From contig DASRFG010000023.1 in NCBI GenBank assembly GCA_035651655.1, forward strand, positions 310,001 through 374,000: a DNA stretch of 64,000 nucleotides, in the 5' to 3' direction. Position numbers and translations under genes: made by a program. This document shows, piece after piece, positions 1-64,000 of the stretch (within the stretch, counting starts at the first letter, position 1; each line of letters begins with the position of its first letter). Under the pieces are notes generated by a model. It was given only the letters and a program-made list of their open reading frames with translations, searched no databases and was not told the DNA's origin. The stretch is from Terriglobales bacterium (lineage in GTDB: Bacteria; Acidobacteriota; Terriglobia; Terriglobales; Acidobacteriaceae).

Positions 1-102
1 GCTTCCGGTGTTGGCCAGCGCCGGAAGCGAAGCCGAACTGATCACCAGTACACCAGCCAGGACCGAAGCACCCAATAGCAAAAGTTGTTTGCTTTTCATC
101 AT
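1..102 (-). CDS. N-terminus of an unidentified exported protein (partial)
   Basis: The reading frame runs off the left edge of the window, so only about 34 residues are visible. They begin MMKSKQLLLLGASVLAG and continue through a hydrophobic stretch to an ALA-type signal peptidase site (SLPALA). The gene is therefore probably for an exported protein. An AGAGGG ribosome-binding site lies 5 nt upstream of the first of two adjacent ATG codons (99-102). The mature protein is outside the window, so no function can be given. The 154 bp between this start and the thrB stop show no gene. Confidence 0.6.
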   Translation of the reverse strand, partial: MMKSKQLLLLGASVLAGVLVISSASLPALANTGS

Positions 103-256
103 ACTTACCCTCTTTCATGTGCTCTTTACAAAACTTTACAGAACTAACTATTTGGTTAATTAATTGGATGCGGAGCGTGGAATTTGGATTCGGGCAGATT
201 GGCAGGGGTTCGTGGGCCTTGCGGGTTAAACAGTATGCCAGTGTTAGTTGGGTAAT

Positions 257-1225
257 TTACGAGCGCTCCGAAAGCGCTGCCGAACGGAAGCTTTGCGTAG
301 CTCCATGGTCTGAAATCGAAGTCAACAAAAGCTCGGCCGAAAGATTACGTTTGCGAAGGTGTGCGGCGACGAGCTTCTTGATCTTCTCAGCCGAACTCCT
401 TGTATTGAGAAACATCAGCACCGATGGCCCTGCGCCGCTCAGCGCGACTCCGAGGATGCCGTCGCGGGGAGCCAGTTCTCGCAACACTGGCAGCAGGGAG
501 CAGAGCGGCCCGCGATAAGGCTCGTGGATGCGATCGTTCAGAGTGGCGGCTAAGAGCTCATTGCTGCCCTGAACAAGACCCGCCAATAGAAGCATTGCAT
601 TCTGCACGTTAGCCACCGCATCCGCACGCGGGTATTGTTGGGGGAGGACGCGTCGCGCTTTTTCGGTTGAGAACGGCTGATCTGCGATGGCGAGCAGCAG
701 AGGCCACGATTTTGCGGGGTTGATGCGCGCTGCTTCGAGTTTGCTCGCCGGCCCGGTCCCCATGCGCGCCACTACGACGCCCCCCAGCCAGCACGCTGCT
801 GAATTATCGGGGTGTCCCTCACGTCTGGAAGCCTCTTCAATAATGCGGTTGTCATCCCAGCCAAGCTTACCCACACGCACCGCCAGTGCAATTCCAGCAA
901 GGCGCGCCGCGGCGGATGAACCGCAGCCTTTACCAATCGGAATTTCATTGCGAATGTGTAGATGTACGGGTTGTGGCTGCTTCCCTGCTGCTCGCAGAAC
1001 TTCACGATAGGTTTCCACAATCAGATTATTTTTCAGACTTTCACAAATGCCGGTGTCTCGGCCTTGGGCAATGATAGAGAATTTGTCGGCGGAGACGGCT
1101 TCCACGCGCAAATAAATGTCCATGGCCAAGGCGGCCGCATCGAATGCTGGGCCCAGGTTCGCGGAGGTTGCCGGCAACTTGAGATCCAGCAGGCGCGCGG
1201 ATTTCCTTTTTTCTGGCACGGTCAC
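257..1225 (-). CDS. thrB: Homoserine kinase
   Basis: The product phosphorylates L-homoserine with ATP to give O-phosphohomoserine, the step before threonine synthase. The 322-residue protein has the GHMP-kinase layout: an N-terminal PATSANLGPAFD motif (residues 18-29), the ATP-binding PIGKGCGSSAAA loop (96-107) and a C-terminal ALSGAGPSVLMF motif that completes the active site. Length is normal for the family. The ATG overlaps the end of thrC by 4 nt (ATGA), so the two are probably co-transcribed and translationally coupled. Nothing in the sequence suggests disruption. Confidence 0.93.
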   Translation of the reverse strand: MTVPEKRKSARLLDLKLPATSANLGPAFDAAALAMDIYLRVEAVSADKFSIIAQGRDTGICESLKNNLIVETYREVLRAAGKQPQPVHLHIRNEIPIGKGCGSSAAARLAGIALAVRVGKLGWDDNRIIEEASRREGHPDNSAACWLGGVVVARMGTGPASKLEAARINPAKSWPLLLAIADQPFSTEKARRVLPQQYPRADAVANVQNAMLLLAGLVQGSNELLAATLNDRIHEPYRGPLCSLLPVLRELAPRDGILGVALSGAGPSVLMFLNTRSSAEKIKKLVAAHLRKRNLSAELLLTSISDHGATQSFRSAALSERS

Positions 1226-2634
1226 GCTGCGCCTGACTGCTCCAGCAGTTTCAGGACAGCACTCGCATCAGCATCGAGCACCTGCGGCGTACGGCGATGT
1301 ACACGGAGTTTCGCTTCCTGCTGTGCGTCGCGCGGATCGAAGAGCTCACCTTGATGAAATTTCAGGGTGTACTCAGGATCTTTGAGCAAGTGGCCGGTAA
1401 GGACCAGAACCACGTGATCGTTTGTCTTGACGAACCCGTTGCGGACGAGTTTCTTCAGTCCTGCCAGAGTCACCGCGGAAGCTGGCTCGCAACCTACGCC
1501 GTCAGATCCGATCTCGGCTTTTGCGATGGCGATCTCTGCCTCGCTGACTTGTTCGCAGCGTCCTCCTGTTGCCTCCAGCACACGCACGGCCTTCTTCCAT
1601 GAGGCCGGATTGCCAATGCGAATTGCGGTTGCGAGCGTCTCCGCCTGCACGGGGATCAATTTCTTGCCGCCATTCTCCTGCATGGTTCGCACCAGTGCAT
1701 TTGCGCATTCCGCTTGGATAATCGAGATCCTCGGCAAGGATTGCACAAACCCGAGCTCCCGCAATTCGAGAAACGCTTTGCCCAGTGCCGAAGAATTTCC
1801 CAGATTACCGCCAGGGACGATTACATGGTCCGGGACCTGCCAGTCCAATTGCTCCAGCAATTCGATTGCAGCCGTCTTTTGGCCTTCAATGCGATAGGGA
1901 TTTAGTGAATTAAGAAGGTACACGGGGAATTGTTTCATTACTTCATTAAGCACGCGCATGCAACCATCAAAATCGGTGCGCAGCTGGCACGTAAGCGCTC
2001 CGTAATCGAGGGACTGCGCAAGCTTGCCCCAGGAAATTCGGCCTTCGGGTATGAGCACCAGACAGCGCAGCCCGCCACGTGCCGCGTAGGCTGCCATAGA
2101 AGCCGAGGTGTTCCCGGTGGAGGCGCATGCCACCCAACGGAAGCCATTCTGCGCCGCAACCGAAATGGCAACTGTCATCCCCGTGTCCTTGAATGATCCG
2201 GTGGGATTCATGCCCTGGTGCTTGGCAAAGAGCCGCTTCATTCCGGCACTGCGAGCGCAGCGCGGTAACTGGTAAACCGGGGTATTGCCCTCGCGCAAGC
2301 TGATGATTTTTTCGTCATCGCCGAAGGGCAGCAATTCTCGGAATCGCCAAACGCCGCTTTCATCGGCTGACTCCCGCGAAACCTTTCGCTGAAGCCAGGT
2401 TTGCTTCAGGACATTCGGATCGGGGGCATGCGCTCGACCATCAGCCGAAGTCCAGGTCGGATAGAAAATCTCCAGCAGATCGCCGCACGCGATACAGCGA
2501 AAATTCTGCTCCGGGCTGTTAGTCAGAGCGCCACATCCGACGCAGCGAAAGGAAGCCACTGTTTTCTGCCGGGCACTTCCCTTCGGCGCTCTTCCGTGAA
2601 GGGTTTGCGTCTTGGCTTTGGCCGCGTCAGTCAT
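1222..2634 (-). CDS. thrC: Threonine synthase
   Basis: A PLP enzyme that converts O-phosphohomoserine to L-threonine. From the chosen ATG the protein has 470 residues. The PLP lysine is K149 in NPTGSFKDTG. An N-terminal zinc-ribbon-like pair CVGC/CIAC (C31, C34, C47, C50) precedes the catalytic fold, as in many archaeal and bacterial threonine synthases of the longer type. The frame is open to a TTG at 2676, but the ATG at 2634 begins a more natural N-terminus (MTDAAKAKTQ). No strong ribosome-binding site separates the two choices. The gene lies 83 nt after the cupin gene, so it could be read through from the operon upstream or have its own promoter. It overlaps thrB by 4 nt. Confidence 0.92.
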   Translation of the reverse strand: MTDAAKAKTQTLHGRAPKGSARQKTVASFRCVGCGALTNSPEQNFRCIACGDLLEIFYPTWTSADGRAHAPDPNVLKQTWLQRKVSRESADESGVWRFRELLPFGDDEKIISLREGNTPVYQLPRCARSAGMKRLFAKHQGMNPTGSFKDTGMTVAISVAAQNGFRWVACASTGNTSASMAAYAARGGLRCLVLIPEGRISWGKLAQSLDYGALTCQLRTDFDGCMRVLNEVMKQFPVYLLNSLNPYRIEGQKTAAIELLEQLDWQVPDHVIVPGGNLGNSSALGKAFLELRELGFVQSLPRISIIQAECANALVRTMQENGGKKLIPVQAETLATAIRIGNPASWKKAVRVLEATGGRCEQVSEAEIAIAKAEIGSDGVGCEPASAVTLAGLKKLVRNGFVKTNDHVVLVLTGHLLKDPEYTLKFHQGELFDPRDAQQEAKLRVHRRTPQVLDADASAVLKLLEQSGAA

Positions 2635-2717
2635 TGAACAAGGGTCACAGAATTGGAATGCACACGAGAACAGCAATCATAGACCAGAAGCTGGTCGGGG
2701 AATCGCGGCGAATGAGG

Positions 2718-3122
2718 TCAGCCGCGGCGCAGGTAGTCGTCTGTTTTGCCCAGCCAGTCAGCACGCGGAGGTGTGAAGATGTCGAGATCAACCGTGTCCG
2801 CCATGGCGGTAGCTTTGTGAGGCATATGCGGCGGGATGCAAAGCACTTCGCCGGCGGAAACAACGATTTCTTTGCCGTCAATTTCGAACTTAAGGGCGCC
2901 TTCTAAAATGTAGGTGACCTGTTCGTTCAAGTGGCTGTGCAGAGGGACGACGCAGCCCTTTTTAAGGAGCACTCTTGCGACCATCACATCCTGGCCGACC
3001 ACCATTTGCCGCTGGAGGAGCGGATTCAGATTTTCCAGCTCGACGTTCTTCCAGCGAAGGTACTTCAGTTCGCCCTTGGAAGCTTCCTCTTTTGATCCTT
3101 TGGTGTGCGAGGCAGTGGCCAT
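2718..3122 (-). CDS. Single-domain cupin
   Basis: A 134-residue cytoplasmic cupin. Cupin motif 1 is visible as H62-S-H64-x-x-E67-Q68 in VPLHSHLNEQ. Motif 2 holds PPHMPH at 97-102, giving a probable His/Glu metal site. No signal peptide or second domain is seen. It starts 1 nt after the stop of the amidohydrolase (TGACATG), so it is the last gene of the coupled operon that begins with the TonB-dependent receptor. Small cupins of this type act as isomerases, dioxygenases or storage/binding proteins. The substrate cannot be told from sequence. The position suggests a role in processing whatever the operon imports. Confidence 0.85.
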   Translation of the reverse strand: MATASHTKGSKEEASKGELKYLRWKNVELENLNPLLQRQMVVGQDVMVARVLLKKGCVVPLHSHLNEQVTYILEGALKFEIDGKEIVVSAGEVLCIPPHMPHKATAMADTVDLDIFTPPRADWLGKTDDYLRRG

Positions 3123-3123
3123 G

Positions 3124-4461
3124 TCAGTGCGCCCTCTCCTGATAAATTCGTGCGGTGTTGTCGTGCAGATACGCGTGCGCCATTTCCAAAGCCTTGGTCT
3201 CGTTCACTTCGCCGGCTGAGACCATCTCCGCCAGGGCCGCCGCCAGTGACATGCGGGCAGACTGTACCCCCAGCCAGTAGCTCTCTTCCGCCCCCAAGGC
3301 CTCATTGTACGGGAAGGCGTCTGAGCCGAAGGTGATTTTATCCGGAAAAAGCTCCAGCCATTCCTTCAAGGAGTGCTTGAACTCTGAGGGATAGAGATCA
3401 ATCTCTATCAACGACGAATCCATGTAAACGTTCTTCATGGCCGCCAGCCAGATGGCCTGCCGCTCGTATGGGTATCCGCCATGAATCATTACCCAGGTCA
3501 CATTAGAGTAGCGAGGATCGCGCAATACATTTTCCAGGTTCAGGATATTGCCCTCGCTGATGTTGTAGTAATCTCCAATCCCGACCGCCGTGTGAATGTG
3601 CACCGGCAGGCCCAGGCGGCCTCCCTCTTTTGCCAAGTAGCGGAAAATGTAGTCCTGGAAGGTACGATATTCCTCAAGTGTGGGCACTCCGCCCATCCGA
3701 TACTTGCGGTAGATCGGGTCTACTTGTTCGCGGCTGGGATCGCCAAAGCGCAACGGCCGGAAATAGGCCGCTTCGAACTTCATGGCGATGCCGCCTTTTT
3801 TCTGGTTCTCCTCCAGTATGCGCGAAATGAAGGCTAAGTAGCCGTCGAAGTTCGGCGGCAACTGGTTGAGGCTCGCCTGCTGCATATAACGGTGCAGCAT
3901 TTTCTCCTGCAGTGGAATGTAGACCTGCTGATCGGGATTGCGCCCGGTCAATTGTCGATTGTTAAAGGGGTACATGAAGGAATCTACAAAGAAGACCCAA
4001 CGGAAACGTTTGGGATCCAAATAATCGTGCATGGCTGCCCGATTGGCGACAGAAGTTTCGATACCTAGTTTGTCCAGTACCTGATCGAAATAGGCGGTGC
4101 CGCCGCCCTTCTTCAACTCGGCTTTCTTATCTATGAGCCAGCGGGCGTGCTCGGTAGAAAGATCATCGTAAGGATAGCCCCACAGTGCTTTAGCTGCGGC
4201 AACAAGTTCGGGATTATCCAGGCGCTCGCGCAAAGGAGCACTTCCCGGCGGGGCGGCCATGGCGTCAACATCGGGATCATCCGGAAATCCAGGGTGCGCG
4301 TGATGGTCGAAGATAGGAATCTTCTCGATCGCGGCAAGGAGCCGCTGATACGTGGCCTGTAGATCAGGCCCCGGATAAGGCCGCGCCTGTCCCCATGCCG
4401 AGGTTGCGAATGCGGCAACAGCGAAGACGCAGACCGCGCGAATGAATTGGCGAAGGTTCAT
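3124..4461 (-). CDS. Exported amidohydrolase-family metal-dependent hydrolase
   Basis: A 445-residue protein with a clear signal peptide (MNLRQFIRAVCVFAVAAF, cleavage probably near SAWG-QA), so it acts outside the cytoplasm. The mature part has the amidohydrolase-2 type TIM barrel: a strand-1 metal motif D52-H53-H54-A55-H56, later histidines in VHIHTAV and VMIHGGYPY, and an active-site aspartate in FGSDAFP. Relatives include decarboxylases and hydrolases of cyclic or aromatic carboxylates and some peptide-like substrates. The exact reaction is not deducible. Its ATG follows the aminotransferase stop directly (TAAATG) and its own stop lies 1 nt before the cupin start, so expression is tied to both neighbours. 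Confidence 0.85.
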   Translation of the reverse strand: MNLRQFIRAVCVFAVAAFATSAWGQARPYPGPDLQATYQRLLAAIEKIPIFDHHAHPGFPDDPDVDAMAAPPGSAPLRERLDNPELVAAAKALWGYPYDDLSTEHARWLIDKKAELKKGGGTAYFDQVLDKLGIETSVANRAAMHDYLDPKRFRWVFFVDSFMYPFNNRQLTGRNPDQQVYIPLQEKMLHRYMQQASLNQLPPNFDGYLAFISRILEENQKKGGIAMKFEAAYFRPLRFGDPSREQVDPIYRKYRMGGVPTLEEYRTFQDYIFRYLAKEGGRLGLPVHIHTAVGIGDYYNISEGNILNLENVLRDPRYSNVTWVMIHGGYPYERQAIWLAAMKNVYMDSSLIEIDLYPSEFKHSLKEWLELFPDKITFGSDAFPYNEALGAEESYWLGVQSARMSLAAALAEMVSAGEVNETKALEMAHAYLHDNTARIYQERAH

Positions 4462-5664
4462 TTATGGTTTACCCGCCAGCTCCCGGTCGGTAGCACGCCG
4501 CCACACCGACGAGAGCTTCTGGATTCTTTCAACCGCTTCTCTAAGTATTACGGAAGAGGAAGCGAAGGAGAAGCGCACGAATTCCCTGCCCACGTCACCA
4601 AATGCGGCTCCGGGAATGGCGGCGATGCCCGCTTCTTCCAACATGAGCCGGCACAATTCTTCGGCGCTGAGTCCGGTATCTGAAACGTTTACCCAGGCAT
4701 AGAACGCGCCATCTGGAGGCAGGCTACGGAAACCGGGAACGCGGTTCAAATCACCGATGAACTGCTGGCGGCGCGCAGCAAACTCGCCCACCATCCGCTT
4801 CGTCATTCCCTGCTGGTCGCGCAGCGCTTCAATGGCAGCGTATTGAGTGAACTCCGCGACGCAGGTATAGGTATTCACCGCCAGCATATCGAGAGCGGAA
4901 ACAAATCGCGCCGGGGCTACCGCGTAGCCGAGCCGCCATCCGGTCATGGCGAAGCTTTTGGAGAAGCCGTCAATAATGAAGGTGCGCTCCTGCATCCCAG
5001 GGTAGCTGAGCATGGACTTGAAGCCACTGGTGTAATCAATGCGGGCGTAGATCTCATCGGAGAGGACGAGCAAGTCATGCCTCACGGCGAGCTCAGCGAG
5101 CCGGCGCTGGACAGCGTCGCTGTATACCGTGCCGGTGGGATTTCCCGGCGAGTTGGTGATCAAGATTTTGGTTCTTGAAGTAATCCTTGAACTCACTTCC
5201 TGGGGATCAGGCTGGAGCTGGTTGCGCTCAGCCAACTGGAACGGCACCGGCACTCCGCCGAAGGCATGCGTAATGGATGCGTATCCAGGAAACCCAGGAT
5301 CGGGATAGAGCACCTCGTCTCCCGGCTCGATCAAGGCCATCATCGCCATAAAGAGAGCAATTTTGCATCCCGGCGCGATGACGACGTTCTGCGCGTCTAC
5401 AGAAATATTGCGTGTATTCCGCAGATACTCAGCTATAGCCTGGCGCAGCGCCGGAATTCCTATGACTGGACAGTAGCGGTCCTTGCCGGCATCCAGGGCG
5501 TCCTTGAGCGACTGAACAACATCGGCGGCGGGATGGAAATCTGGCTCGCCCAGCTCAAGGTGAATGATCGAACGCCCGGCGGCCTCCAGTTCTTTGGCGC
5601 GCGCAAATACCGAGAGCGCGCCTTCGCCGCTCATCACGCCGATGCGCGAAGCTGGCTTGCGCAC
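4462..5664 (-). CDS. Class I/II PLP-dependent aminotransferase (aspartate/aromatic type)
   Basis: A fold-type I aminotransferase of 400 residues. The PLP lysine is K236 in DGFSKSFAMTGWRLG, the pyridine-nitrogen aspartate is D203 in LSDEIY, and NSPGNPTG at 171-178 is the usual substrate/PLP loop. The frame is open to 5727, but I place the start at GTG 5664. It begins VRKPASRIG as in relatives, has an AGGAAGG ribosome-binding site 6 nt upstream, and sits 1 nt after the stop of the AhpD-like gene. The amidohydrolase ATG abuts its stop. It probably transaminates an amino acid or keto acid handled by this operon. Assignment to aspartate, aromatic or another specificity is not possible. Confidence 0.88.
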   Translation of the reverse strand: MRKPASRIGVMSGEGALSVFARAKELEAAGRSIIHLELGEPDFHPAADVVQSLKDALDAGKDRYCPVIGIPALRQAIAEYLRNTRNISVDAQNVVIAPGCKIALFMAMMALIEPGDEVLYPDPGFPGYASITHAFGGVPVPFQLAERNQLQPDPQEVSSRITSRTKILITNSPGNPTGTVYSDAVQRRLAELAVRHDLLVLSDEIYARIDYTSGFKSMLSYPGMQERTFIIDGFSKSFAMTGWRLGYAVAPARFVSALDMLAVNTYTCVAEFTQYAAIEALRDQQGMTKRMVGEFAARRQQFIGDLNRVPGFRSLPPDGAFYAWVNVSDTGLSAEELCRLMLEEAGIAAIPGAAFGDVGREFVRFSFASSSVILREAVERIQKLSSVWRRATDRELAGKP

Positions 5665-5665
5665 G

Positions 5666-6232
5666 TTACGCCTTCCTCTCGGCCAGGGCTGGCACCGGGG
5701 TGGTGGGAATCCGCAGAACGTCAACAAAGCGGGTGAAGAATTCGAAAGCGGCAGCGGTACACATGAGTTCGATGATTTGCGGTTCGGTGTAAGCCCGCCT
5801 CAACTCTGCGTAAAGGTCATCGTCAACTTCGTAGGGCGAGCGATGCAGCCGATCAGCCGCCCGGAAGCCCAGCTTTTCCGATTCTTTATACGGTCCGCGC
5901 TCGTAATCCTGCAAGCCGTGTACCTGCGCGTCGGTGGCGCCTTTCTGCTTCGCCGAAGCAGAGTGAGCAGAAGTTCAATAATCGCACCCCTGCAGCAGCG
6001 CCACTCGTGTGGCCACCAGCTCCTTGTACCATCCCGGCAAAGCGCCATCGCCCATCAAAGGCTTGAGAAAGCCTGCAATTCCCAAGGCTAGAGGTGGGTC
6101 GTGCGCGATGGTCTTGAACATGTTCGGCACCACGCCGCGCTGCTCGAGCAGAATGTCGTAAAGCTGGCGAATCTCGGGCGTGACCTGGTCGCGCTCCAGC
6201 ATCGGAATCCGGCCGTGATCATGACCTTTCAT
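5666..6232 (-). CDS. AhpD-like (carboxymuconolactone decarboxylase family) protein with in-frame TGA, candidate selenoprotein
   Basis: One reading frame of 189 codons interrupted by a single TGA at 5977-5975 (codon 86). Both sides match the AhpD-like family: upstream PNMFKTIAHDPPLALG and LPGWYKELVATRVALLQGCDY, downstream TSAHSASAKQKGATDAQ and a normal C-terminus. The TGA stands where homologues have the second Cys of CxxC. This gives E71-x11-C83-D-Y-U86-x3-H90, identical in spacing to the AhpD catalytic residues E118/C130/C133/H137. A hairpin lies 20 nt after the TGA (separate entry). Read as selenocysteine it would be a 188-residue CxxU oxidoreductase acting on hydroperoxides or disulfides. 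The ATG overlaps the receptor stop (TAATG) and the stop is 1 nt before the aminotransferase GTG. The alternative is a nonsense mutation or base error. Confidence 0.78.
5944..5962 (-). promoter_or_regulatory. Candidate bacterial SECIS hairpin in the AhpD-like gene
   Basis: On the minus strand TCTGCTTC-GGC-GAAGCAGA forms a perfect 8-bp stem with a GGC loop. Twenty nt separate the TGA at 5977-5975 from the loop. Bacterial SECIS elements are described as a short upper stem with a small loop carrying G in its first two positions, 16-37 nt after the UGA, and this hairpin fits. An alternative outer pairing (TTCTGCT with AGCAGAA) uses overlapping bases. No experimental support exists here. Confidence 0.6.
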
Positions 6233-9200
6233 TAGAACGCGTACCTCATGGAGAACTGAATCAGTCGCGGAGTTCCAGCAGTTGAAGTTATATGGCCGAA
6301 GCTCGCCGGGTTCTCGATGTCAGTGAACGAGGGCGCGTTGAACGCAGGGTGGTTCCACAGGTTGAAGAAATCGGCGCCGAACTTAAAGTTCTGCCGTTCG
6401 GTGATGTGGAATGTCTTGGCCAATGAGAAGTCCCAATTCTGCTGAAACGGCCCGCGGTAGATGTTGCGCCCCAGAGTGCCGTAGCCCTTTACACCGTCGG
6501 CGGCGAAAGGGACCGCCGGGACGGGCGCGAAGGCGTTAATGTTGACATAATTGTTGAGCCGATCTTCGGTTCCGCCATGGGTCAGCGCGCTGTCAATGGT
6601 TGCGCCCGGCGCCAGATTTGCCGTGGTGGTGTTGGGACTGCTGAGCGAGTAGGCGCTGCCACCAGCAGAGTCAATAATGCTGAAGGGCACGCCCGATTGG
6701 AAGGTGGTAATCCCGCTCAAAGCCCAGTGACCCAGCAGCCCGCCGGTGAATCCCTTTGCCGTCGAAAAGAATGGTAAGTCCCAGGTGTAACTGATAACCA
6801 GACGATGAGTCCGGTCGAAGTCTGAGAGACCACGGGAAGCATCGAGGCTGGTTTGATCGTTGAAGGCGGTGTTGAATGCCGTGTTGCCGCTGGAGGTGGC
6901 GTCAATTGCTTTGGAGAAGGTGTATGAGGTCAGCACGTACACGCCCTTAGACAAGCGATGCGTAAGGCTGGTCTGAAACGAATGATAGTGCGAATAGGCG
7001 TCATTCGCGAAAAGCTGATAACCGGAGGGTGCCAAACCTAACGCGGGGGAACGTGCCGCGGCGTTGGTCGCGCTATTTTCCGTAATCCTAAACGTCTGCC
7101 CACCGGGCGTGGTGAGCACGATAGGGTTGCTCGGACTCGCTATCCTGGCCTGAATGTTGTCGCGAGTTTCGCGCAAGTGCGTGCCCTTGGTGCCCACGTA
7201 TCCCACCTCAACGATCCAATCCTTTTTGATTTCACGTTGGACCGTGAGGTTCCATTGCTGAGTGTTGGGGGAAACAAAGTGCCGCGGCACTTCCAGTCCG
7301 AACAGGTTAATGGTATTGCCGTCAAAAGCCGGGCACTGTGTGGTGTCCGTGGTCGGAGCACCCGATGCGCAGTCCACGAAGCCCTGAAAGTGCGAGTACA
7401 CTGGGACGTAGGCGGGATCAATAACCCCAGCGGCCGGAAGTTTTCCCGGTCCCGTGGAGAAAAGTGTGGACATAGTTCCCGGAGGCCCAGAAGCAAATGT
7501 GATCGGCAGAATGGGCGTGGTGAAGGACAATTGATCAATGGTTCCAACGTCCTCACGCACGTAAAAGATGCCATAGCCGGCGCGAACGGCAGTGGTGTGG
7601 TGACCGCCAACATCGTAGGCAAACCCGATGCGCGGTCCCCAATTTCTCGCATAGTTATTGTTCATTGTAGTTTCGCTGGCAGTGCCGACGAAACCAGGAA
7701 TCTTGAATCGGTTCACACCTTTTGGGTAGATAAACGGGCTCTGTCCCGCCGCCGCTAGCGCGGCCACCGTATTACCTATGTGATCCAGATTGTCACGAAC
7801 TGCTCCGGTGATTTCCAACCGCAGGCCGGCATTCATGGTCAGGTTGGGGGTGAGGTTAACGTCGTCCTGACCGAAGAACGCGTAGTCATTGATGCGGTAT
7901 TCATGGTTGGAAACGCCACTTCCGCCAAACGAAAAGAAGGGCGCGCCTAGCAGGAGGTTCTGAAAATCGGAGCACGGCGCGGGAACTGCGGGATTCGTAA
8001 GATCTTTTCCGCAAACGAACGCCGGTAACGAAGTCGGCTGAGGCGACGGCGCAAAGAACAACTCTCCGTTAAACGTTTGCGGAAAGTTCTTGTCCAACAG
8101 GATCTTGTCATACTGGCCGCCAAAACGCAGGCGGTGTGTGCCACGTGTCCAGCTCACCGTGTCCAACCAGGTGTAGTTGTTCTGCAGTTGGCTCTGGTCC
8201 GCTCCCGGGGTGGGTCCGATGTTAATGGTGGAGAGTGTAAGTTTGTAAATCGTCTTGTAGATGTTGTCATTGGGCCGGTTAATGCCCAGGTCGCCTACGT
8301 TGACGATCGGGGTGTTGATCGCCTTGTTATCAATCCGCACGTACCCGAACCGTAGCTCATTGACCACACGTGGACTGAACACGTGGGTTTCCGCCAAGCT
8401 GAGAAAGCGATCATGCACCGGTTCGTCCAAGGGGAAGTTCAGGTCACTGGGCACAATCCCTCCGCCGAGGGTCGCGGTCAGTCCACCTGCGCCATAAGGC
8501 AGCAGCGACTCAAAGTTGGAGAAAAAGAAACGGCCGGAGAGGTGGTCATTGCCGCCGCGGAATTCGCGGTCCCAATTGGCGGTGAATTGGTCATCGGTAT
8601 ATTTTCCTGGGGTACTGACGGTCAGTTGACCATTAGGCACGGAAGGAATCAGCCAGCCGCCGCCTGCGCCGCCAAACTGGTTACTCTTGAACTGCAGCAG
8701 CTTCAGGGCAACAGGATCAATGTTGTTCGCAAACGCTGGGCCTCCCAAAAGAGTAGTGGCCAATGAAGTCGCGGAGCGATCCGTGGGAAGCGACGGGATA
8801 ATGGTGCTGACGAAGGTCCCCGGAGACAAGCCGCTGCGCTGCCGTGTTCCTTGGTAATTAAAGAAGAAAAAGCCAAGTTTTCCGCTTGGCAGCACCGGGC
8901 CGCCCAGGCTGCCTCCGAAGATGTTTTGCTTCACCACCGGACGAGGCTGGCCGTGTCCCTTCAGGAAAAACTCATTGGCGTTCAGCGCATCGTTGCGGAA
9001 AAACTCAAATGCATCACCGTGAAAATCCTTGGTGCCGCTCTTCAGAATGGCATTGATGTTGCCTCCGCCATTGCGACCTTGAGTGGCATCGTACAAACTG
9101 GTCTGGACTTTGAATTCTTGCACCACGTCCGGACTCGGCAGCGGTGTATTGGTGAGCTCGGCTACGTTGTAGTCGCTGGCACTGATGCCTTCGATCTGAT

Positions 9201-9780
9201 AGTTGTTGTTGTCTTCACGCTGGCCATTCACTTCAATGCGGACATCGCCTCGGCCCAGGGATGCGGAAGCATTCAGGGCGCTGGCCGTACCTGGCGACAA
9301 AGTCAGCAATTGCTGAAAGTTTTGCGTCGCCAGGGGCAGGTTGCGGATGGTGCGGGCGTTGATTGACTCCCCAGTGGTGGCGGTCGTGGTCTCCACCGTC
9401 TGCACTTCGCTCGTGACTTCAATCTTCTCTTGAACAGTTTCTGGCCGCAGCCTCGCCGTCATACGCGTGGTTTCGGTGATACGGACCACGACATCGGCTA
9501 CGGTGCCGCTGGCGAATCCGGGGGCAGAAACAGTGATGTCATAGTTGCCGACTGGTAGCAGCGGAGCATTGAACACGCCGCTAGGCTCTGTCTTCACCAC
9601 GCGCGCCACTTCCCCGGTGCCTTTGTTGACGATGCGCACTTCGGCGTTGGGAACAACCGCGCCGGTGGGATCAGTCACTGTTCCGGTGATGGCGCCGGTA
9701 GCGCCGCCTTGGGCAAAAACATTGGCGGGTAAGGCCATCAAGAACAAAAACGAAAGTAAAATGCTTGCAGCTCTTTTCAT
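6232..9780 (-). CDS. Oar-like TonB-dependent receptor
   Basis: A large outer-membrane protein of 1182 residues. A signal peptide (MKRAASILLSFLFLMALP, cleavage near VFA-QG) is followed by a carboxypeptidase-regulatory-like beta-sandwich (about residues 30-110, TGTVTDPTGAVVPNAEV), a plug domain (about 120-240) and a long beta-barrel that ends with the aromatic F of FSMRYAF. Such proteins are abundant in Acidobacteriota and import or bind large substrates using TonB energy. I start at the ATG 9780 (AGGTGGG ribosome-binding site), not the in-frame ATG at 9792. The stop overlaps the ATG of the AhpD-like gene, making this the first gene of a five-gene operon. The 222 bp upstream presumably carries the promoter. 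I see no clear operator. Confidence 0.92.
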   Translation of the reverse strand: MKRAASILLSFLFLMALPANVFAQGGATGAITGTVTDPTGAVVPNAEVRIVNKGTGEVARVVKTEPSGVFNAPLLPVGNYDITVSAPGFASGTVADVVVRITETTRMTARLRPETVQEKIEVTSEVQTVETTTATTGESINARTIRNLPLATQNFQQLLTLSPGTASALNASASLGRGDVRIEVNGQREDNNNYQIEGISASDYNVAELTNTPLPSPDVVQEFKVQTSLYDATQGRNGGGNINAILKSGTKDFHGDAFEFFRNDALNANEFFLKGHGQPRPVVKQNIFGGSLGGPVLPSGKLGFFFFNYQGTRQRSGLSPGTFVSTIIPSLPTDRSATSLATTLLGGPAFANNIDPVALKLLQFKSNQFGGAGGGWLIPSVPNGQLTVSTPGKYTDDQFTANWDREFRGGNDHLSGRFFFSNFESLLPYGAGGLTATLGGGIVPSDLNFPLDEPVHDRFLSLAETHVFSPRVVNELRFGYVRIDNKAINTPIVNVGDLGINRPNDNIYKTIYKLTLSTINIGPTPGADQSQLQNNYTWLDTVSWTRGTHRLRFGGQYDKILLDKNFPQTFNGELFFAPSPQPTSLPAFVCGKDLTNPAVPAPCSDFQNLLLGAPFFSFGGSGVSNHEYRINDYAFFGQDDVNLTPNLTMNAGLRLEITGAVRDNLDHIGNTVAALAAAGQSPFIYPKGVNRFKIPGFVGTASETTMNNNYARNWGPRIGFAYDVGGHHTTAVRAGYGIFYVREDVGTIDQLSFTTPILPITFASGPPGTMSTLFSTGPGKLPAAGVIDPAYVPVYSHFQGFVDCASGAPTTDTTQCPAFDGNTINLFGLEVPRHFVSPNTQQWNLTVQREIKKDWIVEVGYVGTKGTHLRETRDNIQARIASPSNPIVLTTPGGQTFRITENSATNAAARSPALGLAPSGYQLFANDAYSHYHSFQTSLTHRLSKGVYVLTSYTFSKAIDATSSGNTAFNTAFNDQTSLDASRGLSDFDRTHRLVISYTWDLPFFSTAKGFTGGLLGHWALSGITTFQSGVPFSIIDSAGGSAYSLSSPNTTTANLAPGATIDSALTHGGTEDRLNNYVNINAFAPVPAVPFAADGVKGYGTLGRNIYRGPFQQNWDFSLAKTFHITERQNFKFGADFFNLWNHPAFNAPSFTDIENPASFGHITSTAGTPRLIQFSMRYAF

Positions 9781-10002
9781 AACCCACCTCATCCTGAACT
9801 TTTCCGCTGGGCGGTTATTCCGAACAGCAGTGCTCGGCTACACGAATGCACGAGCTCGCCGCTTCATATGAAACAGCTTGAGATCAGCGGTATCCCGGGC
9901 TAGCCTTACTGGGGATTGGCCCGCAAGTTTACACCTTAGACGGCAACTTGGAAAGACGGTCTCAAGTTTAACTCTGAATTTTTATGGTTCGGAGACGCGC
10001 GA

Positions 10003-10791
10003 TTAAAGTCCTTTGTAGGCGCCGCCATCCACAAGAATTGTCTGGCCGGTAACATACGAAGCCCGCTCAGAAGCCAGCCACACGATCGTGTCGGCAAATT
10101 CGCGAGGGTCGCCGACGCGCTTCACCGCGCTGTCAACTGCCCAACTTTCGAATATTTCCTTTTCGTTCTTTCCGGTGGCCTTTGCCCGGGTTGTAGCGAG
10201 TTGCTTTAGCCGGTCAGTGGCCATGTAGCCTGGGCTCACATTGTTGACCAGAATGCCGTCTTTACCGAATTCGTTGGACAAGCTTTTCATCAACCCAACC
10301 ACTGCGGCACGGACAGCATTGGAAAGGACAAGATCCGGAACCGGCTGTTTCACCGTGACCGAGGTGATGGTGATGAAGCGGCCCCACTGGTTGCGCTGCA
10401 TGTGCGGGATCACCTGGTGCGCGAAATAAACCGCGCTCAGGAAATTGAGCTCTGTAGCTCGGCGCCATTCTTCGAGGGTGGTGGCCAGGAAGCCTTTGGC
10501 GGGTGGACCACCGGCATTGGTGACACAGATATCAATTCGACCGAAACGCTCTGCCACTTTGGCAACGAAGGCTCGCACCGCTTCCGGATCGGCGACATCC
10601 AGCGCCTGGGCGAAGGTCTCCACTTTATGCTTCTTGGAAATCTGTGCAGCCGCGGCGTCGATGCTGGATTGCGTGCGCGAGCACATCGCCAGCTTGCAGC
10701 CTTCCGCAGCCAATCCCTCGGCGGTGGCTTTTCCCAACCCCTGGCTCGACGCGGCTACGATTGCCACTCGGTCTTTCAAGCCTGTTTCCAT
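10003..10791 (-). CDS. SDR-family oxidoreductase with atypical active site
   Basis: A short-chain dehydrogenase/reductase-like protein of 262 residues starting at ATG 10791 (METGLKDRVAIV). The nucleotide-binding motif reads AASSQGLG where TGxxxGxG is usual. NAG is conserved in VTNAGGPP and the C-terminal DGG in ILVDGGAYKGL. The catalytic Ser is present (ITSVTVK), but the YxxxK pair is replaced by S-N-A-V-R in VLSNAVRAAV. This replacement is known in a subgroup annotated as 3-oxoacyl-ACP-reductase-like, so classical Tyr/Lys chemistry is unlikely. The substrate is unknown. The start faces ilvE across 104 bp, implying a divergent promoter region. The frame extends 165 nt further upstream, but that extension would run into the start of ilvE. 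Confidence 0.85.
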   Translation of the reverse strand: METGLKDRVAIVAASSQGLGKATAEGLAAEGCKLAMCSRTQSSIDAAAAQISKKHKVETFAQALDVADPEAVRAFVAKVAERFGRIDICVTNAGGPPAKGFLATTLEEWRRATELNFLSAVYFAHQVIPHMQRNQWGRFITITSVTVKQPVPDLVLSNAVRAAVVGLMKSLSNEFGKDGILVNNVSPGYMATDRLKQLATTRAKATGKNEKEIFESWAVDSAVKRVGDPREFADTIVWLASERASYVTGQTILVDGGAYKGL

Positions 10792-10895
10792 AGGCAAAGG
10801 ATTATACAAATAACCCTGCGCAGCTCCTCGTGAACTATGACTTGCCCAAGTAGCGCCGCAAAAGGTACGCTGGAGGCTGAGTTTCGAGACCCCAA

Positions 10896-11846
10896 ATGCC
10901 TCCGCTTTCCCGTTATGCATGGATGAATGGCGCCTTGGTCGATTCCAAGGACGCAAAGGTCCCCCTGATTAATGCCGGCCTGCACTACGGCATCGCCGTC
11001 TTCGAGGGCATCCGTTCGTATGCCACTCAGAATGGCCCTGCGATTTTCCGTCTGGATGAACATGTGGACCGCCTGCTCGATTCGGCAAACGTCATTGGCT
11101 TTCATAATCTTCCGGTCACGCGCGAGGGCGTGGTTGATGCCATTAAGAGGACACTGGCCGCCAATGGCTTCGGCGACGCTTATATACGACCGATCATTCA
11201 CCTCGACGGCGCCATGAACCTGGTGATCGAGTCGGGAACGCTGGAATTCGCGGTTGCGGTTTGGGAGTGGAAGGAATTCTTCGGTAAGGAGGCCAAGCAG
11301 CGCGGCATTCGCGCCAACATCGCCTCGTTTACGCGGCACCACCCAAACATCGCGATGACCAAAGCGAAGATCGCCGGCAACTACGTGAACTCGGTGCTGG
11401 CAAAAAGCGAATCACAGCGGCTGGGCTTTGACGAAGCCATCATGCTGGACCCAACAGGGTATGTGGCCGAGTGCACGGGCGAGAACTTGTTTGTGGTTCG
11501 ACGCGGCACCATCTTCACTCCATCCACGGCGGCCATCCTGGAAGGCATTACTCGCGACGCTCTCATCACTTTAGCGCGCGATCTGGGGCACACCGTAGTT
11601 GAGGAGCCGATCTCCCGCGACCAGCTTTATATAGCTGATGAGGTATTCGTTTGCGGAACTGCTGCCGAAGTGATCGCGCTGCGCGAAATTGATGGCCGCA
11701 AAATCGGCTCCGGGAAGGCTGGTCCGATAACGCTTGCGCTGCAGGATGAATTTGAGGCGCTTACGCGGGGACGACACCGGCGTTCGACTGAATGGCTGAC
11801 TCCGGTGGAAGTCGGGCAGGGCCGAACTGCGTCAAAAGTGGTTTGA
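10896..11846 (+). CDS. ilvE: Branched-chain amino acid aminotransferase
   Basis: A fold-type IV PLP transaminase of 316 residues that interconverts Val/Leu/Ile and their 2-oxo acids. The PLP lysine is K158 in AKIAGNYVNS. The family signatures are clear: LHYGIAVFEGIR near the N-terminus, GENLFVVRRG and EGITRDALI in the middle, and DEVFVCGTAAEV for phosphate binding. The length equals that of typical IlvE proteins. It is followed after 76 bp by a transsulfuration-type enzyme on the same strand. The intergenic stretch holds a short hairpin (11888-11903) just before the next ribosome-binding site and no T-run, so the two may be co-transcribed. Confidence 0.92.
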   Translation: MPPLSRYAWMNGALVDSKDAKVPLINAGLHYGIAVFEGIRSYATQNGPAIFRLDEHVDRLLDSANVIGFHNLPVTREGVVDAIKRTLAANGFGDAYIRPIIHLDGAMNLVIESGTLEFAVAVWEWKEFFGKEAKQRGIRANIASFTRHHPNIAMTKAKIAGNYVNSVLAKSESQRLGFDEAIMLDPTGYVAECTGENLFVVRRGTIFTPSTAAILEGITRDALITLARDLGHTVVEEPISRDQLYIADEVFVCGTAAEVIALREIDGRKIGSGKAGPITLALQDEFEALTRGRHRRSTEWLTPVEVGQGRTASKVV

Positions 11847-11922
11847 AATATTGTAGCTCGACAGATTGCTAGTCATCGAATTACGCAGAGCTTCGCCCGA
11901 AGCTGCAGCCAGGAGCTGAATC

Positions 11923-13122
11923 ATGTCACGCAAAAAATATCGGATTGAGACCGTTGCAGTGCGCGGTGAATCCTTGCCGGAACATAAGAGCGGCCCCATC
12001 AACACACCGATTTATCAGAGCTCGACATTCCAGGTGGCCGACAACGACGAGCAGACCGCGGCCATCGCTGGCGACCGGTTTTATACCCGATATGGCAATC
12101 CCACCCATACCGTGGTCGAAGAAGCCATTGCGAGCCTGGAAGGCGCCGATGCTGCATTGCTATTCGCTTCCGGAATGGCAGCCATTACCACTTCAGTGTT
12201 GGCGTTGATTCGTAAAGGCGATCACATTGTTGCGCAAGCCGATCTTTATGGCGGCGCCCTCAAATTTTTTAGCCAGTGGTTGCCGAAGTTGGGAATCGAA
12301 ACCTCGTTTGTTGAAACCACGCAGGTCGAAGAATTCGAACGCGTGATCCGGCCCAACACACGATTGATGTATCTGGAGTCACCCACTAACCCAACCCTCA
12401 AGCTCCTGGACCTGGAACGCGCGGTGGGAATCGCAAAAAAGCACAACTTGGTCACGCTGATTGATAATACTTTTGCCACGCCCATCAATCAGCGGCCCGC
12501 AGAGTTTGGGGTGGATGTTGTGCTGCATTCGGCAACCAAGTATCTAGGTGGCCATGGCGACCTGATCTGTGGCGTCGCCGCTGGACGGCGCGACTTGATT
12601 CACGAAATTCATGGCACCCGCACCGAACTGGGCGGGGTGATGGACCCGCACGCGGCATTTCTTCTCCTGCGCGGGATTAAGACCTTGGCAGTTCGGGTGG
12701 AGCGGCAGAATGAAAACGCGCTTCGCGTGGCCCAATTTCTGGCAAACAATCCGCGGGTAAAGCGCGTGCACTACCCTTTCCTGAGCACTCATCCTCAGCA
12801 TGCGCTCGCTGCCAAGCAGATGAATGGCGGCGGTGGCCTGCTCAGCTTTGAGGTTGATGGCAGCGGCGAAGATACTCGGAAGTTTGTAGAGTCACTCAAT
12901 CTTTTCGCTTTGGCGCCCAGTCTCGGTGGGGTGGACTCGCTGGTTACCATCCCCGTGCTCACATCTCATGCCATGGTCCTGCCGGAGGAAAGAAAGAAGA
13001 TGGGGATCAGCGATCAATTGGTGCGTCTGGCGATCGGAATTGAGAGCGCGGATGACCTGATCGCGGATCTCGACCAGGCATTCGCTGCCATCACCGCTCG
13101 GCAGCACGCCCACGTAGGGTAG
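11923..13122 (+). CDS. Cystathionine gamma-synthase/lyase-type PLP enzyme
   Basis: A Cys/Met-metabolism PLP enzyme of 399 residues. The PLP lysine is K206 in [11 protein letters not shown], with the phosphate-binding FASGMAAI (81-88), YTRYGNPT (54-61) and the nitrogen-binding aspartate in LIDNTFATP. It catalyses a gamma- or beta-elimination/replacement in methionine, cysteine or homocysteine metabolism. Synthase, lyase and gamma-lyase members cannot be separated by eye. A GGAG ribosome-binding site (CAGGAGCTGAATC) precedes the ATG. It is downstream of ilvE on the same strand. No SAM riboswitch is visible in the 76-bp gap. Confidence 0.88.
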
Positions 13123-13321
13123 ACCTGCATGGATTCGACCGTCGCAAGTTGAACTGCAGAGTAGAGTCTCTGCACGTCGGCTTCTCTGCTGCAAGCCGTT
13201 CCTGCTCTCGATTTTGGGCCCACCGCCCTTAGCGAATAGCCATCCAACTACTGAGGACACGATGGGATTGTGTAGCTGAGCCACTCTGCCAAAAAATCTT
13301 CAAAATAAGGGAGCACAGGGA

Positions 13322-13936
13322 ATGCGAACATATTTGCTAATACCAGCGACACTGCTGATGACAGGGGCGCTTGCCCTGGCACAGAGCACAACGGGTTCCA
13401 CCAGTACAGGCACAACCGGCAGCACCGCAACTCAGGGCACCACGGCAACGCCGGGTGCGACCACCGGAAGCAGCTCCACTCAGAGCACGACCACCACGAC
13501 TACTACTCCAGACAGCACTATGCCTGGCCAAACCGGGACGACAACGACGACTCCATCTACCGCTACTCCGAATCAGACTACGACACCGGGGTCAACCAGC
13601 ACGACTTCACCGAGCACAACGTCCCCGACGCCGGCTCCCAGTGCCAGCTCGCCGAGCGCTACAACGCCAGTACCGGCTCCCAGCACAGCGAGTCCAACAC
13701 CGAGCACTGCTTCGCCGACGCCCAGCACCACAACGCCTGCAACTACCTCCCCAAGCAGCACCAACACCACGACGCCGAGCACCAGCCCGAGCAACATGCC
13801 TCCGAGCACAACATCCCCCAGCACGACTACTCCGGGCAGCACGACGTCGCCGAGCAGCAGTCCGAACACCGCGACTCCGCCGAGCAGCACCAACGGGACC
13901 ACTCCTCCTGCGAGCAGCACTCCGCCGCAGCGGTAA
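13322..13936 (+). CDS. Exported Thr/Ser/Pro-rich low-complexity protein
   Basis: A 204-residue protein with a signal peptide (MRTYLLIPATLLMTGALALA-QS) followed almost entirely by Thr, Ser, Pro, Gly and Ala in imperfect repeats such as TSPSTTSPTPAP and STTTPGSTTSPSS, ending ASSTPPQR. No folded domain is recognisable. Such mucin-like sequence suits a cell-surface, spacer or matrix component. The ATG follows an AGGGA ribosome-binding site and the gene stands alone, closed by a strong terminator 20 nt after the stop. A second exported Ser-rich protein at 38312 also ends TPPQR. Antisense frames across the low-complexity region are artefacts. Confidence 0.75.
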   Translation: MRTYLLIPATLLMTGALALAQSTTGSTSTGTTGSTATQGTTATPGATTGSSSTQSTTTTTTTPDSTMPGQTGTTTTTPSTATPNQTTTPGSTSTTSPSTTSPTPAPSASSPSATTPVPAPSTASPTPSTASPTPSTTTPATTSPSSTNTTTPSTSPSNMPPSTTSPSTTTPGSTTSPSSSPNTATPPSSTNGTTPPASSTPPQR

Positions 13937-13956
13937 AGCGGTTACAACTACAAACA

Positions 13957-13988
13957 AAGGCCGACTGTTGAGGTCGGCCTTATTCTTT
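13957..13988 (+). terminator. Intrinsic terminator after the Thr/Ser/Pro-rich gene
   Basis: AAGGCCGAC (13957-13965) pairs perfectly with GTCGGCCTT (13973-13981), leaving a 7-nt loop, and is followed by TTATTCTTT. It lies 20 nt after the stop codon. It may also help end transcription of the minus-strand gene converging from the right, whose stop is at 14006, because the stem is preceded on its other side by only a weak A-rich stretch. Confidence 0.85.
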
Positions 13989-14005
13989 CGCGGTACTTTC
14001 CGAGA

Positions 14006-15769
14006 TCACTTAGCTGCCCATGACACCGGGATGTCGTGTCCCGCTCCGCGAAGCACTTTTCCGGGTAAAGCATCAGTGGGCTTCCCCCCATCCACCACCG
14101 GCACCCCATTCACCAGCACGTATTCCATGCCTTGCGAGAGCTGATTGGGATTCGCGAAGGTCGCCAGATCACGAATGGTTGCGGGATCGAACACCACCAC
14201 ATCTGCCCACATGCCTCTTTTCAGCACACCGCGATCCACCAGCCGCATGCGTTGCGCCGGCAGCGCGCTAAACTTACGGATAACTTCTTCCAGCCGCAGC
14301 TTTTTCTCTTCGCGAACATACTTGCGCAGAATGCGAGGAAAAGTGCCATACGCGCGCGGATGCGGATGCTCCTTTCCCAAGATCCCTGTGGGAGCTGTGC
14401 CCGAAGAGTCATTGTCCACTGCGACCCAGGGCTGCTGCAGTGCGAGCGCGACATCCGGCTCGGACATTCCGAAAACGGCAACTTCGGTAAAAGCATTGTC
14501 CTGAATGAGAAGATCGAAGAGCGCGTCAATGGGATCTTTGTTCCAAAGTTTCGCGACCTCGGCCAGCGTCTTTCCCTGTAACGGGACAAGCTCGGGCTTT
14601 TGTACGACCCCAATCAGAATTGATTGTGGCCCGGGAATCTCGTCCCACTCGTTGTCCCAATCCGCGCTCGGATTCTGCATCTCCTTGCGGATGCGGCCGC
14701 GTATCGCGGGATCTTTGAGGCGCTCGATCATCTTTGCATCGCCGCCATCGTGTGCCCACGGAGGAATGAATGCTGAAAAACTGTTGAACCATGCCGGATA
14801 CGCGTAGGTGTCAGCGGCGACATCCACGCCCGATGCACGCGCAGCTTCGATTTTTGCGATCACCTGCGGCATCTTGCCCCAGTTCTGCTTGCCCGCAACC
14901 TTCAAGTGCCAAATCTCCACTGGAAGGTGGGCTTCGCGCCCAATGCGTATGGCCTCGTCGAGCGCCGCCATCTCGGCGTCGCCTTCGCTACGCATGTGAG
15001 AGGCATAGATGCCGCCGAACCGCGATGCTTCGCTAGCCAGGGCGATCAACTCATCGGTCTTGGCATAGGGAGCGGGCGCGTATTCGAGCGACGTGGAAAC
15101 GCCGACCGCTCCCTGTTGCATTGCCTGCCGCACCAACTGCTTCATTTGCTCGAGTTCTGCCGGACTGGGCGCGCGATCAACATCGCCGAGCACCATGCGC
15201 CGCACCTGGGTTGCGCCCACATAGGTGGCGAGGTTGATGCCCATTCCCTGTTTCTCCAGGCGAGCGAAGTACTGGTCCAGAGTGCGCCAGGTGGGAGTGA
15301 TCTGCAGGTGATCGAAAGTTACCTGGTCGGCTTTGATGATGGCGTCATTCAGCGGCGCCACCGAGCCGCCCTCGCCGGTGATTTCGGTGGTGATGCCCTG
15401 AAAAATCTTGGACGGCAGGTGGGGATTCACCAGGATGGTCAGTTCAGATTGTCCCAGCATGTCAATAAATCCCGGAGCTACTACCATTCCGTGCGCGTCA
15501 ATGGCTCGCTTGCTGGGTGCATCTGCCAAATTGCCGATGCCTGCGATGCGTCCATCGCGGATTCCAACATCGCCGGAATACCACGGGGAGCCGGTGCCAT
15601 CAATGATGTGGCCGTTACGGATCACGAGGTCGTAGGGCTGGACCGCGGAGGTTTGAACGGCGGAGGGTTGAACGGCGGAGGGTTGAACGTCGGAGGGTTG
15701 AATCTGGCACCAAAGTGATGATCCAAGCGCGAAGACGAACAAGACTATCCACGACAGCCGCTTGAGCAT
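14006..15769 (-). CDS. Exported D-aminoacylase-type amidohydrolase
   Basis: A 587-residue protein with signal peptide (MLKRLSWIVLFVFALGSSL), then a short repeat (VQPSA units, residues about 25-45), then the amidohydrolase fold typical of N-acyl-D-amino-acid deacylases: DLVIRNGHIIDGTG, GDVGIRDGRIAGIG, APGFID, and a C-terminal RGVLKRGMWADVVVFDP. Metal-ligand candidates include the H of YASHMRSEGD and the H of EIWHLKVAG. The usual HxH after GFID is absent: the sequence is GFIDMLGQSE. So either a different metal site is used or the specificity differs. A GGAGG ribosome-binding site precedes the ATG. It likely removes acyl groups from D-amino acids or dipeptide-like compounds outside the cytoplasm. 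Convergent with the gene on its left. Confidence 0.83.
   Translation of the reverse strand: MLKRLSWIVLFVFALGSSLWCQIQPSDVQPSAVQPSAVQTSAVQPYDLVIRNGHIIDGTGSPWYSGDVGIRDGRIAGIGNLADAPSKRAIDAHGMVVAPGFIDMLGQSELTILVNPHLPSKIFQGITTEITGEGGSVAPLNDAIIKADQVTFDHLQITPTWRTLDQYFARLEKQGMGINLATYVGATQVRRMVLGDVDRAPSPAELEQMKQLVRQAMQQGAVGVSTSLEYAPAPYAKTDELIALASEASRFGGIYASHMRSEGDAEMAALDEAIRIGREAHLPVEIWHLKVAGKQNWGKMPQVIAKIEAARASGVDVAADTYAYPAWFNSFSAFIPPWAHDGGDAKMIERLKDPAIRGRIRKEMQNPSADWDNEWDEIPGPQSILIGVVQKPELVPLQGKTLAEVAKLWNKDPIDALFDLLIQDNAFTEVAVFGMSEPDVALALQQPWVAVDNDSSGTAPTGILGKEHPHPRAYGTFPRILRKYVREEKKLRLEEVIRKFSALPAQRMRLVDRGVLKRGMWADVVVFDPATIRDLATFANPNQLSQGMEYVLVNGVPVVDGGKPTDALPGKVLRGAGHDIPVSWAAK
15647..15706 (-). repeat. 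Four tandem 15-bp units inside the D-aminoacylase-like gene
   Basis: Four imperfect copies of a 15-bp unit (plus-strand form GGAGGGTTGAACGGC) lie in register at 15647, 15662, 15677 and 15692. They encode VQPSA-like pentapeptides directly after the signal peptide. Units are nearly identical at DNA level, which points to recent expansion. Multiples of 15 bp keep the frame, so copy number could vary without inactivating the enzyme. Confidence 0.85.
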
Positions 15770-16029
15770 TTTTCCTCCCCAAGAATTGTGGAGAGCATCT
15801 TACCTGACCGAGGCTTACACAGTAGGGAAATCGCCGAGATCTCGATTGGGCCAGCGGTCATCTTGTGTGCAGCCGTCGTATAATCTGCACCGCCGATGCG
15901 TCGATCATTGCCGCCCTGCTTCTCCACCCTGGCCCAGGTTCGATCCCCATTCAAGTGCAAGCTGCCGCCGGGGCGGGCAGTCATAGGAGAGCTGTATTCG
16001 AGCGAGGAATACCGTGAGGGGCTGAGATC

Positions 16030-17094
16030 TTGAATCGACGAGAATTGCTGAAACTCGCGGTGGGAACAACCGCGGGAGCTTTGGCGCCGGGATTGGTGAA
16101 GCCGCTTGTCGCCGCCGCTACGCCGGCGCCGGCCACCAAGCGCACACCTGCGCTCGCCGCCTACGAGCGTCTGCGCTTCGGAGTTTCCTACCACTTCAGC
16201 ATGAACACGTTCACCGGTGACGATTATGAAACCGGCAAAGTGCCCGCCACCATCTACAACCCAACTCACCTCGATGTGCGGCAGTGGATTCGGGTCGCGC
16301 GAGACCTCGGAGCACGCTATGCAGTGCTTACCGCGAAGCACATGTCAGGCTTCTGTCTCTGGGATTCAAAGGGCTATGACTATGATGTGGCCGCGAGCGG
16401 CAACAAAACGGACGTAGTCGCGGCGTTCGTCTCAGCCTGCCGCGAATATGGTTTGAAGCCGGGCTTCTATTATTGCATTCTCGACCCCCACAACGAAGGT
16501 AAGTTCGACTGGGACGCACCCATCGGGGACAAATATTACCAACTCATCAAGCACCATCTGACGGAGCTGCACTCCAAATATCCGCATACCTTTTACCAGC
16601 TCCTCGATATCACCTGGAAGATTTCGCCGGAACAACGATGGGAACTGTATCGGCTCATCAAGCACTACAGCCCGAACTGTATTGTGGTCATGAACCAGGC
16701 GTATTACCAGAGCCGGCGCAACCTGGGCCGCATCTGCGAGCCCAAGAGTTGGCCCACGGACGTCATCAACGCTGAGGACACGCTGCCGCCTCCCGAAGGG
16801 CACAATCCGCACATTGGGTTCGAGGGCAAAACCTATTACATGCCCATGGAGGCGTGGATCCCGACCGGGCCGCCATACAAGCCGCTGCCTCCGATGCATA
16901 GTTGGTTTTGGCGCGAGGAGTTCAGAACCATGGATGCGGCTAACATCGCGCAGGTGTATCGCGACTGCATGCAGCGCAATTGCAATCTGCTGCTGAATTT
17001 ATCTCCCGATAAACGTGGCCTCCTGCCGGACGAGGCGGTTGAAACACTGCGAGAAGTGGCGAAGCGTATTAAGGCGAAGCGTATTAAGAAGTGA
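16030..17094 (+). CDS. Alpha-L-fucosidase-like glycosidase (GH29-type), exported
   Basis: A 354-residue protein starting at TTG 16030, with an AGGGG ribosome-binding site 9 nt upstream. The N-terminus NRRELLKLAVG followed by a hydrophobic Ala/Gly-rich stretch looks like a Tat-type signal. The catalytic domain shows GH29 features: RFGVSYHFSMNTF, RDLGARYAVLTAKHMSGFCLWDS and NLLLNLSPDKRGLLP near the C-terminus. GH29 enzymes hydrolyse alpha-L-fucosides. The activity here is inferred only from fold. At the C-terminus a 15-bp tandem duplication gives AKRIKAKRIKK. The next gene's longest frame overlaps it by 4 nt, but its likely start is 86 bp downstream. Confidence 0.8.
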   Translation: MNRRELLKLAVGTTAGALAPGLVKPLVAAATPAPATKRTPALAAYERLRFGVSYHFSMNTFTGDDYETGKVPATIYNPTHLDVRQWIRVARDLGARYAVLTAKHMSGFCLWDSKGYDYDVAASGNKTDVVAAFVSACREYGLKPGFYYCILDPHNEGKFDWDAPIGDKYYQLIKHHLTELHSKYPHTFYQLLDITWKISPEQRWELYRLIKHYSPNCIVVMNQAYYQSRRNLGRICEPKSWPTDVINAEDTLPPPEGHNPHIGFEGKTYYMPMEAWIPTGPPYKPLPPMHSWFWREEFRTMDAANIAQVYRDCMQRNCNLLLNLSPDKRGLLPDEAVETLREVAKRIKAKRIKK

Positions 17095-17180
17095 TCGGCG
17101 ATTTTTTAGAAGACCTTATTTATCTCCGCACCTCCGTTATATTGCCGCCGCTTAGCAACCTGTGGAACTCTCAAATTGAC

Positions 17181-18086
17181 ATGGAACTCCAAACTGTGGG
17201 AAGTGTGGCTTCCAAGGATGCACGTGGGGACACCAACTTAGGGCAATCCGCCCATTCGGCTGAGATCCAGGCACAGATTCAGGGGCTCTCCGGACGCGAC
17301 TGGCAACTATGGGGCATTGGGAGCCTTGTGATTCTGGTGCTTACAGTGGGTTTTTTGACACTCGTCCGACCCAACCTACCCGCGGAAGCGAGCCCCATGC
17401 TGGTGGATAACCGTTACCTGCCTCAGCTCTTTCTGGGACTGGTTTCTCTGGTAGTCCTGCTGAATGTCTATTTAGTCGCGCAGCGGCGGTCCCTGGATCA
17501 TACGCGGCGGAGACTGGTTCGCGAACTGGTGTTCAACGAACGCATTGAACATTTTTCGCTGGTGGATCCTCTCACTCAACTTCTCAATCGGCGCGGAATG
17601 GAGCAGATTACTCCGCGGGAGATTTCACGCGCTAATCGCCTGGGAAGCAACTTGATTTTTGTGCTGCTCGATCTGCGGGACTTCAAGGGATTGAACGCTC
17701 GATTAGGACAAACAGCCGGCGACCAACTGCTCATCCATTTTGCCAGGCTCCTCACCAGCACATTCCGCGGGGGCGATGGCCTTTATCGCTATGGCGGTGA
17801 CGAGTTTCTTGTAGTGATGCCGGATACCACGGAAGCCGAAGTTGAGCCGTCGATCAGCCGGCTCGCGAAGAAAGTAGATCTTTGGAATGTCAGCAGCAAT
17901 GCGCCTTACGAAATGGCGTTCGACTGGGTAGCCACTCCCTACGTTCCGGCGCTCACACTAATTGACGTATTGCGCCGGGCCGAGGACAACATGCTCCTGA
18001 AAAAACATCCGCCGCTCGCCCAGCCCAATAAAAAAGTGGAGATGATGCCTAGGCCGTCGGGCGCCGGCGCCGCCGCCGGGAAGTAA
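17181..18086 (+). CDS. Membrane-anchored diguanylate cyclase (GGDEF) protein
   Basis: A 301-residue protein with two transmembrane helices (about residues 43-62 and 80-100) and a cytoplasmic GGDEF domain (about 125-290). The signature RYGGDEF is intact (203-209), and the inhibitory I-site RGGD lies at 196-199, so binding of cyclic-di-GMP and probably its synthesis is expected. The metal/substrate segment is divergent: DLRDFKGLNARLGQTAGDQ, where DxDxFKxxNDxxGHxxGD is usual. Activity may therefore be low or altered. No sensor domain is seen beyond the short periplasmic loop. The frame opens at 17091 overlapping the fucosidase, but ATG 17181 is the first convincing start. Confidence 0.85.
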   Translation: MELQTVGSVASKDARGDTNLGQSAHSAEIQAQIQGLSGRDWQLWGIGSLVILVLTVGFLTLVRPNLPAEASPMLVDNRYLPQLFLGLVSLVVLLNVYLVAQRRSLDHTRRRLVRELVFNERIEHFSLVDPLTQLLNRRGMEQITPREISRANRLGSNLIFVLLDLRDFKGLNARLGQTAGDQLLIHFARLLTSTFRGGDGLYRYGGDEFLVVMPDTTEAEVEPSISRLAKKVDLWNVSSNAPYEMAFDWVATPYVPALTLIDVLRRAEDNMLLKKHPPLAQPNKKVEMMPRPSGAGAAAGK

Positions 18087-18318
18087 AGGGGTCCATTCAC
18101 TAGATTCCACAGCTGCACCCGAAGAACTCCTTGCAGTCTGCTGGCGGAGCGTAGAAGCCCGACGGAACCTTGGCCACATGTAGTCTTCCCGTGATCACCA
18201 TGGATAATCTCCCCGTCTGAGGATTTCATCAGCAGCATTACTGCTACAATTTCACCGATTCCTGCACAGAGATGTGGATCGCAGGGAGAGCTATATTTTT
18301 CATAGGAGGCGCACCGTC

Positions 18319-18588
18319 ATGATGTCCGCCCGTTCAAAGAAGGACATGGAGGGCCTCACCCTGGATATTCAGGAAGTCAGGCTAATCAGCGATCTTCGGA
18401 TCATGCATTCGAAGGTGGATGAACTGCATAACATTGTTGAGAACCTACAACACAGGCACAATGAAGCGGATATAGTGAAATATGCGGATTACGAGATCCT
18501 GGCAGAAGACATACGCAAAGTGGACGAAATCTACCTGTGGTTCGTGAAGGTGAAGGAAGAGAGAGAAGGTTCAAGGCTTGGTGACTGA
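18319..18588 (+). CDS. Small charged helical protein of unknown function
   Basis: An 89-residue protein starting MMSARSKKDMEG, chosen because AGGAGG lies 9 nt before ATG 18319. The frame is open for 45 nt further upstream. The sequence is rich in charged residues and predicted helical (VRLISDLRIMHSKVDELHNI, then a second acidic helix). It faintly resembles the C-terminal coiled part of DUF1003 proteins. No membrane segment, signal or catalytic motif is visible. It lies between the GGDEF gene and tRNA-Leu, in its own unit with a 232-bp upstream gap. Function not recognised. Confidence 0.6.
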   Translation: MMSARSKKDMEGLTLDIQEVRLISDLRIMHSKVDELHNIVENLQHRHNEADIVKYADYEILAEDIRKVDEIYLWFVKVKEEREGSRLGD

Positions 18589-18673
18589 TTAATGTGTCCG
18601 GCCCAGAGCCGCTGCTGCCTGGTCTTCGCCGAGCCAACACCCCAGCCGAGCAGTATTATAAGGTGAGGCGATT

Positions 18674-18762
18674 GCCCGGGTGGCGAAACTGGCAGACGCA
18701 CGGGACTTAAAATCCCGGGCCCCGAAAGGGGCGTGCCGGTTCAATTCCGGCCCCGGGCACCA
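18674..18762 (+). tRNA. tRNA-Leu (anticodon TAA)
   Basis: The acceptor arms GCCCGGG (18674-18680) and CCCGGGC (18752-18758) pair perfectly, followed by A and an encoded CCA (18760-18762). The D-loop, the anticodon loop CTTAAAA with TAA, a long variable arm (class II) and the T-arm GGTTCAATTCC are all present. It decodes UUA/UUG leucine codons. Confidence 0.96.
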
Positions 18763-18867
18763 GGTTTTGGGAGAGAGATCGCTCGGCCTCGCTCGGAATT
18801 TCGGCTACCACCGATACGCAGTGCCCAGTGGCAGCAGCCAGCGACAGACTGCGCAACCGACCGTCAG

Positions 18868-21800
18868 CTAATTCACCGACCGGACCATATCTGGGGTTAA
18901 AAACACGAAGCTACAGCCGCTTGTTAAGTAACAGCTCAAAATCCCTCTTCGAACCAAACGAGTGGGACCGTCGTCGGGCAAAGGCGTTTTGAAATTTAAT
19001 GAGCTGAGAACCTTGTCGGCCGATTTCAGCTTATCCGAGCCGCTGATGAACTTCACCTCTTCCACTTTGGATCCTTGCCCCAGCACCAGGAAGAACTCGG
19101 CACTCGCCGTTTCTGGCGTAATTCGACGCAGTTTGAATGTCCGGCGAAGGCTCAAATCCGCAGCCACGCTGTTATCAAGCCGATCTGAAGTCGTCTTGCC
19201 GTTCAGGTGCTCAAGCCGCAGTTGCGTCTCGGGCATCCGACCGGATACTCCCGCAGCAGCAAGTGCAAGTTGATACGTGTACACTGCCTGCTGTTTCTTA
19301 TGCTCCTGCTCATAGACCTGGCCGAGGTGGTCCCCTATCACCGACCATTGAGAGAGCGTCCACGCAGCATCCAAGTATTTCTCCGCGCGGTCTAGATTTC
19401 CCATGCGGAAATGTACCCATCCTAGAGTGTCCCAAAAGGCGGCCAAACTTTGGGTGTAGCCTAGGTCCTCTTTCTTCAACTCGGCCAACTTTACTTTCGC
19501 AGAGGCTTCTTCCTCTTCCCGCACCGCTTTTTCTGCGTACTGAAGTGCCAACGGCAATTGTTTATTGGCTTCCGCCAATGCGTATGCAGCATTATTGAAC
19601 CACACCGGCTTGGGATCGAGTTCGAGGCCTTTCTTGAGTTCGGCTACTCCTTTCGCCTCGTCGCCCGCCCGCACGTAGCTTGACCCAAGTCGCAGGTGCA
19701 GATCCGGATTGTCGGGGGCCAGCTTAACAGCCGACTCCAATGCGGCACTCGCCTCACTGTAACGCTTTGATAGAAAGAACGTGGCGGCGAGATTGGAAAA
19801 ATTGTCAGGGTCGTCAGGTTCGAGTGAAATTACCTGTCGCCAAACCGGAATGGCGTCGTCCGGCTTCTTCATGGTCATGAGAGTAAAAGCCAAGGCTTTA
19901 TAGCTCAGCGGCTGCTGCGGGTCATTGGTGATGGCAGAGTGATAAGCCTGGAGCGCAAGGTCCATCTGCCTTTCATACTTGTAGATGTCTGCCATCCAGA
20001 GCCAGGCGCGCGTGAATTTAGGATCAAGCTCGACGGCATGTTTCAGAGAAGCGATTTCTCCCGCGGTATCGTGTCTCTGGTATCCGTCTTTCGCTTCATC
20101 ATAGGCCCGAGCTGCTTCTGGATTGTCACTGTACGGAAGTTCCCAAACAGCATCCATATAGGAAAATGGCGTGACCCCGCCATTCTCGGAAAGAGCGATA
20201 TAGAAGTTCTGGTCGTTATTGATTGACTTCACGAATTTCTTGTAGGCGTCATAGTCGCTGAGCGAAACTTCGCGGACCCTCACAAGCAGCTTGCGGTCGG
20301 CCTTGAGCACTCCATTCTTGACGCTATACCTGGCGTGGTACTCGCCAAAATTTTCCTTTAGATCTACTTTCGCAGGGAGTAACGGCCGATAGCCTTTCGG
20401 AAGTTCGACTGCGGATTCGAGATCCATGTCCCGCGCAGAGCCCAGCCAAACCGGATGTGATGGTTTGGTCTCCGGATCTGGCAACAATATTGGCGGAAGT
20501 GGCGGTGTAATGCGCCGATTAGACCAGTCTGAATATTCCTTGCGTGTGTATTTATAGTTCCAATGTAATGGTTCATTGATTTTTTCAGGAGAGCTGGCGG
20601 TTACTTCGCTCACGTCCCCACCAAATCCTGAACCGTAAGAGATCTGTTGGATCAGATCCTTCCATTGGGGCATGGGGACTCGGCGAAAGGCACTGCGTAG
20701 CACGACCTCACTGTCATCGCCGGCTACCGAGTGCTCAACTTTCCCTTCGAGCGTGCCGGCCGCGCTGAGCTTGGCATCAATTCGGAATGTCCGCAGCGCA
20801 GGGATCGCCGGATCAGTTGCGCTGGTCACCAAGGTGGCCGGTTTATCACCCGCAATGACCAAGGCAGATTTGTCGCGCAAAGCACTGAGAAGGTATGCAA
20901 ATGGCGCGACCTCTGCAGTGCTGTCAAGCCAAATGAAGTCGGTCCCCTTTGGCACCGCCGTCACCACATGATCGAACTGCCCTGGAGAGGGGACATCGGC
21001 ATCGATTTCGTGCGAACTGTTGATGAGCGCCGCGTAAGCTCTTATGCCCACCGCATCAAACAGCGAGGCCAACAAAGTATGTTTATCCTTGCAGTCGCCA
21101 TACTGATTGGCCATCACCTCAGCCGCGGAGTGCGGCTGGTATCGCCCAATGCCAAAAGCTATTCCTATGTACCGAAACTGTGTGCTGACGTAGTCGTAGA
21201 TGGCATGCATCTTGCTGTTTTCGTCAGTTGCGGCTTTCGTCAGTTCAGCCGCCTTTGCACGAACTTCCGGGCTTGGTGATATGCGCTCTCGTTGCAGCTT
21301 GTTGTACCAGGCACCCACTTCTTCCCAGCTTTGGAAAGAAGATAGCTGGACCTGGGGTGGAGGTAACTTCCCTCGAGCCGCCAGATAGACGTTCTCTTCC
21401 TGCTCTTTCTCCTGTTGCTCAGGCGACGGATGCTGCAGCTGGGAGGTTGTCCACGTGAACAAGCGGCGTTTGCCAACTTCCGTGATCACCGGCTTGGAAT
21501 CATGGCTCTTCCACTGCACGGTCCGCTCCCGGGGAACACTGACTTGGACCTCTTCGTGAAGGATGATGGAATCGTGCGGGAAATTAAACGCAGTCCAGAA
21601 CTGTCCAGGAGCCAGGGGCTTGGTTAGGGCCGAGCGGGTGTGCCACTCCAGCACATCAGACACGCTGAGGCCCTTAACTGCCACTTGTTTCTCCCGTAAA
21701 TCGCTGTAAAACGGGGCTTGGCGGGTGATTTCAGACGGCATGTCCTGAATGTTTTCTGCGGGGGTGGTCACTACCGTACCGTCCGGCTTGTGCACACGAA

Positions 21801-22155
21801 TGTAATCAATTTCAACGTTTTCCACCGCACCCTGGTAAGGAAATGTCAGCACCCCGAAGCGCTTCAGGCCGGAATCGGATTGGATGCGCACGCGTACCGA
21901 ACTCTCCCGTGTCCCCGTACCGTCGTTTTCGAAAACGATTTTGGTGGAATCCTCTTCATCTACGAATGGCTCTTTGGAGTAATCCGGCTTGGCGTCGGCA
22001 GGTTTGGAATCGGCAGGTTTGGCGTCACCAGGTTTGGCGTCAGCAGGTTTGGAATCGGCCGGCTTAGTGCTTTCAGGTTTGGAGGTCTGTGACCCGGCAA
22101 TTGGCGCAAAACAGGAAACTAGACATAACGTCAATACCACACTGCTAATTCTCAT
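18868..22155 (-). CDS. DUF3857 / transglutaminase-like / TPR exported protein
   Basis: A 1095-residue protein with signal peptide (MRISSVVLTLCLVSCFA), a low-complexity KPADS/KPADA repeat (about 26-60), a DUF3857 beta-rich domain (about 65-250), and a transglutaminase-like domain whose catalytic Cys is C355 in NQYGDCKDKHT with His in GQFDHVV and Asp in IWLDSTAE. A second beta-rich segment follows, then a series of tetratricopeptide repeats (about 690-950) and a short C-terminal region. Proteins of this architecture are common in Bacteroidetes and Acidobacteriota. They are thought to be periplasmic or outer-membrane-associated and may modify or crosslink proteins or glycans. It is divergent from the DUF4118 gene. 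Nothing indicates truncation. Confidence 0.87.
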   Translation of the reverse strand: MRISSVVLTLCLVSCFAPIAGSQTSKPESTKPADSKPADAKPGDAKPADSKPADAKPDYSKEPFVDEEDSTKIVFENDGTGTRESSVRVRIQSDSGLKRFGVLTFPYQGAVENVEIDYIRVHKPDGTVVTTPAENIQDMPSEITRQAPFYSDLREKQVAVKGLSVSDVLEWHTRSALTKPLAPGQFWTAFNFPHDSIILHEEVQVSVPRERTVQWKSHDSKPVITEVGKRRLFTWTTSQLQHPSPEQQEKEQEENVYLAARGKLPPPQVQLSSFQSWEEVGAWYNKLQRERISPSPEVRAKAAELTKAATDENSKMHAIYDYVSTQFRYIGIAFGIGRYQPHSAAEVMANQYGDCKDKHTLLASLFDAVGIRAYAALINSSHEIDADVPSPGQFDHVVTAVPKGTDFIWLDSTAEVAPFAYLLSALRDKSALVIAGDKPATLVTSATDPAIPALRTFRIDAKLSAAGTLEGKVEHSVAGDDSEVVLRSAFRRVPMPQWKDLIQQISYGSGFGGDVSEVTASSPEKINEPLHWNYKYTRKEYSDWSNRRITPPLPPILLPDPETKPSHPVWLGSARDMDLESAVELPKGYRPLLPAKVDLKENFGEYHARYSVKNGVLKADRKLLVRVREVSLSDYDAYKKFVKSINNDQNFYIALSENGGVTPFSYMDAVWELPYSDNPEAARAYDEAKDGYQRHDTAGEIASLKHAVELDPKFTRAWLWMADIYKYERQMDLALQAYHSAITNDPQQPLSYKALAFTLMTMKKPDDAIPVWRQVISLEPDDPDNFSNLAATFFLSKRYSEASAALESAVKLAPDNPDLHLRLGSSYVRAGDEAKGVAELKKGLELDPKPVWFNNAAYALAEANKQLPLALQYAEKAVREEEEASAKVKLAELKKEDLGYTQSLAAFWDTLGWVHFRMGNLDRAEKYLDAAWTLSQWSVIGDHLGQVYEQEHKKQQAVYTYQLALAAAGVSGRMPETQLRLEHLNGKTTSDRLDNSVAADLSLRRTFKLRRITPETASAEFFLVLGQGSKVEEVKFISGSDKLKSADKVLSSLNFKTPLPDDGPTRLVRRGILSCYLTSGCSFVFLTPDMVRSVN
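21984..22088 (-). repeat. Seven tandem 15-bp units inside the DUF3857 gene
   Basis: Seven units of 15 bp (plus-strand consensus CAGGTTTGGCGTCGG) run in register from 21984 to 22088 and encode KPADS, KPADA, KPGDA and similar pentapeptides immediately after the signal peptide. The two middle units are almost identical. The plus-strand frame reads as a false repeat of AGLES-like units. Confidence 0.88.
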
Positions 22156-22473
22156 TCATAACCTACGAAAACGGAATGGTCTCACGCCGCCGCTCAAGCC
22201 GGCGGCGACGAGTAATGTACCCCGATGGGGCCGACAGTTCAAACTGAAGTTAATGTCTGTTCCAAATTTCGGAATGCTTCACGGTGGTAGATGTTTGTTT
22301 TGAAAGCTTAATTTTGTTGACTAGCCGAGCACCTTCGACGTAATGTGTGCCGCACTGTTGCTCTAGCGCTGGAATCCGGCAAACATAAGAAAACACAGTA
22401 CTGCAGGTTCCACGGCGCGGGGGTCTCGTTTTTAGACCGGAACTCTGGAATTTGGCATCATAGTAGGAGTGCC
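22156..22473. other. Divergent intergenic region, no gene seen
   Basis: This 318-bp stretch separates the minus-strand DUF3857 gene from the plus-strand DUF4118 gene and should hold both promoters. I see no RNA gene, convincing hairpin or long repeat in it. An AGGAG ribosome-binding site for the right-hand gene lies at its end. Confidence 0.5.
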
Positions 22474-22818
22474 ATGAGGATCAACTGGGTTCATCCCATA
22501 ATCGGAGTTCTAATCTGTGGCTCCGCTGCCGCATTGACGGCAATACGTTACTTTGGCCATCCTGCGCCTGAGAACTTGCCGCTGGTTTTCCTTATTGTTG
22601 TGCTCTGTGTATCGCTCCGCTTCGGTGTGAGTGCCGGCATAGTGGGTTGTATCGTTTCCGCGCTGATCTTCGCCGTGTTCACCTATAGACCCATTGGCAG
22701 CCTCGCCGTTTCCGATGAAGGCGCGCGCGCCAATCTTGGCTGGATGGTGCTGGCAGGAGTCGCCCTTTCGTATCTGCTTTCCCCGCCGAGCGGCCGGCAC
22801 ACCCACCACCGGCAGTAG
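22474..22818 (+). CDS. Small DUF4118-type membrane protein
   Basis: A 114-residue protein with three to four hydrophobic helices (WVHPIIGVLICGSAAAL, LPLVFLIVVLCVSLRFG, AGIVGCIVSALIFAV, LGWMVLAGVALSYLL). The pattern matches the DUF4118 four-helix domain that sits before the kinase part of KdpD-like sensors. Here it ends with no kinase domain after SPPSGRHTHHRQ. ATG 22474 is preceded by TAGGAG at 5 nt spacing. It may be a stand-alone membrane module or the relic of a larger sensor. The function is unknown. Confidence 0.65.
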   Translation: MRINWVHPIIGVLICGSAAALTAIRYFGHPAPENLPLVFLIVVLCVSLRFGVSAGIVGCIVSALIFAVFTYRPIGSLAVSDEGARANLGWMVLAGVALSYLLSPPSGRHTHHRQ

Positions 22819-22948
22819 CGCCTGATCTGCAATGGCTTCGTTTTCCACACTTTATTACATCCTCTACGCTGATCACCTTATTGAGTGTTTCCCACGATCG
22901 CCCTAAGGTCAGTGCAACAAATCAAATTTGGCGCCGCGGGAGAAGTGT

Positions 22949-24070
22949 ATGAGCGAGAAAGTCACGGAATTGCGAGTCGGCTTGGACGCAGGTGTGATGC
23001 CACCTGCGAAGATCAAAGTGATTGGGGTTGGTGGAGGCGGTGTTAACGCCGTTAACCGCATGATTGAGGCCCGGCTCGAAGGGGTTGAATTTGTGGTGGC
23101 CAACACCGATCTGCAATCCCTACGCAGCTCGCGCGCGCCCGTGAAGATTCAGCTCGGCAGCAAACTCAGCAATGGCTTAGGCGCGGGGGCCAATCCCGAG
23201 ATCGGCCGTAAAGCAGCGCTTGAAGACACGGACAAACTCCTGGACGCCCTGGAGGGCGCGGACATGGTTTTTGTCACGGCTGGACTCGGTGGCGGCACCG
23301 GCACCGGAGCTGCTCCCATCATTGCCTCGTTGGCGGCAGAATTGGGATCGCTCACCGTGGCCGTGGTCACCAAGCCTTTCAAATTCGAAGGTAAACGCCG
23401 CATGCAGCAGGCTGAATCCGGAGTGTCGGAACTCATGCACTCCGTGGGCACGGTCATCGTTATCCCCAATGAAAAGCTATTGACGGTGGCTGAAGACGCC
23501 GGATTTTTCGAGTCCTTCCGTGTGGCCGACGATGTCTTGCGGCAGGCCGTCCAGGGCATTTCAGACATCATCACGATTCCCGGCATTATCAACCGCGACT
23601 TCGCCGACGTCCGCACCACCATGGAGGGTATGGGCTATGCGGTGATGGGTACCGCTCGCGCCAGCGGGGAGCGCCGCGCCATGGAGGCCGCCAAGCGCGC
23701 CGTCTCGTCGCCTTTGCTGGATAACGGCGGTATCTTTGGCGCACGGGGTCTTCTGATCAACATTACCGGCTCGAGCACGCTTACCTTGCACGAGGTCAAT
23801 GAGGCCTGCGGCATCATCCAGGGCGCGGCCGACGACGACGCCAACATCATCTTCGGTGCTGTGCTTGACGAAAGCATGAAAGACGAGATCAAGATCACCG
23901 TGATCGCCACCGGCTTCCGCTATGACGCTACCGAGCAGCGGGACCCCGGGATTTCTTCCGCGTCGCTCGCCATTTCGCAGGCCAGGATTGCATCCAGCTA
24001 TAAAGCACGGGAAGTTAACGAGAGATTGGCACCGGCTGAGCCGCTCCGTGCGGCAGTAAACCAGAGCTAA
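22949..24070 (+). CDS. ftsZ: FtsZ, tubulin-like GTPase
   Basis: A 373-residue FtsZ. The GTP-binding motif GGGTGTG is at 114-120, glycine-rich [12 protein letters not shown] at 27-38, and the T7 loop that completes the neighbour's GTPase site is N215-R-D217-FAD. ATG 22949 has a GGAGAAG ribosome-binding site. The tubulin core is complete, but the tail after about residue 326 is only some 48 residues. It lacks the conserved C-terminal peptide (D-I/V-P-x-F-L/I-R) that binds FtsA/ZipA-type partners, ending [13 protein letters not shown]. No ftsA, ftsQ or mur gene is near, so this may be a second FtsZ copy rather than the main division protein, or a lineage in which the tail was lost. Confidence 0.92.
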
Positions 24071-24227
24071 GAAGGGTCACCGATCCACGTTCCAGACGCG
24101 GGGAGGTGGCCTCTTGTATTCACCCGAACTGAGCGGCAGCCGGATTTAAACTAAATGTCCCCGCCAGGAGTACTTCGCTGCAACCCGGCTTTGCGCCTGT
24201 GCTTCTCTCAATATGGAGGAGCTAACG

Positions 24228-25037
24228 ATGCAGAGCGCGGTTGGAATCTTTCGTTCGATTTCTGAGGCCAATGAAGCCGTGGCCGATCTTCGTGCAGCCG
24301 GAATTCCCCAGGAAAAGATTAACCTGCTCACCCCCGGCGACCTTAATACTGTAGAGCAAGAACTCGCCCAGCTTCCCAAAAGTGAGACCGAGCAGCCGGG
24401 CATTGGGAAAGGAATCGGCGCCCTCGTCGGTGGCGCAATCGGTGCGGCGGGCGGGCTCTCGGCAGGTTCGGCGATAGCTAGCTTATTTATTCCCGGCATT
24501 GGACCCGTAATTGCCGCCGGACTGGCAGCTGCCGGTCTTCTGGGCGTAGGGGGTGCCGCGGTCGGAGCGGCTGCGGGCGAGAAATTCGAAACTGCAAACA
24601 CCGCCGGGCTTCCCGAGGATGAGATCTTCTTCTACGAAGATGCGTTGCGGCGGGGCCGTACGGTAGTTGTGGTCTTCAGCGACGAAAATCAGCAGTTGGA
24701 AGCCGCAAGGAAGATCTTTGCCGCCCGAGGGGCGGAGAGCATTGACGCGGCACGTGAGACCTGGTGGATCGGCCTGCGGGACGCGGAACAGGAACACTAT
24801 CAAGCCCCTGGGGACAGCGCCGCCGAGCGCGAGCGCACTTACCGGTCAGGATATGAAGCCGCTCTACGGCCTGACACTCGCGGAAAAACCTATGCGGAGT
24901 GTAAAGAGTTGCTCAGCCGAACCTCTCCTCAGATTTGTGAAGATCCTATTTTCGTGCGCGGATATGAGCGCGGACGAGAGTACGGGCAAAGGCTGAGAAG
25001 CTCAACCGGGGACAAGCCGCAACGACGAGTTGCGTAG
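24228..25037 (+). CDS. General-stress/glycine-zipper protein
   Basis: A 269-residue protein. An N-terminal alpha/beta segment (MQSAVGIFRSISEANEAVADL) resembles the YflT/general stress protein 17M fold that binds between strands. It is followed by a glycine-zipper hydrophobic region (about 60-120, GALVGGAIGAAGGLSAGSA) able to insert in membrane, then a second alpha/beta repeat (RTVVVVFSDENQQLEAARK) and a charged C-terminus. ATG 24228 is preceded by GGAGG. It is probably a stress-related envelope protein. The exact role is unknown. It converges with the glycosidase gene on the right, 97 bp away. Confidence 0.75.
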   Translation: MQSAVGIFRSISEANEAVADLRAAGIPQEKINLLTPGDLNTVEQELAQLPKSETEQPGIGKGIGALVGGAIGAAGGLSAGSAIASLFIPGIGPVIAAGLAAAGLLGVGGAAVGAAAGEKFETANTAGLPEDEIFFYEDALRRGRTVVVVFSDENQQLEAARKIFAARGAESIDAARETWWIGLRDAEQEHYQAPGDSAAERERTYRSGYEAALRPDTRGKTYAECKELLSRTSPQICEDPIFVRGYERGREYGQRLRSSTGDKPQRRVA

Positions 25038-25134
25038 TTCGTGTCCGCAAGCTCCGAAGCAGTCGCATAGGCTGTTCGCGTCTGTACGGAATCCGGGAGT
25101 TCTGTTCAACTTCCCAACACTGGTGTGCGGCAAC

Positions 25135-27366
25135 TCACTCCTTTACACCTGGTACCCGGCCGCGCAAAACGGTGATGGATGCTTTGGGCAGCGTAAATGT
25201 AGTTTGAGGGTTTGCGACAATGCTGCTGGCAACCGGCGGGCCGTCCGGATCTGCATGACTGTTTTGACCGTCGTTGATCCAAACATATTGTTCGCTGCCA
25301 AAGGTCACGAGCTTCACCGGACCGGCGAATGACACGTTCCGCTTTGCCTTGAGATCGTCAAATACAACTCTCACTAAGTGCGGATCGTTCTCGTCTCGGT
25401 TGACCAGCATTAACGACCAGTTCCCGTCCGGCCGATGCAGCGCGTAAGAAGTGACGAGCGCGTTCCCTTCCCTGTCTTTGATATCAATAGAAGAAGGAAA
25501 CATGTGATGCACACCTGAGCGGTGGTGTACCCACTCCAGGTTGATCATGTGGGCGGCAAAATAAGGAGAGGTGTAACCCCGGATGTTGTAGTCCTGGTCG
25601 GAGATGAAATTCGACCACGAAGCCCAGCCCAGGCAGGTATTGTGGACGTCCTGAGGCTGGATCGGGGAATGATGGAATACGGCGCCTCCACCCTCAAAGA
25701 ACGATCCGACATTGTCGGCGAGCCACAGCGCCGCGAAGATGGTCGTCATAGGACCCGTGAGCTGCGCCGCCAGGTGGTCCTCAGTCACCATCAGAGGGAC
25801 TTCCTTGGGTACGCCATCTTGTCTCCACACCTGGAGAATGTGTTTCATCAATTGCGGTTCCTGGTAAAGACTCTTCCAAGTGATGTCGCAAGCTTCAAAG
25901 GGATAGTGCTCAAACGAGACAAACGCAAGGTCGGAGAGATGGCCATGCGACTTCAAGTAATCCACAAAGCGCCCCATCCATGAGGTCCGGCCCTGAGCGT
26001 CTGGCCAGACCCGGATGTCTTCGTTCACGCCTTCGAAGATCGGCCCTCCCAGTTTGAGTTTGGGATCAACCTTCTGAATCGCGGTGGCCCACTGAATGTA
26101 AAGAGCAGCGTAGTCTTCCGGCATCGCGTGCTTCCCATCCGGCTCTTCCCCCATTTCTATGTACGAGATTGGGTAGCCGCGCTTTTCAATGTAGGCTATC
26201 TGGGCGGCGGAATCTTCCGGAGTTCCGTAAAGCATAGTCACCGGAATCATCGCCGGTAGGTTGTTAGTAATGCCGCTGGTGAAAAAAAGATCGAAGCCGG
26301 TGTGTTGGTAACTGCCGGTTGCGTTCACGTCGCCAGCGGAGTGCCAGGGATCTATGGAAGAAGAAGTATAGGTGGTGGGCTTATCGCTGAAGGCTTTTTG
26401 CACCTCCACAAAAGCCCCGCTGGAATCCAGGCTGCCAGCTCGAACCTCCCGAATGGCATAGCCGACGCAATTACGGAGGTCATCCGAGCCGTGAAGATCG
26501 CAAGTATTGGAAGATTCCGTCATCAGGACGCGAAGAAATTGAGTTGAAACGGGGACATCCGCCAGTTTCAGAGTGACTGTTCCGCCTTTGGAATCGTTGA
26601 TCGCTCCGGACGGAAAAACTCTCCATTGGCCCTGCGGGCCACCGTCGAAATCGAGCGCATCTTTTCCGATCCAGTACTCAACCTGGTAGCTCCTGGCGAA
26701 GGGATTTTCCCAGGCTATGCGGACGGCGTTCACCGGCTTTTCGACTTGGAGATCCACCACCACCCATTGTGGATGCAACGTGTCGCTCTCGCCTGTGAAC
26801 TTGCTGGTGAGATAAGGATTGCTTTTCCAATAAGTGAGGTTAGGGCCTTGCACCGGGCGATCGCCGCTGGTTGAAAAACCGCGATGCGGCAACGCGTAAG
26901 CCAGAATGTAACGAATCGGTTCCATCAGTTCAGTGCTGCCGGTGAAATACCCGCTCTTGTGGGAGGAATCGCTCCAGCTTCCGCTCTCGTTCCAGTGCCA
27001 GACCGCCATGCGGAGCTCGGTGTTGTTACGATAGGTGATCGGGCCCCAGCCCGCCGAAAGCGATTCCTGGATGATATGGGGAGAATAAACTTTGTCTATG
27101 TCGTCGTGAGACAAAACATCAACCGAGCTGCCGAGAGCGCTGTCCGGGTCGAAGGAATTAATGACATGGCCTGGAGTAACATCCACGCGCACGGTTGGGA
27201 TTTGGCTTCCGACGCTTGGGTTTGATTGAGCGGGAGCTGTTCTGGACTCCCCCGACGCAAACAGCACAGTGAAGGCCAAAATGGCAGTAATGTTAAATCG
27301 AGCGGCAGTTCTTACCTTTACAGATTGGATCGTGACAATTCCCCCTGCCATTATCATCTGGAGCAT
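25135..27366 (-). CDS. Exported glycosidase of clan GH-A type with discoidin-like domain
   Basis: A 743-residue protein with an N-terminal hydrophobic signal region ending near TAPAQS. The first part carries a discoidin/F5-8C-like beta-sandwich (about 90-300, e.g. WVVVDLQVEKPVNAVRIAW). A TIM-barrel glycosidase follows, with a likely acid/base Glu in YIEMGEEPDG and a likely nucleophile Glu in PLMVTEDH, as in clan GH-A families such as GH39 or GH79. A C-terminal beta domain completes it. The substrate cannot be deduced. Several in-frame ATGs near the start (27366, 27357, 27351) have no clear ribosome-binding site, so the exact N-terminus is open. Confidence 0.72.
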   Translation of the reverse strand: MLQMIMAGGIVTIQSVKVRTAARFNITAILAFTVLFASGESRTAPAQSNPSVGSQIPTVRVDVTPGHVINSFDPDSALGSSVDVLSHDDIDKVYSPHIIQESLSAGWGPITYRNNTELRMAVWHWNESGSWSDSSHKSGYFTGSTELMEPIRYILAYALPHRGFSTSGDRPVQGPNLTYWKSNPYLTSKFTGESDTLHPQWVVVDLQVEKPVNAVRIAWENPFARSYQVEYWIGKDALDFDGGPQGQWRVFPSGAINDSKGGTVTLKLADVPVSTQFLRVLMTESSNTCDLHGSDDLRNCVGYAIREVRAGSLDSSGAFVEVQKAFSDKPTTYTSSSIDPWHSAGDVNATGSYQHTGFDLFFTSGITNNLPAMIPVTMLYGTPEDSAAQIAYIEKRGYPISYIEMGEEPDGKHAMPEDYAALYIQWATAIQKVDPKLKLGGPIFEGVNEDIRVWPDAQGRTSWMGRFVDYLKSHGHLSDLAFVSFEHYPFEACDITWKSLYQEPQLMKHILQVWRQDGVPKEVPLMVTEDHLAAQLTGPMTTIFAALWLADNVGSFFEGGGAVFHHSPIQPQDVHNTCLGWASWSNFISDQDYNIRGYTSPYFAAHMINLEWVHHRSGVHHMFPSSIDIKDREGNALVTSYALHRPDGNWSLMLVNRDENDPHLVRVVFDDLKAKRNVSFAGPVKLVTFGSEQYVWINDGQNSHADPDGPPVASSIVANPQTTFTLPKASITVLRGRVPGVKE

Positions 27367-27480
27367 GTCGGATCGCGGAGATTAGCACGCCAAGAGACTG
27401 CTTATCAAGGCGGCTAGCGGCTCACATTTGAGGGCTTGCGGGCCGCTTCCAGGAGCACCTCAAACAAACGCAGATACATC

Positions 27481-29772
27481 TCAGAATCGGAACAAATAAG
27501 ATACCTTGACGAAGAACTGACGGTCATCGTTGATAAAAGCCCTGCGAGTGCGCACCAAGTCGCCGTTCGCAATGGCGAGTGCTCGATCGAGGTTCTGCAG
27601 GTTGGTGTTGTATCCGACGTAGATCGCGGTACCGGGGTGGATCAGGTACGCGATTAGAAAATCTGTGTTGAAGTTTTTTGTAGTAGGAAGACTGGTACGC
27701 AATGGGTTGGCAAGCACCGTGGAATACTGCAGGATCACGCGAGCCGAGAGTGCGGGAGTGAACTGATAATTCCACTTGGAGCGCAGAATGTGATTGTTGA
27801 AGGCAACGCCACGGTGGTTCACATCCGCCAGGCGGAACCAGAGGTAAGTATTGTCAATGCGCAGATGTTTACTCGGTATAACGCTTAGATCGGTAGTGAT
27901 GCTGTTGCGGCGCGCCAAATATGGGTCTATGCCAACCGGAGGTGCGTAGTTAATACGGCGACCCCAGCGATAGTCCACATTGAAAATGACCTGCCTGAAC
28001 GGGGCCGAGCGGAAGGTGAAGAATCTAGTATTACGAACAAAATCTCTATTCTCCTTCAACACAGAAAAGTCCCTCGGACGGAGCAGTTCGGCCTCCTCAG
28101 CGTAACCAACCTGAAGCTTCGTCTGCCGCGGCATCTCGAAGGTAAGCTGCGGGATGTAGCCCCAGTTCAGCCGATCCCCCTCGTGGTCATATATGCGGTA
28201 AACCTGAAAATCCGGCTGCCAGCGCAAAAGATATTTCTTTGGCCAGAAATCATAAGAAATCTCGGCGGTCACATTATGGATGTCTGGTTGAGGATCAAAC
28301 CCGGTCTCCGTGCGAAAGCCATCGCTTCGTCCGGTGTAGTGAAGGTTGGCATACAAACTGTGACCATTGCGGCTTAGCTCTCCCTCGAAAGCAGGGCCGG
28401 CCAGGTAGGTTCCGTCCGTCTGACGAGTGGAGCTCTCAACCGCCTGAAATCTGCTGACGGTTGTCTTGGAGAGGCGCAGCGTGGCGTCGGCCCCACCTAC
28501 GCGGTTGAAACTTCCATCGAACTCGCGGTCGGTGTACATCAGTCCGACGGTGGAATCCTTTCCTACGTCGCGGCTCACACGCGCAATGCCGAAGTAGGCA
28601 CGTTTATTGGCCAGCGGATCGTTGTCGGGGACGAGCAGACCAGGAGAGCGATCGTCGGCCACCAGCGTGCCTATGGAGTACTTCCCCATTTTTCCGGTGA
28701 GCCGAACTCCGTATTGGGGCTGAGCGATACGGCGCGTAAAAAACAGATTGATAGGGGTGTCGAAGTAATTGGAATTTTCCAGAAAGAAAGGACGCTTCTC
28801 CGGGAAGAAAACTTCAAAACGCTGGCTGACGGTGACCTGCGGCTGGTCAGACTCGACCTGGCTGAAATCGGGCTCAACGGTGGCGTCCAGAACCATGCTG
28901 TCCTTGATGATGAACTTGGCGTCCACACCGCCGTCAAACTTGGCATCGCGAGAGTCAAACCGCGGAGCATTAGGATCACGCAGATCCAAGCCGCGAAAGG
29001 CACGCATCAGGCCATAAGGGATGAACTGCATGTTGCGCCCAGGCGAGATGTTTTCTATCCCGTTCATCTCGCCATTCTGGGCGATGATCCCTCCGTTACG
29101 GCGGCTGCTTGATGGCCAGAAGGATTTTTCGTTGGCGCGATGAATCTCCCGTTGTAGGGATATCCCCCAGCTCTGGACGGGAGCGTTGCTGAATCGCAGC
29201 GACTTGAATGGAAGGGCCATCCACGCCACCCAGCCCTGGGTAGTGATCTGCCCACGGGAATACCAGACAGTATCGAAACTGAAATCCTCGGTATTGTCGG
29301 TGGCCAGACCGTCGCCCTGGATGCCAGAGGGGTTCACAACGAACTCATAGGCTCGACGATGATCGTGAAAACTGTCTATCCAGATGTCCACAAAATCATC
29401 GTCCCAAATGTCATCACGGTGGCCCAGGTGGGTGAGGATTTTATTCGGTTCCTTGTCAAAACAGACGAATACCGCGTAGAAGTTCTTTCTGTCGTATCCC
29501 AGATAGGCCACTGTGCGTTGGCTAACCGGTTCACCGTCGTGCGGAATCCACTGGTGGAAACCCTCGATGCGGGCCATCTTGCCCGCCATGCGTGGGCTCG
29601 GCTCCATGGAGAGAAAATCCTCTATTGTCGGCGCCTGCTGCATATGTGGGATGCTTACCGCACGCTCAGATGGCCGATTAACTGGTGCTTGGGCTGCCAA
29701 CGAAGCCGCCGAAAACGAGACGAGAGCCAGAACTACCGAACGGCCCAGCGGTATTCGAGTGAGCAGCTTCAT
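27481..29772 (-). CDS. DUF5916-family exported protein (CBM9-like domain plus barrel), copy 1
   Basis: A 763-residue protein with signal peptide (MKLLTRIPLGRSVVLALVSF). The N-terminal domain (about 40-240) resembles a family-9 carbohydrate-binding/sugar-binding fold, with typical AYLGYDRKNFYAVFVCFDKE and DFVDIWIDSFHD. The rest is beta-rich (DUF5916), with FFPEKRPFFLENSNYF in the centre and a C-terminus FVKVSYLFRF that ends in an aromatic residue, as outer-membrane barrels do. It is probably an outer-membrane protein of unknown ligand. A paralogue sits at 49107-51416 with the same C-terminal motif. Confidence 0.82.
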   Translation of the reverse strand: MKLLTRIPLGRSVVLALVSFSAASLAAQAPVNRPSERAVSIPHMQQAPTIEDFLSMEPSPRMAGKMARIEGFHQWIPHDGEPVSQRTVAYLGYDRKNFYAVFVCFDKEPNKILTHLGHRDDIWDDDFVDIWIDSFHDHRRAYEFVVNPSGIQGDGLATDNTEDFSFDTVWYSRGQITTQGWVAWMALPFKSLRFSNAPVQSWGISLQREIHRANEKSFWPSSSRRNGGIIAQNGEMNGIENISPGRNMQFIPYGLMRAFRGLDLRDPNAPRFDSRDAKFDGGVDAKFIIKDSMVLDATVEPDFSQVESDQPQVTVSQRFEVFFPEKRPFFLENSNYFDTPINLFFTRRIAQPQYGVRLTGKMGKYSIGTLVADDRSPGLLVPDNDPLANKRAYFGIARVSRDVGKDSTVGLMYTDREFDGSFNRVGGADATLRLSKTTVSRFQAVESSTRQTDGTYLAGPAFEGELSRNGHSLYANLHYTGRSDGFRTETGFDPQPDIHNVTAEISYDFWPKKYLLRWQPDFQVYRIYDHEGDRLNWGYIPQLTFEMPRQTKLQVGYAEEAELLRPRDFSVLKENRDFVRNTRFFTFRSAPFRQVIFNVDYRWGRRINYAPPVGIDPYLARRNSITTDLSVIPSKHLRIDNTYLWFRLADVNHRGVAFNNHILRSKWNYQFTPALSARVILQYSTVLANPLRTSLPTTKNFNTDFLIAYLIHPGTAIYVGYNTNLQNLDRALAIANGDLVRTRRAFINDDRQFFVKVSYLFRF

Positions 29773-29970
29773 TGTTCGGCGAACGCATTGAACTTCCGCG
29801 TTGCAGCTTTTGACGGGCGGACAAAGAGAATGAAAGCAAGGAATGGGCAGCAGGGGTAAAGATTTACAGAACGAGTAGCTCCTCTATTGAGACTATCTGT
29901 TCACCGCCGGGGTAGCCCCCGATGGCGGGCAATGATTGCGCTTACAATTGCACTAGCATTGAAAACGCGC

Positions 29971-30918
29971 ATGAGATTCCTCAACTACGGCATCGCAACT
30001 GCCTTATTGCTGATCGCCGCCAACTCGCCCGCTCACACCCAAACGGTGGCACTCGATCTCAACACCGGTTACAGGCAGATGTATAACCTCGACTTTGTAG
30101 GAGCTCACAAGACTTTCGCCCAATGGGAACAGTTGCATCCCGATGATCCGTTAGGTCCGGTATCAAATGCGGCGGCCTATCTGTTCGCCGAGTTCAAACG
30201 GCTCAAAACCCTCGAATTCGATCTGTTCACCGAGAACGCTAAATTTGAGGAGCGGCCCAAATTGGCTCCCGATCCCACGGTGAAGACCTCTTTTGAAAGT
30301 GAACTTTCAAGAAGTGACCAACTTGCAAATCGAAAACTGGCAGCGACGCCGAATGACGCACATGCCCTCCTGGCTTTGCTCATGGCGAACGGCCTGCGCG
30401 GGGATTACGCGGCCCTCATTGAGAGGAGAAATCTGGCGGCCTTGAGCTACATAAAAAAGGCACGTGAGCTCGCGGAGAAAGTTCTATCGGCGGATCCCAC
30501 CTGCTATGACGCACATCTTGCGGTCGGAGTAGAGAATTATCTGTTGAGCTTGCACCCCGCACCGATCCGGTGGATCTTGCGACTTGGGGGCGCGCAAACT
30601 GATAAAACCGAGGGTGTTCAGAAGCTGCGGCTCACCGCTCAGAAGGGACACTATCTTGCGCCGTACGCACGTTTGCTGCTCGCCGTGGTGGCCCTCCGCG
30701 ATAAGGACCAAAACACGGCGCGGGATTTGCTTGAGGGCCTCGCGTGCGAGTTTCCCCAAAATGATCTCTATCGCAAGGAGTTGGCTCACATCTCACCCCA
30801 CCCGGCGGCTCTAGCGGGAAACCCCTGTCCCATGCTGCGCCTGGAAAGTTCCGACCGCAGTGATATCAATCTGAACCGTGTTGCTGACGCGCAGAAAGAG
30901 CGTACTTGGATTTTTTAG
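29971..30918 (+). CDS. Exported helical-repeat (TPR-like) protein
   Basis: A 315-residue protein with a signal peptide (MRFLNYGIATALLLIAANSP, cleavage near HTQ) and then alpha-helical repeats of TPR type (YRQMYNLDFVGAHKTFAQWE, ALSYIKKARELAEKVLSADP, YARLLLAVVALRDKDQNTA). It is probably periplasmic and protein-binding. The chosen ATG 29971 gives the best signal peptide. The frame is open upstream. Its last 108 nt overlap the 3' end of the minus-strand yceI-like gene. Thus its final 35 residues (from about GNPCPMLRLESS) are probably read from antisense sequence rather than conserved. Confidence 0.72.
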   Translation: MRFLNYGIATALLLIAANSPAHTQTVALDLNTGYRQMYNLDFVGAHKTFAQWEQLHPDDPLGPVSNAAAYLFAEFKRLKTLEFDLFTENAKFEERPKLAPDPTVKTSFESELSRSDQLANRKLAATPNDAHALLALLMANGLRGDYAALIERRNLAALSYIKKARELAEKVLSADPTCYDAHLAVGVENYLLSLHPAPIRWILRLGGAQTDKTEGVQKLRLTAQKGHYLAPYARLLLAVVALRDKDQNTARDLLEGLACEFPQNDLYRKELAHISPHPAALAGNPCPMLRLESSDRSDINLNRVADAQKERTWIF

Positions 30919-31428
30919 TCCCCACGCCTCATAGGGAACATCGAAGTGGGTCGTGGCGGAGAGTTGGTCTCCAGTCACCTGAACGGGCAATGCGAGAGTC
31001 ACATCATGCTGTGAGCCGTGAAGTTGAAAAGTCCCTTTGACCTGTACCTGGGAAGAACCTTGTGGAGCCACTTTTCCGATTACCTGTTTGGGGGAAAACT
31101 CTATCGTGGGATATTGCTGGCTCTGGAGAATGTTCTTATGCATCTTTTTATCGCGCGATTGGTTGCCGCTCTCCCCGCTGGTAGCGTCAATAATCACATT
31201 CCCACTGGCCTCTCCAGTTGAGGGATCAAAATGGATCACGCCTGATTTCAACCGAAAGGTTCCATGGATGGTGTGAAGCACGTCGTGGAGGGTGAACTTA
31301 ACAGTTGTTTTGGCCGGATCCAGTTGCACGACGTTATCCTGCGCGACAGAGAGGTGGCACAGCAGAAACGCGCAGAAGAAGACGACGACGTTCGATGATT
31401 TAAGCACATTTTTCGCTACTAATCGCAA
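30811..31428 (-). CDS. YceI-family exported lipocalin-like protein
   Basis: A YceI-type beta-barrel of 205 residues. Typical stretches are LDPAKTTVKFTLHDVLHTIHG, GVIHFDPSTGEASGNVIIDA, NQSRDKKMHKNILQSQQYP and FQLHGSQHDVTLALPV. YceI proteins bind isoprenoid or lipid ligands in the periplasm. I start at TTG 31428, because GGAGG lies 5 nt before it and the resulting N-terminus (RLVAKNVLKSSNVVVFFCAF) is a signal peptide. The open frame reaches 31521. It converges with the TPR-like gene and the two 3' ends overlap by 108 nt. Confidence 0.86.
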   Translation of the reverse strand: MRLVAKNVLKSSNVVVFFCAFLLCHLSVAQDNVVQLDPAKTTVKFTLHDVLHTIHGTFRLKSGVIHFDPSTGEASGNVIIDATSGESGNQSRDKKMHKNILQSQQYPTIEFSPKQVIGKVAPQGSSQVQVKGTFQLHGSQHDVTLALPVQVTGDQLSATTHFDVPYEAWGLKNPSTLFLRVSNTVQIDITAVGTFQAQHGTGVSR

Positions 31429-31595
31429 TCTTGCCTCCGTTACACATGGTGCGTTCGGATAAATCAGAGTTGCGCTCACGATGAGGCCACGCCGGCGGAC
31501 CTTTATGCGAAGGAGCGGCAATTAGAGCAAGGTAATCCACGTGGTTACACAGAACAGGAGAAAAGGCATTACAGACGTGGGAACCGCATTTTTAT

Positions 31596-31669
31596 TGGCT
31601 GCCCCCCAGGGATTCGAACCCCGATATGCTGATCCAGAGTCAGCTGTCCTACCATTGAACGAGGGGGCA
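31596..31669 (-). tRNA. tRNA-Gln (anticodon CTG)
   Basis: On the minus strand TGCCCCC (31669-31663) pairs with GGGGGCA (31606-31600), followed by G and an encoded CCA. The anticodon stem-loop GCTGACTCTGGATCAGC presents CTG, and the T-arm GGGGTTCGAATCCC is canonical. It decodes CAG. Confidence 0.95.
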
Positions 31670-31824
31670 ACCATCAAATTATTCATTACGTTACGGCTTC
31701 TGGTCAAATCGGAGCCGCCAAGGCCAGGAATCCTTTAAAACAGCACTGCTGGAGTCAGTCGAGCTTGCGCCGTGTTCTTCTTCGCCATCCTCCCGTCGTT
31801 CCAGGATGAGCTATAGGGTAGGAA

Positions 31825-32364
31825 CTACTGCAGGACGTGGGAATGAACCTCGCAAACCGAACGTAGCTCGGTTGGATCGGATAATACGGCGCGAGGATAG
31901 GCGCAATGCAGGTTGAAGGTGCTACCCGCAAGGGCGGAATTCCAGATGTCTTCAAGGGCCAGGGCTGCCTCCTTTTGACCGCCGTTCCAGAGAACCGCGA
32001 CCATCTCGCCAAACACGGTGAGGCCCTGATTCTTGCTCTTAGCGCGAGCGCGAGCATCTTCTAACACTGTCCCAAGGCTGGTGGAAAACCGCGTCGCGTC
32101 AGGAAACCCGTCGAGCATGAAAGTGGCCAATGTCTCGGCGGCGTCTAGCATGATGTAGCGTTGCTCGAGCGCCGCACTGCATACGTCAATACCGGCGTTT
32201 TCGAGTTCGGCAAGCAGCCGAATGCGGTGATCTCCCGTCGCGACGACGAGAACAGCATCGCCCAGGCGAAGGCTCGTCGAAACGATGGCACAGAGGCGGG
32301 TGATCAGGTCCACTTCGTGTTCGTACACGTGAACCGAGTGGACAGGCGGCAGGTGGCTCGGCAT
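31825..32364 (-). CDS. MEDS-domain sensor protein, cysteine form
   Basis: A 179-residue single-domain protein of the MEDS type (the sensory domain named after methanogens and the methylotroph regulator DcmR). It begins near VHSVHVYEHEVDLITRLCA and contains GDAVLVVATGDHRIRLLAEL, QGLTVFGEMVAVLW and the terminal strand FNLHCAYPRAVL with C154. Start at ATG 32364 is supported by GAGGTGAGG. A longer frame exists to 32439. It follows a pseudo-receiver gene on the same strand by 52 nt. A second MEDS gene on the opposite strand has TGA at what I take to be the position of C154. It presumably reports a small-molecule or redox signal to the neighbouring kinase. Confidence 0.82.
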   Translation of the reverse strand: MPSHLPPVHSVHVYEHEVDLITRLCAIVSTSLRLGDAVLVVATGDHRIRLLAELENAGIDVCSAALEQRYIMLDAAETLATFMLDGFPDATRFSTSLGTVLEDARARAKSKNQGLTVFGEMVAVLWNGGQKEAALALEDIWNSALAGSTFNLHCAYPRAVLSDPTELRSVCEVHSHVLQ

Positions 32365-32416
32365 CTCCTCACCTCGTATCCAAATAGCATACCGCATTCC
32401 GCTGTCTCTCTCGCGG

Positions 32417-32821
32417 CTAAGGCGATTTTTTTCGGACAAGCGCTATTGGGGTGGACTGACCGACTGCACGGCGACGTTCAGCGGCGGGGTCGATCAGGAA
32501 AGCGAGGCTCCGTAGGAGTTCGGCCGGATCGCCAGGGTCAAGATACCGATCGACTTCTTTCAGGGGCGACTCGTGAGGGTGGGTGAGCGCTATGACGGGC
32601 ACTCCAGGGTTCTTCTCGCGAAAGCATCGGATGAGATCCAGTTTGTCCTCTTGCGGAATGCTGTGGCCGAGGACGAAAAGATCGAACCCGCCGGCTTGGC
32701 AAGCCTCGGCGCCGCGATGGAACCCCAGGGCGGAGACAACGTCATGACCCTTGCCGGTGAGCAAAAGCTCGCGCGTTCGCAAGAGCGTCGTGTCATAGGA
32801 GATAGAGAGAATACGGGCCAC
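32417..32821 (-). CDS. Receiver-like domain protein lacking the phospho-acceptor Asp
   Basis: A 134-residue single-domain protein with the CheY-like order of strands and helices (VARILSISYDTTLLRTRELL, GFDLFVLGHSIPQEDKLDLI, VPVIALTHPH, RYLDPGDPAELLRSLAFL). The position of the phosphorylated Asp is Gly (FVLGHSIP), and the Lys of the last loop is not evident. It is therefore a pseudo-receiver, probably a binding platform. Start is GTG 32821, with CGAGG 8 nt upstream. It precedes the cysteine-form MEDS gene and is divergent from the MEDS/kinase/regulator operon across 257 bp, so both units may share control. Confidence 0.75.
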   Translation of the reverse strand: MARILSISYDTTLLRTRELLLTGKGHDVVSALGFHRGAEACQAGGFDLFVLGHSIPQEDKLDLIRCFREKNPGVPVIALTHPHESPLKEVDRYLDPGDPAELLRSLAFLIDPAAERRRAVGQSTPIALVRKKSP

Positions 32822-33078
32822 CGTCCATGCCTCGGCAGACGGATGACATGTTAGCCTAAGTTGGCGGAGAGTGAAAAGCGCCTTGCTGCGCATCGCAGGC
32901 GCAACAGTTCGAGAGTGGTAAAGGAAAAGAGCGGCAACGGCCCTCCGCTCCGTAACTGACAGAATCGCCGATATTAATGCGCCGAGCAGCCGATCTGGCT
33001 ATTGTTGCATCCCACGGGGAGGGTGAAGTGTGCCTTGTGGATTCCCCAGAGTCGAAAATTTCAGCGAGGTGCAATGTG

Positions 33079-33726
33079 ATGACTGCGGAACAGCCGATCC
33101 ATTTCGCCAGTGCGACGCTCGGTAGGCAACGCCACATATGCGCCTTCTTCCATTCTCCGGAGGAGGAGTACCGCGTTCTGTTGCCATTCATTCGAGAAGG
33201 CATTGAACGAGGCGAGAAGGCATTTCACATCGTGGATCCACGTCTGATCGACGATCATCTCGCTCGACTGCGTGAGGCCGGTATCGATGCCGATGGCGCA
33301 CGATCGCGTGGTCAACTCCTGGTGAAGCGCTGGCAAGACGCCTATCTGCGTGATGGTCACTTTGATCAAGATCGAATGCTGGCTTTGATCGAGGAGGTTC
33401 TGTCGGCGGGACCGGCAGAGGGCTACACTCTCACTCGCCTGGTCGCGCATATGGAATGGGCGCTCGAAGATTTTCCCGGCGTCGACGACCTCGTGGAATA
33501 CGAAACGCGGCTGAATTTTGTCTTACCCAAGTACAATGATCCCGTTATATGAACGTATGACTGCGCCAAGTTTGGCGCTGGGATCGCAATGGACATTTTG
33601 CGGACGCATCCGATGGTGATTCTTGGAGGCGTCCTGCAACGGAATCCGTTCTTCGTACCGCCCGCCGAGTTCCTCGCGGAGCTCCGAGAGCGCGGGGCGT
33701 ACACAGTGTCACGCGCAATTGCTTGA
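33079..33726 (+). CDS. MEDS-domain sensor with in-frame TGA, candidate selenoprotein
   Basis: A frame of 216 codons interrupted only by TGA at 33550-33552 (codon 158). The part before it is a MEDS domain (RHICAFFHSPEEEYRVLLPF, GEKAFHIVDPRLIDDHLARL, MEWALEDFPG, YETRLNFVLPKYNDPVI). The part after it continues the same domain: TYDCAKFGAGIAMDILRTHP and VILGGVLQRNPFFVPPAEFL. From memory of the family, that strand reads VxCxYD, so TGA stands at the conserved Cys. C162 follows as U-x3-C. A hairpin lies 16 nt after the TGA. ATG 33079 has a GAGGTG site. The final TGA overlaps the kinase TTG start by 4 nt, so ending at 33552 would uncouple the kinase. The alternative is a nonsense mutation. Confidence 0.75.
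33563..33578 (+). promoter_or_regulatory. Candidate bacterial SECIS hairpin in the MEDS gene
   Basis: GCGCCA-AGTT-TGGCGC forms a perfect 6-bp GC-rich stem with an AGTT loop. The loop starts after 16 nt counted from the TGA at 33550-33552. The loop has G in its second position followed by U, as in the well-studied fdhF SECIS loop, and the distance is at the lower limit described for bacterial SECIS elements. After a T-T mismatch the stem can extend by one C-G pair. Confidence 0.58.
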
Positions 33727-35726
33727 GGTCACATTTCGACGTGCAAGAGCACGATACTGAAATCCGGGAGCTACGCCGCCTCATCCGTGATCTGGTTGCG
33801 CTTGCCACCACACCAGCCGGCTGGGTCGGTCGCGATCTAATACAAATCGCCGACGGAATTGCCGACACTCTGCTGCACACATTACGCGCCGAAGCTGTAT
33901 ATGTCGGGCTCTATTCCGGGAACGTTACAGAGAGCCTTCGAGCCGCGAAATATCCCGGTTTCAAAGGCGAAGCCGAGCGGCTGCGAGCCGAAGCTGGCAA
34001 CGCAGCGCTTTTTGTCGGGAGCGCCGGGTTACCGGACTGGCCGTCGCAATTACGAGTGGCGCTTTGCCCGATTGGGCTTTCGACCGACGAGGGTTTTGTC
34101 GCGGTCGCACGTTCGAATCGGAGTTTCCCAAGCGAAACGGATGGCCTGCTTCTGTCAGTTGCGGCGAACCAAGGCGCCGTGGCGGTGCAGACCGCACGCC
34201 TGCGATCGAAAGCCGAGTTTGAGCGCGGCCGTGTCGAAGAACTACTCGCACAGGCTCCTGCTGCGATTGGGCTGACGAGCGGACCTCAACATCGTTGGGT
34301 GTACGTCAACGAACAGTATGTCCGCCTAACGGGACGGAGCAGCTCTTCCGATTTCCTCGGAAAAACGGTACTGGAAAGTTTGCCGGAGATCGAGACACAG
34401 CCATTTGTCTCACTTCTCGACGAGGTCTTCCGAACCGGTGAATCCTACGTCGGTCGCGGCGCCCGCGCAGTTCTTAACCGCGCACATACGGGTCAACCAG
34501 AAGAAGCCTATTTCGATTTTGTTTATCAGCCGGTGAAGAAGGCGGCAGGAACCGTCGATGGCGTTCTCGTCCATGCCATGGAAGTCACTGACGCAGTGAA
34601 AGCAAGAGAAGCGCTGGAGACGACGCTCGTTGCTTCCCAGCGACTAGCAGCGATTGTCGACTCATCCGACGATGCCATCGTCAGCAAGAATCTGAAAGGC
34701 ATTGTCAGCAGCTGGAATCCAGCAGCAGAACGAATTTTCGGCTACTCGGCCGAAGAGATGGTCGGTCGGTCGATCAGAAGAATCATTCCTCCCGAGTTGC
34801 AGGACGACGAGGACGAGATATTAGCGGCGATCGGCAAAGGTGAAAGAATCGAGCACTTTGAAACCGTCCGCCTTACCAAGGCGGGTGAACGCATTGACGT
34901 GTCGCTCACGATCTCGCCCGTGCGGGACGAAAAAGGCAACATTATTGGCGCAGCTAAGATCGCGCGCGAGATCACTCATCAAAAACGAGCCGAACAAGCT
35001 CTCCGAACAGCCGAGCGACTCGCTTCCGTCGGGCGCCTGGCCGCTACAGTCGCCCACGAAATCAACAACCCGCTTGAGGCAGTCACGAATCTTGTTTACC
35101 TGGCCAAGGACCGTGCGGACCGTAGTGACGTCCGGGAGTTCCTTGGCGCAGTCGAGGACGAACTGGACCGTATTTCCCATCTCACCAAACAAACTTTGGG
35201 GTTTTACCGTGAGACGACGACTCCTACCCTGTTGAGTGTCGGATCGCTTATCGACCCGCTCGTATCCGTGTTCGCGACTCGTGCAGGAAACAAAGGCGTC
35301 ATGATTCGGCCCGAGATTCGCGATGATGGCGACATTTGCGCTGTACCAGGCGAAATGCGCCAACTCATCGCCAATCTGTTAAGCAACAGCATCGACGCTG
35401 TTGATCAGGGTGGAGTTGTGCGCATCAGGTTGAACACATTGGATGGCGCTTCCACCGCACGCAAAATCCGAATTACGGTGGCCGATAATGGTCCGGGAAT
35501 CCCTCCGGAACTTCGGTCGCGACTGTTCGAACCATTCTTTACCACGAAGAGAGAGGTTGGAACCGGTCTGGGGCTGTGGATCTGCAAGAATATTGTTGAG
35601 AAACACCACGGTTCAATTCGGATGAAGAGTAGCACGCGGCATGGACACAGCTGGACTGTTTTTTCGATTGTTCTGCCGTCGCTCGAACGACCTGCCGTGC
35701 AGGAAACCCTGAGACAGGCTGTATGA
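33723..35726 (+). CDS. Sensor histidine kinase (GAF-PAS-PAS-HisKA-HATPase)
   Basis: A soluble kinase of up to 667 residues with no membrane segment. A short N-terminal helix (EIRELRRLIRDLVAL) precedes a GAF domain (about 30-165), a first PAS (about 175-295, WVYVNEQYVRLTGRSS), a second PAS (about 305-425, SWNPAAERIFGYSAEEMVGR), a HisKA domain with phospho-accepting H445 in VAHEINNPLEAV, and an HATPase domain with N-box LLSNSIDAV, G1 DNGPGIPPE and G2 GTGLGLWICKNI. The TTG at 33723 overlaps the MEDS stop (TTGA). GTG 33741 with GAGGT upstream is an equally good start. It shares ATGA with the regulator gene. It probably relays the MEDS signal. Confidence 0.9.
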   Translation: MRSHFDVQEHDTEIRELRRLIRDLVALATTPAGWVGRDLIQIADGIADTLLHTLRAEAVYVGLYSGNVTESLRAAKYPGFKGEAERLRAEAGNAALFVGSAGLPDWPSQLRVALCPIGLSTDEGFVAVARSNRSFPSETDGLLLSVAANQGAVAVQTARLRSKAEFERGRVEELLAQAPAAIGLTSGPQHRWVYVNEQYVRLTGRSSSSDFLGKTVLESLPEIETQPFVSLLDEVFRTGESYVGRGARAVLNRAHTGQPEEAYFDFVYQPVKKAAGTVDGVLVHAMEVTDAVKAREALETTLVASQRLAAIVDSSDDAIVSKNLKGIVSSWNPAAERIFGYSAEEMVGRSIRRIIPPELQDDEDEILAAIGKGERIEHFETVRLTKAGERIDVSLTISPVRDEKGNIIGAAKIAREITHQKRAEQALRTAERLASVGRLAATVAHEINNPLEAVTNLVYLAKDRADRSDVREFLGAVEDELDRISHLTKQTLGFYRETTTPTLLSVGSLIDPLVSVFATRAGNKGVMIRPEIRDDGDICAVPGEMRQLIANLLSNSIDAVDQGGVVRIRLNTLDGASTARKIRITVADNGPGIPPELRSRLFEPFFTTKREVGTGLGLWICKNIVEKHHGSIRMKSSTRHGHSWTVFSIVLPSLERPAVQETLRQAV

Positions 35727-36154
35727 CAGAAAATGGCGCAACAAACACTTCGAACCGGGACCTGCGCCAACGGTACGTGCTGGTCGTCGATGACGAAAAA
35801 CGTATCGCAGACACGTTAACCGCCATTCTTGAGTCCAAAGGCTATGAATCCAGGGCAACCTACGACGGTGCAACTGCTCTCGAGACATGTCACGCACGCA
35901 TCCCAGACCTCCTCATTACGGACGTTGTCATGCCCGGCATGAGCGGAATCGAGTTGGGAATCGCCGTGAAACGAGAATACTCAACGTGCCGCGTATTACT
36001 TTTTTCCGGGCAGGCAGCTACTGCGCAGATGCTGCAAGATGCGGAAGCACGCGGCCATCGATTTGAGTTGCTGGCAAAGCCGGTACACCCAAGTGTGTTG
36101 CTGGAAAGGGTCGAGCAACTCATCGGAGCCGGTGTCGGATCGTGGCCTAAGTGA
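35723..36154 (+). CDS. Single-domain response regulator
   Basis: A 143-residue receiver domain without output domain. The acidic pocket is D23-D24-E25 in VVDDEKR, the phospho-acceptor is D67 in LLITDVVMPG, the Ser of LLFSGQA and the Lys of LLAKPVHP complete the active site, so it should be phosphorylated, presumably by the kinase whose gene it overlaps by 4 nt. Lacking a DNA-binding part, it may act by protein contact or pass phosphate on. It is the last gene of the MEDS operon. 169 bp separate it from the aminotransferase gene. Confidence 0.9.
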   Translation: MTENGATNTSNRDLRQRYVLVVDDEKRIADTLTAILESKGYESRATYDGATALETCHARIPDLLITDVVMPGMSGIELGIAVKREYSTCRVLLFSGQAATAQMLQDAEARGHRFELLAKPVHPSVLLERVEQLIGAGVGSWPK

Positions 36155-36323
36155 TGCGTGAGTGATCGTGCCAGACTGCCTAAAACTTGGGCGAGAATCA
36201 AAACAATAAGTGCCCACAAAAACCCAGCAGAAATGCTTCATGTTGCCGCTGGGACCCAAACCAGTGATCTTCCGCGTCTGTCACCAAATGGCAATTCGGC
36301 GCGCTAAATAGTAAAAAGAACAG

Positions 36324-37502
36324 GTGTTCGCGCAACGTTCCAACTGGAAATTGACGCCCAACCGACTGGCCTCAACTTTAGAAAGGTTGCGAGCCAACGG
36401 GACTGAGGTCCTCGACCTCACTGAATCGAATCCAACGCGCTGCGGGTTGCAACACGACGCCGACAAAATTCTTTCCGCGCTGGCCGATCGGCGTGCTTTG
36501 GAATACTGTCCCGAGCCGAAAGGCTTGCCTTCCACGCGCGAGGCAATTGCAAGCTATTATCGCGACCGTAGCGGAAGTCGCGGCGCAGTCGAAGTCAATC
36601 CGGAAAACATCATAGTTACCGCCAGCACCAGCGAAGGATATTCGTTTCTCCTTCGGCTGCTATGCAATCCTGGAGATGAAGTGCTGGTCCCTGCGCCTAG
36701 CTATCCGTTGTTTGACTATCTGGCCGGCTTGAATGATGTGAAGCTGGCGCCTTACTCGCTCTTTTACGACCACGGCTGGCAAATTGATCTGCACTCGGTC
36801 GAACAGGCTCTCTCGCCGCGGAGCCGAGCAGTAATTGTGGTGCATCCTAACAATCCAACTGGTTCGTATGTGAAGCCCAACGAAGCAGAGGCTTTGAATC
36901 GCCTGTGCGCACAACGTGAGCTGGCGATCATAGCCGACGAAGTGTTCCTGGATTTCCCACATAACGATGAATCGCGCTTCAGTTTTGCGCACAATCAATC
37001 TGCTCTGACCTTTACCCTCAGCGGGCTATCCAAAATCTCGGCCCTTCCGCAAATGAAAGTGTCGTGGTTCGTGACCAGCGGTCCTAGTTCCCTGGTGGAG
37101 CCCGCCCTGGGACGCCTGGAAGTGATTGCGGATACATTTCTCACCATGAACACGCCGCTACAACTGGCAACGCCGGCCATGCTTGAACAACGTCATCGCA
37201 TGCGCCAGCAACTGCAGGAACGTATTCGCACGAATCTGGCGAAACTTGACCGGCAGCTGGCTCGCCAAAAAATGACTAATCGCTTGGACATTGAAGGGGG
37301 TTGGTACGCGGTGTTGCGCTTGCCCGCAACTCGGTCTGACGAAGACCTTGCCGTAGAGTTACTACAGAAAAAACGGGTGCTGGTGCATCCCGGACATTTT
37401 TACGATTTCCCTGCCGAGGGCTACCTAGTCGTAAGCCTGATTACTCCCACAGAGAAGTTCGACGAGGGCATAAGAAGGACCACTGAATTTCTGTCGGCGT
37501 AA
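36324..37502 (+). CDS. Class I/II PLP-dependent aminotransferase (alanine-type)
   Basis: A fold-type I aminotransferase of 392 residues starting at GTG 36324. The motifs are LDLTESNPTRCG near the N-terminus, VHPNNPTGSYV, the nitrogen-binding Asp in AIIADEVFLDF, the PLP Lys in LSGLSKISALPQMKVSW, and the substrate Arg region near the end. It resembles the bacterial aminotransferases annotated as alanine or related transaminases. The amino donor is not deducible. No good ribosome-binding site is seen before the GTG. It converges with the metallo-hydrolase gene, leaving only 3 nt between stops. Confidence 0.87.
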   Translation: MFAQRSNWKLTPNRLASTLERLRANGTEVLDLTESNPTRCGLQHDADKILSALADRRALEYCPEPKGLPSTREAIASYYRDRSGSRGAVEVNPENIIVTASTSEGYSFLLRLLCNPGDEVLVPAPSYPLFDYLAGLNDVKLAPYSLFYDHGWQIDLHSVEQALSPRSRAVIVVHPNNPTGSYVKPNEAEALNRLCAQRELAIIADEVFLDFPHNDESRFSFAHNQSALTFTLSGLSKISALPQMKVSWFVTSGPSSLVEPALGRLEVIADTFLTMNTPLQLATPAMLEQRHRMRQQLQERIRTNLAKLDRQLARQKMTNRLDIEGGWYAVLRLPATRSDEDLAVELLQKKRVLVHPGHFYDFPAEGYLVVSLITPTEKFDEGIRRTTEFLSA

Positions 37503-37505
37503 AAG

Positions 37506-38138
37506 TCACCCACGCACCAGAAACGGATTGCTCTCCCGCTCCGCGCCAATCGTAGTCAGCGGCCCGTGACCGGGAACAACGATGGTCTCATCCGGCAATG
37601 CCAAAACGCGTTGGTGCAAAGAGCGGATGATCTTTTCGTACGATCCGCCGGGAAGATCGGTGCGACCGATGCTGCCGGCGAATAGCGTGTCGCCAGCGAT
37701 CAGCTTGTGCTCGGCCGGAAAATAAAGACAGACACTGCCTTCGGTGTGTCCCGGGGTATGCAGGACGCCTGCTTCCAGTCCTCCCACATGTAACTTGTCT
37801 CCCTCGCCGATACTCTGGTCAACTTCGACTCTTTCAGGCGTAGCCATACCCACCCAGGTGGCCTGTACATTGAGCAACTTGAGCAAAGCATAATCGTTCT
37901 GGTTCAGCAGGATGGGAGCGCCGGTAAGCCGCCGCAGTTTCATCGCCCCACCTACATGATCGATGTGAGCGTGCGTGATCACGATCTGCTTTACCGTCAA
38001 CCCCTGTTTGCGTGCGATGGCGACCACCTGGTCAATGTTGTCGCCCGGATCAATCACCATTGCCTCTCGCGTGTGCTCGTCCCCGATCACCGAACAATTG
38101 CACTGCAACGGGCCCACGGGAAAGATCTCGTGAATCAT
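37506..38138 (-). CDS. Metallo-beta-lactamase-fold hydrolase (glyoxalase II-like)
   Basis: A 210-residue cytoplasmic protein with the MBL fold metal motif THAHIDHVGG, further ligands in LHTPGHTEGS and AGDTLFAGS, and a final PGHGPLT. It matches the short glyoxalase II/YcbL-type hydrolases that cleave thioesters such as S-lactoylglutathione or act in persulfide chemistry. Both dinuclear-zinc ligand sets are complete. The gene stands alone, converging with the aminotransferase gene, and its start faces the exported Ser-rich protein across 173 bp. Confidence 0.88.
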   Translation of the reverse strand: MIHEIFPVGPLQCNCSVIGDEHTREAMVIDPGDNIDQVVAIARKQGLTVKQIVITHAHIDHVGGAMKLRRLTGAPILLNQNDYALLKLLNVQATWVGMATPERVEVDQSIGEGDKLHVGGLEAGVLHTPGHTEGSVCLYFPAEHKLIAGDTLFAGSIGRTDLPGGSYEKIIRSLHQRVLALPDETIVVPGHGPLTTIGAERESNPFLVRG

Positions 38139-38311
38139 TCTCTTATGTTAGCAGTGAGGAGCACGAGCCGACACGGCGTGCAGTTCCGCTTCATCGCCAT
38201 GTGAGTTAACCGGCTACTAGTCTGCAGCTTCGAACACCAAGCGACCACTTCACAGGTTCACAACCACCGTGAGATTGCTCGCATCGATGTAAACATTTAG
38301 GGAGGACAGAC

Positions 38312-39031
38312 ATGAAGAGCTATTCGCTTGTAGTGGTATTCGCGTTAATGTTGACAATTCCGGTGTGGGGACAAACCGGTGGGGGCGGAGCAGGGGACCA
38401 TGCGGGCAGCGGTTCATCCGGCACACAGGACAGCACCACCACCGGACAGAGCAGCAGCAGCGATCAAGGACAAACGTCGAGTGGGCAGGCCAGCGGCACT
38501 GCTGACTCCGGCCAGAATTCCGGCATGAGTAATTCCGGGAAAAAAGACGAAAAGACCCTGAAGGGCTGCATAGAATCGCAGGGTGGTCAGTACGTTCTGC
38601 AGGAAAAGCACGGCAAAACTGCAATGCTGAGCGGCCAGGATCTCTCTTCGTATGCAGGGAAAGAAGTAAAGGTTCGCGGAAGCTGGCAGAGTGGAAGCAG
38701 CGGGATGTCGAGTTCCTCTTCTTCTTCCTCTGGTCAGTCTGCCCCTAATTCAGGGATGTCAAGCACGGGCAGCGACCATAACGGTGGGGTCTTTATGGTC
38801 GACAAGGTAGATAAGGTCTCCGACACTTGCAAGACCAAAGGAGCGAGCAGCGGCAGTCAATCTAGCTCCAGCAACTCCGACTCCAGTAACTCCAGCATGG
38901 GAAGTTCGAGTTCCAGCCAAGGTACGAGCGCGACCCAAACTAATCCTGCGGCGGGCACTGGCAGCTCAAACACCAACAACCCCGCTCCAAGCGGCAACAC
39001 TGGTGGAAGCACCACGCCTCCTCAGCGGTAA
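38312..39031 (+). CDS. Exported Ser/Gly-rich protein with central DUF5818-like domain
   Basis: A 239-residue protein with signal peptide (MKSYSLVVVFALMLTIPVWG-Q). Ser/Gly/Thr-rich linkers surround a small beta domain (about 82-127: TLKGCIESQGGQYVLQEKHG followed by LSSYAGKEVKVRGSW) that resembles the acidobacterial DUF5818 fold. VFMVDKVDKVSDTCKTKG appears to be its last strand after a long Ser-rich insertion. Two Cys (in KGCIE and DTCKT) could form a disulfide. The C-terminus TTPPQR equals that of the protein at 13322. GGGAGGA precedes the ATG and a strong terminator follows. It is probably a surface or periplasmic protein. Confidence 0.75.
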   Translation: MKSYSLVVVFALMLTIPVWGQTGGGGAGDHAGSGSSGTQDSTTTGQSSSSDQGQTSSGQASGTADSGQNSGMSNSGKKDEKTLKGCIESQGGQYVLQEKHGKTAMLSGQDLSSYAGKEVKVRGSWQSGSSGMSSSSSSSSGQSAPNSGMSSTGSDHNGGVFMVDKVDKVSDTCKTKGASSGSQSSSSNSDSSNSSMGSSSSSQGTSATQTNPAAGTGSSNTNNPAPSGNTGGSTTPPQR

Positions 39032-39050
39032 ATGCTCAGCCAGTTGTTCT

Positions 39051-39085
39051 AAGACAGCCGGGTGCCACCTGGCTGTCTTTTTTTT
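39051..39085 (+). terminator. Intrinsic terminator after the Ser/Gly-rich gene
   Basis: AAGACAGCC (39051-39059) pairs perfectly with GGCTGTCTT (39071-39079) and is followed by an unbroken run of T to 39085. The stop codon is 20 nt upstream. It also separates this gene from secG, which converges from the right. Confidence 0.92.
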
Positions 39086-39133
39086 ATCTGCTGGTGATGT
39101 TTGCAGAACTTTCAGAAGAACGCAGTCAGGGAT

Positions 39134-39478
39134 CTACTTCGGCGTGACCGGCTGCGGCTCGGGTTTAGGGGCCTGCGCGGGCGTTGCCGGCTGGCTCTTG
39201 GTCTGCGCTGGTTTGATGCCTTCAAGCACGGACCCTGAACCGCGATGACGCGCTGCGGCAACTGAGAGCGTTATTGAGGTCAGCATAAAGAGGACAGCTG
39301 ACCAGGTTGTTGCCTTTCCGAGCAATGTAGTAGCGCCGCGCGGACCAAAAGCAGTCTGGCTGCCCATTCCGCCGAATGCGGCAGCGATGTCGCCGCTTTT
39401 CCCGCTCTGCAGCAGAACCACCACAATAATGAAGAAGCAAACGAAGATGTGTACGAGGGTAATGAGTGTTATAAGCAT
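39134..39478 (-). CDS. secG: SecG subunit of the protein-export channel
   Basis: A 114-residue membrane protein with two helices (TLVHIFVCFFIIVVVLLQ and ATTWSAVLFMLTSITLSVAA) around the SecG signature LLQSGKSGDIAAAFGGMGSQ, where family members have QxGKGGxxxxFGG. A long Pro/Gln/Lys-rich C-terminal tail (KPAQTKSQPATPAQ) extends beyond the usual length. SecG joins SecYE to assist protein translocation. The gene follows tRNA-Leu(GAG) in the gap-pgk-tpiA direction, an arrangement seen in several phyla. Confidence 0.92.
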   Translation of the reverse strand: MLITLITLVHIFVCFFIIVVVLLQSGKSGDIAAAFGGMGSQTAFGPRGATTLLGKATTWSAVLFMLTSITLSVAAARHRGSGSVLEGIKPAQTKSQPATPAQAPKPEPQPVTPK

Positions 39479-39555
39479 GGATTCCTAACTATCCGGGCAC
39501 AGTGGCCCGCGAAACTCTGTTCTCAAAATCTTTTGGCTATTCGGAAGCCGCAGCT

Positions 39556-39641
39556 ATGGTGCGGAAGGGGGGATTTGAACCCCCACGCCTTTCGGCGCCA
39601 CCCCCTCAAGATGGTGTGTCTGCCAGTTCCACCACTTCCGC
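39556..39641 (-). tRNA. tRNA-Leu (anticodon GAG)
   Basis: On the minus strand GCGGAAG (39641-39635) pairs with CTTCCGC (39566-39560), then A and encoded CCA (39558-39556). The anticodon loop CTTGAGG gives GAG. A long variable arm (GGCGCCGAAAGGCGT) marks class II. It sits between tpiA and secG and may be processed from their common transcript. Confidence 0.95.
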
Positions 39642-39718
39642 ACTGGTCCGAAAAGTACGTGAGGTCAATTAATTATAGCAAAGCCAAATACCTCACTATG
39701 GAGTCGCGGACAGGTGCC

Positions 39719-40471
39719 TCAATACTTCACGATAGCAGCGAACGATTGCGGATCGAGGCTGGCGCCGCCAACCAGGGCGCCGTCAATCTCATCTTCTGCC
39801 ATCAGGGATTTAGCATTCTCCGGCTTCACGCTGCCGCCATAAAGGATTCGCAAGTTCTTGGCCAGCTGGTCGCCGAGGGCTTCGGCCGTCTCTGCCCGGA
39901 TCACCCGATGAGCCTCGGCAGCAATCTGGGGGGTTGCGGTCTTGCCGGTGCCAATCGCCCACACTGGTTCATAGGCGACGGTCAACTTGGCAGCTTTTTC
40001 ACCCGAGATCCCGCGAAATGCGCCCACACATTGCCGGCGCAGGACATCTTCGGTGAGCCCAGCCTCGCGCTCCTTGAGCACTTCGCCGACACACACAATC
40101 GGAGTCAAACCCGCCTCGAGTGCGCGAGTCAGCTTGCGATTCACAGTGTCGTCGGTTTCCCCAAAATATTGCCGCCGCTCAGAGTGTCCGATGATCACAT
40201 GGGTGCAGCCCGTCGCCAGCAACATGCCCGCCGAAATCTCCCCTGTGTAGGCTCCCTCTTTCTCCCAGAAAAGGTTCTGACCTCCGATGACGACGCGCGA
40301 GCCCCGTGTTTCCTCCACCGCGGCGGGAATGCACACGAACGGTGGACAGACCACTATTTCGTCGCGAGTGTGGTTGGCCACCAGGGGAAGAAATGCTTTC
40401 ATGAAGACGCGGGTCTCATCCGGCGTCTTATACATCTTCCAGTTGGCAGCAATCAGTTTTTTGCGGGGCAT
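39719..40471 (-). CDS. tpiA: Triose-phosphate isomerase
   Basis: Interconverts dihydroxyacetone phosphate and glyceraldehyde 3-phosphate. The 250-residue TIM barrel begins RKKLIAANWKMYK (K11-type substrate lysine in NWKM), has the electrophilic His in CTHVIIGHSERRQYF, the catalytic Glu in VAYEPVWAIGTG and the phosphate loop YGGSVKPENA. The ATG overlaps the pgk stop by 1 nt (TGATG), so the two are coupled. Confidence 0.97.
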   Translation of the reverse strand: MPRKKLIAANWKMYKTPDETRVFMKAFLPLVANHTRDEIVVCPPFVCIPAAVEETRGSRVVIGGQNLFWEKEGAYTGEISAGMLLATGCTHVIIGHSERRQYFGETDDTVNRKLTRALEAGLTPIVCVGEVLKEREAGLTEDVLRRQCVGAFRGISGEKAAKLTVAYEPVWAIGTGKTATPQIAAEAHRVIRAETAEALGDQLAKNLRILYGGSVKPENAKSLMAEDEIDGALVGGASLDPQSFAAIVKY

Positions 40472-41733
40472 CAGGCGGCGTCGGTGAGAGCTTCTACTCC
40501 CGGCAACTTCTTGCCTTCCAGAAACTCCAAGGAAGCTCCGCCTCCGGTTGAGATGTGAGTAATTCGGTCCGCGACATCGGCTTCGCGAACCGCAGAGATG
40601 GTGTCGCCGCCGCCCACAATAGACGTAGCGCCAACGTTCTCTGCCACCGCGTGCGCGATCTTCATAGTGCCGTGGGAGAAGGGTTCAACCTCAAAGACTC
40701 CCATGGGTCCGTTCCACAGAATAGTGCGGGCGCGAGAGATCTCTTCAGAGAACAATTCGACACTCTGAGGACCAATGTCCAGCGCCATCATGTCGGGAGG
40801 AATTGCTTCGTTTTCTCCAATTTTCTTAATTCTTGCGGTGGCGGAAATCTTGTCCGCAACTACATGGTCCACCGGCAACAGAAAGCGCACGCCTTTCGCC
40901 TTCGCCTCCTGCATGGTTTGCCGCGCCATGTCCAGCTTGTCTTCCTCCACCAGGGACTTCCCCACCTGCTGCCCCATGGCCTTCAAAAAGGTGTACGCCA
41001 TCCCACCTCCGATTAACAGCGAGTTCACCTTGCCGATCAAATTGCGTATGACGCCGATCTTGTCACTCACTTTAGCGCCGCCCAGGAGGGTGATAAATGG
41101 ACGTTCAGGATGGTGCAGAACCTTGCCCAGATACTCGATCTCTTTCTCCATTAGGAAACCTGCGGCAGCCTTGGGCACAAATTTGGTTACCCCGACCGTT
41201 GATGCATGAGCGCGATGTGCGGCGCCGAATGCGTCATTCACGTAGTAGTCGCCCAAGCGAGCCAATTGCTGCGCGAACTTTGCATCATTCGCCTCTTCTT
41301 CGGGATGGAAGCGCAGATTCTCGAGCAGCAATGTCTGTCCTTTTTCCAGCTTGTTAGCCATCTCCTCCGCCTGCAGTCCAACGCAGTCGGTGGCAAATCC
41401 AACGTTTTCACTCCGGCTGAGCTGCTGGTCGAGCAGGATGCGCAACCGTTCCGCTACGGGCTTTAGGCTATAGCGTGGATCCGGCTTGCCTTTGGGCCGC
41501 CCCAGGTGAGACGTCAGTATCAGCCGCGAACCATGACGCAACGCATATTCGATGGTTGGCAACGTCAGGCGAATGCGAGTGTCATCGAGGACGCCGCCGT
41601 CTTCCCCTAGTGGAACGTTGAAATCAACGCGCATCAGGATGCGATGCCCGCTTAAGGGAATATCGCGGATTGAGAGCTTGTGGAAGACGCTCGTGCCACG
41701 AAGCGTTGCGGAAGGTGCATGGTTCGTCAGCAT
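40471..41733 (-). CDS. pgk: Phosphoglycerate kinase
   Basis: Transfers phosphate between 1,3-bisphosphoglycerate and ADP. The 420-residue enzyme shows RVDFNVPL and LTSHLGRPKGK in the N-terminal half, VNDAFGAAHRAHAST, LLGGAKVSDKIGV, and the nucleotide-binding WNGPMGVFEV and GGGDTISAV in the C-terminal half. ATG 41733 has a GAGGT site. It is about 20 residues longer at the N-terminus than many homologues (MLTNHAPSATLRGTSVFHKL), but no better start is visible. It lies 55 nt after gap. Confidence 0.96.
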   Translation of the reverse strand: MLTNHAPSATLRGTSVFHKLSIRDIPLSGHRILMRVDFNVPLGEDGGVLDDTRIRLTLPTIEYALRHGSRLILTSHLGRPKGKPDPRYSLKPVAERLRILLDQQLSRSENVGFATDCVGLQAEEMANKLEKGQTLLLENLRFHPEEEANDAKFAQQLARLGDYYVNDAFGAAHRAHASTVGVTKFVPKAAAGFLMEKEIEYLGKVLHHPERPFITLLGGAKVSDKIGVIRNLIGKVNSLLIGGGMAYTFLKAMGQQVGKSLVEEDKLDMARQTMQEAKAKGVRFLLPVDHVVADKISATARIKKIGENEAIPPDMMALDIGPQSVELFSEEISRARTILWNGPMGVFEVEPFSHGTMKIAHAVAENVGATSIVGGGDTISAVREADVADRITHISTGGGASLEFLEGKKLPGVEALTDAA

Positions 41734-41788
41734 CTAGACCTCATTCGCGCCGCGGGCGGCTGGCGCTCAGTTGATTACTTCGATGTGA

Positions 41789-42799
41789 TCAGAGTCCTTT
41801 AGCGCCGATGAAGTTGACTAAATCCCGCACCCGGCAGGAATATCCCCATTCGTTGTCATACCAGGAGATCACTTTCACGCAGTTCCCCGCCACCACGCGG
41901 GTCATGGGCGCGTCCACAATGGACGAACGCGAATCGCCGCGGAAATCCGTGGAAACCAGTTCGCCTTCTTCGAATCCCAAATAGCCCTTCAGAGGCGCAG
42001 TCCCTGAAGCCCTCTTCATGGCTCCGTTAACATCCTCGGCGCTGGTCTTCTTTTCTACGAATGCCACCAGATCAACTACGGAAACGTTGGGCGTGGGCAC
42101 GCGCATCGCGAAGCCGTCGAGCTTGCCCTTCAGCTCAGGAATTACCAAGTGCAGTGCCTTGGCGGCGCCGGTGCTGGTGGGAATCATGTTGATTGCGGCG
42201 GCCCGGGCTCGACGTAAATCCTTGTGGGGGAAATCCAGAATTACCTGGTCATTAGTATAGGAGTGGATGGTCGTCATGGTCCCGCTCACGATCTTGAACT
42301 CATCGTTGATTACTTTCGCGATCGGCGCGAGGCAGTTGGTGGTACAAGATGCATTCGAAATAATGTGGTGCTTGGCGGGGTCGTAGACATTCTGGTTAAC
42401 GCCAAGCACAACAGTGACATCTTCATTCTTGGCCGGAGCAGTAATAATGACCTTCTTCACCGGCCCGCGCAGGTGTTTCTTAGCATCGTTGGCGTCGGTA
42501 AATCGGCCAGTGGACTCGATCACAACCTGGGCACCTACGGATGACCAATCCAACTTAGCAGGATCCTTTTCAGCAAAAACGCGAATACTACGGCCGTCGA
42601 TTCGGATGCAGTCGGCGCCGGCATTGATGTTCTGGTGCAGGTTGCCGAGGATGGAATCGTACTTAAGTAAGTGCGCCAGCGTGCCCGGATCGGTAAGATC
42701 GTTGACCGCTACAAATTCCAGATTCGAATCCTGGAGGGCTGTCCGCAGGATGTTGCGGCCGATACGCCCAAACCCATTTATGCCTACTTTGATTGCCAT
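41789..42799 (-). CDS. gap: Glyceraldehyde-3-phosphate dehydrogenase
   Basis: Oxidises and phosphorylates glyceraldehyde 3-phosphate with NAD. The 336-residue protein starts IKVGINGFGRIGRNILRTAL, has the active-site Cys in SNASCTTNCLAP, the S-loop region DLRRARAAAINMIPTSTGAA and the C-terminal WYDNEWGYSCRV. First gene of the gap-pgk-tpiA unit. Asp rather than a basic residue follows the second beta strand (FVAVNDLTD), consistent with NAD use. Confidence 0.97.
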   Translation of the reverse strand: MAIKVGINGFGRIGRNILRTALQDSNLEFVAVNDLTDPGTLAHLLKYDSILGNLHQNINAGADCIRIDGRSIRVFAEKDPAKLDWSSVGAQVVIESTGRFTDANDAKKHLRGPVKKVIITAPAKNEDVTVVLGVNQNVYDPAKHHIISNASCTTNCLAPIAKVINDEFKIVSGTMTTIHSYTNDQVILDFPHKDLRRARAAAINMIPTSTGAAKALHLVIPELKGKLDGFAMRVPTPNVSVVDLVAFVEKKTSAEDVNGAMKRASGTAPLKGYLGFEEGELVSTDFRGDSRSSIVDAPMTRVVAGNCVKVISWYDNEWGYSCRVRDLVNFIGAKGL

Positions 42800-43018
42800 A
42801 TTGCCTCCGGGTCAGTAAGAAAGGTTACGGTGAGTTGCGGCCAAAATTTGTAATCAGCGATTGAACAAGCAAAAATCGTAACATCGGGCAGCAGTAGGCG
42901 CAAATGGGTGAGGGATACCGAATGGGGCTGCGAATTGGTCTCGTCCCAGTAATGCGCTCGGGGCTGAATACCTTTCGTAACTTGTACTCAGCTTAGGGCC
43001 CATGCTCCAATCTCCAAA

Positions 43019-43366
43019 ATGGGAAACGGCGAAAGTGGAGCGAAACAACCCGCCGATGAAAGACGCCGGGCGGAGCGCCGGCGCGGCGCCGATCGCCGGG
43101 GCAGCGCGTCTGAACGCCGGGCGGGAGCTTCGGGACGCCGCTCGGTAGACCAGTTTGCAGAAAGCGATGTGCACGTGCTCACTCTGGCAGCAGCCGTCAT
43201 CCTCGCGCCCAGGTTGCAAGCTCTGGAATTCCGCGACACCATGGGAATTCGCAAGCTGATTCACGAGGCGGTGAACCTTTCCAGGCTGATCCTGCAAAAA
43301 GCGGAGGTGGAGCACGCCAGAGATTTTGTGGAAGAGGAATCTGCGCGAAAACGCAACCTGCAATAG
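43019..43366 (+). CDS. Small basic-tail helical protein of unknown function
   Basis: A 115-residue frame with a strongly basic low-complexity N-terminus (ERRRAERRRGADRRG) and a hydrophobic/helical C-terminal half (VHVLTLAAAVILAPRLQALE, then LIHEAVNLSRLILQKAEVEH). The C-terminal half looks like real protein sequence. The minus-strand alternative across the same region (42854-43363) looks like a shadow. No ribosome-binding site is obvious before the ATG, so the start is uncertain. It lies upstream of the P-loop kinase on the same strand by about 105 bp. Function unknown. Confidence 0.5.
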   Translation: MGNGESGAKQPADERRRAERRRGADRRGSASERRAGASGRRSVDQFAESDVHVLTLAAAVILAPRLQALEFRDTMGIRKLIHEAVNLSRLILQKAEVEHARDFVEEESARKRNLQ

Positions 43367-43471
43367 CCTCCTCTTTGATTGCTTTCACAGCTTTTTCACC
43401 TTCCTTATTAGCGCATCAGCAGATTGCCCACTCACAGCTCTCTGTGTTACAAGCCAAACATGAGGAAGTGG

Positions 43472-44422
43472 ATGCGCGACCGCCTGCGTCGCGGCAAGAA
43501 AAAGCCCGAATCTGGCACCCCAGAGCCTGCACAAAGTCCCTCTCCAGAATTGCCACCGTTGCAACCTTACCTTATGGACCGGGACTCCCTTGTAGAAACC
43601 GAGAAGCCTACAGCAAACCGACCTAGGATCATCGAGGAGCAGCCGACGCCGGCGGAGAAGCTGCCCGCCGAGGCGCGCGCTGCCACTTCCTCCGGTGAAG
43701 CGCCCAAGCGTAAACGGCGTCGTGGCCGCCGCGGGCGTGGTAAATCGCAAGGGAGAGCATCGGGCACACAGCAGCGTGGCGCACAGCCTCTGCAGCCGGC
43801 TTATCCCGAAGGCAGCGGTCCAGGAGACTTGAGCGGTGCAAGTGCAGAGTCGTCAGAAGCTCGGCCTTCGCACTCGGCCGCGCATCCTGCGCACCGGCCG
43901 CAACGCCACCAGCCCCAGCGCCAACCGCGTGCGCCACAACCGGCGCCAGGTCAACAGCTCAGGCCGTCGAAGGGAGTGGTAGTGCTGGCCATTGGCCTGC
44001 CGGGTTCAGGGAAAAGTACATGGTTTAAGCGCAAGAATGTGGTTCCGCTCTCCAGCGACATGCTGCGGGCCATGCTCTTTGATGACGTAACCCAGCAGCG
44101 CTTCCAGGACCTGGTTTTTTCCACCCTGCGTTCGCTGTTGCGCGCCCGGATGATCGCGGGCATGCCCACGAATTACGTTGATGCTACGAACCTGTCACCC
44201 CACGAACGGCGCAGCTGGATCAAGATGGCACACGACTTCGGTTACGAGGTGCAGGCGGTGTTCTTCGACGTCCCGGTGGAGGTCTGCATGGAACGCAATC
44301 GCCGCCGCGAACGGGTGGTGCCGGAAGATGTGATGCAGCGCATGGCCGCGAAACTGCGGCCGCCTGAATTTGAGGAGGGCTTTTCGAAGGTGACTGTGGT
44401 GCGGGTCAAAGAGAAAGCCTAG
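43472..44422 (+). CDS. P-loop kinase (PNK/zeta-like) with a long basic disordered N-terminus
   Basis: A 316-residue protein starting at ATG 43472 (GAGGAAG upstream; ATG 43460 is possible). The first 165 residues are low-complexity: acidic/proline-rich, then a basic patch KRKRRRGRRGRGK (80-91 region), then His/Gln/Pro-rich. The C-terminal 150 residues form an AAA_33-type kinase with Walker A GLPGSGKST (175-183, K181), SSDMLRAMLF, NYVDATNLSPHERRSW and an Arg-rich lid (CMERNRRRERVVPEDVM). Such domains phosphorylate nucleic-acid ends or small molecules. The basic tail suggests RNA or DNA binding. Its stop is 4 bp from that of the convergent isochorismatase gene. Confidence 0.8.
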   Translation: MRDRLRRGKKKPESGTPEPAQSPSPELPPLQPYLMDRDSLVETEKPTANRPRIIEEQPTPAEKLPAEARAATSSGEAPKRKRRRGRRGRGKSQGRASGTQQRGAQPLQPAYPEGSGPGDLSGASAESSEARPSHSAAHPAHRPQRHQPQRQPRAPQPAPGQQLRPSKGVVVLAIGLPGSGKSTWFKRKNVVPLSSDMLRAMLFDDVTQQRFQDLVFSTLRSLLRARMIAGMPTNYVDATNLSPHERRSWIKMAHDFGYEVQAVFFDVPVEVCMERNRRRERVVPEDVMQRMAAKLRPPEFEEGFSKVTVVRVKEKA

Positions 44423-44426
44423 CCGG

Positions 44427-45023
44427 CTATTTCAAATACGGCAGCAATTCTTTAAACGCCGGAACGCCTGACGAGCGCAGCAACTCATACATCATCATTT
44501 CAGTGGAAGAAATCACTGCCCCGGCATCGCGCATTCGCTCCAGCCCGATTTTCCAATTCCACTCTGAGCGCGAACTCACAGCGTCAGAAGCGACATGCAC
44601 TAAATAGCCGTTGTTGAGCGCGCCCAGCGCAGTCTGCATTACGCAGATGTGTGCCTCCATACCGCAAAGCAGTATCGTATTTCGGCGGCCAGGCAGCCGC
44701 TGGAGCGTGTTGCAGAATTCCGCGCTGCCGAAACAGGAGAATTGCTGCTTATCAGTGACTGCTACGTCGGTTAACAACTCGCTGATTTCCGGAACAATAT
44801 TGCCCAGGCCCTTGGCATATTGCGTAGTAGCGAGCACTGGCAGCTTCAACAGCCTGGCCAGGCGGATCAGCAGTTGCGTATTCCGCACCAGCCGGTCTTT
44901 TTCGTAGATGGGCGGCAGGAGCTTCTCCTGAACATCCACAACTAGCAAAGCGCACTTTTCTGCTTCGAGCGGCCGGCGAGCTACTTCGCTAATAGAGGTG
45001 ATGCTCCCGACGACTGTGCCCAT
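44427..45023 (-). CDS. Isochorismatase-family hydrolase
   Basis: A 198-residue cysteine hydrolase with the family triad: D30 in LLVVDVQEKLL, K92 in VTDKQQFSCF and C127 in LCGMEAHICVMQTA, including the cis-peptide motif before the Cys. It is similar to the ycaC/isochorismatase-like hydrolases acting on amides or carbamates. The natural substrate is not known. The protein is complete and cytoplasmic. The gene converges with the P-loop kinase gene, so the two are independent units. Confidence 0.88.
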   Translation of the reverse strand: MGTVVGSITSISEVARRPLEAEKCALLVVDVQEKLLPPIYEKDRLVRNTQLLIRLARLLKLPVLATTQYAKGLGNIVPEISELLTDVAVTDKQQFSCFGSAEFCNTLQRLPGRRNTILLCGMEAHICVMQTALGALNNGYLVHVASDAVSSRSEWNWKIGLERMRDAGAVISSTEMMMYELLRSSGVPAFKELLPYLK

Positions 45024-45391
45024 GAAAGCTCCTCATCACTTCCCGAGATTCTAACGCTTGCCCTGCTTATGATGGTGCAGTGCTGTCTCGACCAGCAGCT
45101 CGCAGTAGTCACTCGGGAGTGCAGCGCTCGCCGGCTGCTCAGGTCTGCTGAAATACGCGCCACTGAAGGCTTCCGGCCCACAACAATGGCATCTTTCTTT
45201 AGCACAAACAGATCTAATAACTAGCAATTTATGACAAGGCTGAGGTAGGCAGGACCGGTCGGCGCCAGCCTCTCTGATAACGAGTTGCATTTACGGCGGG
45301 AGCGTTTGCTCCTGCCGATGCTTTTTTAGGAAGCAGAGGCGCTGCTGAAACTCCGGTTCCCTGCCCAGTTACATCGAAGGAGGCACCTAAG
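45024..45391. other. Intergenic region and tonB leader
   Basis: A 368-bp stretch without a convincing gene between the divergent isochorismatase and tonB genes. Its right part forms the tonB leader, which holds a terminator-like hairpin (separate entry) and the AAGGAGG ribosome-binding site at 45377-45383. Upstream of the hairpin the sequence GGCTGAGGTAGG...CAGCCTCTC (about 45239-45273) can also pair. I do not recognise a named riboswitch here. Confidence 0.5.
45295..45327 (+). terminator. Terminator-like hairpin in the tonB leader
   Basis: GGCGGGAGC (45295-45303), loop GTTT, GCTCCTGCC (45308-45316) form nine pairs with one G-U, followed after 5 nt by six T (45322-45327). It has the form of an intrinsic terminator but lies 64 nt before the tonB start codon and far from any upstream plus-strand gene end, so it may be an attenuator. 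Confidence 0.65.
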
Positions 45392-46136
45392 ATGTTTGAA
45401 CAGAGCCTCATTGAATCCAGCAATAAGAAACCTGGCACCCGCCGCGGAGCGGCTACAGTCCTATCATTTTGCGATCCAGGGCGCGATTATCGCCATCCTC
45501 GTGCTGCTGCCGTTATTGTTCGTGCAAGCTTTGCCGACGCACACGCTGCTTACGGAACTGGTGGCCCCTCCGCCACCACCTCCACCTCCGCCGCCTCCAG
45601 CGGCAGCCGCCGCAGTGAGACCGCGGGCGGTTAAAACCGTGGCCGATACCGGCGAGCTTCACACTCCTACCCGCATTCCGAAGAAGGTCATGAGGGTGGA
45701 GGACGTGGAGCAAGCTTCGGCTGCGCCTCCTCCGGGCGCGGTAACCGGCGGTGTTCCGGGCGGAGTCGCCGGCGGACAAATCGGCGGCGTTTTGGGCGGC
45801 GTGCTTGCCTCGACTCCGGTGGCCGTGCCCAAAATAGCGGCGCCACAGCGCGTTCGCGTCTCGCAGGGCGTGACCCAGGGTCTGTTACAGCATAAGGTTG
45901 AGCCACAATATCCGGCCCTCGCCCGCTCAGCTCGCGTTCAGGGCACCGTGATTCTGCACGCCCTCATTGGAAAAGATGGCCAGGTGAAAAATCTGCAGTT
46001 GGTGAGCGGCCATCCCATGCTAGCCAAGGCAGCCTTGGATGCGGTTCGGCAATGGAAATATAAGCCCTACTCCCTGAACGGACAGCCGACCGAAATTGAA
46101 ACCGAGGTCACGGTGAACTTCACACTGAACAGCTGA
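45392..46136 (+). pseudogene. tonB: Energy-transducing TonB protein, frameshifted
   Basis: ATG 45392 has a strong AAGGAGG site and begins MFEQSLIESSNKKPGTRRGA, as acidobacterial TonB proteins do. After LSF the frame is lost. The membrane helix (AIQGAIIAILVLLPLLFVQA), the proline run, the Gly-rich linker and the TonB_C domain (VEPQYPALARSARVQGTVIL, AALDAVRQWKYKPY) continue in the +1 frame. A single extra T in TTTT at 45467-45470 accounts for the shift. Removing it restores 247 residues. The intact domain on both sides suggests a sequencing error or a slippage-decoded gene rather than an old pseudogene. TonB would energise the receptor at 6232-9780. A TTG at 45396 opens the second frame but is an unlikely start. 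Confidence 0.82.
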
Positions 46137-46242
46137 TCGCATCCGGAGGACTAAACCACAGAGGGACACAGAGTACAGGGAGGTAAAGCTCGATACGAAG
46201 ATCTCATTACTTTGTGTCCCCTGATATTGGCTTGCGACGATC

Positions 46243-46284
46243 GAAACCAGAAACTGAAAACTGGCGACTGACAATTGCCCACTG
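46243..46284. repeat. Heptanucleotide tandem repeat
   Basis: Six consecutive 7-bp units with consensus nnAACTG: GAAACCA, GAAACTG, AAAACTG, GCGACTG, ACAATTG, CCCACTG. They occupy the gap between tonB and ssrA. Units are degenerate but keep exact 7-nt spacing. Confidence 0.7.
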
Positions 46285-46324
46285 ATCTCTTGTATCTTGC
46301 CTGCTTTCAACAGCATCTAATCAA

Positions 46325-46353
46325 TTGACTTCCAAGTGCTTACTACCTAAATT
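46325..46353 (+). promoter_or_regulatory. Putative sigma-70-type promoter of ssrA with dyad
   Basis: TTGACT (46325-46330), a 17-nt spacer and TAAATT (46348-46353) resemble -35/-10 boxes and would start transcription near 46360, about 67 nt before the mature tmRNA. A perfect dyad ACTTCCAA/TTGGAAGT (46328-46335 and 46352-46359) overlaps both boxes and could be an operator or a leader hairpin. Confidence 0.45.
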
Positions 46354-46426
46354 GGAAGTAGTTCTTTGAAGGTCCGCAAATCGGCCGCAGGTTACATTCA
46401 GTACCATCCAACGCGGCCGCCCGAAT

Positions 46427-46792
46427 GGGGGCGTCACGGCTTCGACGGGGATGCTTGCGGCCAAGAGGCATGCCGGGGGGCACACACCCGTAATCGCGTG
46501 CAAAACTAGAAATGCCAATCAACAGATGGCATACGCTGCTTAATTAGTTAAGTAGCCGCTCTCCGCCGCTTTGCCCGTGGGCTGCGGAAGGGCGTCGCAC
46601 AGCGGGCTGGCTTGCGCGGCTACGTCTGGGCCGCGCGGGCGAGATCCACAGGCTAGCGACTCGCGTTTCTTGTCGGTCCTGAGCGCGCGTCGCGAACGTT
46701 CCCGGGTAATTCCGGGAGCATGGACTCGACTACGCATGTAGTCTCTTGACCAGTAACATCTTCGGACGCGGGTTCGACTCCCGCCGCCTCCA
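46427..46792 (+). ncRNA. ssrA: tmRNA
   Basis: The 5' end GGGGGCGTCACGGCTTCGAC and the 3' end GTTCGACTCCCGCCGCCTCC form the tRNA-like domain. GGGGGCG (46427-46433) pairs with CGCCTCC (46785-46791) with the characteristic third-position G-U. The tag frame is GCC AAT CAA CAG ATG GCA TAC GCT GCT TAA at 46514-46543, encoding ANQQMAYAA, an alanine-ended degradation tag. Pseudoknot-like GC-rich segments fill the rest. tmRNA rescues stalled ribosomes with SmpB. Unlike most, no CCA is encoded here (A then CAC). A second copy of the last bases at 49039 does carry CCA, showing that the original 3' end was displaced by an insertion. Confidence 0.95.
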
Positions 46793-46793
46793 C
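46773..46793 (+). repeat. Left direct repeat (att-like) in the tmRNA 3' end
   Basis: A 21-bp sequence beginning TTCGACTCCCGCC and ending CCTCCAC, covering the T-arm and acceptor 3' strand of ssrA. It recurs exactly at 49039-49059. The tmRNA 3' end is a classic target of tyrosine-recombinase elements. Confidence 0.88.
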
Positions 46794-47212
46794 ACTCTTT
46801 TCATTCAGCAACTTACGCTGATCTCCACCGCGAGTTCCCAGTCCGAAACACAAGCCGGGTGCGCTCTTCAAGATGGCCAGCCGGGTACTTTGTGATGAGC
46901 CACACATCGGCGTTCCATCAGAAACATCACACCCTCCGAATAACCAGAACTAGGTTGGGTTGCAAATAACTTCCGCATAGCCCGTCAGTCACCCAGCGGA
47001 AATCCTTGTGGCGCGATGAACGCGGGCGTGAAGAGACCTCTGAAACCAAAATTACGTTTCCGCTCGATTTCTCTCTGTACAGCGTCTTCGGCCAAACCCG
47101 TCCGGTGGACCGCAAAGCCTTTGTTCTCCAAAAACGTATTGATGCGAACGACGAGCGTGGAGATTGGCAAGGATCGGCGTGGGCATCGCTATCCCTTCCA
47201 CATCAATGCACA

Positions 47213-47443
47213 TTATTTCCTAACGAGCATCGCGACAGCACACACCGCAAGGGCCGCAAAAATCAGTCCGGCTGTGAAGTGCAACGTCCGCCGCAAGGGG
47301 CCTTTCGAATACAGCGGCGGGGCACCAGTAATGCTGCTACGAAGAAAGACGAACGCTGCCCACAAACTTAGTGCCAAGGCGACAAGAACTCCCACTGAGC
47401 GGCCCCCTGACACGCGAATTGCGAGAATCACGGAAGTAGTCAC
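47213..47443 (-). CDS. Small two-helix membrane protein in the ssrA islet
   Basis: A 76-residue protein with two hydrophobic helices (VGVLVALALSLWAAFVFLR and LHFTAGLIFAALAVCAVAML) joined by a basic loop. Its ATG overlaps the stop of the preceding gene by 4 nt (ATGA), which supports both as real and coupled. No family is recognised. In an islet with toxin-like fragments it could be an immunity protein, but that is only a guess from context. Confidence 0.55.
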   Translation of the reverse strand: MTTSVILAIRVSGGRSVGVLVALALSLWAAFVFLRSSITGAPPLYSKGPLRRTLHFTAGLIFAALAVCAVAMLVRK

Positions 47444-47748
47444 GTTCTTGGAAGCCCGGCGCTATCGATGTTGCTCGTAACCTGAAGTTTCTTGAGACTG
47501 CTATCGAGTAGGTAGTATCCGAATGGCAATGCAACGATATTTGCGATGAAAGCGAGCATGGGGATGAACGCAAAAGAAAGCAGGAGGAATGCGATCTGAA
47601 CGAAAGCCAACAAAGCGGCCCTCCGCCACACGGCTAAGGACCTGCAATGCTTGCGATATAACTTAAGGACATATGCAATCGTCCCAAGCGGAAGCAGCGC
47701 AGCCGCCGTCCATGTGAACCACGGTAGATTCAACAAATGCAAGAGCAT
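47440..47748 (-). CDS. Small membrane protein in the ssrA islet
   Basis: A 102-residue protein starting at ATG 47748 (AAAGG 8 nt upstream; a GTG at 47757 is also in frame). Three hydrophobic segments are visible (TWTAAALLPLGTIAYVL, AALLAFVQIAFLLLSFAFIP and LAFIANIVALPFGYYLL), and the C-terminus is polar. It lies 18 nt after the toxin-like fragment stop and overlaps the next gene by 4 nt. Function unknown. Position just downstream of a toxin C-terminus would suit an immunity role. Confidence 0.55.
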   Translation of the reverse strand: MLLHLLNLPWFTWTAAALLPLGTIAYVLKLYRKHCRSLAVWRRAALLAFVQIAFLLLSFAFIPMLAFIANIVALPFGYYLLDSSLKKLQVTSNIDSAGLPRT

Positions 47749-47766
47749 GATCCTCACCTTTACGGA

Positions 47767-48174
47767 CTACTTGCACTGCCCCGAAGACGCAGATCCATAT
47801 TCGTTAACCAATGCGACTGCTCCTTGGTAATCAGCATTTGCAAGAAGTCCTGCCAAACCGGCCCGAGCTCCCGCCTGTTCGCCAATCGTGTATTTCGAGA
47901 TTCTAGATCCATGTTTGGCCACTTGCTGCGCAGCCACAATGCCCACCTCATTGGAATAGTCGGCCATTACAGTCCCTACACCGATGACCTCGCCTAGAGA
48001 GGGGCTCGGCGGCGCAGAACTATTCACAAAACCGCTTTCGGCGTCTGCTAAGAACTGGCCAAAGCATGAAGGCCTCGAGTCGCTCTCTGGACCGAATACT
48101 GAAAAGTCCGTGAAGAATGATTTTGTGAAGTTCCACGCCCAACTACTGTTGTTTGCGGCCTCAGATCCTACAGG
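47767..48174 (-). pseudogene. Orphan Rhs/YD-type toxin C-terminal fragment
   Basis: An open frame of 135 residues bounded upstream by a stop codon and lacking a good start. It reads SEAANNSSWAWNFTKSFFTD, then RPSCFGQFLADAESG, then a Gly/Ala-rich segment (SPSLGEVIGVGTVMADYSNE, KYTIGEQAGARAGLAGLLAN) to the stop. The pattern WxxxxxKSFF...RPSCF is one I associate with C-termini of acidobacterial RHS-repeat proteins, here without the repeat body. A GTG at 48027 could start an 86-residue remnant. Probably a relic left after the rest of the gene was lost. Confidence 0.5.
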
Positions 48175-48181
48175 TCACCAA

Positions 48182-48610
48182 TCATCGAGTACGTGTCATC
48201 GCGACTAGGAAAGAGGCCAGCAACAGGATCAAGCTAGCGAAACCCCAGTAGAGCATCCACGCAGAGGACCTTCCGCGATTCGTAGTTTCCTTAGCAGAGC
48301 TTATCGACTCAAAGTCCAAGACTACGTCCTGGGATTTTCGACGGAGAATCCATCCAGTCATCAGCCATGCTAACCCGGACACCACGCTGATCGACACAAG
48401 AAATGGGGCTGCTGCCCACCAAGCAAAGAGTGTCTCATGCTCGCCTACTGCAACAACTGTGAGAGCGAGAAAACAAAGATATTTAGTCAACGTGAGCCAG
48501 GGTTCCAACCAGTCTGCACCATACTTCACCCGACACACGGCCAGAGCGGTGAGAGAGCCACCAACCCCAAGTACTAGGAAGATCTGGATGTCGTCGATCA
48601 GATGCGTCAT
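48182..48610 (-). CDS. Four-helix membrane protein in the ssrA islet
   Basis: A 142-residue protein with four hydrophobic segments (IQIFLVLGVGGSLTALAVC, LTKYLCFLALTVVAVG, APFLVSISVVSGLAWLMTGW and MLYWGFASLILLLASFLVAM) and a polar loop between the third and fourth. It starts 12 nt after the stop of a frameshifted toxin-like fragment and ends just before another. No known family is recognised. The arrangement toxin fragment followed by membrane protein is repeated in this islet, which suggests immunity-like partners. This is inference from order only. Confidence 0.6.
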   Translation of the reverse strand: MTHLIDDIQIFLVLGVGGSLTALAVCRVKYGADWLEPWLTLTKYLCFLALTVVAVGEHETLFAWWAAAPFLVSISVVSGLAWLMTGWILRRKSQDVVLDFESISSAKETTNRGRSSAWMLYWGFASLILLLASFLVAMTRTR

Positions 48611-48622
48611 CGTCCTAGTCCC

Positions 48623-48834
48623 TCACTGGTGCGCGTAGCAGTAAGCGGCTGAACCGGCATAGACAAGCGCATCGAATCCGAGCTTGCCCAAACCTAATGG
48701 AGTTCCCGCTAAAAGCGCGTCGGTAGCAACCCCGAATAGCCCTTAGAAGTGGCTACAGGCACACCGACCTTTACGAGTGCCTCGCCGACGACCGGCAATC
48801 CCTGGGACAAAAGCTGCGTTTGTATGCTCGCGAG
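48623..48834 (-). pseudogene. Frameshifted remnant of a second toxin-like C-terminus
   Basis: Two short frames on the minus strand together read like one protein end: LASIQTQLLSQGLPVVGEAL, then VGVPVATS, then after a frame change ATDALLAGTPLGLGKLGFD and ALVYAGSAAYCYAHQ before the stop at 48623. Neither part has a proper start. The style is that of C-termini of RHS-associated proteins. It is judged a decayed relic. Confidence 0.45.
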
Positions 48835-49038
48835 CTAGCCGGGGTACCTCCAAGATCGTATAGGCGTTTTGTATCATTGAGGTTCATGTTGTAAATAGAT
48901 CATGTGCGTTCGGAAAAGCCACCTGTAACAAGTTTCGTGTGTAATTCATGTGTAATCGAACGCCCATTTTGGCAGATTGAGCGTTTCTCGCGTTACCGTG
49001 TTTTTAATAACTTCCGTAGAATGAGTAAACCGAAATGT

Positions 49039-49059
49039 TTCGACTCCCGCCGCCTCCAC
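49039..49059 (+). repeat. Right direct repeat (att-like), original tmRNA end
   Basis: An exact copy of the 21-bp ssrA 3' segment at 46773-46793. Here it is followed by CA, giving CCTCCACCA with an encoded CCA at 49059-49061. This is the expected native tmRNA end, so the islet entered at this site and left the original 3' end here. Confidence 0.88.
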
Positions 49060-49106
49060 CATCCATTTACCCTGGCTTCGCGTACCCGGCGTGTACCTCG
49101 GCCCCC

Positions 49107-51416
49107 TCAGGGTCGAAATAAATACGACACTTTGACGAAGAACTGCCGCCCATCGTTTATAAACGCGTTCGGCCTGGTGAGCAGGCCCGTGGACGTCGGG
49201 ATCAGGCGCCGGTCGAGGTTCTGGAGATTGCTGTTATAGCCTAAATAGATTGCTGTCCCGGGATTGACCAGGTAAGTGATGAGGAAGTCAGTATTCACAT
49301 TCTTGGTTGGCGAAAGCGAACTGATCAGCGGGTTCGACAGAACCGACATGTACTGGACGATCACCCGCGCCGAGAGTTCGCGGGTGAACTGCCAATTCCA
49401 CTTGCTCCTTACGATGTGATTGGTCACCGCCGTGAGCCGCGTATCGCGCTCCCGCACATGTTCCAACAAGTAACTATTGTCTACGCGTAGCCGGCCTGAA
49501 GCGTGGATGGTCACCTTCAGGTCCCCGATGTCCTCGTGGCCGATTAGAGGAATCCGACCCGCAGCCGGGTTATAGTTCACTCCGGCTCCGGAGAGAAAGG
49601 ACCAGCTCACGTCGAACTGCTTGAACCAACTAGTACCTCCTTCAATACCCCAAAATGGCTGTGGATATGACGTGACGTGCGTCAGTCCGGCGTAGTCCTG
49701 CGGACGAAGAAATACTCCGTCGTATCCGAAGGGATGCAAGTTGACCCACGTCGCGCGCGTCAGGTCCACACGCATTCCGGGGAGCACGAAATAATCAAGT
49801 GCGGTGCCGCGATGGTCCCAGATACTGAAGTGTCGTAGTGTGGGTCCCCAGGAGATTAGCGTCTTTCCCTCTGGCCGAAAGAAATAAGTCGCGTTGAGGT
49901 TCTCCTGGCGTATATCGGTCCGGTTCACGAAACCAGTTTCCGTATCAAAGCCGGGACTGTAATCAACATACAGAGATTGCAGATTGAACTTGCGCCCTGC
50001 GCGCTCAAGGTCGAGCTGGTACCCCGGTCCTGCGGAATGCGACCCGTCTAGATTCAGAGTCGAACTGGTCACTGCCGCTCCCTGCACCCGCCAGTTCTGA
50101 TTCAGCCTGATGTTCGCGTCCACTCCGCCAACCCGATTGTAGGAGCCGGCGAATTCACGGTCGGTGTACAGGGCGCCAATGGTGGACTGCTGCAAAATGT
50201 CACGGCTTACGCGCGCGATCGTGAACGCGGCGCGGTCGCCACTGTGAGGGTCGGATGGCGGCACTCTCTCCCCCGGGGACCGGTCGTCGCTGGCCAGCAC
50301 GCCCACGGCCCAAGGTCCCGATTTGCCGGTAAGGCGAAGTCCAAACTCCGGGTGTGCAATCCGTCTCGTGAACACCAGCTTGATCGGCGCTGTGAAGTAG
50401 TTGCTGTTCTCCAAGAAGAAGGGACGTTTTTCCGGAAAGAATACTTCGAACCTCTGGTTTACTGTAATCTGCGGCTGGTCGGATTCCACCTGGCTGAAGT
50501 CCGGGTTAATCGTTCCATCCAGCACGAAGCTGTTGTGCAGAATGAACTTCGAATCCAGGCCAACGTTTGCCTGCAGTCTGCGGCTTGCGAAGACAGGACT
50601 GTTAGGATCGCGCTGGTCAAGCTCCCGGTATCCACGCGCCAATACATAGGGTATGAACTGCATATTGCGGCTCGGAGAAATTCGCTCCAGGCCCGCCGCC
50701 GTTGCCGCTTGATTGAACCGTCCTTGAATACGAACCGAAATCCGCGGCCAGAACAAGTTTTCGTTCGTGCGGGGGATACTGCGGTTCAGAATGAGTCCCC
50801 ATTCTTGGGTATCGGTTTTGGGAAAGCGCAGGCTCTTGAACGGTATTGCCATGAGGACCACATAGCCTTTCCCGGTAATCCGACCCTCGGAATGCCATAC
50901 CGTGTCGAAAGACGGATCGAAGCCTGCGAAATCTCCCGGTGAACCGTTCTGGATGGCGCCTTCGGTCCAAAGCGCATCCCACTGGATACCGAGAGGGTTC
51001 GTGGCGAAGGCATACCCACGGCGAGCGTCGTGAAACGTGTCAATCATGAGCTCCGCCGAGTCGTCGGAGAGGATGTCCTCGCGCCGGGTCATCCGCGCAC
51101 GAATTTTGTTCGGCTCCTTGTCCCAGCAGACAAATACCGCATATAGATTGTGTTGGTCATAGCCGAGGTACACGTCCGTGGCCTGGCTTGGTTCAGTCCC
51201 ATCGGCAGGCTCGCGGACGATGAAACCGGTTACCTTCGACATCTCAGCGGCGCGGGACGACGAAGGCTGCATCTCTTCAAAGTCAGCCAGCGATGGCGGC
51301 CCGGAGAGACGCGGGATACGAACCGACGGCAGCGTGCCGAACGCAGGTAGGGGCGCTAGCACAAGCGCTGCGGCGACACACCAGAGGTAACTCCAGGTTT
51401 TGTGTTGCTTTGGCAA
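49107..51416 (-). CDS. DUF5916-family exported protein, copy 2
   Basis: A 769-residue paralogue of the protein at 27481-29772: signal peptide (KQHKTWSYLWCVAAALVLAP), CBM9-like N-terminal domain with VYLGYDQHNLYAVFVCWDKE and ELMIDTFHDARRGYAF, the shared FFPEKRPFFLENSNYF and TRRIAHPEFG, and C-terminus FVKVSYLFRP. It is probably an outer-membrane barrel of unknown ligand. The start is TTG 51416 with no clear ribosome-binding site. Its stop is about 50 bp from the right repeat of the ssrA islet, so the islet lies just downstream and does not disturb it. Confidence 0.82.
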   Translation of the reverse strand: MPKQHKTWSYLWCVAAALVLAPLPAFGTLPSVRIPRLSGPPSLADFEEMQPSSSRAAEMSKVTGFIVREPADGTEPSQATDVYLGYDQHNLYAVFVCWDKEPNKIRARMTRREDILSDDSAELMIDTFHDARRGYAFATNPLGIQWDALWTEGAIQNGSPGDFAGFDPSFDTVWHSEGRITGKGYVVLMAIPFKSLRFPKTDTQEWGLILNRSIPRTNENLFWPRISVRIQGRFNQAATAAGLERISPSRNMQFIPYVLARGYRELDQRDPNSPVFASRRLQANVGLDSKFILHNSFVLDGTINPDFSQVESDQPQITVNQRFEVFFPEKRPFFLENSNYFTAPIKLVFTRRIAHPEFGLRLTGKSGPWAVGVLASDDRSPGERVPPSDPHSGDRAAFTIARVSRDILQQSTIGALYTDREFAGSYNRVGGVDANIRLNQNWRVQGAAVTSSTLNLDGSHSAGPGYQLDLERAGRKFNLQSLYVDYSPGFDTETGFVNRTDIRQENLNATYFFRPEGKTLISWGPTLRHFSIWDHRGTALDYFVLPGMRVDLTRATWVNLHPFGYDGVFLRPQDYAGLTHVTSYPQPFWGIEGGTSWFKQFDVSWSFLSGAGVNYNPAAGRIPLIGHEDIGDLKVTIHASGRLRVDNSYLLEHVRERDTRLTAVTNHIVRSKWNWQFTRELSARVIVQYMSVLSNPLISSLSPTKNVNTDFLITYLVNPGTAIYLGYNSNLQNLDRRLIPTSTGLLTRPNAFINDGRQFFVKVSYLFRP

Positions 51417-51567
51417 GGCAAAAATATTCTACCCGCATTAATTAAAGCCGCTGCGCGCGTCGGTGGATAAAGAGAAAGCGCGGCAATCGCACGCTGCTTT
51501 TTGGTTGCGAAGGTCAGTGTACCGTGGTTTTGTACCCGGCGGCACCTCGGTCCTGCTTGCTTGGCGC

Positions 51568-53286
51568 CTATCTTGTCACTCTAATTGGAGATTCAATCAG
51601 CTTGGGATCAATGTGCGGCGGTAACGACGAGGACCTCGCCTGTCCATCCCAGCGAGTTGGAATTTTGTCGACGCCGATAGGGAATATAGTCAGCGTGCCC
51701 GAAGGATCTATGTGCATGCGGAGGAAGTTCTTGTAATCGGCTATATGCAAAGCCGAAAATGCCTCATTTGCATGGCGCCGGAAGAAACGCAAGGACACAA
51801 AAAGATAAATGCCCATCAGCATGGCCCCCCAGACATAGCCAACAGCGAATATCAAAATCGCATCCAGCAGGATTCCCTTTAATGAACCCGCAGCGAAACC
51901 CGCGAAGTCCGTGGTGATGCGGATTGCCACCCAACTGGCAACAATAATTCCCGCCAGATGGGACAGCGCGTGGACTGTTCCGGCAACATACCGGTAGGCA
52001 GGTTTGTGCGTATCGGTGAACGCCCAGAACACAACAATCACAGCGAACATCCAGAAGAAGCCAGCGGGAGAACCGACCAACGCGCGGACAAATGCTTCCG
52101 CCATAGCCAATTTTGGCGGATTGGGCGCTAGCCAGCCAAGCTCCCGCAGGACAGGCTCTCGATAAATCCAGGCAATCGCCAAATAAACTGCTCCCGTAAG
52201 CAATCCGAAAGTGGGGTTGTAAAAAGGAAACAGCCAATCACGCCACAGGAGACGTTTCGACGTCTTTTGGTCGGGATACTCGGATTTGAGTGCGTAGCGA
52301 GTGACTGGCTCTTTACCCACTTTCAGTTCGCTCACATCAGAACCGTACGTTGGGTGGAGAAATGCCCCACCACCTCCGGAAGTGATCAACTGAGTGCGTG
52401 CTCCGTCGAGGGACTCGTGTCGGCGGTAATGGTGAAGGTCGCCGGCCAGGGCGACCATCAGCCTCGCGCTGGCGAGCTCGCGGATGACGTTCTTTTCAAG
52501 GAAGGCGATGTTCTTACCGAGCTTAGGGTCGTAAATGTTTCCGTAAATCCAGTCCGGTTCTGCGGTAGCCAAAATAACCTGGTCCCCTGGCGACATCTTC
52601 TTGGCCACTTCACAGAAATATTCGAGCTGCGGCTGGTCTATATCCGACTCAAGCTGGAGGTCCACACCCCAGAGCCACCAGCCCGCCGGGAGCTTCAGGG
52701 CGAAGTAGCTTCTCTTTTGTCGAGTTTGCCACCCGGCGATCCAACGATGTTGGCAAAACAGGCGCGTGAAACTGACCAGCCCATCGTACCAGTCATGATT
52801 GCCTGGGATGGCGAAGATCACCGGATGTGGTGGTTCAGTGCGTGGCAGCGCGCTTTTGTAAGGCGCGACCGTACGTTCCTGGTATCCGTCCCGGCTAGCT
52901 ACCGGATATACCTCATCGCCGCCCATAATAAGTATCCGGCCACGAGAGGTCCGAACAGGGGGACTTTCCTGCCTTGGACTTCCTGGTTTTGAACTTTCCT
53001 GTTGTGGAGCAGGAACATCGAGCAAATCCTTAGCCAGCAGTGTGGCAATGGTATGGGTCGAATTCCAGCCATCCCCTAGGTCCGCAACATAGTCAATCCA
53101 GATTTCTCGTTCGCCACTGTAATCAAACACATCCTGTGGGCCACTAAAGCTTTCCATTACCCTGTAATCGGATCTGGTACCCAGCACAGCCGAGACGATC
53201 ACTTCCACGCCGGTATGGAGTAGCTGAACCGGGTCATACCACCTGACCATTTTGCGACGTGGAGGTGAGGTGGTGTCTTTGCTCAT
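51568..53286 (-). CDS. Metallophosphoesterase fused to a C-terminal membrane domain
   Basis: A 572-residue protein without signal peptide. The N-terminal half is a calcineurin-like phosphoesterase: YVADLGDGWNST and LIMGGDEVYP for metal 1/2, IPGNHDWYDG, and AGDLHHYRRHE for the last His ligands. From about residue 345 a membrane part follows, with four or more helices (FGLLTGAVYLAIAWIY, GFFWMFAVIVVFWAF, LAGIIVASWVAIR, LIFAVGYVWGAMLMGIYLFV), then a soluble tail (MHIDPSGTLTIFPIGVDKIP). Such proteins are annotated only as metallophosphoesterases. The substrate is unknown. The membrane anchor at the C-terminus is the notable feature. Confidence 0.82.
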   Translation of the reverse strand: MSKDTTSPPRRKMVRWYDPVQLLHTGVEVIVSAVLGTRSDYRVMESFSGPQDVFDYSGEREIWIDYVADLGDGWNSTHTIATLLAKDLLDVPAPQQESSKPGSPRQESPPVRTSRGRILIMGGDEVYPVASRDGYQERTVAPYKSALPRTEPPHPVIFAIPGNHDWYDGLVSFTRLFCQHRWIAGWQTRQKRSYFALKLPAGWWLWGVDLQLESDIDQPQLEYFCEVAKKMSPGDQVILATAEPDWIYGNIYDPKLGKNIAFLEKNVIRELASARLMVALAGDLHHYRRHESLDGARTQLITSGGGGAFLHPTYGSDVSELKVGKEPVTRYALKSEYPDQKTSKRLLWRDWLFPFYNPTFGLLTGAVYLAIAWIYREPVLRELGWLAPNPPKLAMAEAFVRALVGSPAGFFWMFAVIVVFWAFTDTHKPAYRYVAGTVHALSHLAGIIVASWVAIRITTDFAGFAAGSLKGILLDAILIFAVGYVWGAMLMGIYLFVSLRFFRRHANEAFSALHIADYKNFLRMHIDPSGTLTIFPIGVDKIPTRWDGQARSSSLPPHIDPKLIESPIRVTR

Positions 53287-53437
53287 TTTGTAATGCGGAA
53301 GTGAAGACCAGAGTGTACGACGGATCGAACCCCGCCTGCCTGCCTTTTATAAACTCGACTGGCGCAACGATTCGGAAAAGCGGAATGAGAAGCTAACAAA
53401 TTATTCTGCGCTGGTGAGGCTCTCACTTCAATTTCTC

Positions 53438-54091
53438 TCAACGCAGCAAGGAACCGAGCAACTGGCTGGCGCCGTTCCAAAAGATCTGCACGCCGATACA
53501 CACCAGTAGAAACGACGACAGCTTTAGAACTACGTTCATTCCGGTCGGGCCGATGACCACCGCCAGCCGGTCTGCAAACCCGTAGCAGAGATAAATCGTT
53601 ACCGCCACCACCGCGCAGCCAATGGCCGCCGCGATAATGGTCAGCAGGCTCGTGCCCAAGTGCTGCGGTTCATTGGCGCCTAGCGTGATGGCAACTGAGA
53701 TAGAGCCTGGGCCGACTGTCAAGGGCAGCGTCAGCGGGTAAAACGCATCCCGCAGGACATTGGTGCGCTTGACGGTTCGCCCCATTGCTCTTCGGTCATC
53801 GTCGTCTTTTTGCTTCAGCATCACCCAACCGGTGGAAATAACGATCAGCCCGCCACCCACCTGCACTACGGGTAGCGAAATCCCAAAAAATGAGAGCACG
53901 CGCGATCCAATGGTGAACGACGCGATCAGCAGTACAAAGCTGTTCAGCGCGATGCGGCGGGCTAGCAATTTCCGTGTGTGAGTTGTGTGATCTCTGGTGA
54001 GCGCCAGAAACACGGGACTTCCGCCGATCGGGTCCACAATCGGAAAGAGCGCACTCACGACGAGGAAGATACTCTTCGCAGCTTGAATCAT
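53438..54091 (-). CDS. MarC-family integral membrane protein
   Basis: A 217-residue protein with six hydrophobic helices and the MarC/UPF0056 motifs FPIVDPIGGSPVFLALT near the N-terminus and PLTLPLTVGPGSISVAITLG in the middle, ending GVQIFWNGASQLLGSLL. The family is named after the multiple-antibiotic-resistance locus, but its role (possible amino-acid or small-solute transport) is not settled. The gene stands alone, with 151 bp and 210 bp of flanking intergenic sequence. Confidence 0.9.
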   Translation of the reverse strand: MIQAAKSIFLVVSALFPIVDPIGGSPVFLALTRDHTTHTRKLLARRIALNSFVLLIASFTIGSRVLSFFGISLPVVQVGGGLIVISTGWVMLKQKDDDDRRAMGRTVKRTNVLRDAFYPLTLPLTVGPGSISVAITLGANEPQHLGTSLLTIIAAAIGCAVVAVTIYLCYGFADRLAVVIGPTGMNVVLKLSSFLLVCIGVQIFWNGASQLLGSLLR

Positions 54092-54301
54092 TGGAGCACC
54101 TCTCCCGCAGGTTGGCCGAAGTTGTCGTTCGTGGCCGTGCTGTCTCCCGTAATATTCCGAAACGCAGCAGCAGCCGCGATCAGCAATCAGGGCTGAATTC
54201 TACAGGCAGGTTCGTCGTCTCAGACTGAGAAAGCCTATCTTGTGCCTTCAATAAATCTTTATTTAGGAGTAGGCTTGGGCCGCCTTTTGAGGAGGTCCAC
54301 T

Positions 54302-54862
54302 ATGGCACCCCAAACTCCAGCCGGCATTGTGCGGCAAGCTTCGAACTGGTCAATTGCGTGGGGCGTTTTGTTGATCATCTTTGGGATGTTGGCCATCAGT
54401 TCGCCATTTCTGGCGGCCGTGGCGGTCAATGTAGTGATCGCCTGGCTCATCGTTTTGGCAGGCGTGGTTCACCTGGTGCTGGCGTTTCACGCCCATGGTG
54501 CTGGCAGCATGATCTGGAAGCTGCTGGTCGGCGTCGCGTATCTCGTCTTCGGTGTGTACCTGATCACCCATCCCGTTCTGGGAGTTACAGCTCTGACGTT
54601 AATCCTGGCGTCGCTCTTCTTGATTGAGGGCATCCTGAACATTGTTCTGTTTTTCAAGATGCGATCCACGCGGGGTTCGAGCTGGGTCCTGGTGGATGGG
54701 ATTATCACCCTCCTGCTGGGGCTGCTGATTTACTTGCAATGGCCGTCGAGCGCCGCCTGGGCAATCGGCACCCTGGTGGGCGTGAGCATGATCATCAGCG
54801 GGATTACTCGGGTAATGCTGTCGTTAGCGGTGCGCAAGGTTACGGCCGCGGCGATAGCATAG
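54302..54862 (+). CDS. HdeD-like (DUF308) membrane protein
   Basis: A 186-residue protein with six hydrophobic helices arranged as repeated DUF308 pairs (SIAWGVLLIIFGMLAISSPF, WLIVLAGVVHLVLAF, WKLLVGVAYLVFGVYLI, ALTLILASLFLIEGILNIVL, WVLVDGIITLLLGLLIYLQW, AIGTLVGVSMIISGITRVM). HdeD of E. coli supports acid resistance. The role here is inferred by family only. Start at ATG 54302 is fixed by GAGGAGG 6 nt upstream. An open frame extends to 54242. Confidence 0.9.
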   Translation: MAPQTPAGIVRQASNWSIAWGVLLIIFGMLAISSPFLAAVAVNVVIAWLIVLAGVVHLVLAFHAHGAGSMIWKLLVGVAYLVFGVYLITHPVLGVTALTLILASLFLIEGILNIVLFFKMRSTRGSSWVLVDGIITLLLGLLIYLQWPSSAAWAIGTLVGVSMIISGITRVMLSLAVRKVTAAAIA

Positions 54863-55028
54863 TCGCAGGGCCTACGTTGTCATCAGCGTCCAAAGCACTA
54901 CGCCCCGCCGCGCGCGCCGAACCTATGGTGTAATGACAAAGATTCTTGGTTGCACCCTCGCGCAGTTGTGTCATCGGCCGCGGCTCGTGCAATGGATCGG
55001 TCAGTGGGGTAGCGGGTGAAGTGCAAGA

Positions 55029-56726
55029 CTACGGCTGCGCCGGGGTAGTCTTGGATTCTGCAGTTTGGTCGGCTTCCACCGGAACACTAACAGTTCCCAT
55101 TCGACCGCTGAGGTTATCGCGCACAATGAACCGAACCGTGTACTTTCCCGGCGGTACGGTAATCATGCCGTCGTAAACAACCCCGTGCGCCACCACCTCT
55201 TCGGCTGTCGCTACCGGGAGCTTACCCTCTAGTTCCTTTACAAAATCTCCGGCAATGCCGCCCGGGGTTTTTGCGAAAGCCGCAAAGGTGACGCTGACTA
55301 GATTGTCATTGCTCTCATCAATCGAGATACCCGCACCCGGGACATTGAATCGGAACTTGAGCTGCACCTTCGGACCGTCGGATGTCTTGCCTGTCCAACG
55401 CACCAGCATAGGAACGGCGGTGAAGTCGGTTGGCGATATGACGGCAGTGTCCATATCCTCTCGTTCAGACTTCCTCGGATCGGGTGGTTTTGAGCTCACG
55501 TAATAGCCCGTGCGGGCCCGAACCTCAACTTGCGGCCGCCGCACTGTAACTTCCACCTTTCGCCACCCATTCTTACCTTTTTTCACATCAGTGTAGTAGC
55601 CGAGCAGGTAGTACTGAGTTCCGTCCTTCTGCGTGTCGTTATAACACCCGGCCAGGTTCATTCTGTAAACGCATAGTTTGCCACCGGTCATCTTGGCGAA
55701 CGTCTCCAGGTTCGAGACCGAGTCGATCATGCGACGAGAGCGGGCAAATCTCCCGAATCTAGGCGATACAAACCCGGGGTTGAATAGTCCTCCCATATCC
55801 AGGGGGTAAACCGATATTTGCGATTCGTTCATAGCATTCCAGGTGGATTCATACAGGGGCAACAGATCACCCGTTCCAAAGCGGAATGAGACCGGATCGT
55901 CAGCCACAAAAGGCAAACCGCCGGTGGCCCAAATCAGCGACTTCCTTCCCGGTACTCCCGAGAACGATTCCGCAATCTGCCGCAGCGCGCGAAGTGTAAT
56001 CTCTACACCGCGCACCTGCTGTTGCTGTTCAAATTGGTCGAATATGCCACTCTGAAACCCTTGCAGCTGCTGGGTAATCATTTCTTCATTCGACGGGGCA
56101 CGTCCAAGTTGGCGCTGGACTTGCAATTCCGATTGCAAATCGGCCATGTCTGCCGCGCTCTTCTCCAAGCTCGATTGCTGACCGCGCACTTTCTTGACCG
56201 CTGCGGAGAGCACTTTGGGATCAGTTGTGAAATCGTTGATTACATTGAGGCCGTTAGAGCCGATCGTCATCAGGGCTACCGCTTCACCTGGCTGGAGACT
56301 CTCGTCTATAAATTTTAAGATTTCACGACGCGCGTGTACCTGGTCTTGGAAGCGAGTATTTAACGTATCTAGCACGATCATGGTGAGACGTTGAGTCTTC
56401 GCATCAGGCGTTACCGCGTTGGTGAATCCCATATCATTTTGATCAACACGCCGAATTCTGCCTGGTTCCGTCTTGATTTCTTCGAAGATTGAGATTTTCT
56501 GCGATTGTTTGTTCTCCAGCAGTTTGAAATCGTCCCTCGTCAATCCCGTTACATGGACGCCGCCATGTTCCGTAACCACGGTTGGAATTAGCACCAGTGA
56601 CGTGTGCGACACAAAACGTGGTGTCCCCGAATCCTTCGGAACTGTGGATTGACCGAGCACAAGCGGAGGAGTCCCTTGCGTGATAAGGAGAGCTGCAGCA
56701 ACCATCGTGCCAATTCGACTGGTCAT
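55029..56726 (-). CDS. Exported VWFA-related domain protein
   Basis: A 565-residue protein with signal region (MTSRIGTMVAAALLITQGTP, cleavage near VLGQ). A small beta domain (HTSLVLIPTVVTEHGGVHVT, DDFKLLENKQSQKISIFEE) precedes a von Willebrand A-type domain with the metal-adhesion strand TMIVLDTLNTRF, GEAVALMTIGSNGL, RKSLIWATGGLPF and YPLDMGG, and a C-terminal beta sandwich. The MIDAS motif is DTLNT rather than DxSxS. This family (VWFA-related, Acidobacteriota) is highly expanded in the phylum and is of unknown function, probably binding at the cell surface. ATG 56726 has a GAGG site. Confidence 0.87.
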   Translation of the reverse strand: MTSRIGTMVAAALLITQGTPPLVLGQSTVPKDSGTPRFVSHTSLVLIPTVVTEHGGVHVTGLTRDDFKLLENKQSQKISIFEEIKTEPGRIRRVDQNDMGFTNAVTPDAKTQRLTMIVLDTLNTRFQDQVHARREILKFIDESLQPGEAVALMTIGSNGLNVINDFTTDPKVLSAAVKKVRGQQSSLEKSAADMADLQSELQVQRQLGRAPSNEEMITQQLQGFQSGIFDQFEQQQQVRGVEITLRALRQIAESFSGVPGRKSLIWATGGLPFVADDPVSFRFGTGDLLPLYESTWNAMNESQISVYPLDMGGLFNPGFVSPRFGRFARSRRMIDSVSNLETFAKMTGGKLCVYRMNLAGCYNDTQKDGTQYYLLGYYTDVKKGKNGWRKVEVTVRRPQVEVRARTGYYVSSKPPDPRKSEREDMDTAVISPTDFTAVPMLVRWTGKTSDGPKVQLKFRFNVPGAGISIDESNDNLVSVTFAAFAKTPGGIAGDFVKELEGKLPVATAEEVVAHGVVYDGMITVPPGKYTVRFIVRDNLSGRMGTVSVPVEADQTAESKTTPAQP

Positions 56727-56936
56727 ATATCCTCGGATAATGGAAGGCGGGGCCTTCGCTGGGAGTTCACTGGTGAGGTTGGGAGCGGCCAGTTCTCTCC
56801 ACGATGTATAGAGAGAGTACATCTACACTGGGCTATTCACAATGGGAGAGGCTTCCTAATCGTGGAACTAGATCACCTTGAATGCAGGTGGCCTGGCCCT
56901 TCCCTCCCTGAAACACCGCGCGTAGTGGATCATCAC

Positions 56937-57950
56937 TCACATCGTGATCACGACACGGAATTGAGCCTGGCCGCTCATCATGCGCGCATAGGCTTCGCCG
57001 GCTTTCGCGAGCGGATACTTTTCGATCATGGGGCGCACTCCGGTCAACTCGGCGAAGCGGAGTGTATCTTCGGAATCGGTGGGGATCCCGGACGCCCAGC
57101 CCTGGATGTTCTTCTTGCCTTGAATTAGCTGGATGGGGGTGACCTCGATCGGATCGAAGCTGGCGCCTACAACCATCAGAGTGCCATTGTTGCCAAGGCC
57201 ATCAATCAGCGCAGACATTGACTTCGAGTTGGGCGCAGTCGCGAGGATCACGCGGGCGCCGCCGAGCTTCTGCAGCTCTGCGGCTGGATTTTTTGCGACG
57301 CTATCGATGTAAACGCTGGCTCCCAGCTTCTTTGCCAAGATGCCATTCTCCGGGCCGCGTCCAATGGCCGCGACCCGGTAGCCGAACTTCTGCGCGAATT
57401 GAATGCCGAGGTGCCCGAGCCCACCGATTCCTTGCACCGCCACCAAGTCGCTCGGCAGCGCGCCGCTGTGGCGTAGCGCGTTAAAAGTGGTGACGCCCGC
57501 ACACAGCAGTGGTGCGGCTTCCGCGGCATCAAGTGACTCCGGCATTCGCGCCAGCGCCTCAACTGGCGCCAGCATGTATTCCTGATAGCCACCGTCATAG
57601 CTGATTCCGGCAATCTTAAGATTGGCGCAGTTTCCAAAATCGCCCCGCCGGCAAGCCAGGCAGGTTCCGTCCTGCCCGCCATGCCACCCCACGCCCACGC
57701 GTTCGCCCTTCTTCCACTCGGTTACGTTTGCGCCAGCCTGGTCAATTCTGCCGGCTACCTCATGTCCGGGCACACGCGGATAGACAATGCCCGGCCAGAC
57801 GCCTTCCTTTGTTAAGACATCACTGTGACAGACTCCGCAAGCCTCGACCCGAATTCTCACTTGGCGTGGCCCTGGCTGGGGGACCTCCCGCTCGACAAGC
57901 TCAAAATCGGCTCCCGCCTTCGGTACCTGCGCGACTTTCATTTTGGGCAT
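56937..57950 (-). CDS. Zinc-type alcohol dehydrogenase
   Basis: A 337-residue medium-chain dehydrogenase. The catalytic zinc ligands are Cys in EACGVCHSDV and the His-Glu pair of VPGHEVAG. The nucleotide-binding motif is GIGGLGHLGIQFA. The structural zinc loop reads GGQDGTCLACRRGDFGNC, with three Cys and Asp at the fourth position. That variation is common in one subgroup of AdhP-like enzymes. It oxidises or reduces alcohols/aldehydes with NAD(P). The substrate is unknown. Gene alone between divergent neighbours. Confidence 0.9.
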   Translation of the reverse strand: MPKMKVAQVPKAGADFELVEREVPQPGPRQVRIRVEACGVCHSDVLTKEGVWPGIVYPRVPGHEVAGRIDQAGANVTEWKKGERVGVGWHGGQDGTCLACRRGDFGNCANLKIAGISYDGGYQEYMLAPVEALARMPESLDAAEAAPLLCAGVTTFNALRHSGALPSDLVAVQGIGGLGHLGIQFAQKFGYRVAAIGRGPENGILAKKLGASVYIDSVAKNPAAELQKLGGARVILATAPNSKSMSALIDGLGNNGTLMVVGASFDPIEVTPIQLIQGKKNIQGWASGIPTDSEDTLRFAELTGVRPMIEKYPLAKAGEAYARMMSGQAQFRVVITM

Positions 57951-58201
57951 TGCTTTATCTCCGCTCTATTTCCTCGAGAATTCACGTCAGCGGTTTGGAT
58001 GCGGAGCAGCATTTTAAATATTCATTACTTCCAAAGCAGCTCTTGTTAAGGAATGCCGGCACGAATCATTGATCGAGAGCGAAGGGGATCAGGTGTGATT
58101 GGCAGGTGGAATGAGCCTGCGCAGTTCGATTCCCGGATTGGCGTGTGCCTGCGTCGCTCTTGCCGACTTCACGGATTTGGGTCATTCTGCTCTCGACCCT
58201 G

Positions 58202-60475
58202 ATGACTCAGACTCTCAGTCCAGAGAATTTGGGAATTGAATCCTTGAACACAGCGAGGGTTTCACGCCGGCACGGCCGTCTGTGGCTTCTTTGTCTGCTG
58301 TTTTTTCTTTCCGGATTTCCAGCGTTGATCTATCAGATCGTCTGGCAACGTGCTCTATTTACCATCTATGGCGTAAACATTGAGTCCGTCACCATGGTGG
58401 TGACCGGCTTCATGCTGGGGCTTGGCTTGGGGAGTTTGCTGGGCGGCGAACTTTCCAAGCGTCATCTGCCTTTGGTCGCTCTGTTCGGTGTGGCAGAGCT
58501 GGCCATCTCCTTTCTCGGTCTGGCATCGTTGCGAATTTTTCATCTGGCTGCGCTGTACACCGCCGGCGCCAGCCAACTGCAAACCGGATTGATCTCGTTG
58601 CTGTTGGTGCTGCTCCCAACGCTATTAATGGGCTGCACCTTGCCTCTGCTGGTGACCCACAGCGTGCGCCTCTCCGGCAGTGTCGGAGGCTCGGTTGCCG
58701 GACTCTACTTTGCGAACACTATGGGCTCAGCGGTCGCCTGCTTCGCCGCCGCCGCATTCCTGATGCGAGTGCTTGGTCAGTCAGGCTCAATCAAGATCGC
58801 GGCCGCCATCAATGCCTGTGTTGGTCTGGGCGCACTCTTCTTTTATCGGCGGAGAGAAAAGGCAACAAGCGAGCTCGCGCCTGCCGTCGGTGGATATATA
58901 AACAACTCATCCTCAACTGACGCCGGCATCGCACTGGTACTGGCCGTGCTGCTCGCAGCCCTGGCGGGATTTATCGCCCTCGGTTACGAAATCTTTTGGT
59001 ACCGCTTATTTTCCTATACCACCGGCGGCAAGGCCGCCAGTTTTGCGGTCATGTTGGGCACGTACCTTGCCGGCATTGCATTTGGATCACGCATCAGCGA
59101 AGACATCTGCCGCTCCTACACGGGCCATAAGCAACGTTTCCTCGTGCTCGTAGGCTTCTTCATTATCCTGGCAAACCTGTTTGGATTTTTTGTAGGGCCA
59201 TTTATGGCCTTCGTAGTTCGCTGGTTTAGCTTGTATGCCGCCTTGCCGCTCATTGGTTTTGCGGCAGCGTTCATGGGAATGACCTTCCCGCTTCTCGCTC
59301 ACGTCTCCATTCCCCCAGGGGAAAAAGCGGGTGCCCGGCTCAGCTATTTGTATTTCAGCAATATCGTGGGCTCGGCTGCGGGAAGCTTCCTGGTAGGTTT
59401 TATTTTGATGGATCGTTGGGGAATCCAGAAGATAGCGGTATTTTTGGCGGTTGTGGGACTTGCTATCGGCGTTTCGGTGTTGGTGGCCGTGCAAACGCCG
59501 TTGTCCCGAACACTTGTCTCTGTCGCTGGTTGTGCTTTACTCGTAATCGTTCTCTTTCTATCTGCGCCGGCGCTCTTCGGCAGCATCTATGAGCGTCTAT
59601 TGCTGAAACAGATATGGCACAACCAACTCCAATTTAAGTATGTGGTCGAAACCAAGAGCGGTGTAGTCACTGTAACCCCCGATGGCGTGGTTTTTGGTGG
59701 TGGAGTTTACGACGGACGCTTCAACATTGATCTTGTTCACGATTCCAACCTGATCGTGCGTCCCTTCGCCCTCAGTTATTTTCACCCCAATCCGAGGCAA
59801 GTATTGATGATCGGCCTTGCTTCAGGTTCGTGGGCACAGGTGATCGCAAATCACCCTCAACTGGAGAAACTCACAATTGTAGAAATCAATCCGGGTTACT
59901 TGCGACTTATTCCCAACTTCCCCCAGGTGGCCAGTCTTCTCCGGAATCCTAAAGTGGAAATCATCATTGATGACGGACGCAGATGGTTGCTGCGGCATCC
60001 TGAGGAAACATTCGACGCTATCGTCCTGAACACGACCTTTCATTGGCGTGCTCACTCCAGCAACCTGCTTTCAGCGGAGTTCCTTAGATTGATTCGGGGG
60101 CACCTAAAGCCGGGCGGCGTGCACTTTTACAATACGACCGACAGCGAGGAGGTTTACCTCACCGGAAGCACCGTTTTTCCGTACTCGCTCAGGGTCGTCA
60201 ACTTCTTAGCAGTAAGCGACTCTCCTATTCAAACTAACAAAGAACGGTGGCGGAATATCTTGCTGGATTATCGGATCGATGGAAGACCGGTGCTCGATTT
60301 AAGCCGCACCGAGGACCAAAACATCTTAACTGCCGTCCTTTCGCTGCCGGATCATGGCTCCGAGGCTAACCCGTTCCGCACGCGCCTAGCCATCGAGGAT
60401 GCACGGACATACTCAAAGCTGTTCCGAGATCGGCGAGTTATTACCGACGACAATATGGGAACCGAGTGGCAATAA
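58202..60475 (+). CDS. Fused MFS-like membrane / spermidine-synthase-like protein
   Basis: A protein of about 757 residues. The first two-thirds contain about 12 membrane helices (LWLLCLLFFLSGFPALIYQI, VALFGVAELAISFLGLAS, LLLVLLPTLLMGCTLPLL and others) with the pattern seen in fused MFS/spermidine synthases. The C-terminal 230 residues resemble a Rossmann methyltransferase/aminopropyltransferase: VLMIGLASGSWAQVIA, LTIVEINPGYLRLI, IIIDDGRRWLLRHPEETFDA. The catalytic Asp of true spermidine synthases is replaced in AIVLNTTFHWRAHSS, so polyamine synthesis is unlikely. Start is uncertain: GTG 58145 and ATG 58202 are both without a ribosome-binding site. Confidence 0.85.
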   Translation: MTQTLSPENLGIESLNTARVSRRHGRLWLLCLLFFLSGFPALIYQIVWQRALFTIYGVNIESVTMVVTGFMLGLGLGSLLGGELSKRHLPLVALFGVAELAISFLGLASLRIFHLAALYTAGASQLQTGLISLLLVLLPTLLMGCTLPLLVTHSVRLSGSVGGSVAGLYFANTMGSAVACFAAAAFLMRVLGQSGSIKIAAAINACVGLGALFFYRRREKATSELAPAVGGYINNSSSTDAGIALVLAVLLAALAGFIALGYEIFWYRLFSYTTGGKAASFAVMLGTYLAGIAFGSRISEDICRSYTGHKQRFLVLVGFFIILANLFGFFVGPFMAFVVRWFSLYAALPLIGFAAAFMGMTFPLLAHVSIPPGEKAGARLSYLYFSNIVGSAAGSFLVGFILMDRWGIQKIAVFLAVVGLAIGVSVLVAVQTPLSRTLVSVAGCALLVIVLFLSAPALFGSIYERLLLKQIWHNQLQFKYVVETKSGVVTVTPDGVVFGGGVYDGRFNIDLVHDSNLIVRPFALSYFHPNPRQVLMIGLASGSWAQVIANHPQLEKLTIVEINPGYLRLIPNFPQVASLLRNPKVEIIIDDGRRWLLRHPEETFDAIVLNTTFHWRAHSSNLLSAEFLRLIRGHLKPGGVHFYNTTDSEEVYLTGSTVFPYSLRVVNFLAVSDSPIQTNKERWRNILLDYRIDGRPVLDLSRTEDQNILTAVLSLPDHGSEANPFRTRLAIEDARTYSKLFRDRRVITDDNMGTEWQ

Positions 60476-60762
60476 AATTCGGCTGGTTGTGCGCGAATTC
60501 CTCTATTGCCGCCAGCACTTTGTTCAATCCTCCGCAAATTCGGGGCGGAGTTTCCCACAGGCCCCAGTATTCCCTTAGTACACCCCCGGCTACATACCTT
60601 AGAAGATCTCTCTAAATTGTTTGTCTCTGGATTTCACCAATTCTGAGGCATTTAACGGATGGGCGCTTCTCCCCCGAACTGTTACTCCTTTGTATGTCAG
60701 CTTGAGCCTTGCGCTTAAGACCGTCAGCCCTACGTTGTCACCACTTCTTGAGGAGTTGTTAA

Positions 60763-61788
60763 ATGAACCTGGCAAAAGTGGCTGCATGGATCCTGCTCGC
60801 GACCTCTCCAAGTTTGGCGGTTAGCGTCTCCGCAAAGTCATCGGGAACAACCTCGCCGGTCAGTGTGGCCGGGGTGGCGAGCTCCAGCCACCCCATCACG
60901 GGCTGGGCCATTTATGTGGATTCGGCTCTAGCTTTTAGGAAGAACACTTCGAGCTCAAACATGGCGCAGTATGTCAGCATGAGCAAGGGCACGCACAGCG
61001 TCACCGTGAAGGCATGGGACTCGACTGGCGCCAGCGGCAGCTCAAAGCTGACCGTAAACGTTACAGGCTCCGGGTCGGGTGGCGGCACCGGCACTGTCGG
61101 GCTCATTCCTACCCCGCCATCAAGCGCAAAAACGTGGACTAATGTTGATCAGGTGGGCGGCTGGCATGGGTGTGATAAGTGCGCCAACGGAGTAACTGCG
61201 ACCTTCTGGTTTAAGCAGGGAGTCAGCAGCCCCTCACTGGACGGCAGTTCCATGCTGGGATACATAAAAGGTGGTTATCAACGTTGGGCAGACGATCTTT
61301 TTGTCAAGGAATTTGGAGACCAGCGCTGGGCCGACCACGTTCGGTTTGATATCACCTTTCGTTGGACTGCACCCAAAACCAAACAGCCCAACGGACGCTA
61401 CGTGGTTCAAGGCATGGAATTTGACACGCTATTTCTGGATGACAGCTTCAAGTATTGGTTTGGCACACAGTGTTCCTACGGAAGCGGATGGTGGGACGTC
61501 TGGAACATTAAGGCACGGCACTGGCAGCACACTTCTATCCCTTGCCAGAGGTGGCCACCCGATTCCTGGCACACCGTGTCCTTCTATGGCACGCGGGACC
61601 GCAATACGAAATATGTTCACTTCGTGGCCCTGCGCGTGGATGGCAAAGATTTCAAGCTGAACACGCCCATGCCGGCCGCGCCGGTAGCAGCCGGCCACAA
61701 CTTCAAATTCCAATGGGAGCAGAACACCGACCTGTACGGCGACCCCTGGTACATGTGGGTGGACAAACTCAAGGTCTCAATCTGGTAG
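60763..61788 (+). CDS. Exported protein with Ig-like and concanavalin-like parts
   Basis: A 341-residue protein with signal peptide (MNLAKVAAWILLATSPSLAV). Residues about 25-105 form a bacterial Ig-like beta domain (SPVSVAGVASSSHPITGWAI, THSVTVKAWDSTGASGSSKL), a Gly-rich linker follows, and residues about 125-341 look like a jelly-roll/concanavalin-like lectin or glucanase fold (GGWHGCDKCANGVTATFWF, WYMWVDKLKVSIW) rich in Trp and aromatic residues. Four Cys in two pairs suggest disulfides. A GAGGAG site precedes the ATG. It probably binds a polysaccharide. Enzymatic activity is not established. Confidence 0.72.
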   Translation: MNLAKVAAWILLATSPSLAVSVSAKSSGTTSPVSVAGVASSSHPITGWAIYVDSALAFRKNTSSSNMAQYVSMSKGTHSVTVKAWDSTGASGSSKLTVNVTGSGSGGGTGTVGLIPTPPSSAKTWTNVDQVGGWHGCDKCANGVTATFWFKQGVSSPSLDGSSMLGYIKGGYQRWADDLFVKEFGDQRWADHVRFDITFRWTAPKTKQPNGRYVVQGMEFDTLFLDDSFKYWFGTQCSYGSGWWDVWNIKARHWQHTSIPCQRWPPDSWHTVSFYGTRDRNTKYVHFVALRVDGKDFKLNTPMPAAPVAAGHNFKFQWEQNTDLYGDPWYMWVDKLKVSIW

Positions 61789-62193
61789 AAAGTCTCGGCA
61801 GGCGGCCTTCACGCCTTATAAAAAGGCGCTGGTTCGAGGCCGCTTGCCCCATCCTTGCTCTTTCCCAATTCAGTGCTTGACAAATATCCCTGATTTTCTC
61901 CACACTCCGACTGTGCTCCGATTTCGGAACGCTGCGACGAGCATTCGTCGTTGCTTCTGATAGAGATCGGGGCCGCAAGGCTCGGAGCGTAATTGCTGTG
62001 AACACAAAGATTTCCAGTGCGGCCACTGCAAATCTTTGATTCCACAGCGGGAGGAGTCAGCTATCCACGTCCATTGCGAGAATCTAATTCCCATTGCTCT
62101 TTGCAGATTCCATGGTGCCCACCCATTGCACAAGAATCGTTACTCCGACCTCCGTAATGTTGACCCTCGCGGAAAACGGATTACTGTCGAACA
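61789..62193. other. Intergenic region with no gene seen
   Basis: 405 bp between the exported lectin-like gene and the small lipoprotein gene. Apart from the nested inverted repeat at its left end (separate entry), no RNA gene, repeat or coding sequence is supported. The antisense frames here show no family features. Confidence 0.5.
61797..61848. repeat. Nested inverted repeat after the lectin-like gene
   Basis: The outer arms GGCAGGCGGCC (61797-61807) and GGCCGCTTGCC (61838-61848) pair with one G-U, enclosing an inner perfect hairpin CGCCTT-ATAAA-AAGGCG (61812-61828). The structure begins 9 nt after the stop codon. There is no T-run, so it may be an RNA-stabilising 3' hairpin or a REP-like element rather than a classical terminator. 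Confidence 0.65.
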
Positions 62194-62421
62194 ATGAAGT
62201 CTCGGGCGAGCATCTTGATCGTGACCCTGTCGCTGCTCACAAGCTGTGCCAGCCGGTATACCTCGCGGGCGGCCCATTTTGTCCTACCCAGAAATTGCGT
62301 CACCGAGATGCGTTTCGCAAAGAAATCCGTTTGTCGCCCCCGTGTTGATGGATGGTTTGACTGCGACGGCTTGGTGGTCCAGGCGGCCTGCGTTAAGAAG
62401 GCGGAAGACGCTATCAGGTGA
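62194..62421 (+). CDS. Small lipoprotein-like exported protein
   Basis: A 75-residue protein with a short signal sequence ending in a lipobox (LLTSCAS, Cys at about residue 18), so it is probably a lipid-anchored envelope protein. The mature part is basic with further Cys (CVTEMRFAK, CRPRVDGWFDCDG, AACVKK) that could pair. No family recognised. No strong ribosome-binding site is present before the ATG, which lowers confidence. Confidence 0.5.
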   Translation: MKSRASILIVTLSLLTSCASRYTSRAAHFVLPRNCVTEMRFAKKSVCRPRVDGWFDCDGLVVQAACVKKAEDAIR

Positions 62422-62532
62422 TCGGATTCAGAGAAGCTGGATTAATCTGGCCGAGCGCATGACTCAGTTCCGTCCGATTGCATCTATAATCGGGGTCACT
62501 GCTGGCCAATTCACCTCAGGGAAAGCCCCTTG

Positions 62533-62886
62533 ATGTCCGTTCGTAAACGTATTCTGCTGGTCGCTCCGAACCCAGACCTCTTGCACAGCCGCATTCTCGA
62601 GTCGGCCGGCTATGAAGTTGCGAGCGCAAGCAGTGTTTCTGAGGCCAGGAGAGTCTGGAAGCCGGGCAACTACGCCTTGGTGATCATCACGGCCAATCCG
62701 GAATCCGCTGAGGCGCTGGAGTTTTGCGAAGAGCTTAAGCTCGCCTACCCACCGCAATCGGTTGCTTTGCTTACCGGCTGGTATACCTATCTGCCCAAAG
62801 ACAGTTGCCCGGATGCTGCTATCTCCCGGGTGGATGGGCCCGAGCATTTTTTGGCACGCGTGGGCGAATTGGTCGCAACCGCCTGA
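62533..62886 (+). CDS. Receiver-like protein lacking the phospho-acceptor Asp
   Basis: A 117-residue single-domain protein with CheY-like strands (KRILLVAPNPDLLHSRILES, YALVIITANPESAEALEF, VALLTGW, ISRVDGPEHFLARV). The acidic pocket is PNPD and the phospho-acceptor position is Ala/Asn (IITANPES), so it is a pseudo-receiver. It is comparable to but not closely similar to the one at 32417-32821. Starts at ATG 62533 just after an in-frame TTG. Not adjacent to any kinase. Function unknown. Confidence 0.72.
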   Translation: MSVRKRILLVAPNPDLLHSRILESAGYEVASASSVSEARRVWKPGNYALVIITANPESAEALEFCEELKLAYPPQSVALLTGWYTYLPKDSCPDAAISRVDGPEHFLARVGELVATA

Positions 62887-62977
62887 CCACGGCCACACTC
62901 CTGCCCAATTCCTGGTCGTCATGCGGACAGCGCGGAAGTAAAGAAGTGTGTTCGCATGTACGATTGAGCACGGGCCG

Positions 62978-63964
62978 ATGACCTTCCGCTTAAGTAAAGT
63001 TGCGCTACTTTTGGTTTGCACGTTTCTCTTCTCAGGGGAGCAGGCGGCTTTTCGCTCGACAGCTCCATTTGGAGAGTGGAAGCGGCTGGTCCAGGGACCG
63101 ATTCTGGCGCCGCAAGGCAGCGGTTTCGAAGCAGCGGGCGTGTTCAATCCTGCCGTACTTGAAGAAGGTGGGCGATTCCTGATGCTCTACCGCGCGCAGG
63201 ACAAGAACGGGAGCTCAAGTCTGGGCTATGCCAGCAGCTTCGACGGCGTTCATTTCTCGCGCCGTTCGCGTCCTGTGCTCGTACCTGAAAGCGCGTACGA
63301 GAGAGGCGGTGGCGTGGAAGACCCGAGGCTGATCAAAATTGGCGACACTTACTACTTAACCTATACCGGATATAACAAACACGATGCTCACCTTTGCCTG
63401 GCTACTTCGACGGACCTGATTCATTGGCGTCGCCGTGGAATTCTCTTACCCGCCTACAAGGGCCGCTGGAATATCGGGTGGACCAAGTCGGGCGCGATTC
63501 TCCGGGAGAAAATCCGCGGCAAATATTGGATGTATTACCTGGGAACCGCTCGCGACAAAACCGACCAGATGGGCGTCGCCTATTCATCTGACCTCGTGCA
63601 TTGGACGGATGCTCTCGATCGTCCGGTCTTGCCGCGCCGTCCCGGCCGGTTCGATTCGCGAGTAGTAGAACCGGGGCCTCCCCCCATCGTGACTGACGAC
63701 GGCATTTTTCTTATCTATAACGGCGCTGACGACCACCTGGTTTACCGCACTGGGTGGGTCGTGTTCGATAAACGAGACCCACGAATAGTACTGGCGCGGT
63801 CTGACCAGCCCCTCTTTCAACCCGAGCTGCAATGGGAGAAGATTGGCCAAGTGCCGAACGTCGTGTTTGTCGAAGGACTTGTCCGGGAAAAGGATCGCTG
63901 GCTGTTTTACTACGGTGCTGCCGATCAGTATGTCGGCGTGGCGACCGCTACCTATCGCCCATAA
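62978..63964 (+). CDS. Exported five-bladed-propeller glycosidase/phosphorylase (GH130-like)
   Basis: A 328-residue protein with signal peptide (MTFRLSKVALLLVCTFLFS). The rest is a five-bladed beta-propeller with motifs GVFNPAVLEEGGRFLMLYRA, GVEDPRLIKIGDTYYLTYTG and MYYLGTARD. The EDPR in the second blade matches the catalytic Asp region of GH130 mannosyl-phosphorylases and related mannosidases. Export suggests a hydrolase rather than a phosphorylase. Start ATG 62978 is preferred because it gives the signal peptide. GTG 62948 also opens the frame. The last 36 bp of the window hold nothing. Confidence 0.8.
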   Translation: MTFRLSKVALLLVCTFLFSGEQAAFRSTAPFGEWKRLVQGPILAPQGSGFEAAGVFNPAVLEEGGRFLMLYRAQDKNGSSSLGYASSFDGVHFSRRSRPVLVPESAYERGGGVEDPRLIKIGDTYYLTYTGYNKHDAHLCLATSTDLIHWRRRGILLPAYKGRWNIGWTKSGAILREKIRGKYWMYYLGTARDKTDQMGVAYSSDLVHWTDALDRPVLPRRPGRFDSRVVEPGPPPIVTDDGIFLIYNGADDHLVYRTGWVVFDKRDPRIVLARSDQPLFQPELQWEKIGQVPNVVFVEGLVREKDRWLFYYGAADQYVGVATATYRP

Positions 63965-64000
63965 TTCCCGCCGTTCTGTTATTCGCAAACTAGGCTTGTG

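Follow-up and report, generated by a model that had tools for sequence, protein, structure and literature searches.

The closest described relatives of the protein reported here are the MEDS domain proteins (Pfam PF14417), whose predicted family role, according to extracts from PMC11507031, is the sensing of simple hydrocarbon derivatives. The same extracts state that the mycobacterial pair EtnR1/EtnR2 specifically detects epoxide, and excerpted text of PMC8784404 presents both proteins as likely regulators of alkene oxidation. In Mycolicibacterium chubuense NBB4 the EtnR2 gene (MYCCH_RS29050) is situated 10 nt before that of its partner EtnR1. EtnR2 is, like our protein, a stand-alone MEDS protein, with which it shares 35% identity, and it keeps residues corresponding to H19, C21, C158 and H177. 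It differs in carrying Cys and not selenocysteine (Sec) at position 158, and in the annotation of EtnR1 as a helix-turn-helix protein and not as a histidine kinase. In the literature, as far as its accessible parts go, no sensing residue of MEDS was found named. Regarding selenoproteins, a 2026 review (PMC13188914) lists 119 prokaryotic families or subfamilies, most of which resemble redox enzymes while others belong to metal handling and transport, as given in the sections available, and its table holds one putative regulatory family, FmdB. The terms MEDS, DcmR, sensor, histidine kinase and signal transduction are absent from the main text of that review, and the available portions of the deep-Sep paper (PMC12013277) make no mention of MEDS.

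The window, i.e. the whole stretch of DNA that was analysed, comprises 64,000 nucleotides of a Terriglobales bacterium (contig DASRFG010000023.1, positions 310,001 to 374,000). As the sequence-only reading had claimed, it contains an open frame of 215 residues beginning with ATG and interrupted by a single in-frame TGA at codon 158 (Table 1). The PF14417 profile matches residues 18-178 with an E of 1.3e-42 and a score of 145.8 bits (curated cut-off 29.8), covers profile positions 1-161 of 161 and spans the TGA uninterrupted, and comparison with homologues confirmed that the residues situated 3' of the TGA are conserved MEDS sequence. The sole NCBIfam model found for the protein was an RsbA anti-sigma model, below its cut-off. 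A search of the whole genome located MEDS sequence in two places, namely this gene, with one TGA inside, and a paralogue at 31825-32439.

Table 1. Coordinates of the predicted features in the window, with the basis of each assignment.
Feature	Position	Strand	Basis
Sec-containing MEDS protein gene, predicted (215 residues; stop TGA 33724-33726)	33079..33726	+	frame, profile, homologue codons
H19-x-C21 motif codons	33133..33141	+	invariant in 32 aligned homologues; C21 missing in window paralogue
Codon 158 TGA, predicted selenocysteine	33550..33552	+	77 homologous sequences compared
SECIS-like hairpin GCGCCA-AGUU-UGGCGC; loop 33569-33572	33563..33578	+	14-nt identity, synonymous constraint, hairpin test
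R175-T-H177-P178 motif codons	33601..33612	+	R175, H177, P178 invariant in 32
PAS histidine kinase (HisKA, HATPase_c), probable partner	33723..35726	+	profiles; order kept in TGA-form loci
Response regulator receiver protein, probable output	35723..36154	+	ORF list, profile

Homologous sequences were collected from genome contigs and from whole-genome searches of relatives, of the phylum, of two orders and of the class, and many of them come from metagenome-assembled genomes. From the tblastn matches with E up to 1e-20 that cover position 158, six duplicates were dropped (83 to 77), and the remaining 77 distinct sequences include some second copies from one locus or genome. Codon 158 is TGA in 21, TGC in 38 and TGT in 18 of these, and no other codon was found; the expectation that the family holds Cys here is thus correct for 56 of the 77, all the others having TGA. 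Less similar rows (E up to 1e-3) likewise have only TGA, TGC or TGT, so that every homologue covering the codon has one of the three. In the scan of genome contigs with peptide patterns one of the six patterns covers codon 158 as Cys, which leans slightly against the detection of TGA forms. Plasmids were searched as well; homologues were found there only below 60% identity, and residue 158 of plasmid homologues was inspected in three loci.

The MEDS gene is patchily distributed. In the class draw 25 of 399 genomes match it at E 1e-40 or better, six of the 25 with the TGA form, and in the phylum draw the same holds for nine of 396 genomes, four of them with the TGA form. The TGA forms are found mainly in Acidobacteriota, and the others in contigs labelled Rokuibacteriota, Deltaproteobacteria and Betaproteobacteria; these labels are the records' own, and mis-binning may be behind them. 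In a tree built without column 158, from 73 of the 77 rows and with a bootstrap that had not settled, the Sec/Cys states require six changes (five to six in the bootstrap trees), at least two of which are forced by starred branches. Because of these changes residue 158 has probably been exchanged between Sec and Cys more than once. In one genome (G579) the TGA form and the Cys form of the gene coexist (L095 and L111), and the two may therefore differ in role.

Sequence downstream of the TGA has the characteristics of translated sequence. In all 20 TGA genes whose end was available 53-59 codons follow the TGA before the frame closes, the 21st gene being cut off by the edge of its own contig; frame-breaking changes, which would have spoken against the sequence-only reading, were absent from these 20. 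In 19 of the 20 a possible start of the next long open reading frame lies between -68 and +14 nt from the stop, and in L032 no next long open reading frame was found up to the contig edge. The dN after the TGA is lower than the dS in all 12 pairs for which it was computed (for example dN 0.0 and dS 0.88 between L003 and L004), the most distant pairs giving little information since dS is saturated over part of the gene.

A SECIS-like hairpin follows the TGA. The sequence-only reading had put a hairpin with an AGTT loop 16 nt after the TGA; such a hairpin is there, but its stem starts after 10 nt and it is the loop that starts after 16. The stem has 6 bp and the energy is -9.5. Twenty of the 21 TGA genes share the 14 nt CGCCAAGTTTGGCG letter for letter, and the exception, L086, has the hairpin GCACCA-GUU-UGGUGC, shifted by one base and still with GU in the loop. 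We took as reference for the geometry the bSECIS model as quoted in available sections of PMC13188914, at the lower edge of which a spacing of 16 nt is located; each of the 21 TGA genes has a hairpin at a spacing of 16-17 nt with a G within the first two positions of the loop. Over codons 162-167 the TGA genes reach a synonymous codon identity of 0.934, which is the maximum among 200 windows (mean 0.528, sd 0.104); the Cys genes reach 0.432 there (mean 0.441). An energy of the bare hairpin of -7.5 or lower was obtained for 16 of the 21 TGA genes, the other five having weaker hairpins, versus one of 46 Cys genes (46 rows of at least 48% identity served as the Cys set in this test and in the synonymous one). 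With the same threshold the window had no hairpin after any of its 26 open stretches that end in TGA and span 200 codons or more, although many of these may not be genes, and the positive control, SelD, had one in four of five genomes.

Taken by itself the window hairpin is unremarkable in single-sequence folding (z -0.75 and z -1.98), and 174 of 5000 synonymous recodings equalled it (33 of 5000 for L023). Covariation was not above that of shuffled alignments: 86.6% of cells are paired while the shuffled mean is 84.3%, and 58 of 500 shuffles are as high, which is a consequence of the hairpin being nearly invariant; versions of the hairpin slid along the alignment pair in 40-54% of cells. The case for a functional hairpin is made by the synonymous constraint and by the specificity for TGA over Cys genes; the SECIS search proposed earlier did yield a SECIS-like element conserved specifically in the TGA genes. 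Two Cys genes have a near-intact hairpin, one (L112/L046) with C in place of the loop G and the other (L059, where the alignment breaks near residue 109) with one stem base altered. To judge from these sequences, both are likely former Sec genes that have decayed.

The machinery needed for the insertion of Sec, for which a search of the same genome had been suggested, was found: tRNA-Sec (anticodon tca), SelA, SelB and SelD are present in the genome of the window and also in G004, G059, G006 and G031. SelD has an in-frame TGA in all five genomes; the context is KAAG*ASKLSP throughout, the fifth genome differing from the other four in its flanks, and the hairpin of SelD has an energy of -9.4 or lower in four genomes and of -5.5 in one. 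The SelD of the window's own genome (L083) has its TGA in KAAG*ASKLSP and is thus itself a selenoprotein. Of the TGA-form genomes tested 14 are distinct, G801 and G391, with the same places, being counted once; SelA was above its cut-off in all 14 and in nine of the 13 genomes entered for the Cys form; in the remaining four (G159, G802, G804 and G808), some of which may be incomplete, it was not above the cut-off.

These data point to UGA158 being decoded as Sec and to the gene encoding a selenoprotein, to which we assign a probability of about 0.93; codon 158 in the homologues, the sel genes, the hairpin and the open frame all support the proposal of a new Sec-containing MEDS family. If the TGA were an ordinary stop or came from a sequencing error, the gene would end at codon 157, as standard annotation would have it, and would be a truncated pseudogene or an artefact. 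This is hardly credible and we rejected it, since 21 distinct sequences, which come from many assemblies, all have TGA at this codon, the frame after it stays open with dN below dS, and the hairpin is under synonymous constraint. A reading of UGA158 by another amino acid (near-cognate decoding as Trp or Cys, for example), or a regulated stop, both without selenium, would fit the overlap with the kinase gene, but it is very improbable, considering that the alternatives in homologues are only Cys codons, as in the classic Sec/Cys exchange, that the SECIS-like hairpin is specific to the TGA genes, and that SelA accompanied the TGA form in each genome tested.

As to the protein, its AlphaFold2 model has a mean pLDDT of 91.3. 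A Foldseek search with this model gave FlaH (E 1.7e-6), and a VIA comparison with KaiC gave Z 15.0 over 178 residues with an rmsd of 3.4; the predicted fold is KaiC/FlaH-like. By sequence, the MEDS profile had no match below E 0.01 among solved structures; the best was KaiC at 0.02. The Walker A P-loop has the motif GxxxxGKT/S. It is absent after the first core strand (19-24), where the sequence is HSPEEEY, and the label iKaiC, given to MEDS in the accessible part of PMC5847659, agrees with a predicted fold without P-loop. Residues H19, C21, F37, G41, F95, D96, R120, W127, E142, C/U158, R175, H177, P178, G184 and N189 do not vary among 32 aligned homologues. A set of eight, which is wider in range and takes in EtnR2 and the paralogue from the window, keeps H19, C158 and H177 but not C21. 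Sec/Cys158 and the two His, together with E142, N146 and Y160, are thus the polar, potentially reactive residues whose conservation goes deepest in these sets. C21 and residue 158 are each third in a predicted strand (19-24 and 156-161). In the usual strand order of the KaiC-like fold these two strands are neighbours. A pairing of C21 with U158 may thus be considered, although C21 is absent from the window paralogue.

The gene immediately downstream encodes a histidine kinase (HisKA and HATPase_c) in ten of ten loci scanned, i.e. in the window and in nine of nine other TGA-form loci, the scan of the latter having taken in nine of 11 complete downstream open reading frames. The input domains of these kinases vary (PAS, GAF) while the adjoining MEDS gene is constant. 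In the window the receiver gene overlaps the kinase gene by 4 nt, and the same overlap, which the sequence-only reading had put between the MEDS stop and the kinase start, holds if the putative start TTG 33723 is the one used by the kinase. The conserved gene order suggests that the MEDS protein likely acts in trans on the adjoining kinase. Upstream there is a divergent pair of genes (31825-32893, minus strand) encoding a weak receiver-domain protein and the Cys-form MEDS paralogue (PF14417, same strand), which the sequence-only reading had also recognized; it is about 640 bp away, has LHCAYP at the position equivalent to residue 158 and is devoid of C21. L037 has a comparable Cys MEDS-like stretch, which lies roughly 1 kb upstream of its TGA gene and on the opposite strand. 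Elsewhere the window contains a tmRNA gene (46427-46793) with the tag peptide ANQQMAYAA.

We propose the following mechanism. UGA158 would be decoded by tRNA-Sec(UCA) and SelB, guided by the hairpin with its loop 16 nt downstream, and Sec158 would be placed in the predicted strand 156-161 of a KaiC-like domain without P-loop, where the MEDS homologues found otherwise have Cys. The MEDS protein would serve in trans as the input module to the histidine kinase whose gene directly follows, and Sec158 (Cys158 in the Cys forms) would react with the signal, possibly an electrophile, an oxidant or a metal, Sec making the residue more reactive than Cys would; modification or oxidation of residue 158 would then alter the action of MEDS on the kinase. 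Epoxides and dihalomethanes react with thiols. This reactivity and the detection of epoxide by EtnR1/EtnR2 are why we take residue 158 as the reactive one. That it reacts with the signal and that MEDS is the kinase's input is a tentative view, to which we give slightly less than an even chance. The UGA lies 171 nt 5' of the overlapping kinase start, and a more elaborate version can therefore be proposed, in which Sec158 is a covalent electrophile or redox switch over the two-component kinase and selenium supply also sets kinase expression via translational coupling; we consider this version unlikely.

Two other views of residue 158 accept the selenoprotein. In one it is a metal ligand, or has a structural or catalytic role, and the protein is not the sensor of the kinase, which is a serious possibility even if we would not bet on it. 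The conserved H19, C21, C/U158 and H177 could bind a metal, and many selenoproteins have metal links according to accessible sections of PMC13188914; the conserved position of MEDS before the kinase gene and the precedent of EtnR2 speak for the sensor instead, and C21 is not universal. The other view, put forward in the sequence-only reading, is that the switch is a selenenylsulfide between Sec158 and Cys162. It is improbable, and as a family feature we rejected it: TGC stands at codon 162 in the window gene and three near relatives, but the other 17 of the 21 TGA genes have Leu there, and since TGC at this codon gives the hairpin stem one more G-C pair, Cys162 may follow from the RNA.

If the sensor reading is true, Sec in a stand-alone two-component sensor extends the use of selenium to signal perception, and residue 158, be it Cys or Sec, is marked as a likely functional residue of MEDS. 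The repeated exchange of Sec and Cys offers natural pairs for asking why selenium is used. Standard annotation cuts such a gene at codon 157, and therefore other genes of this kind are probably mis-annotated. Among the papers listed in our literature search none concerns a Sec-containing MEDS protein or histidine kinase, and no earlier report of selenium in a signal-sensing domain was found; most subscription papers were outside its scope, and an unseen report is possible.

From the comparison with known systems it can be concluded that the gene shares with known bacterial selenoproteins, e.g. SelD, the Sec/Cys exchange, a hairpin shortly past the UGA and the accompanying sel genes. It differs from the catalogued ones in its family, given that no MEDS protein is among the 119 families of PMC13188914, which is in agreement with the earlier statement that no described MEDS selenoprotein is known. 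The predicted fold is shared with the KaiC/FlaH ATPases, from which MEDS differs by an identity of only about 10% and by having no P-loop. With the PF14417 MEDS proteins (DcmR, methanogen kinases) it is alike in profile family, in the Cys/Sec position and in the links to two-component systems, and what sets it apart from MEDS domain proteins is that residue 158 is, as predicted for 21 of the 77 sequences, Sec and not Cys.
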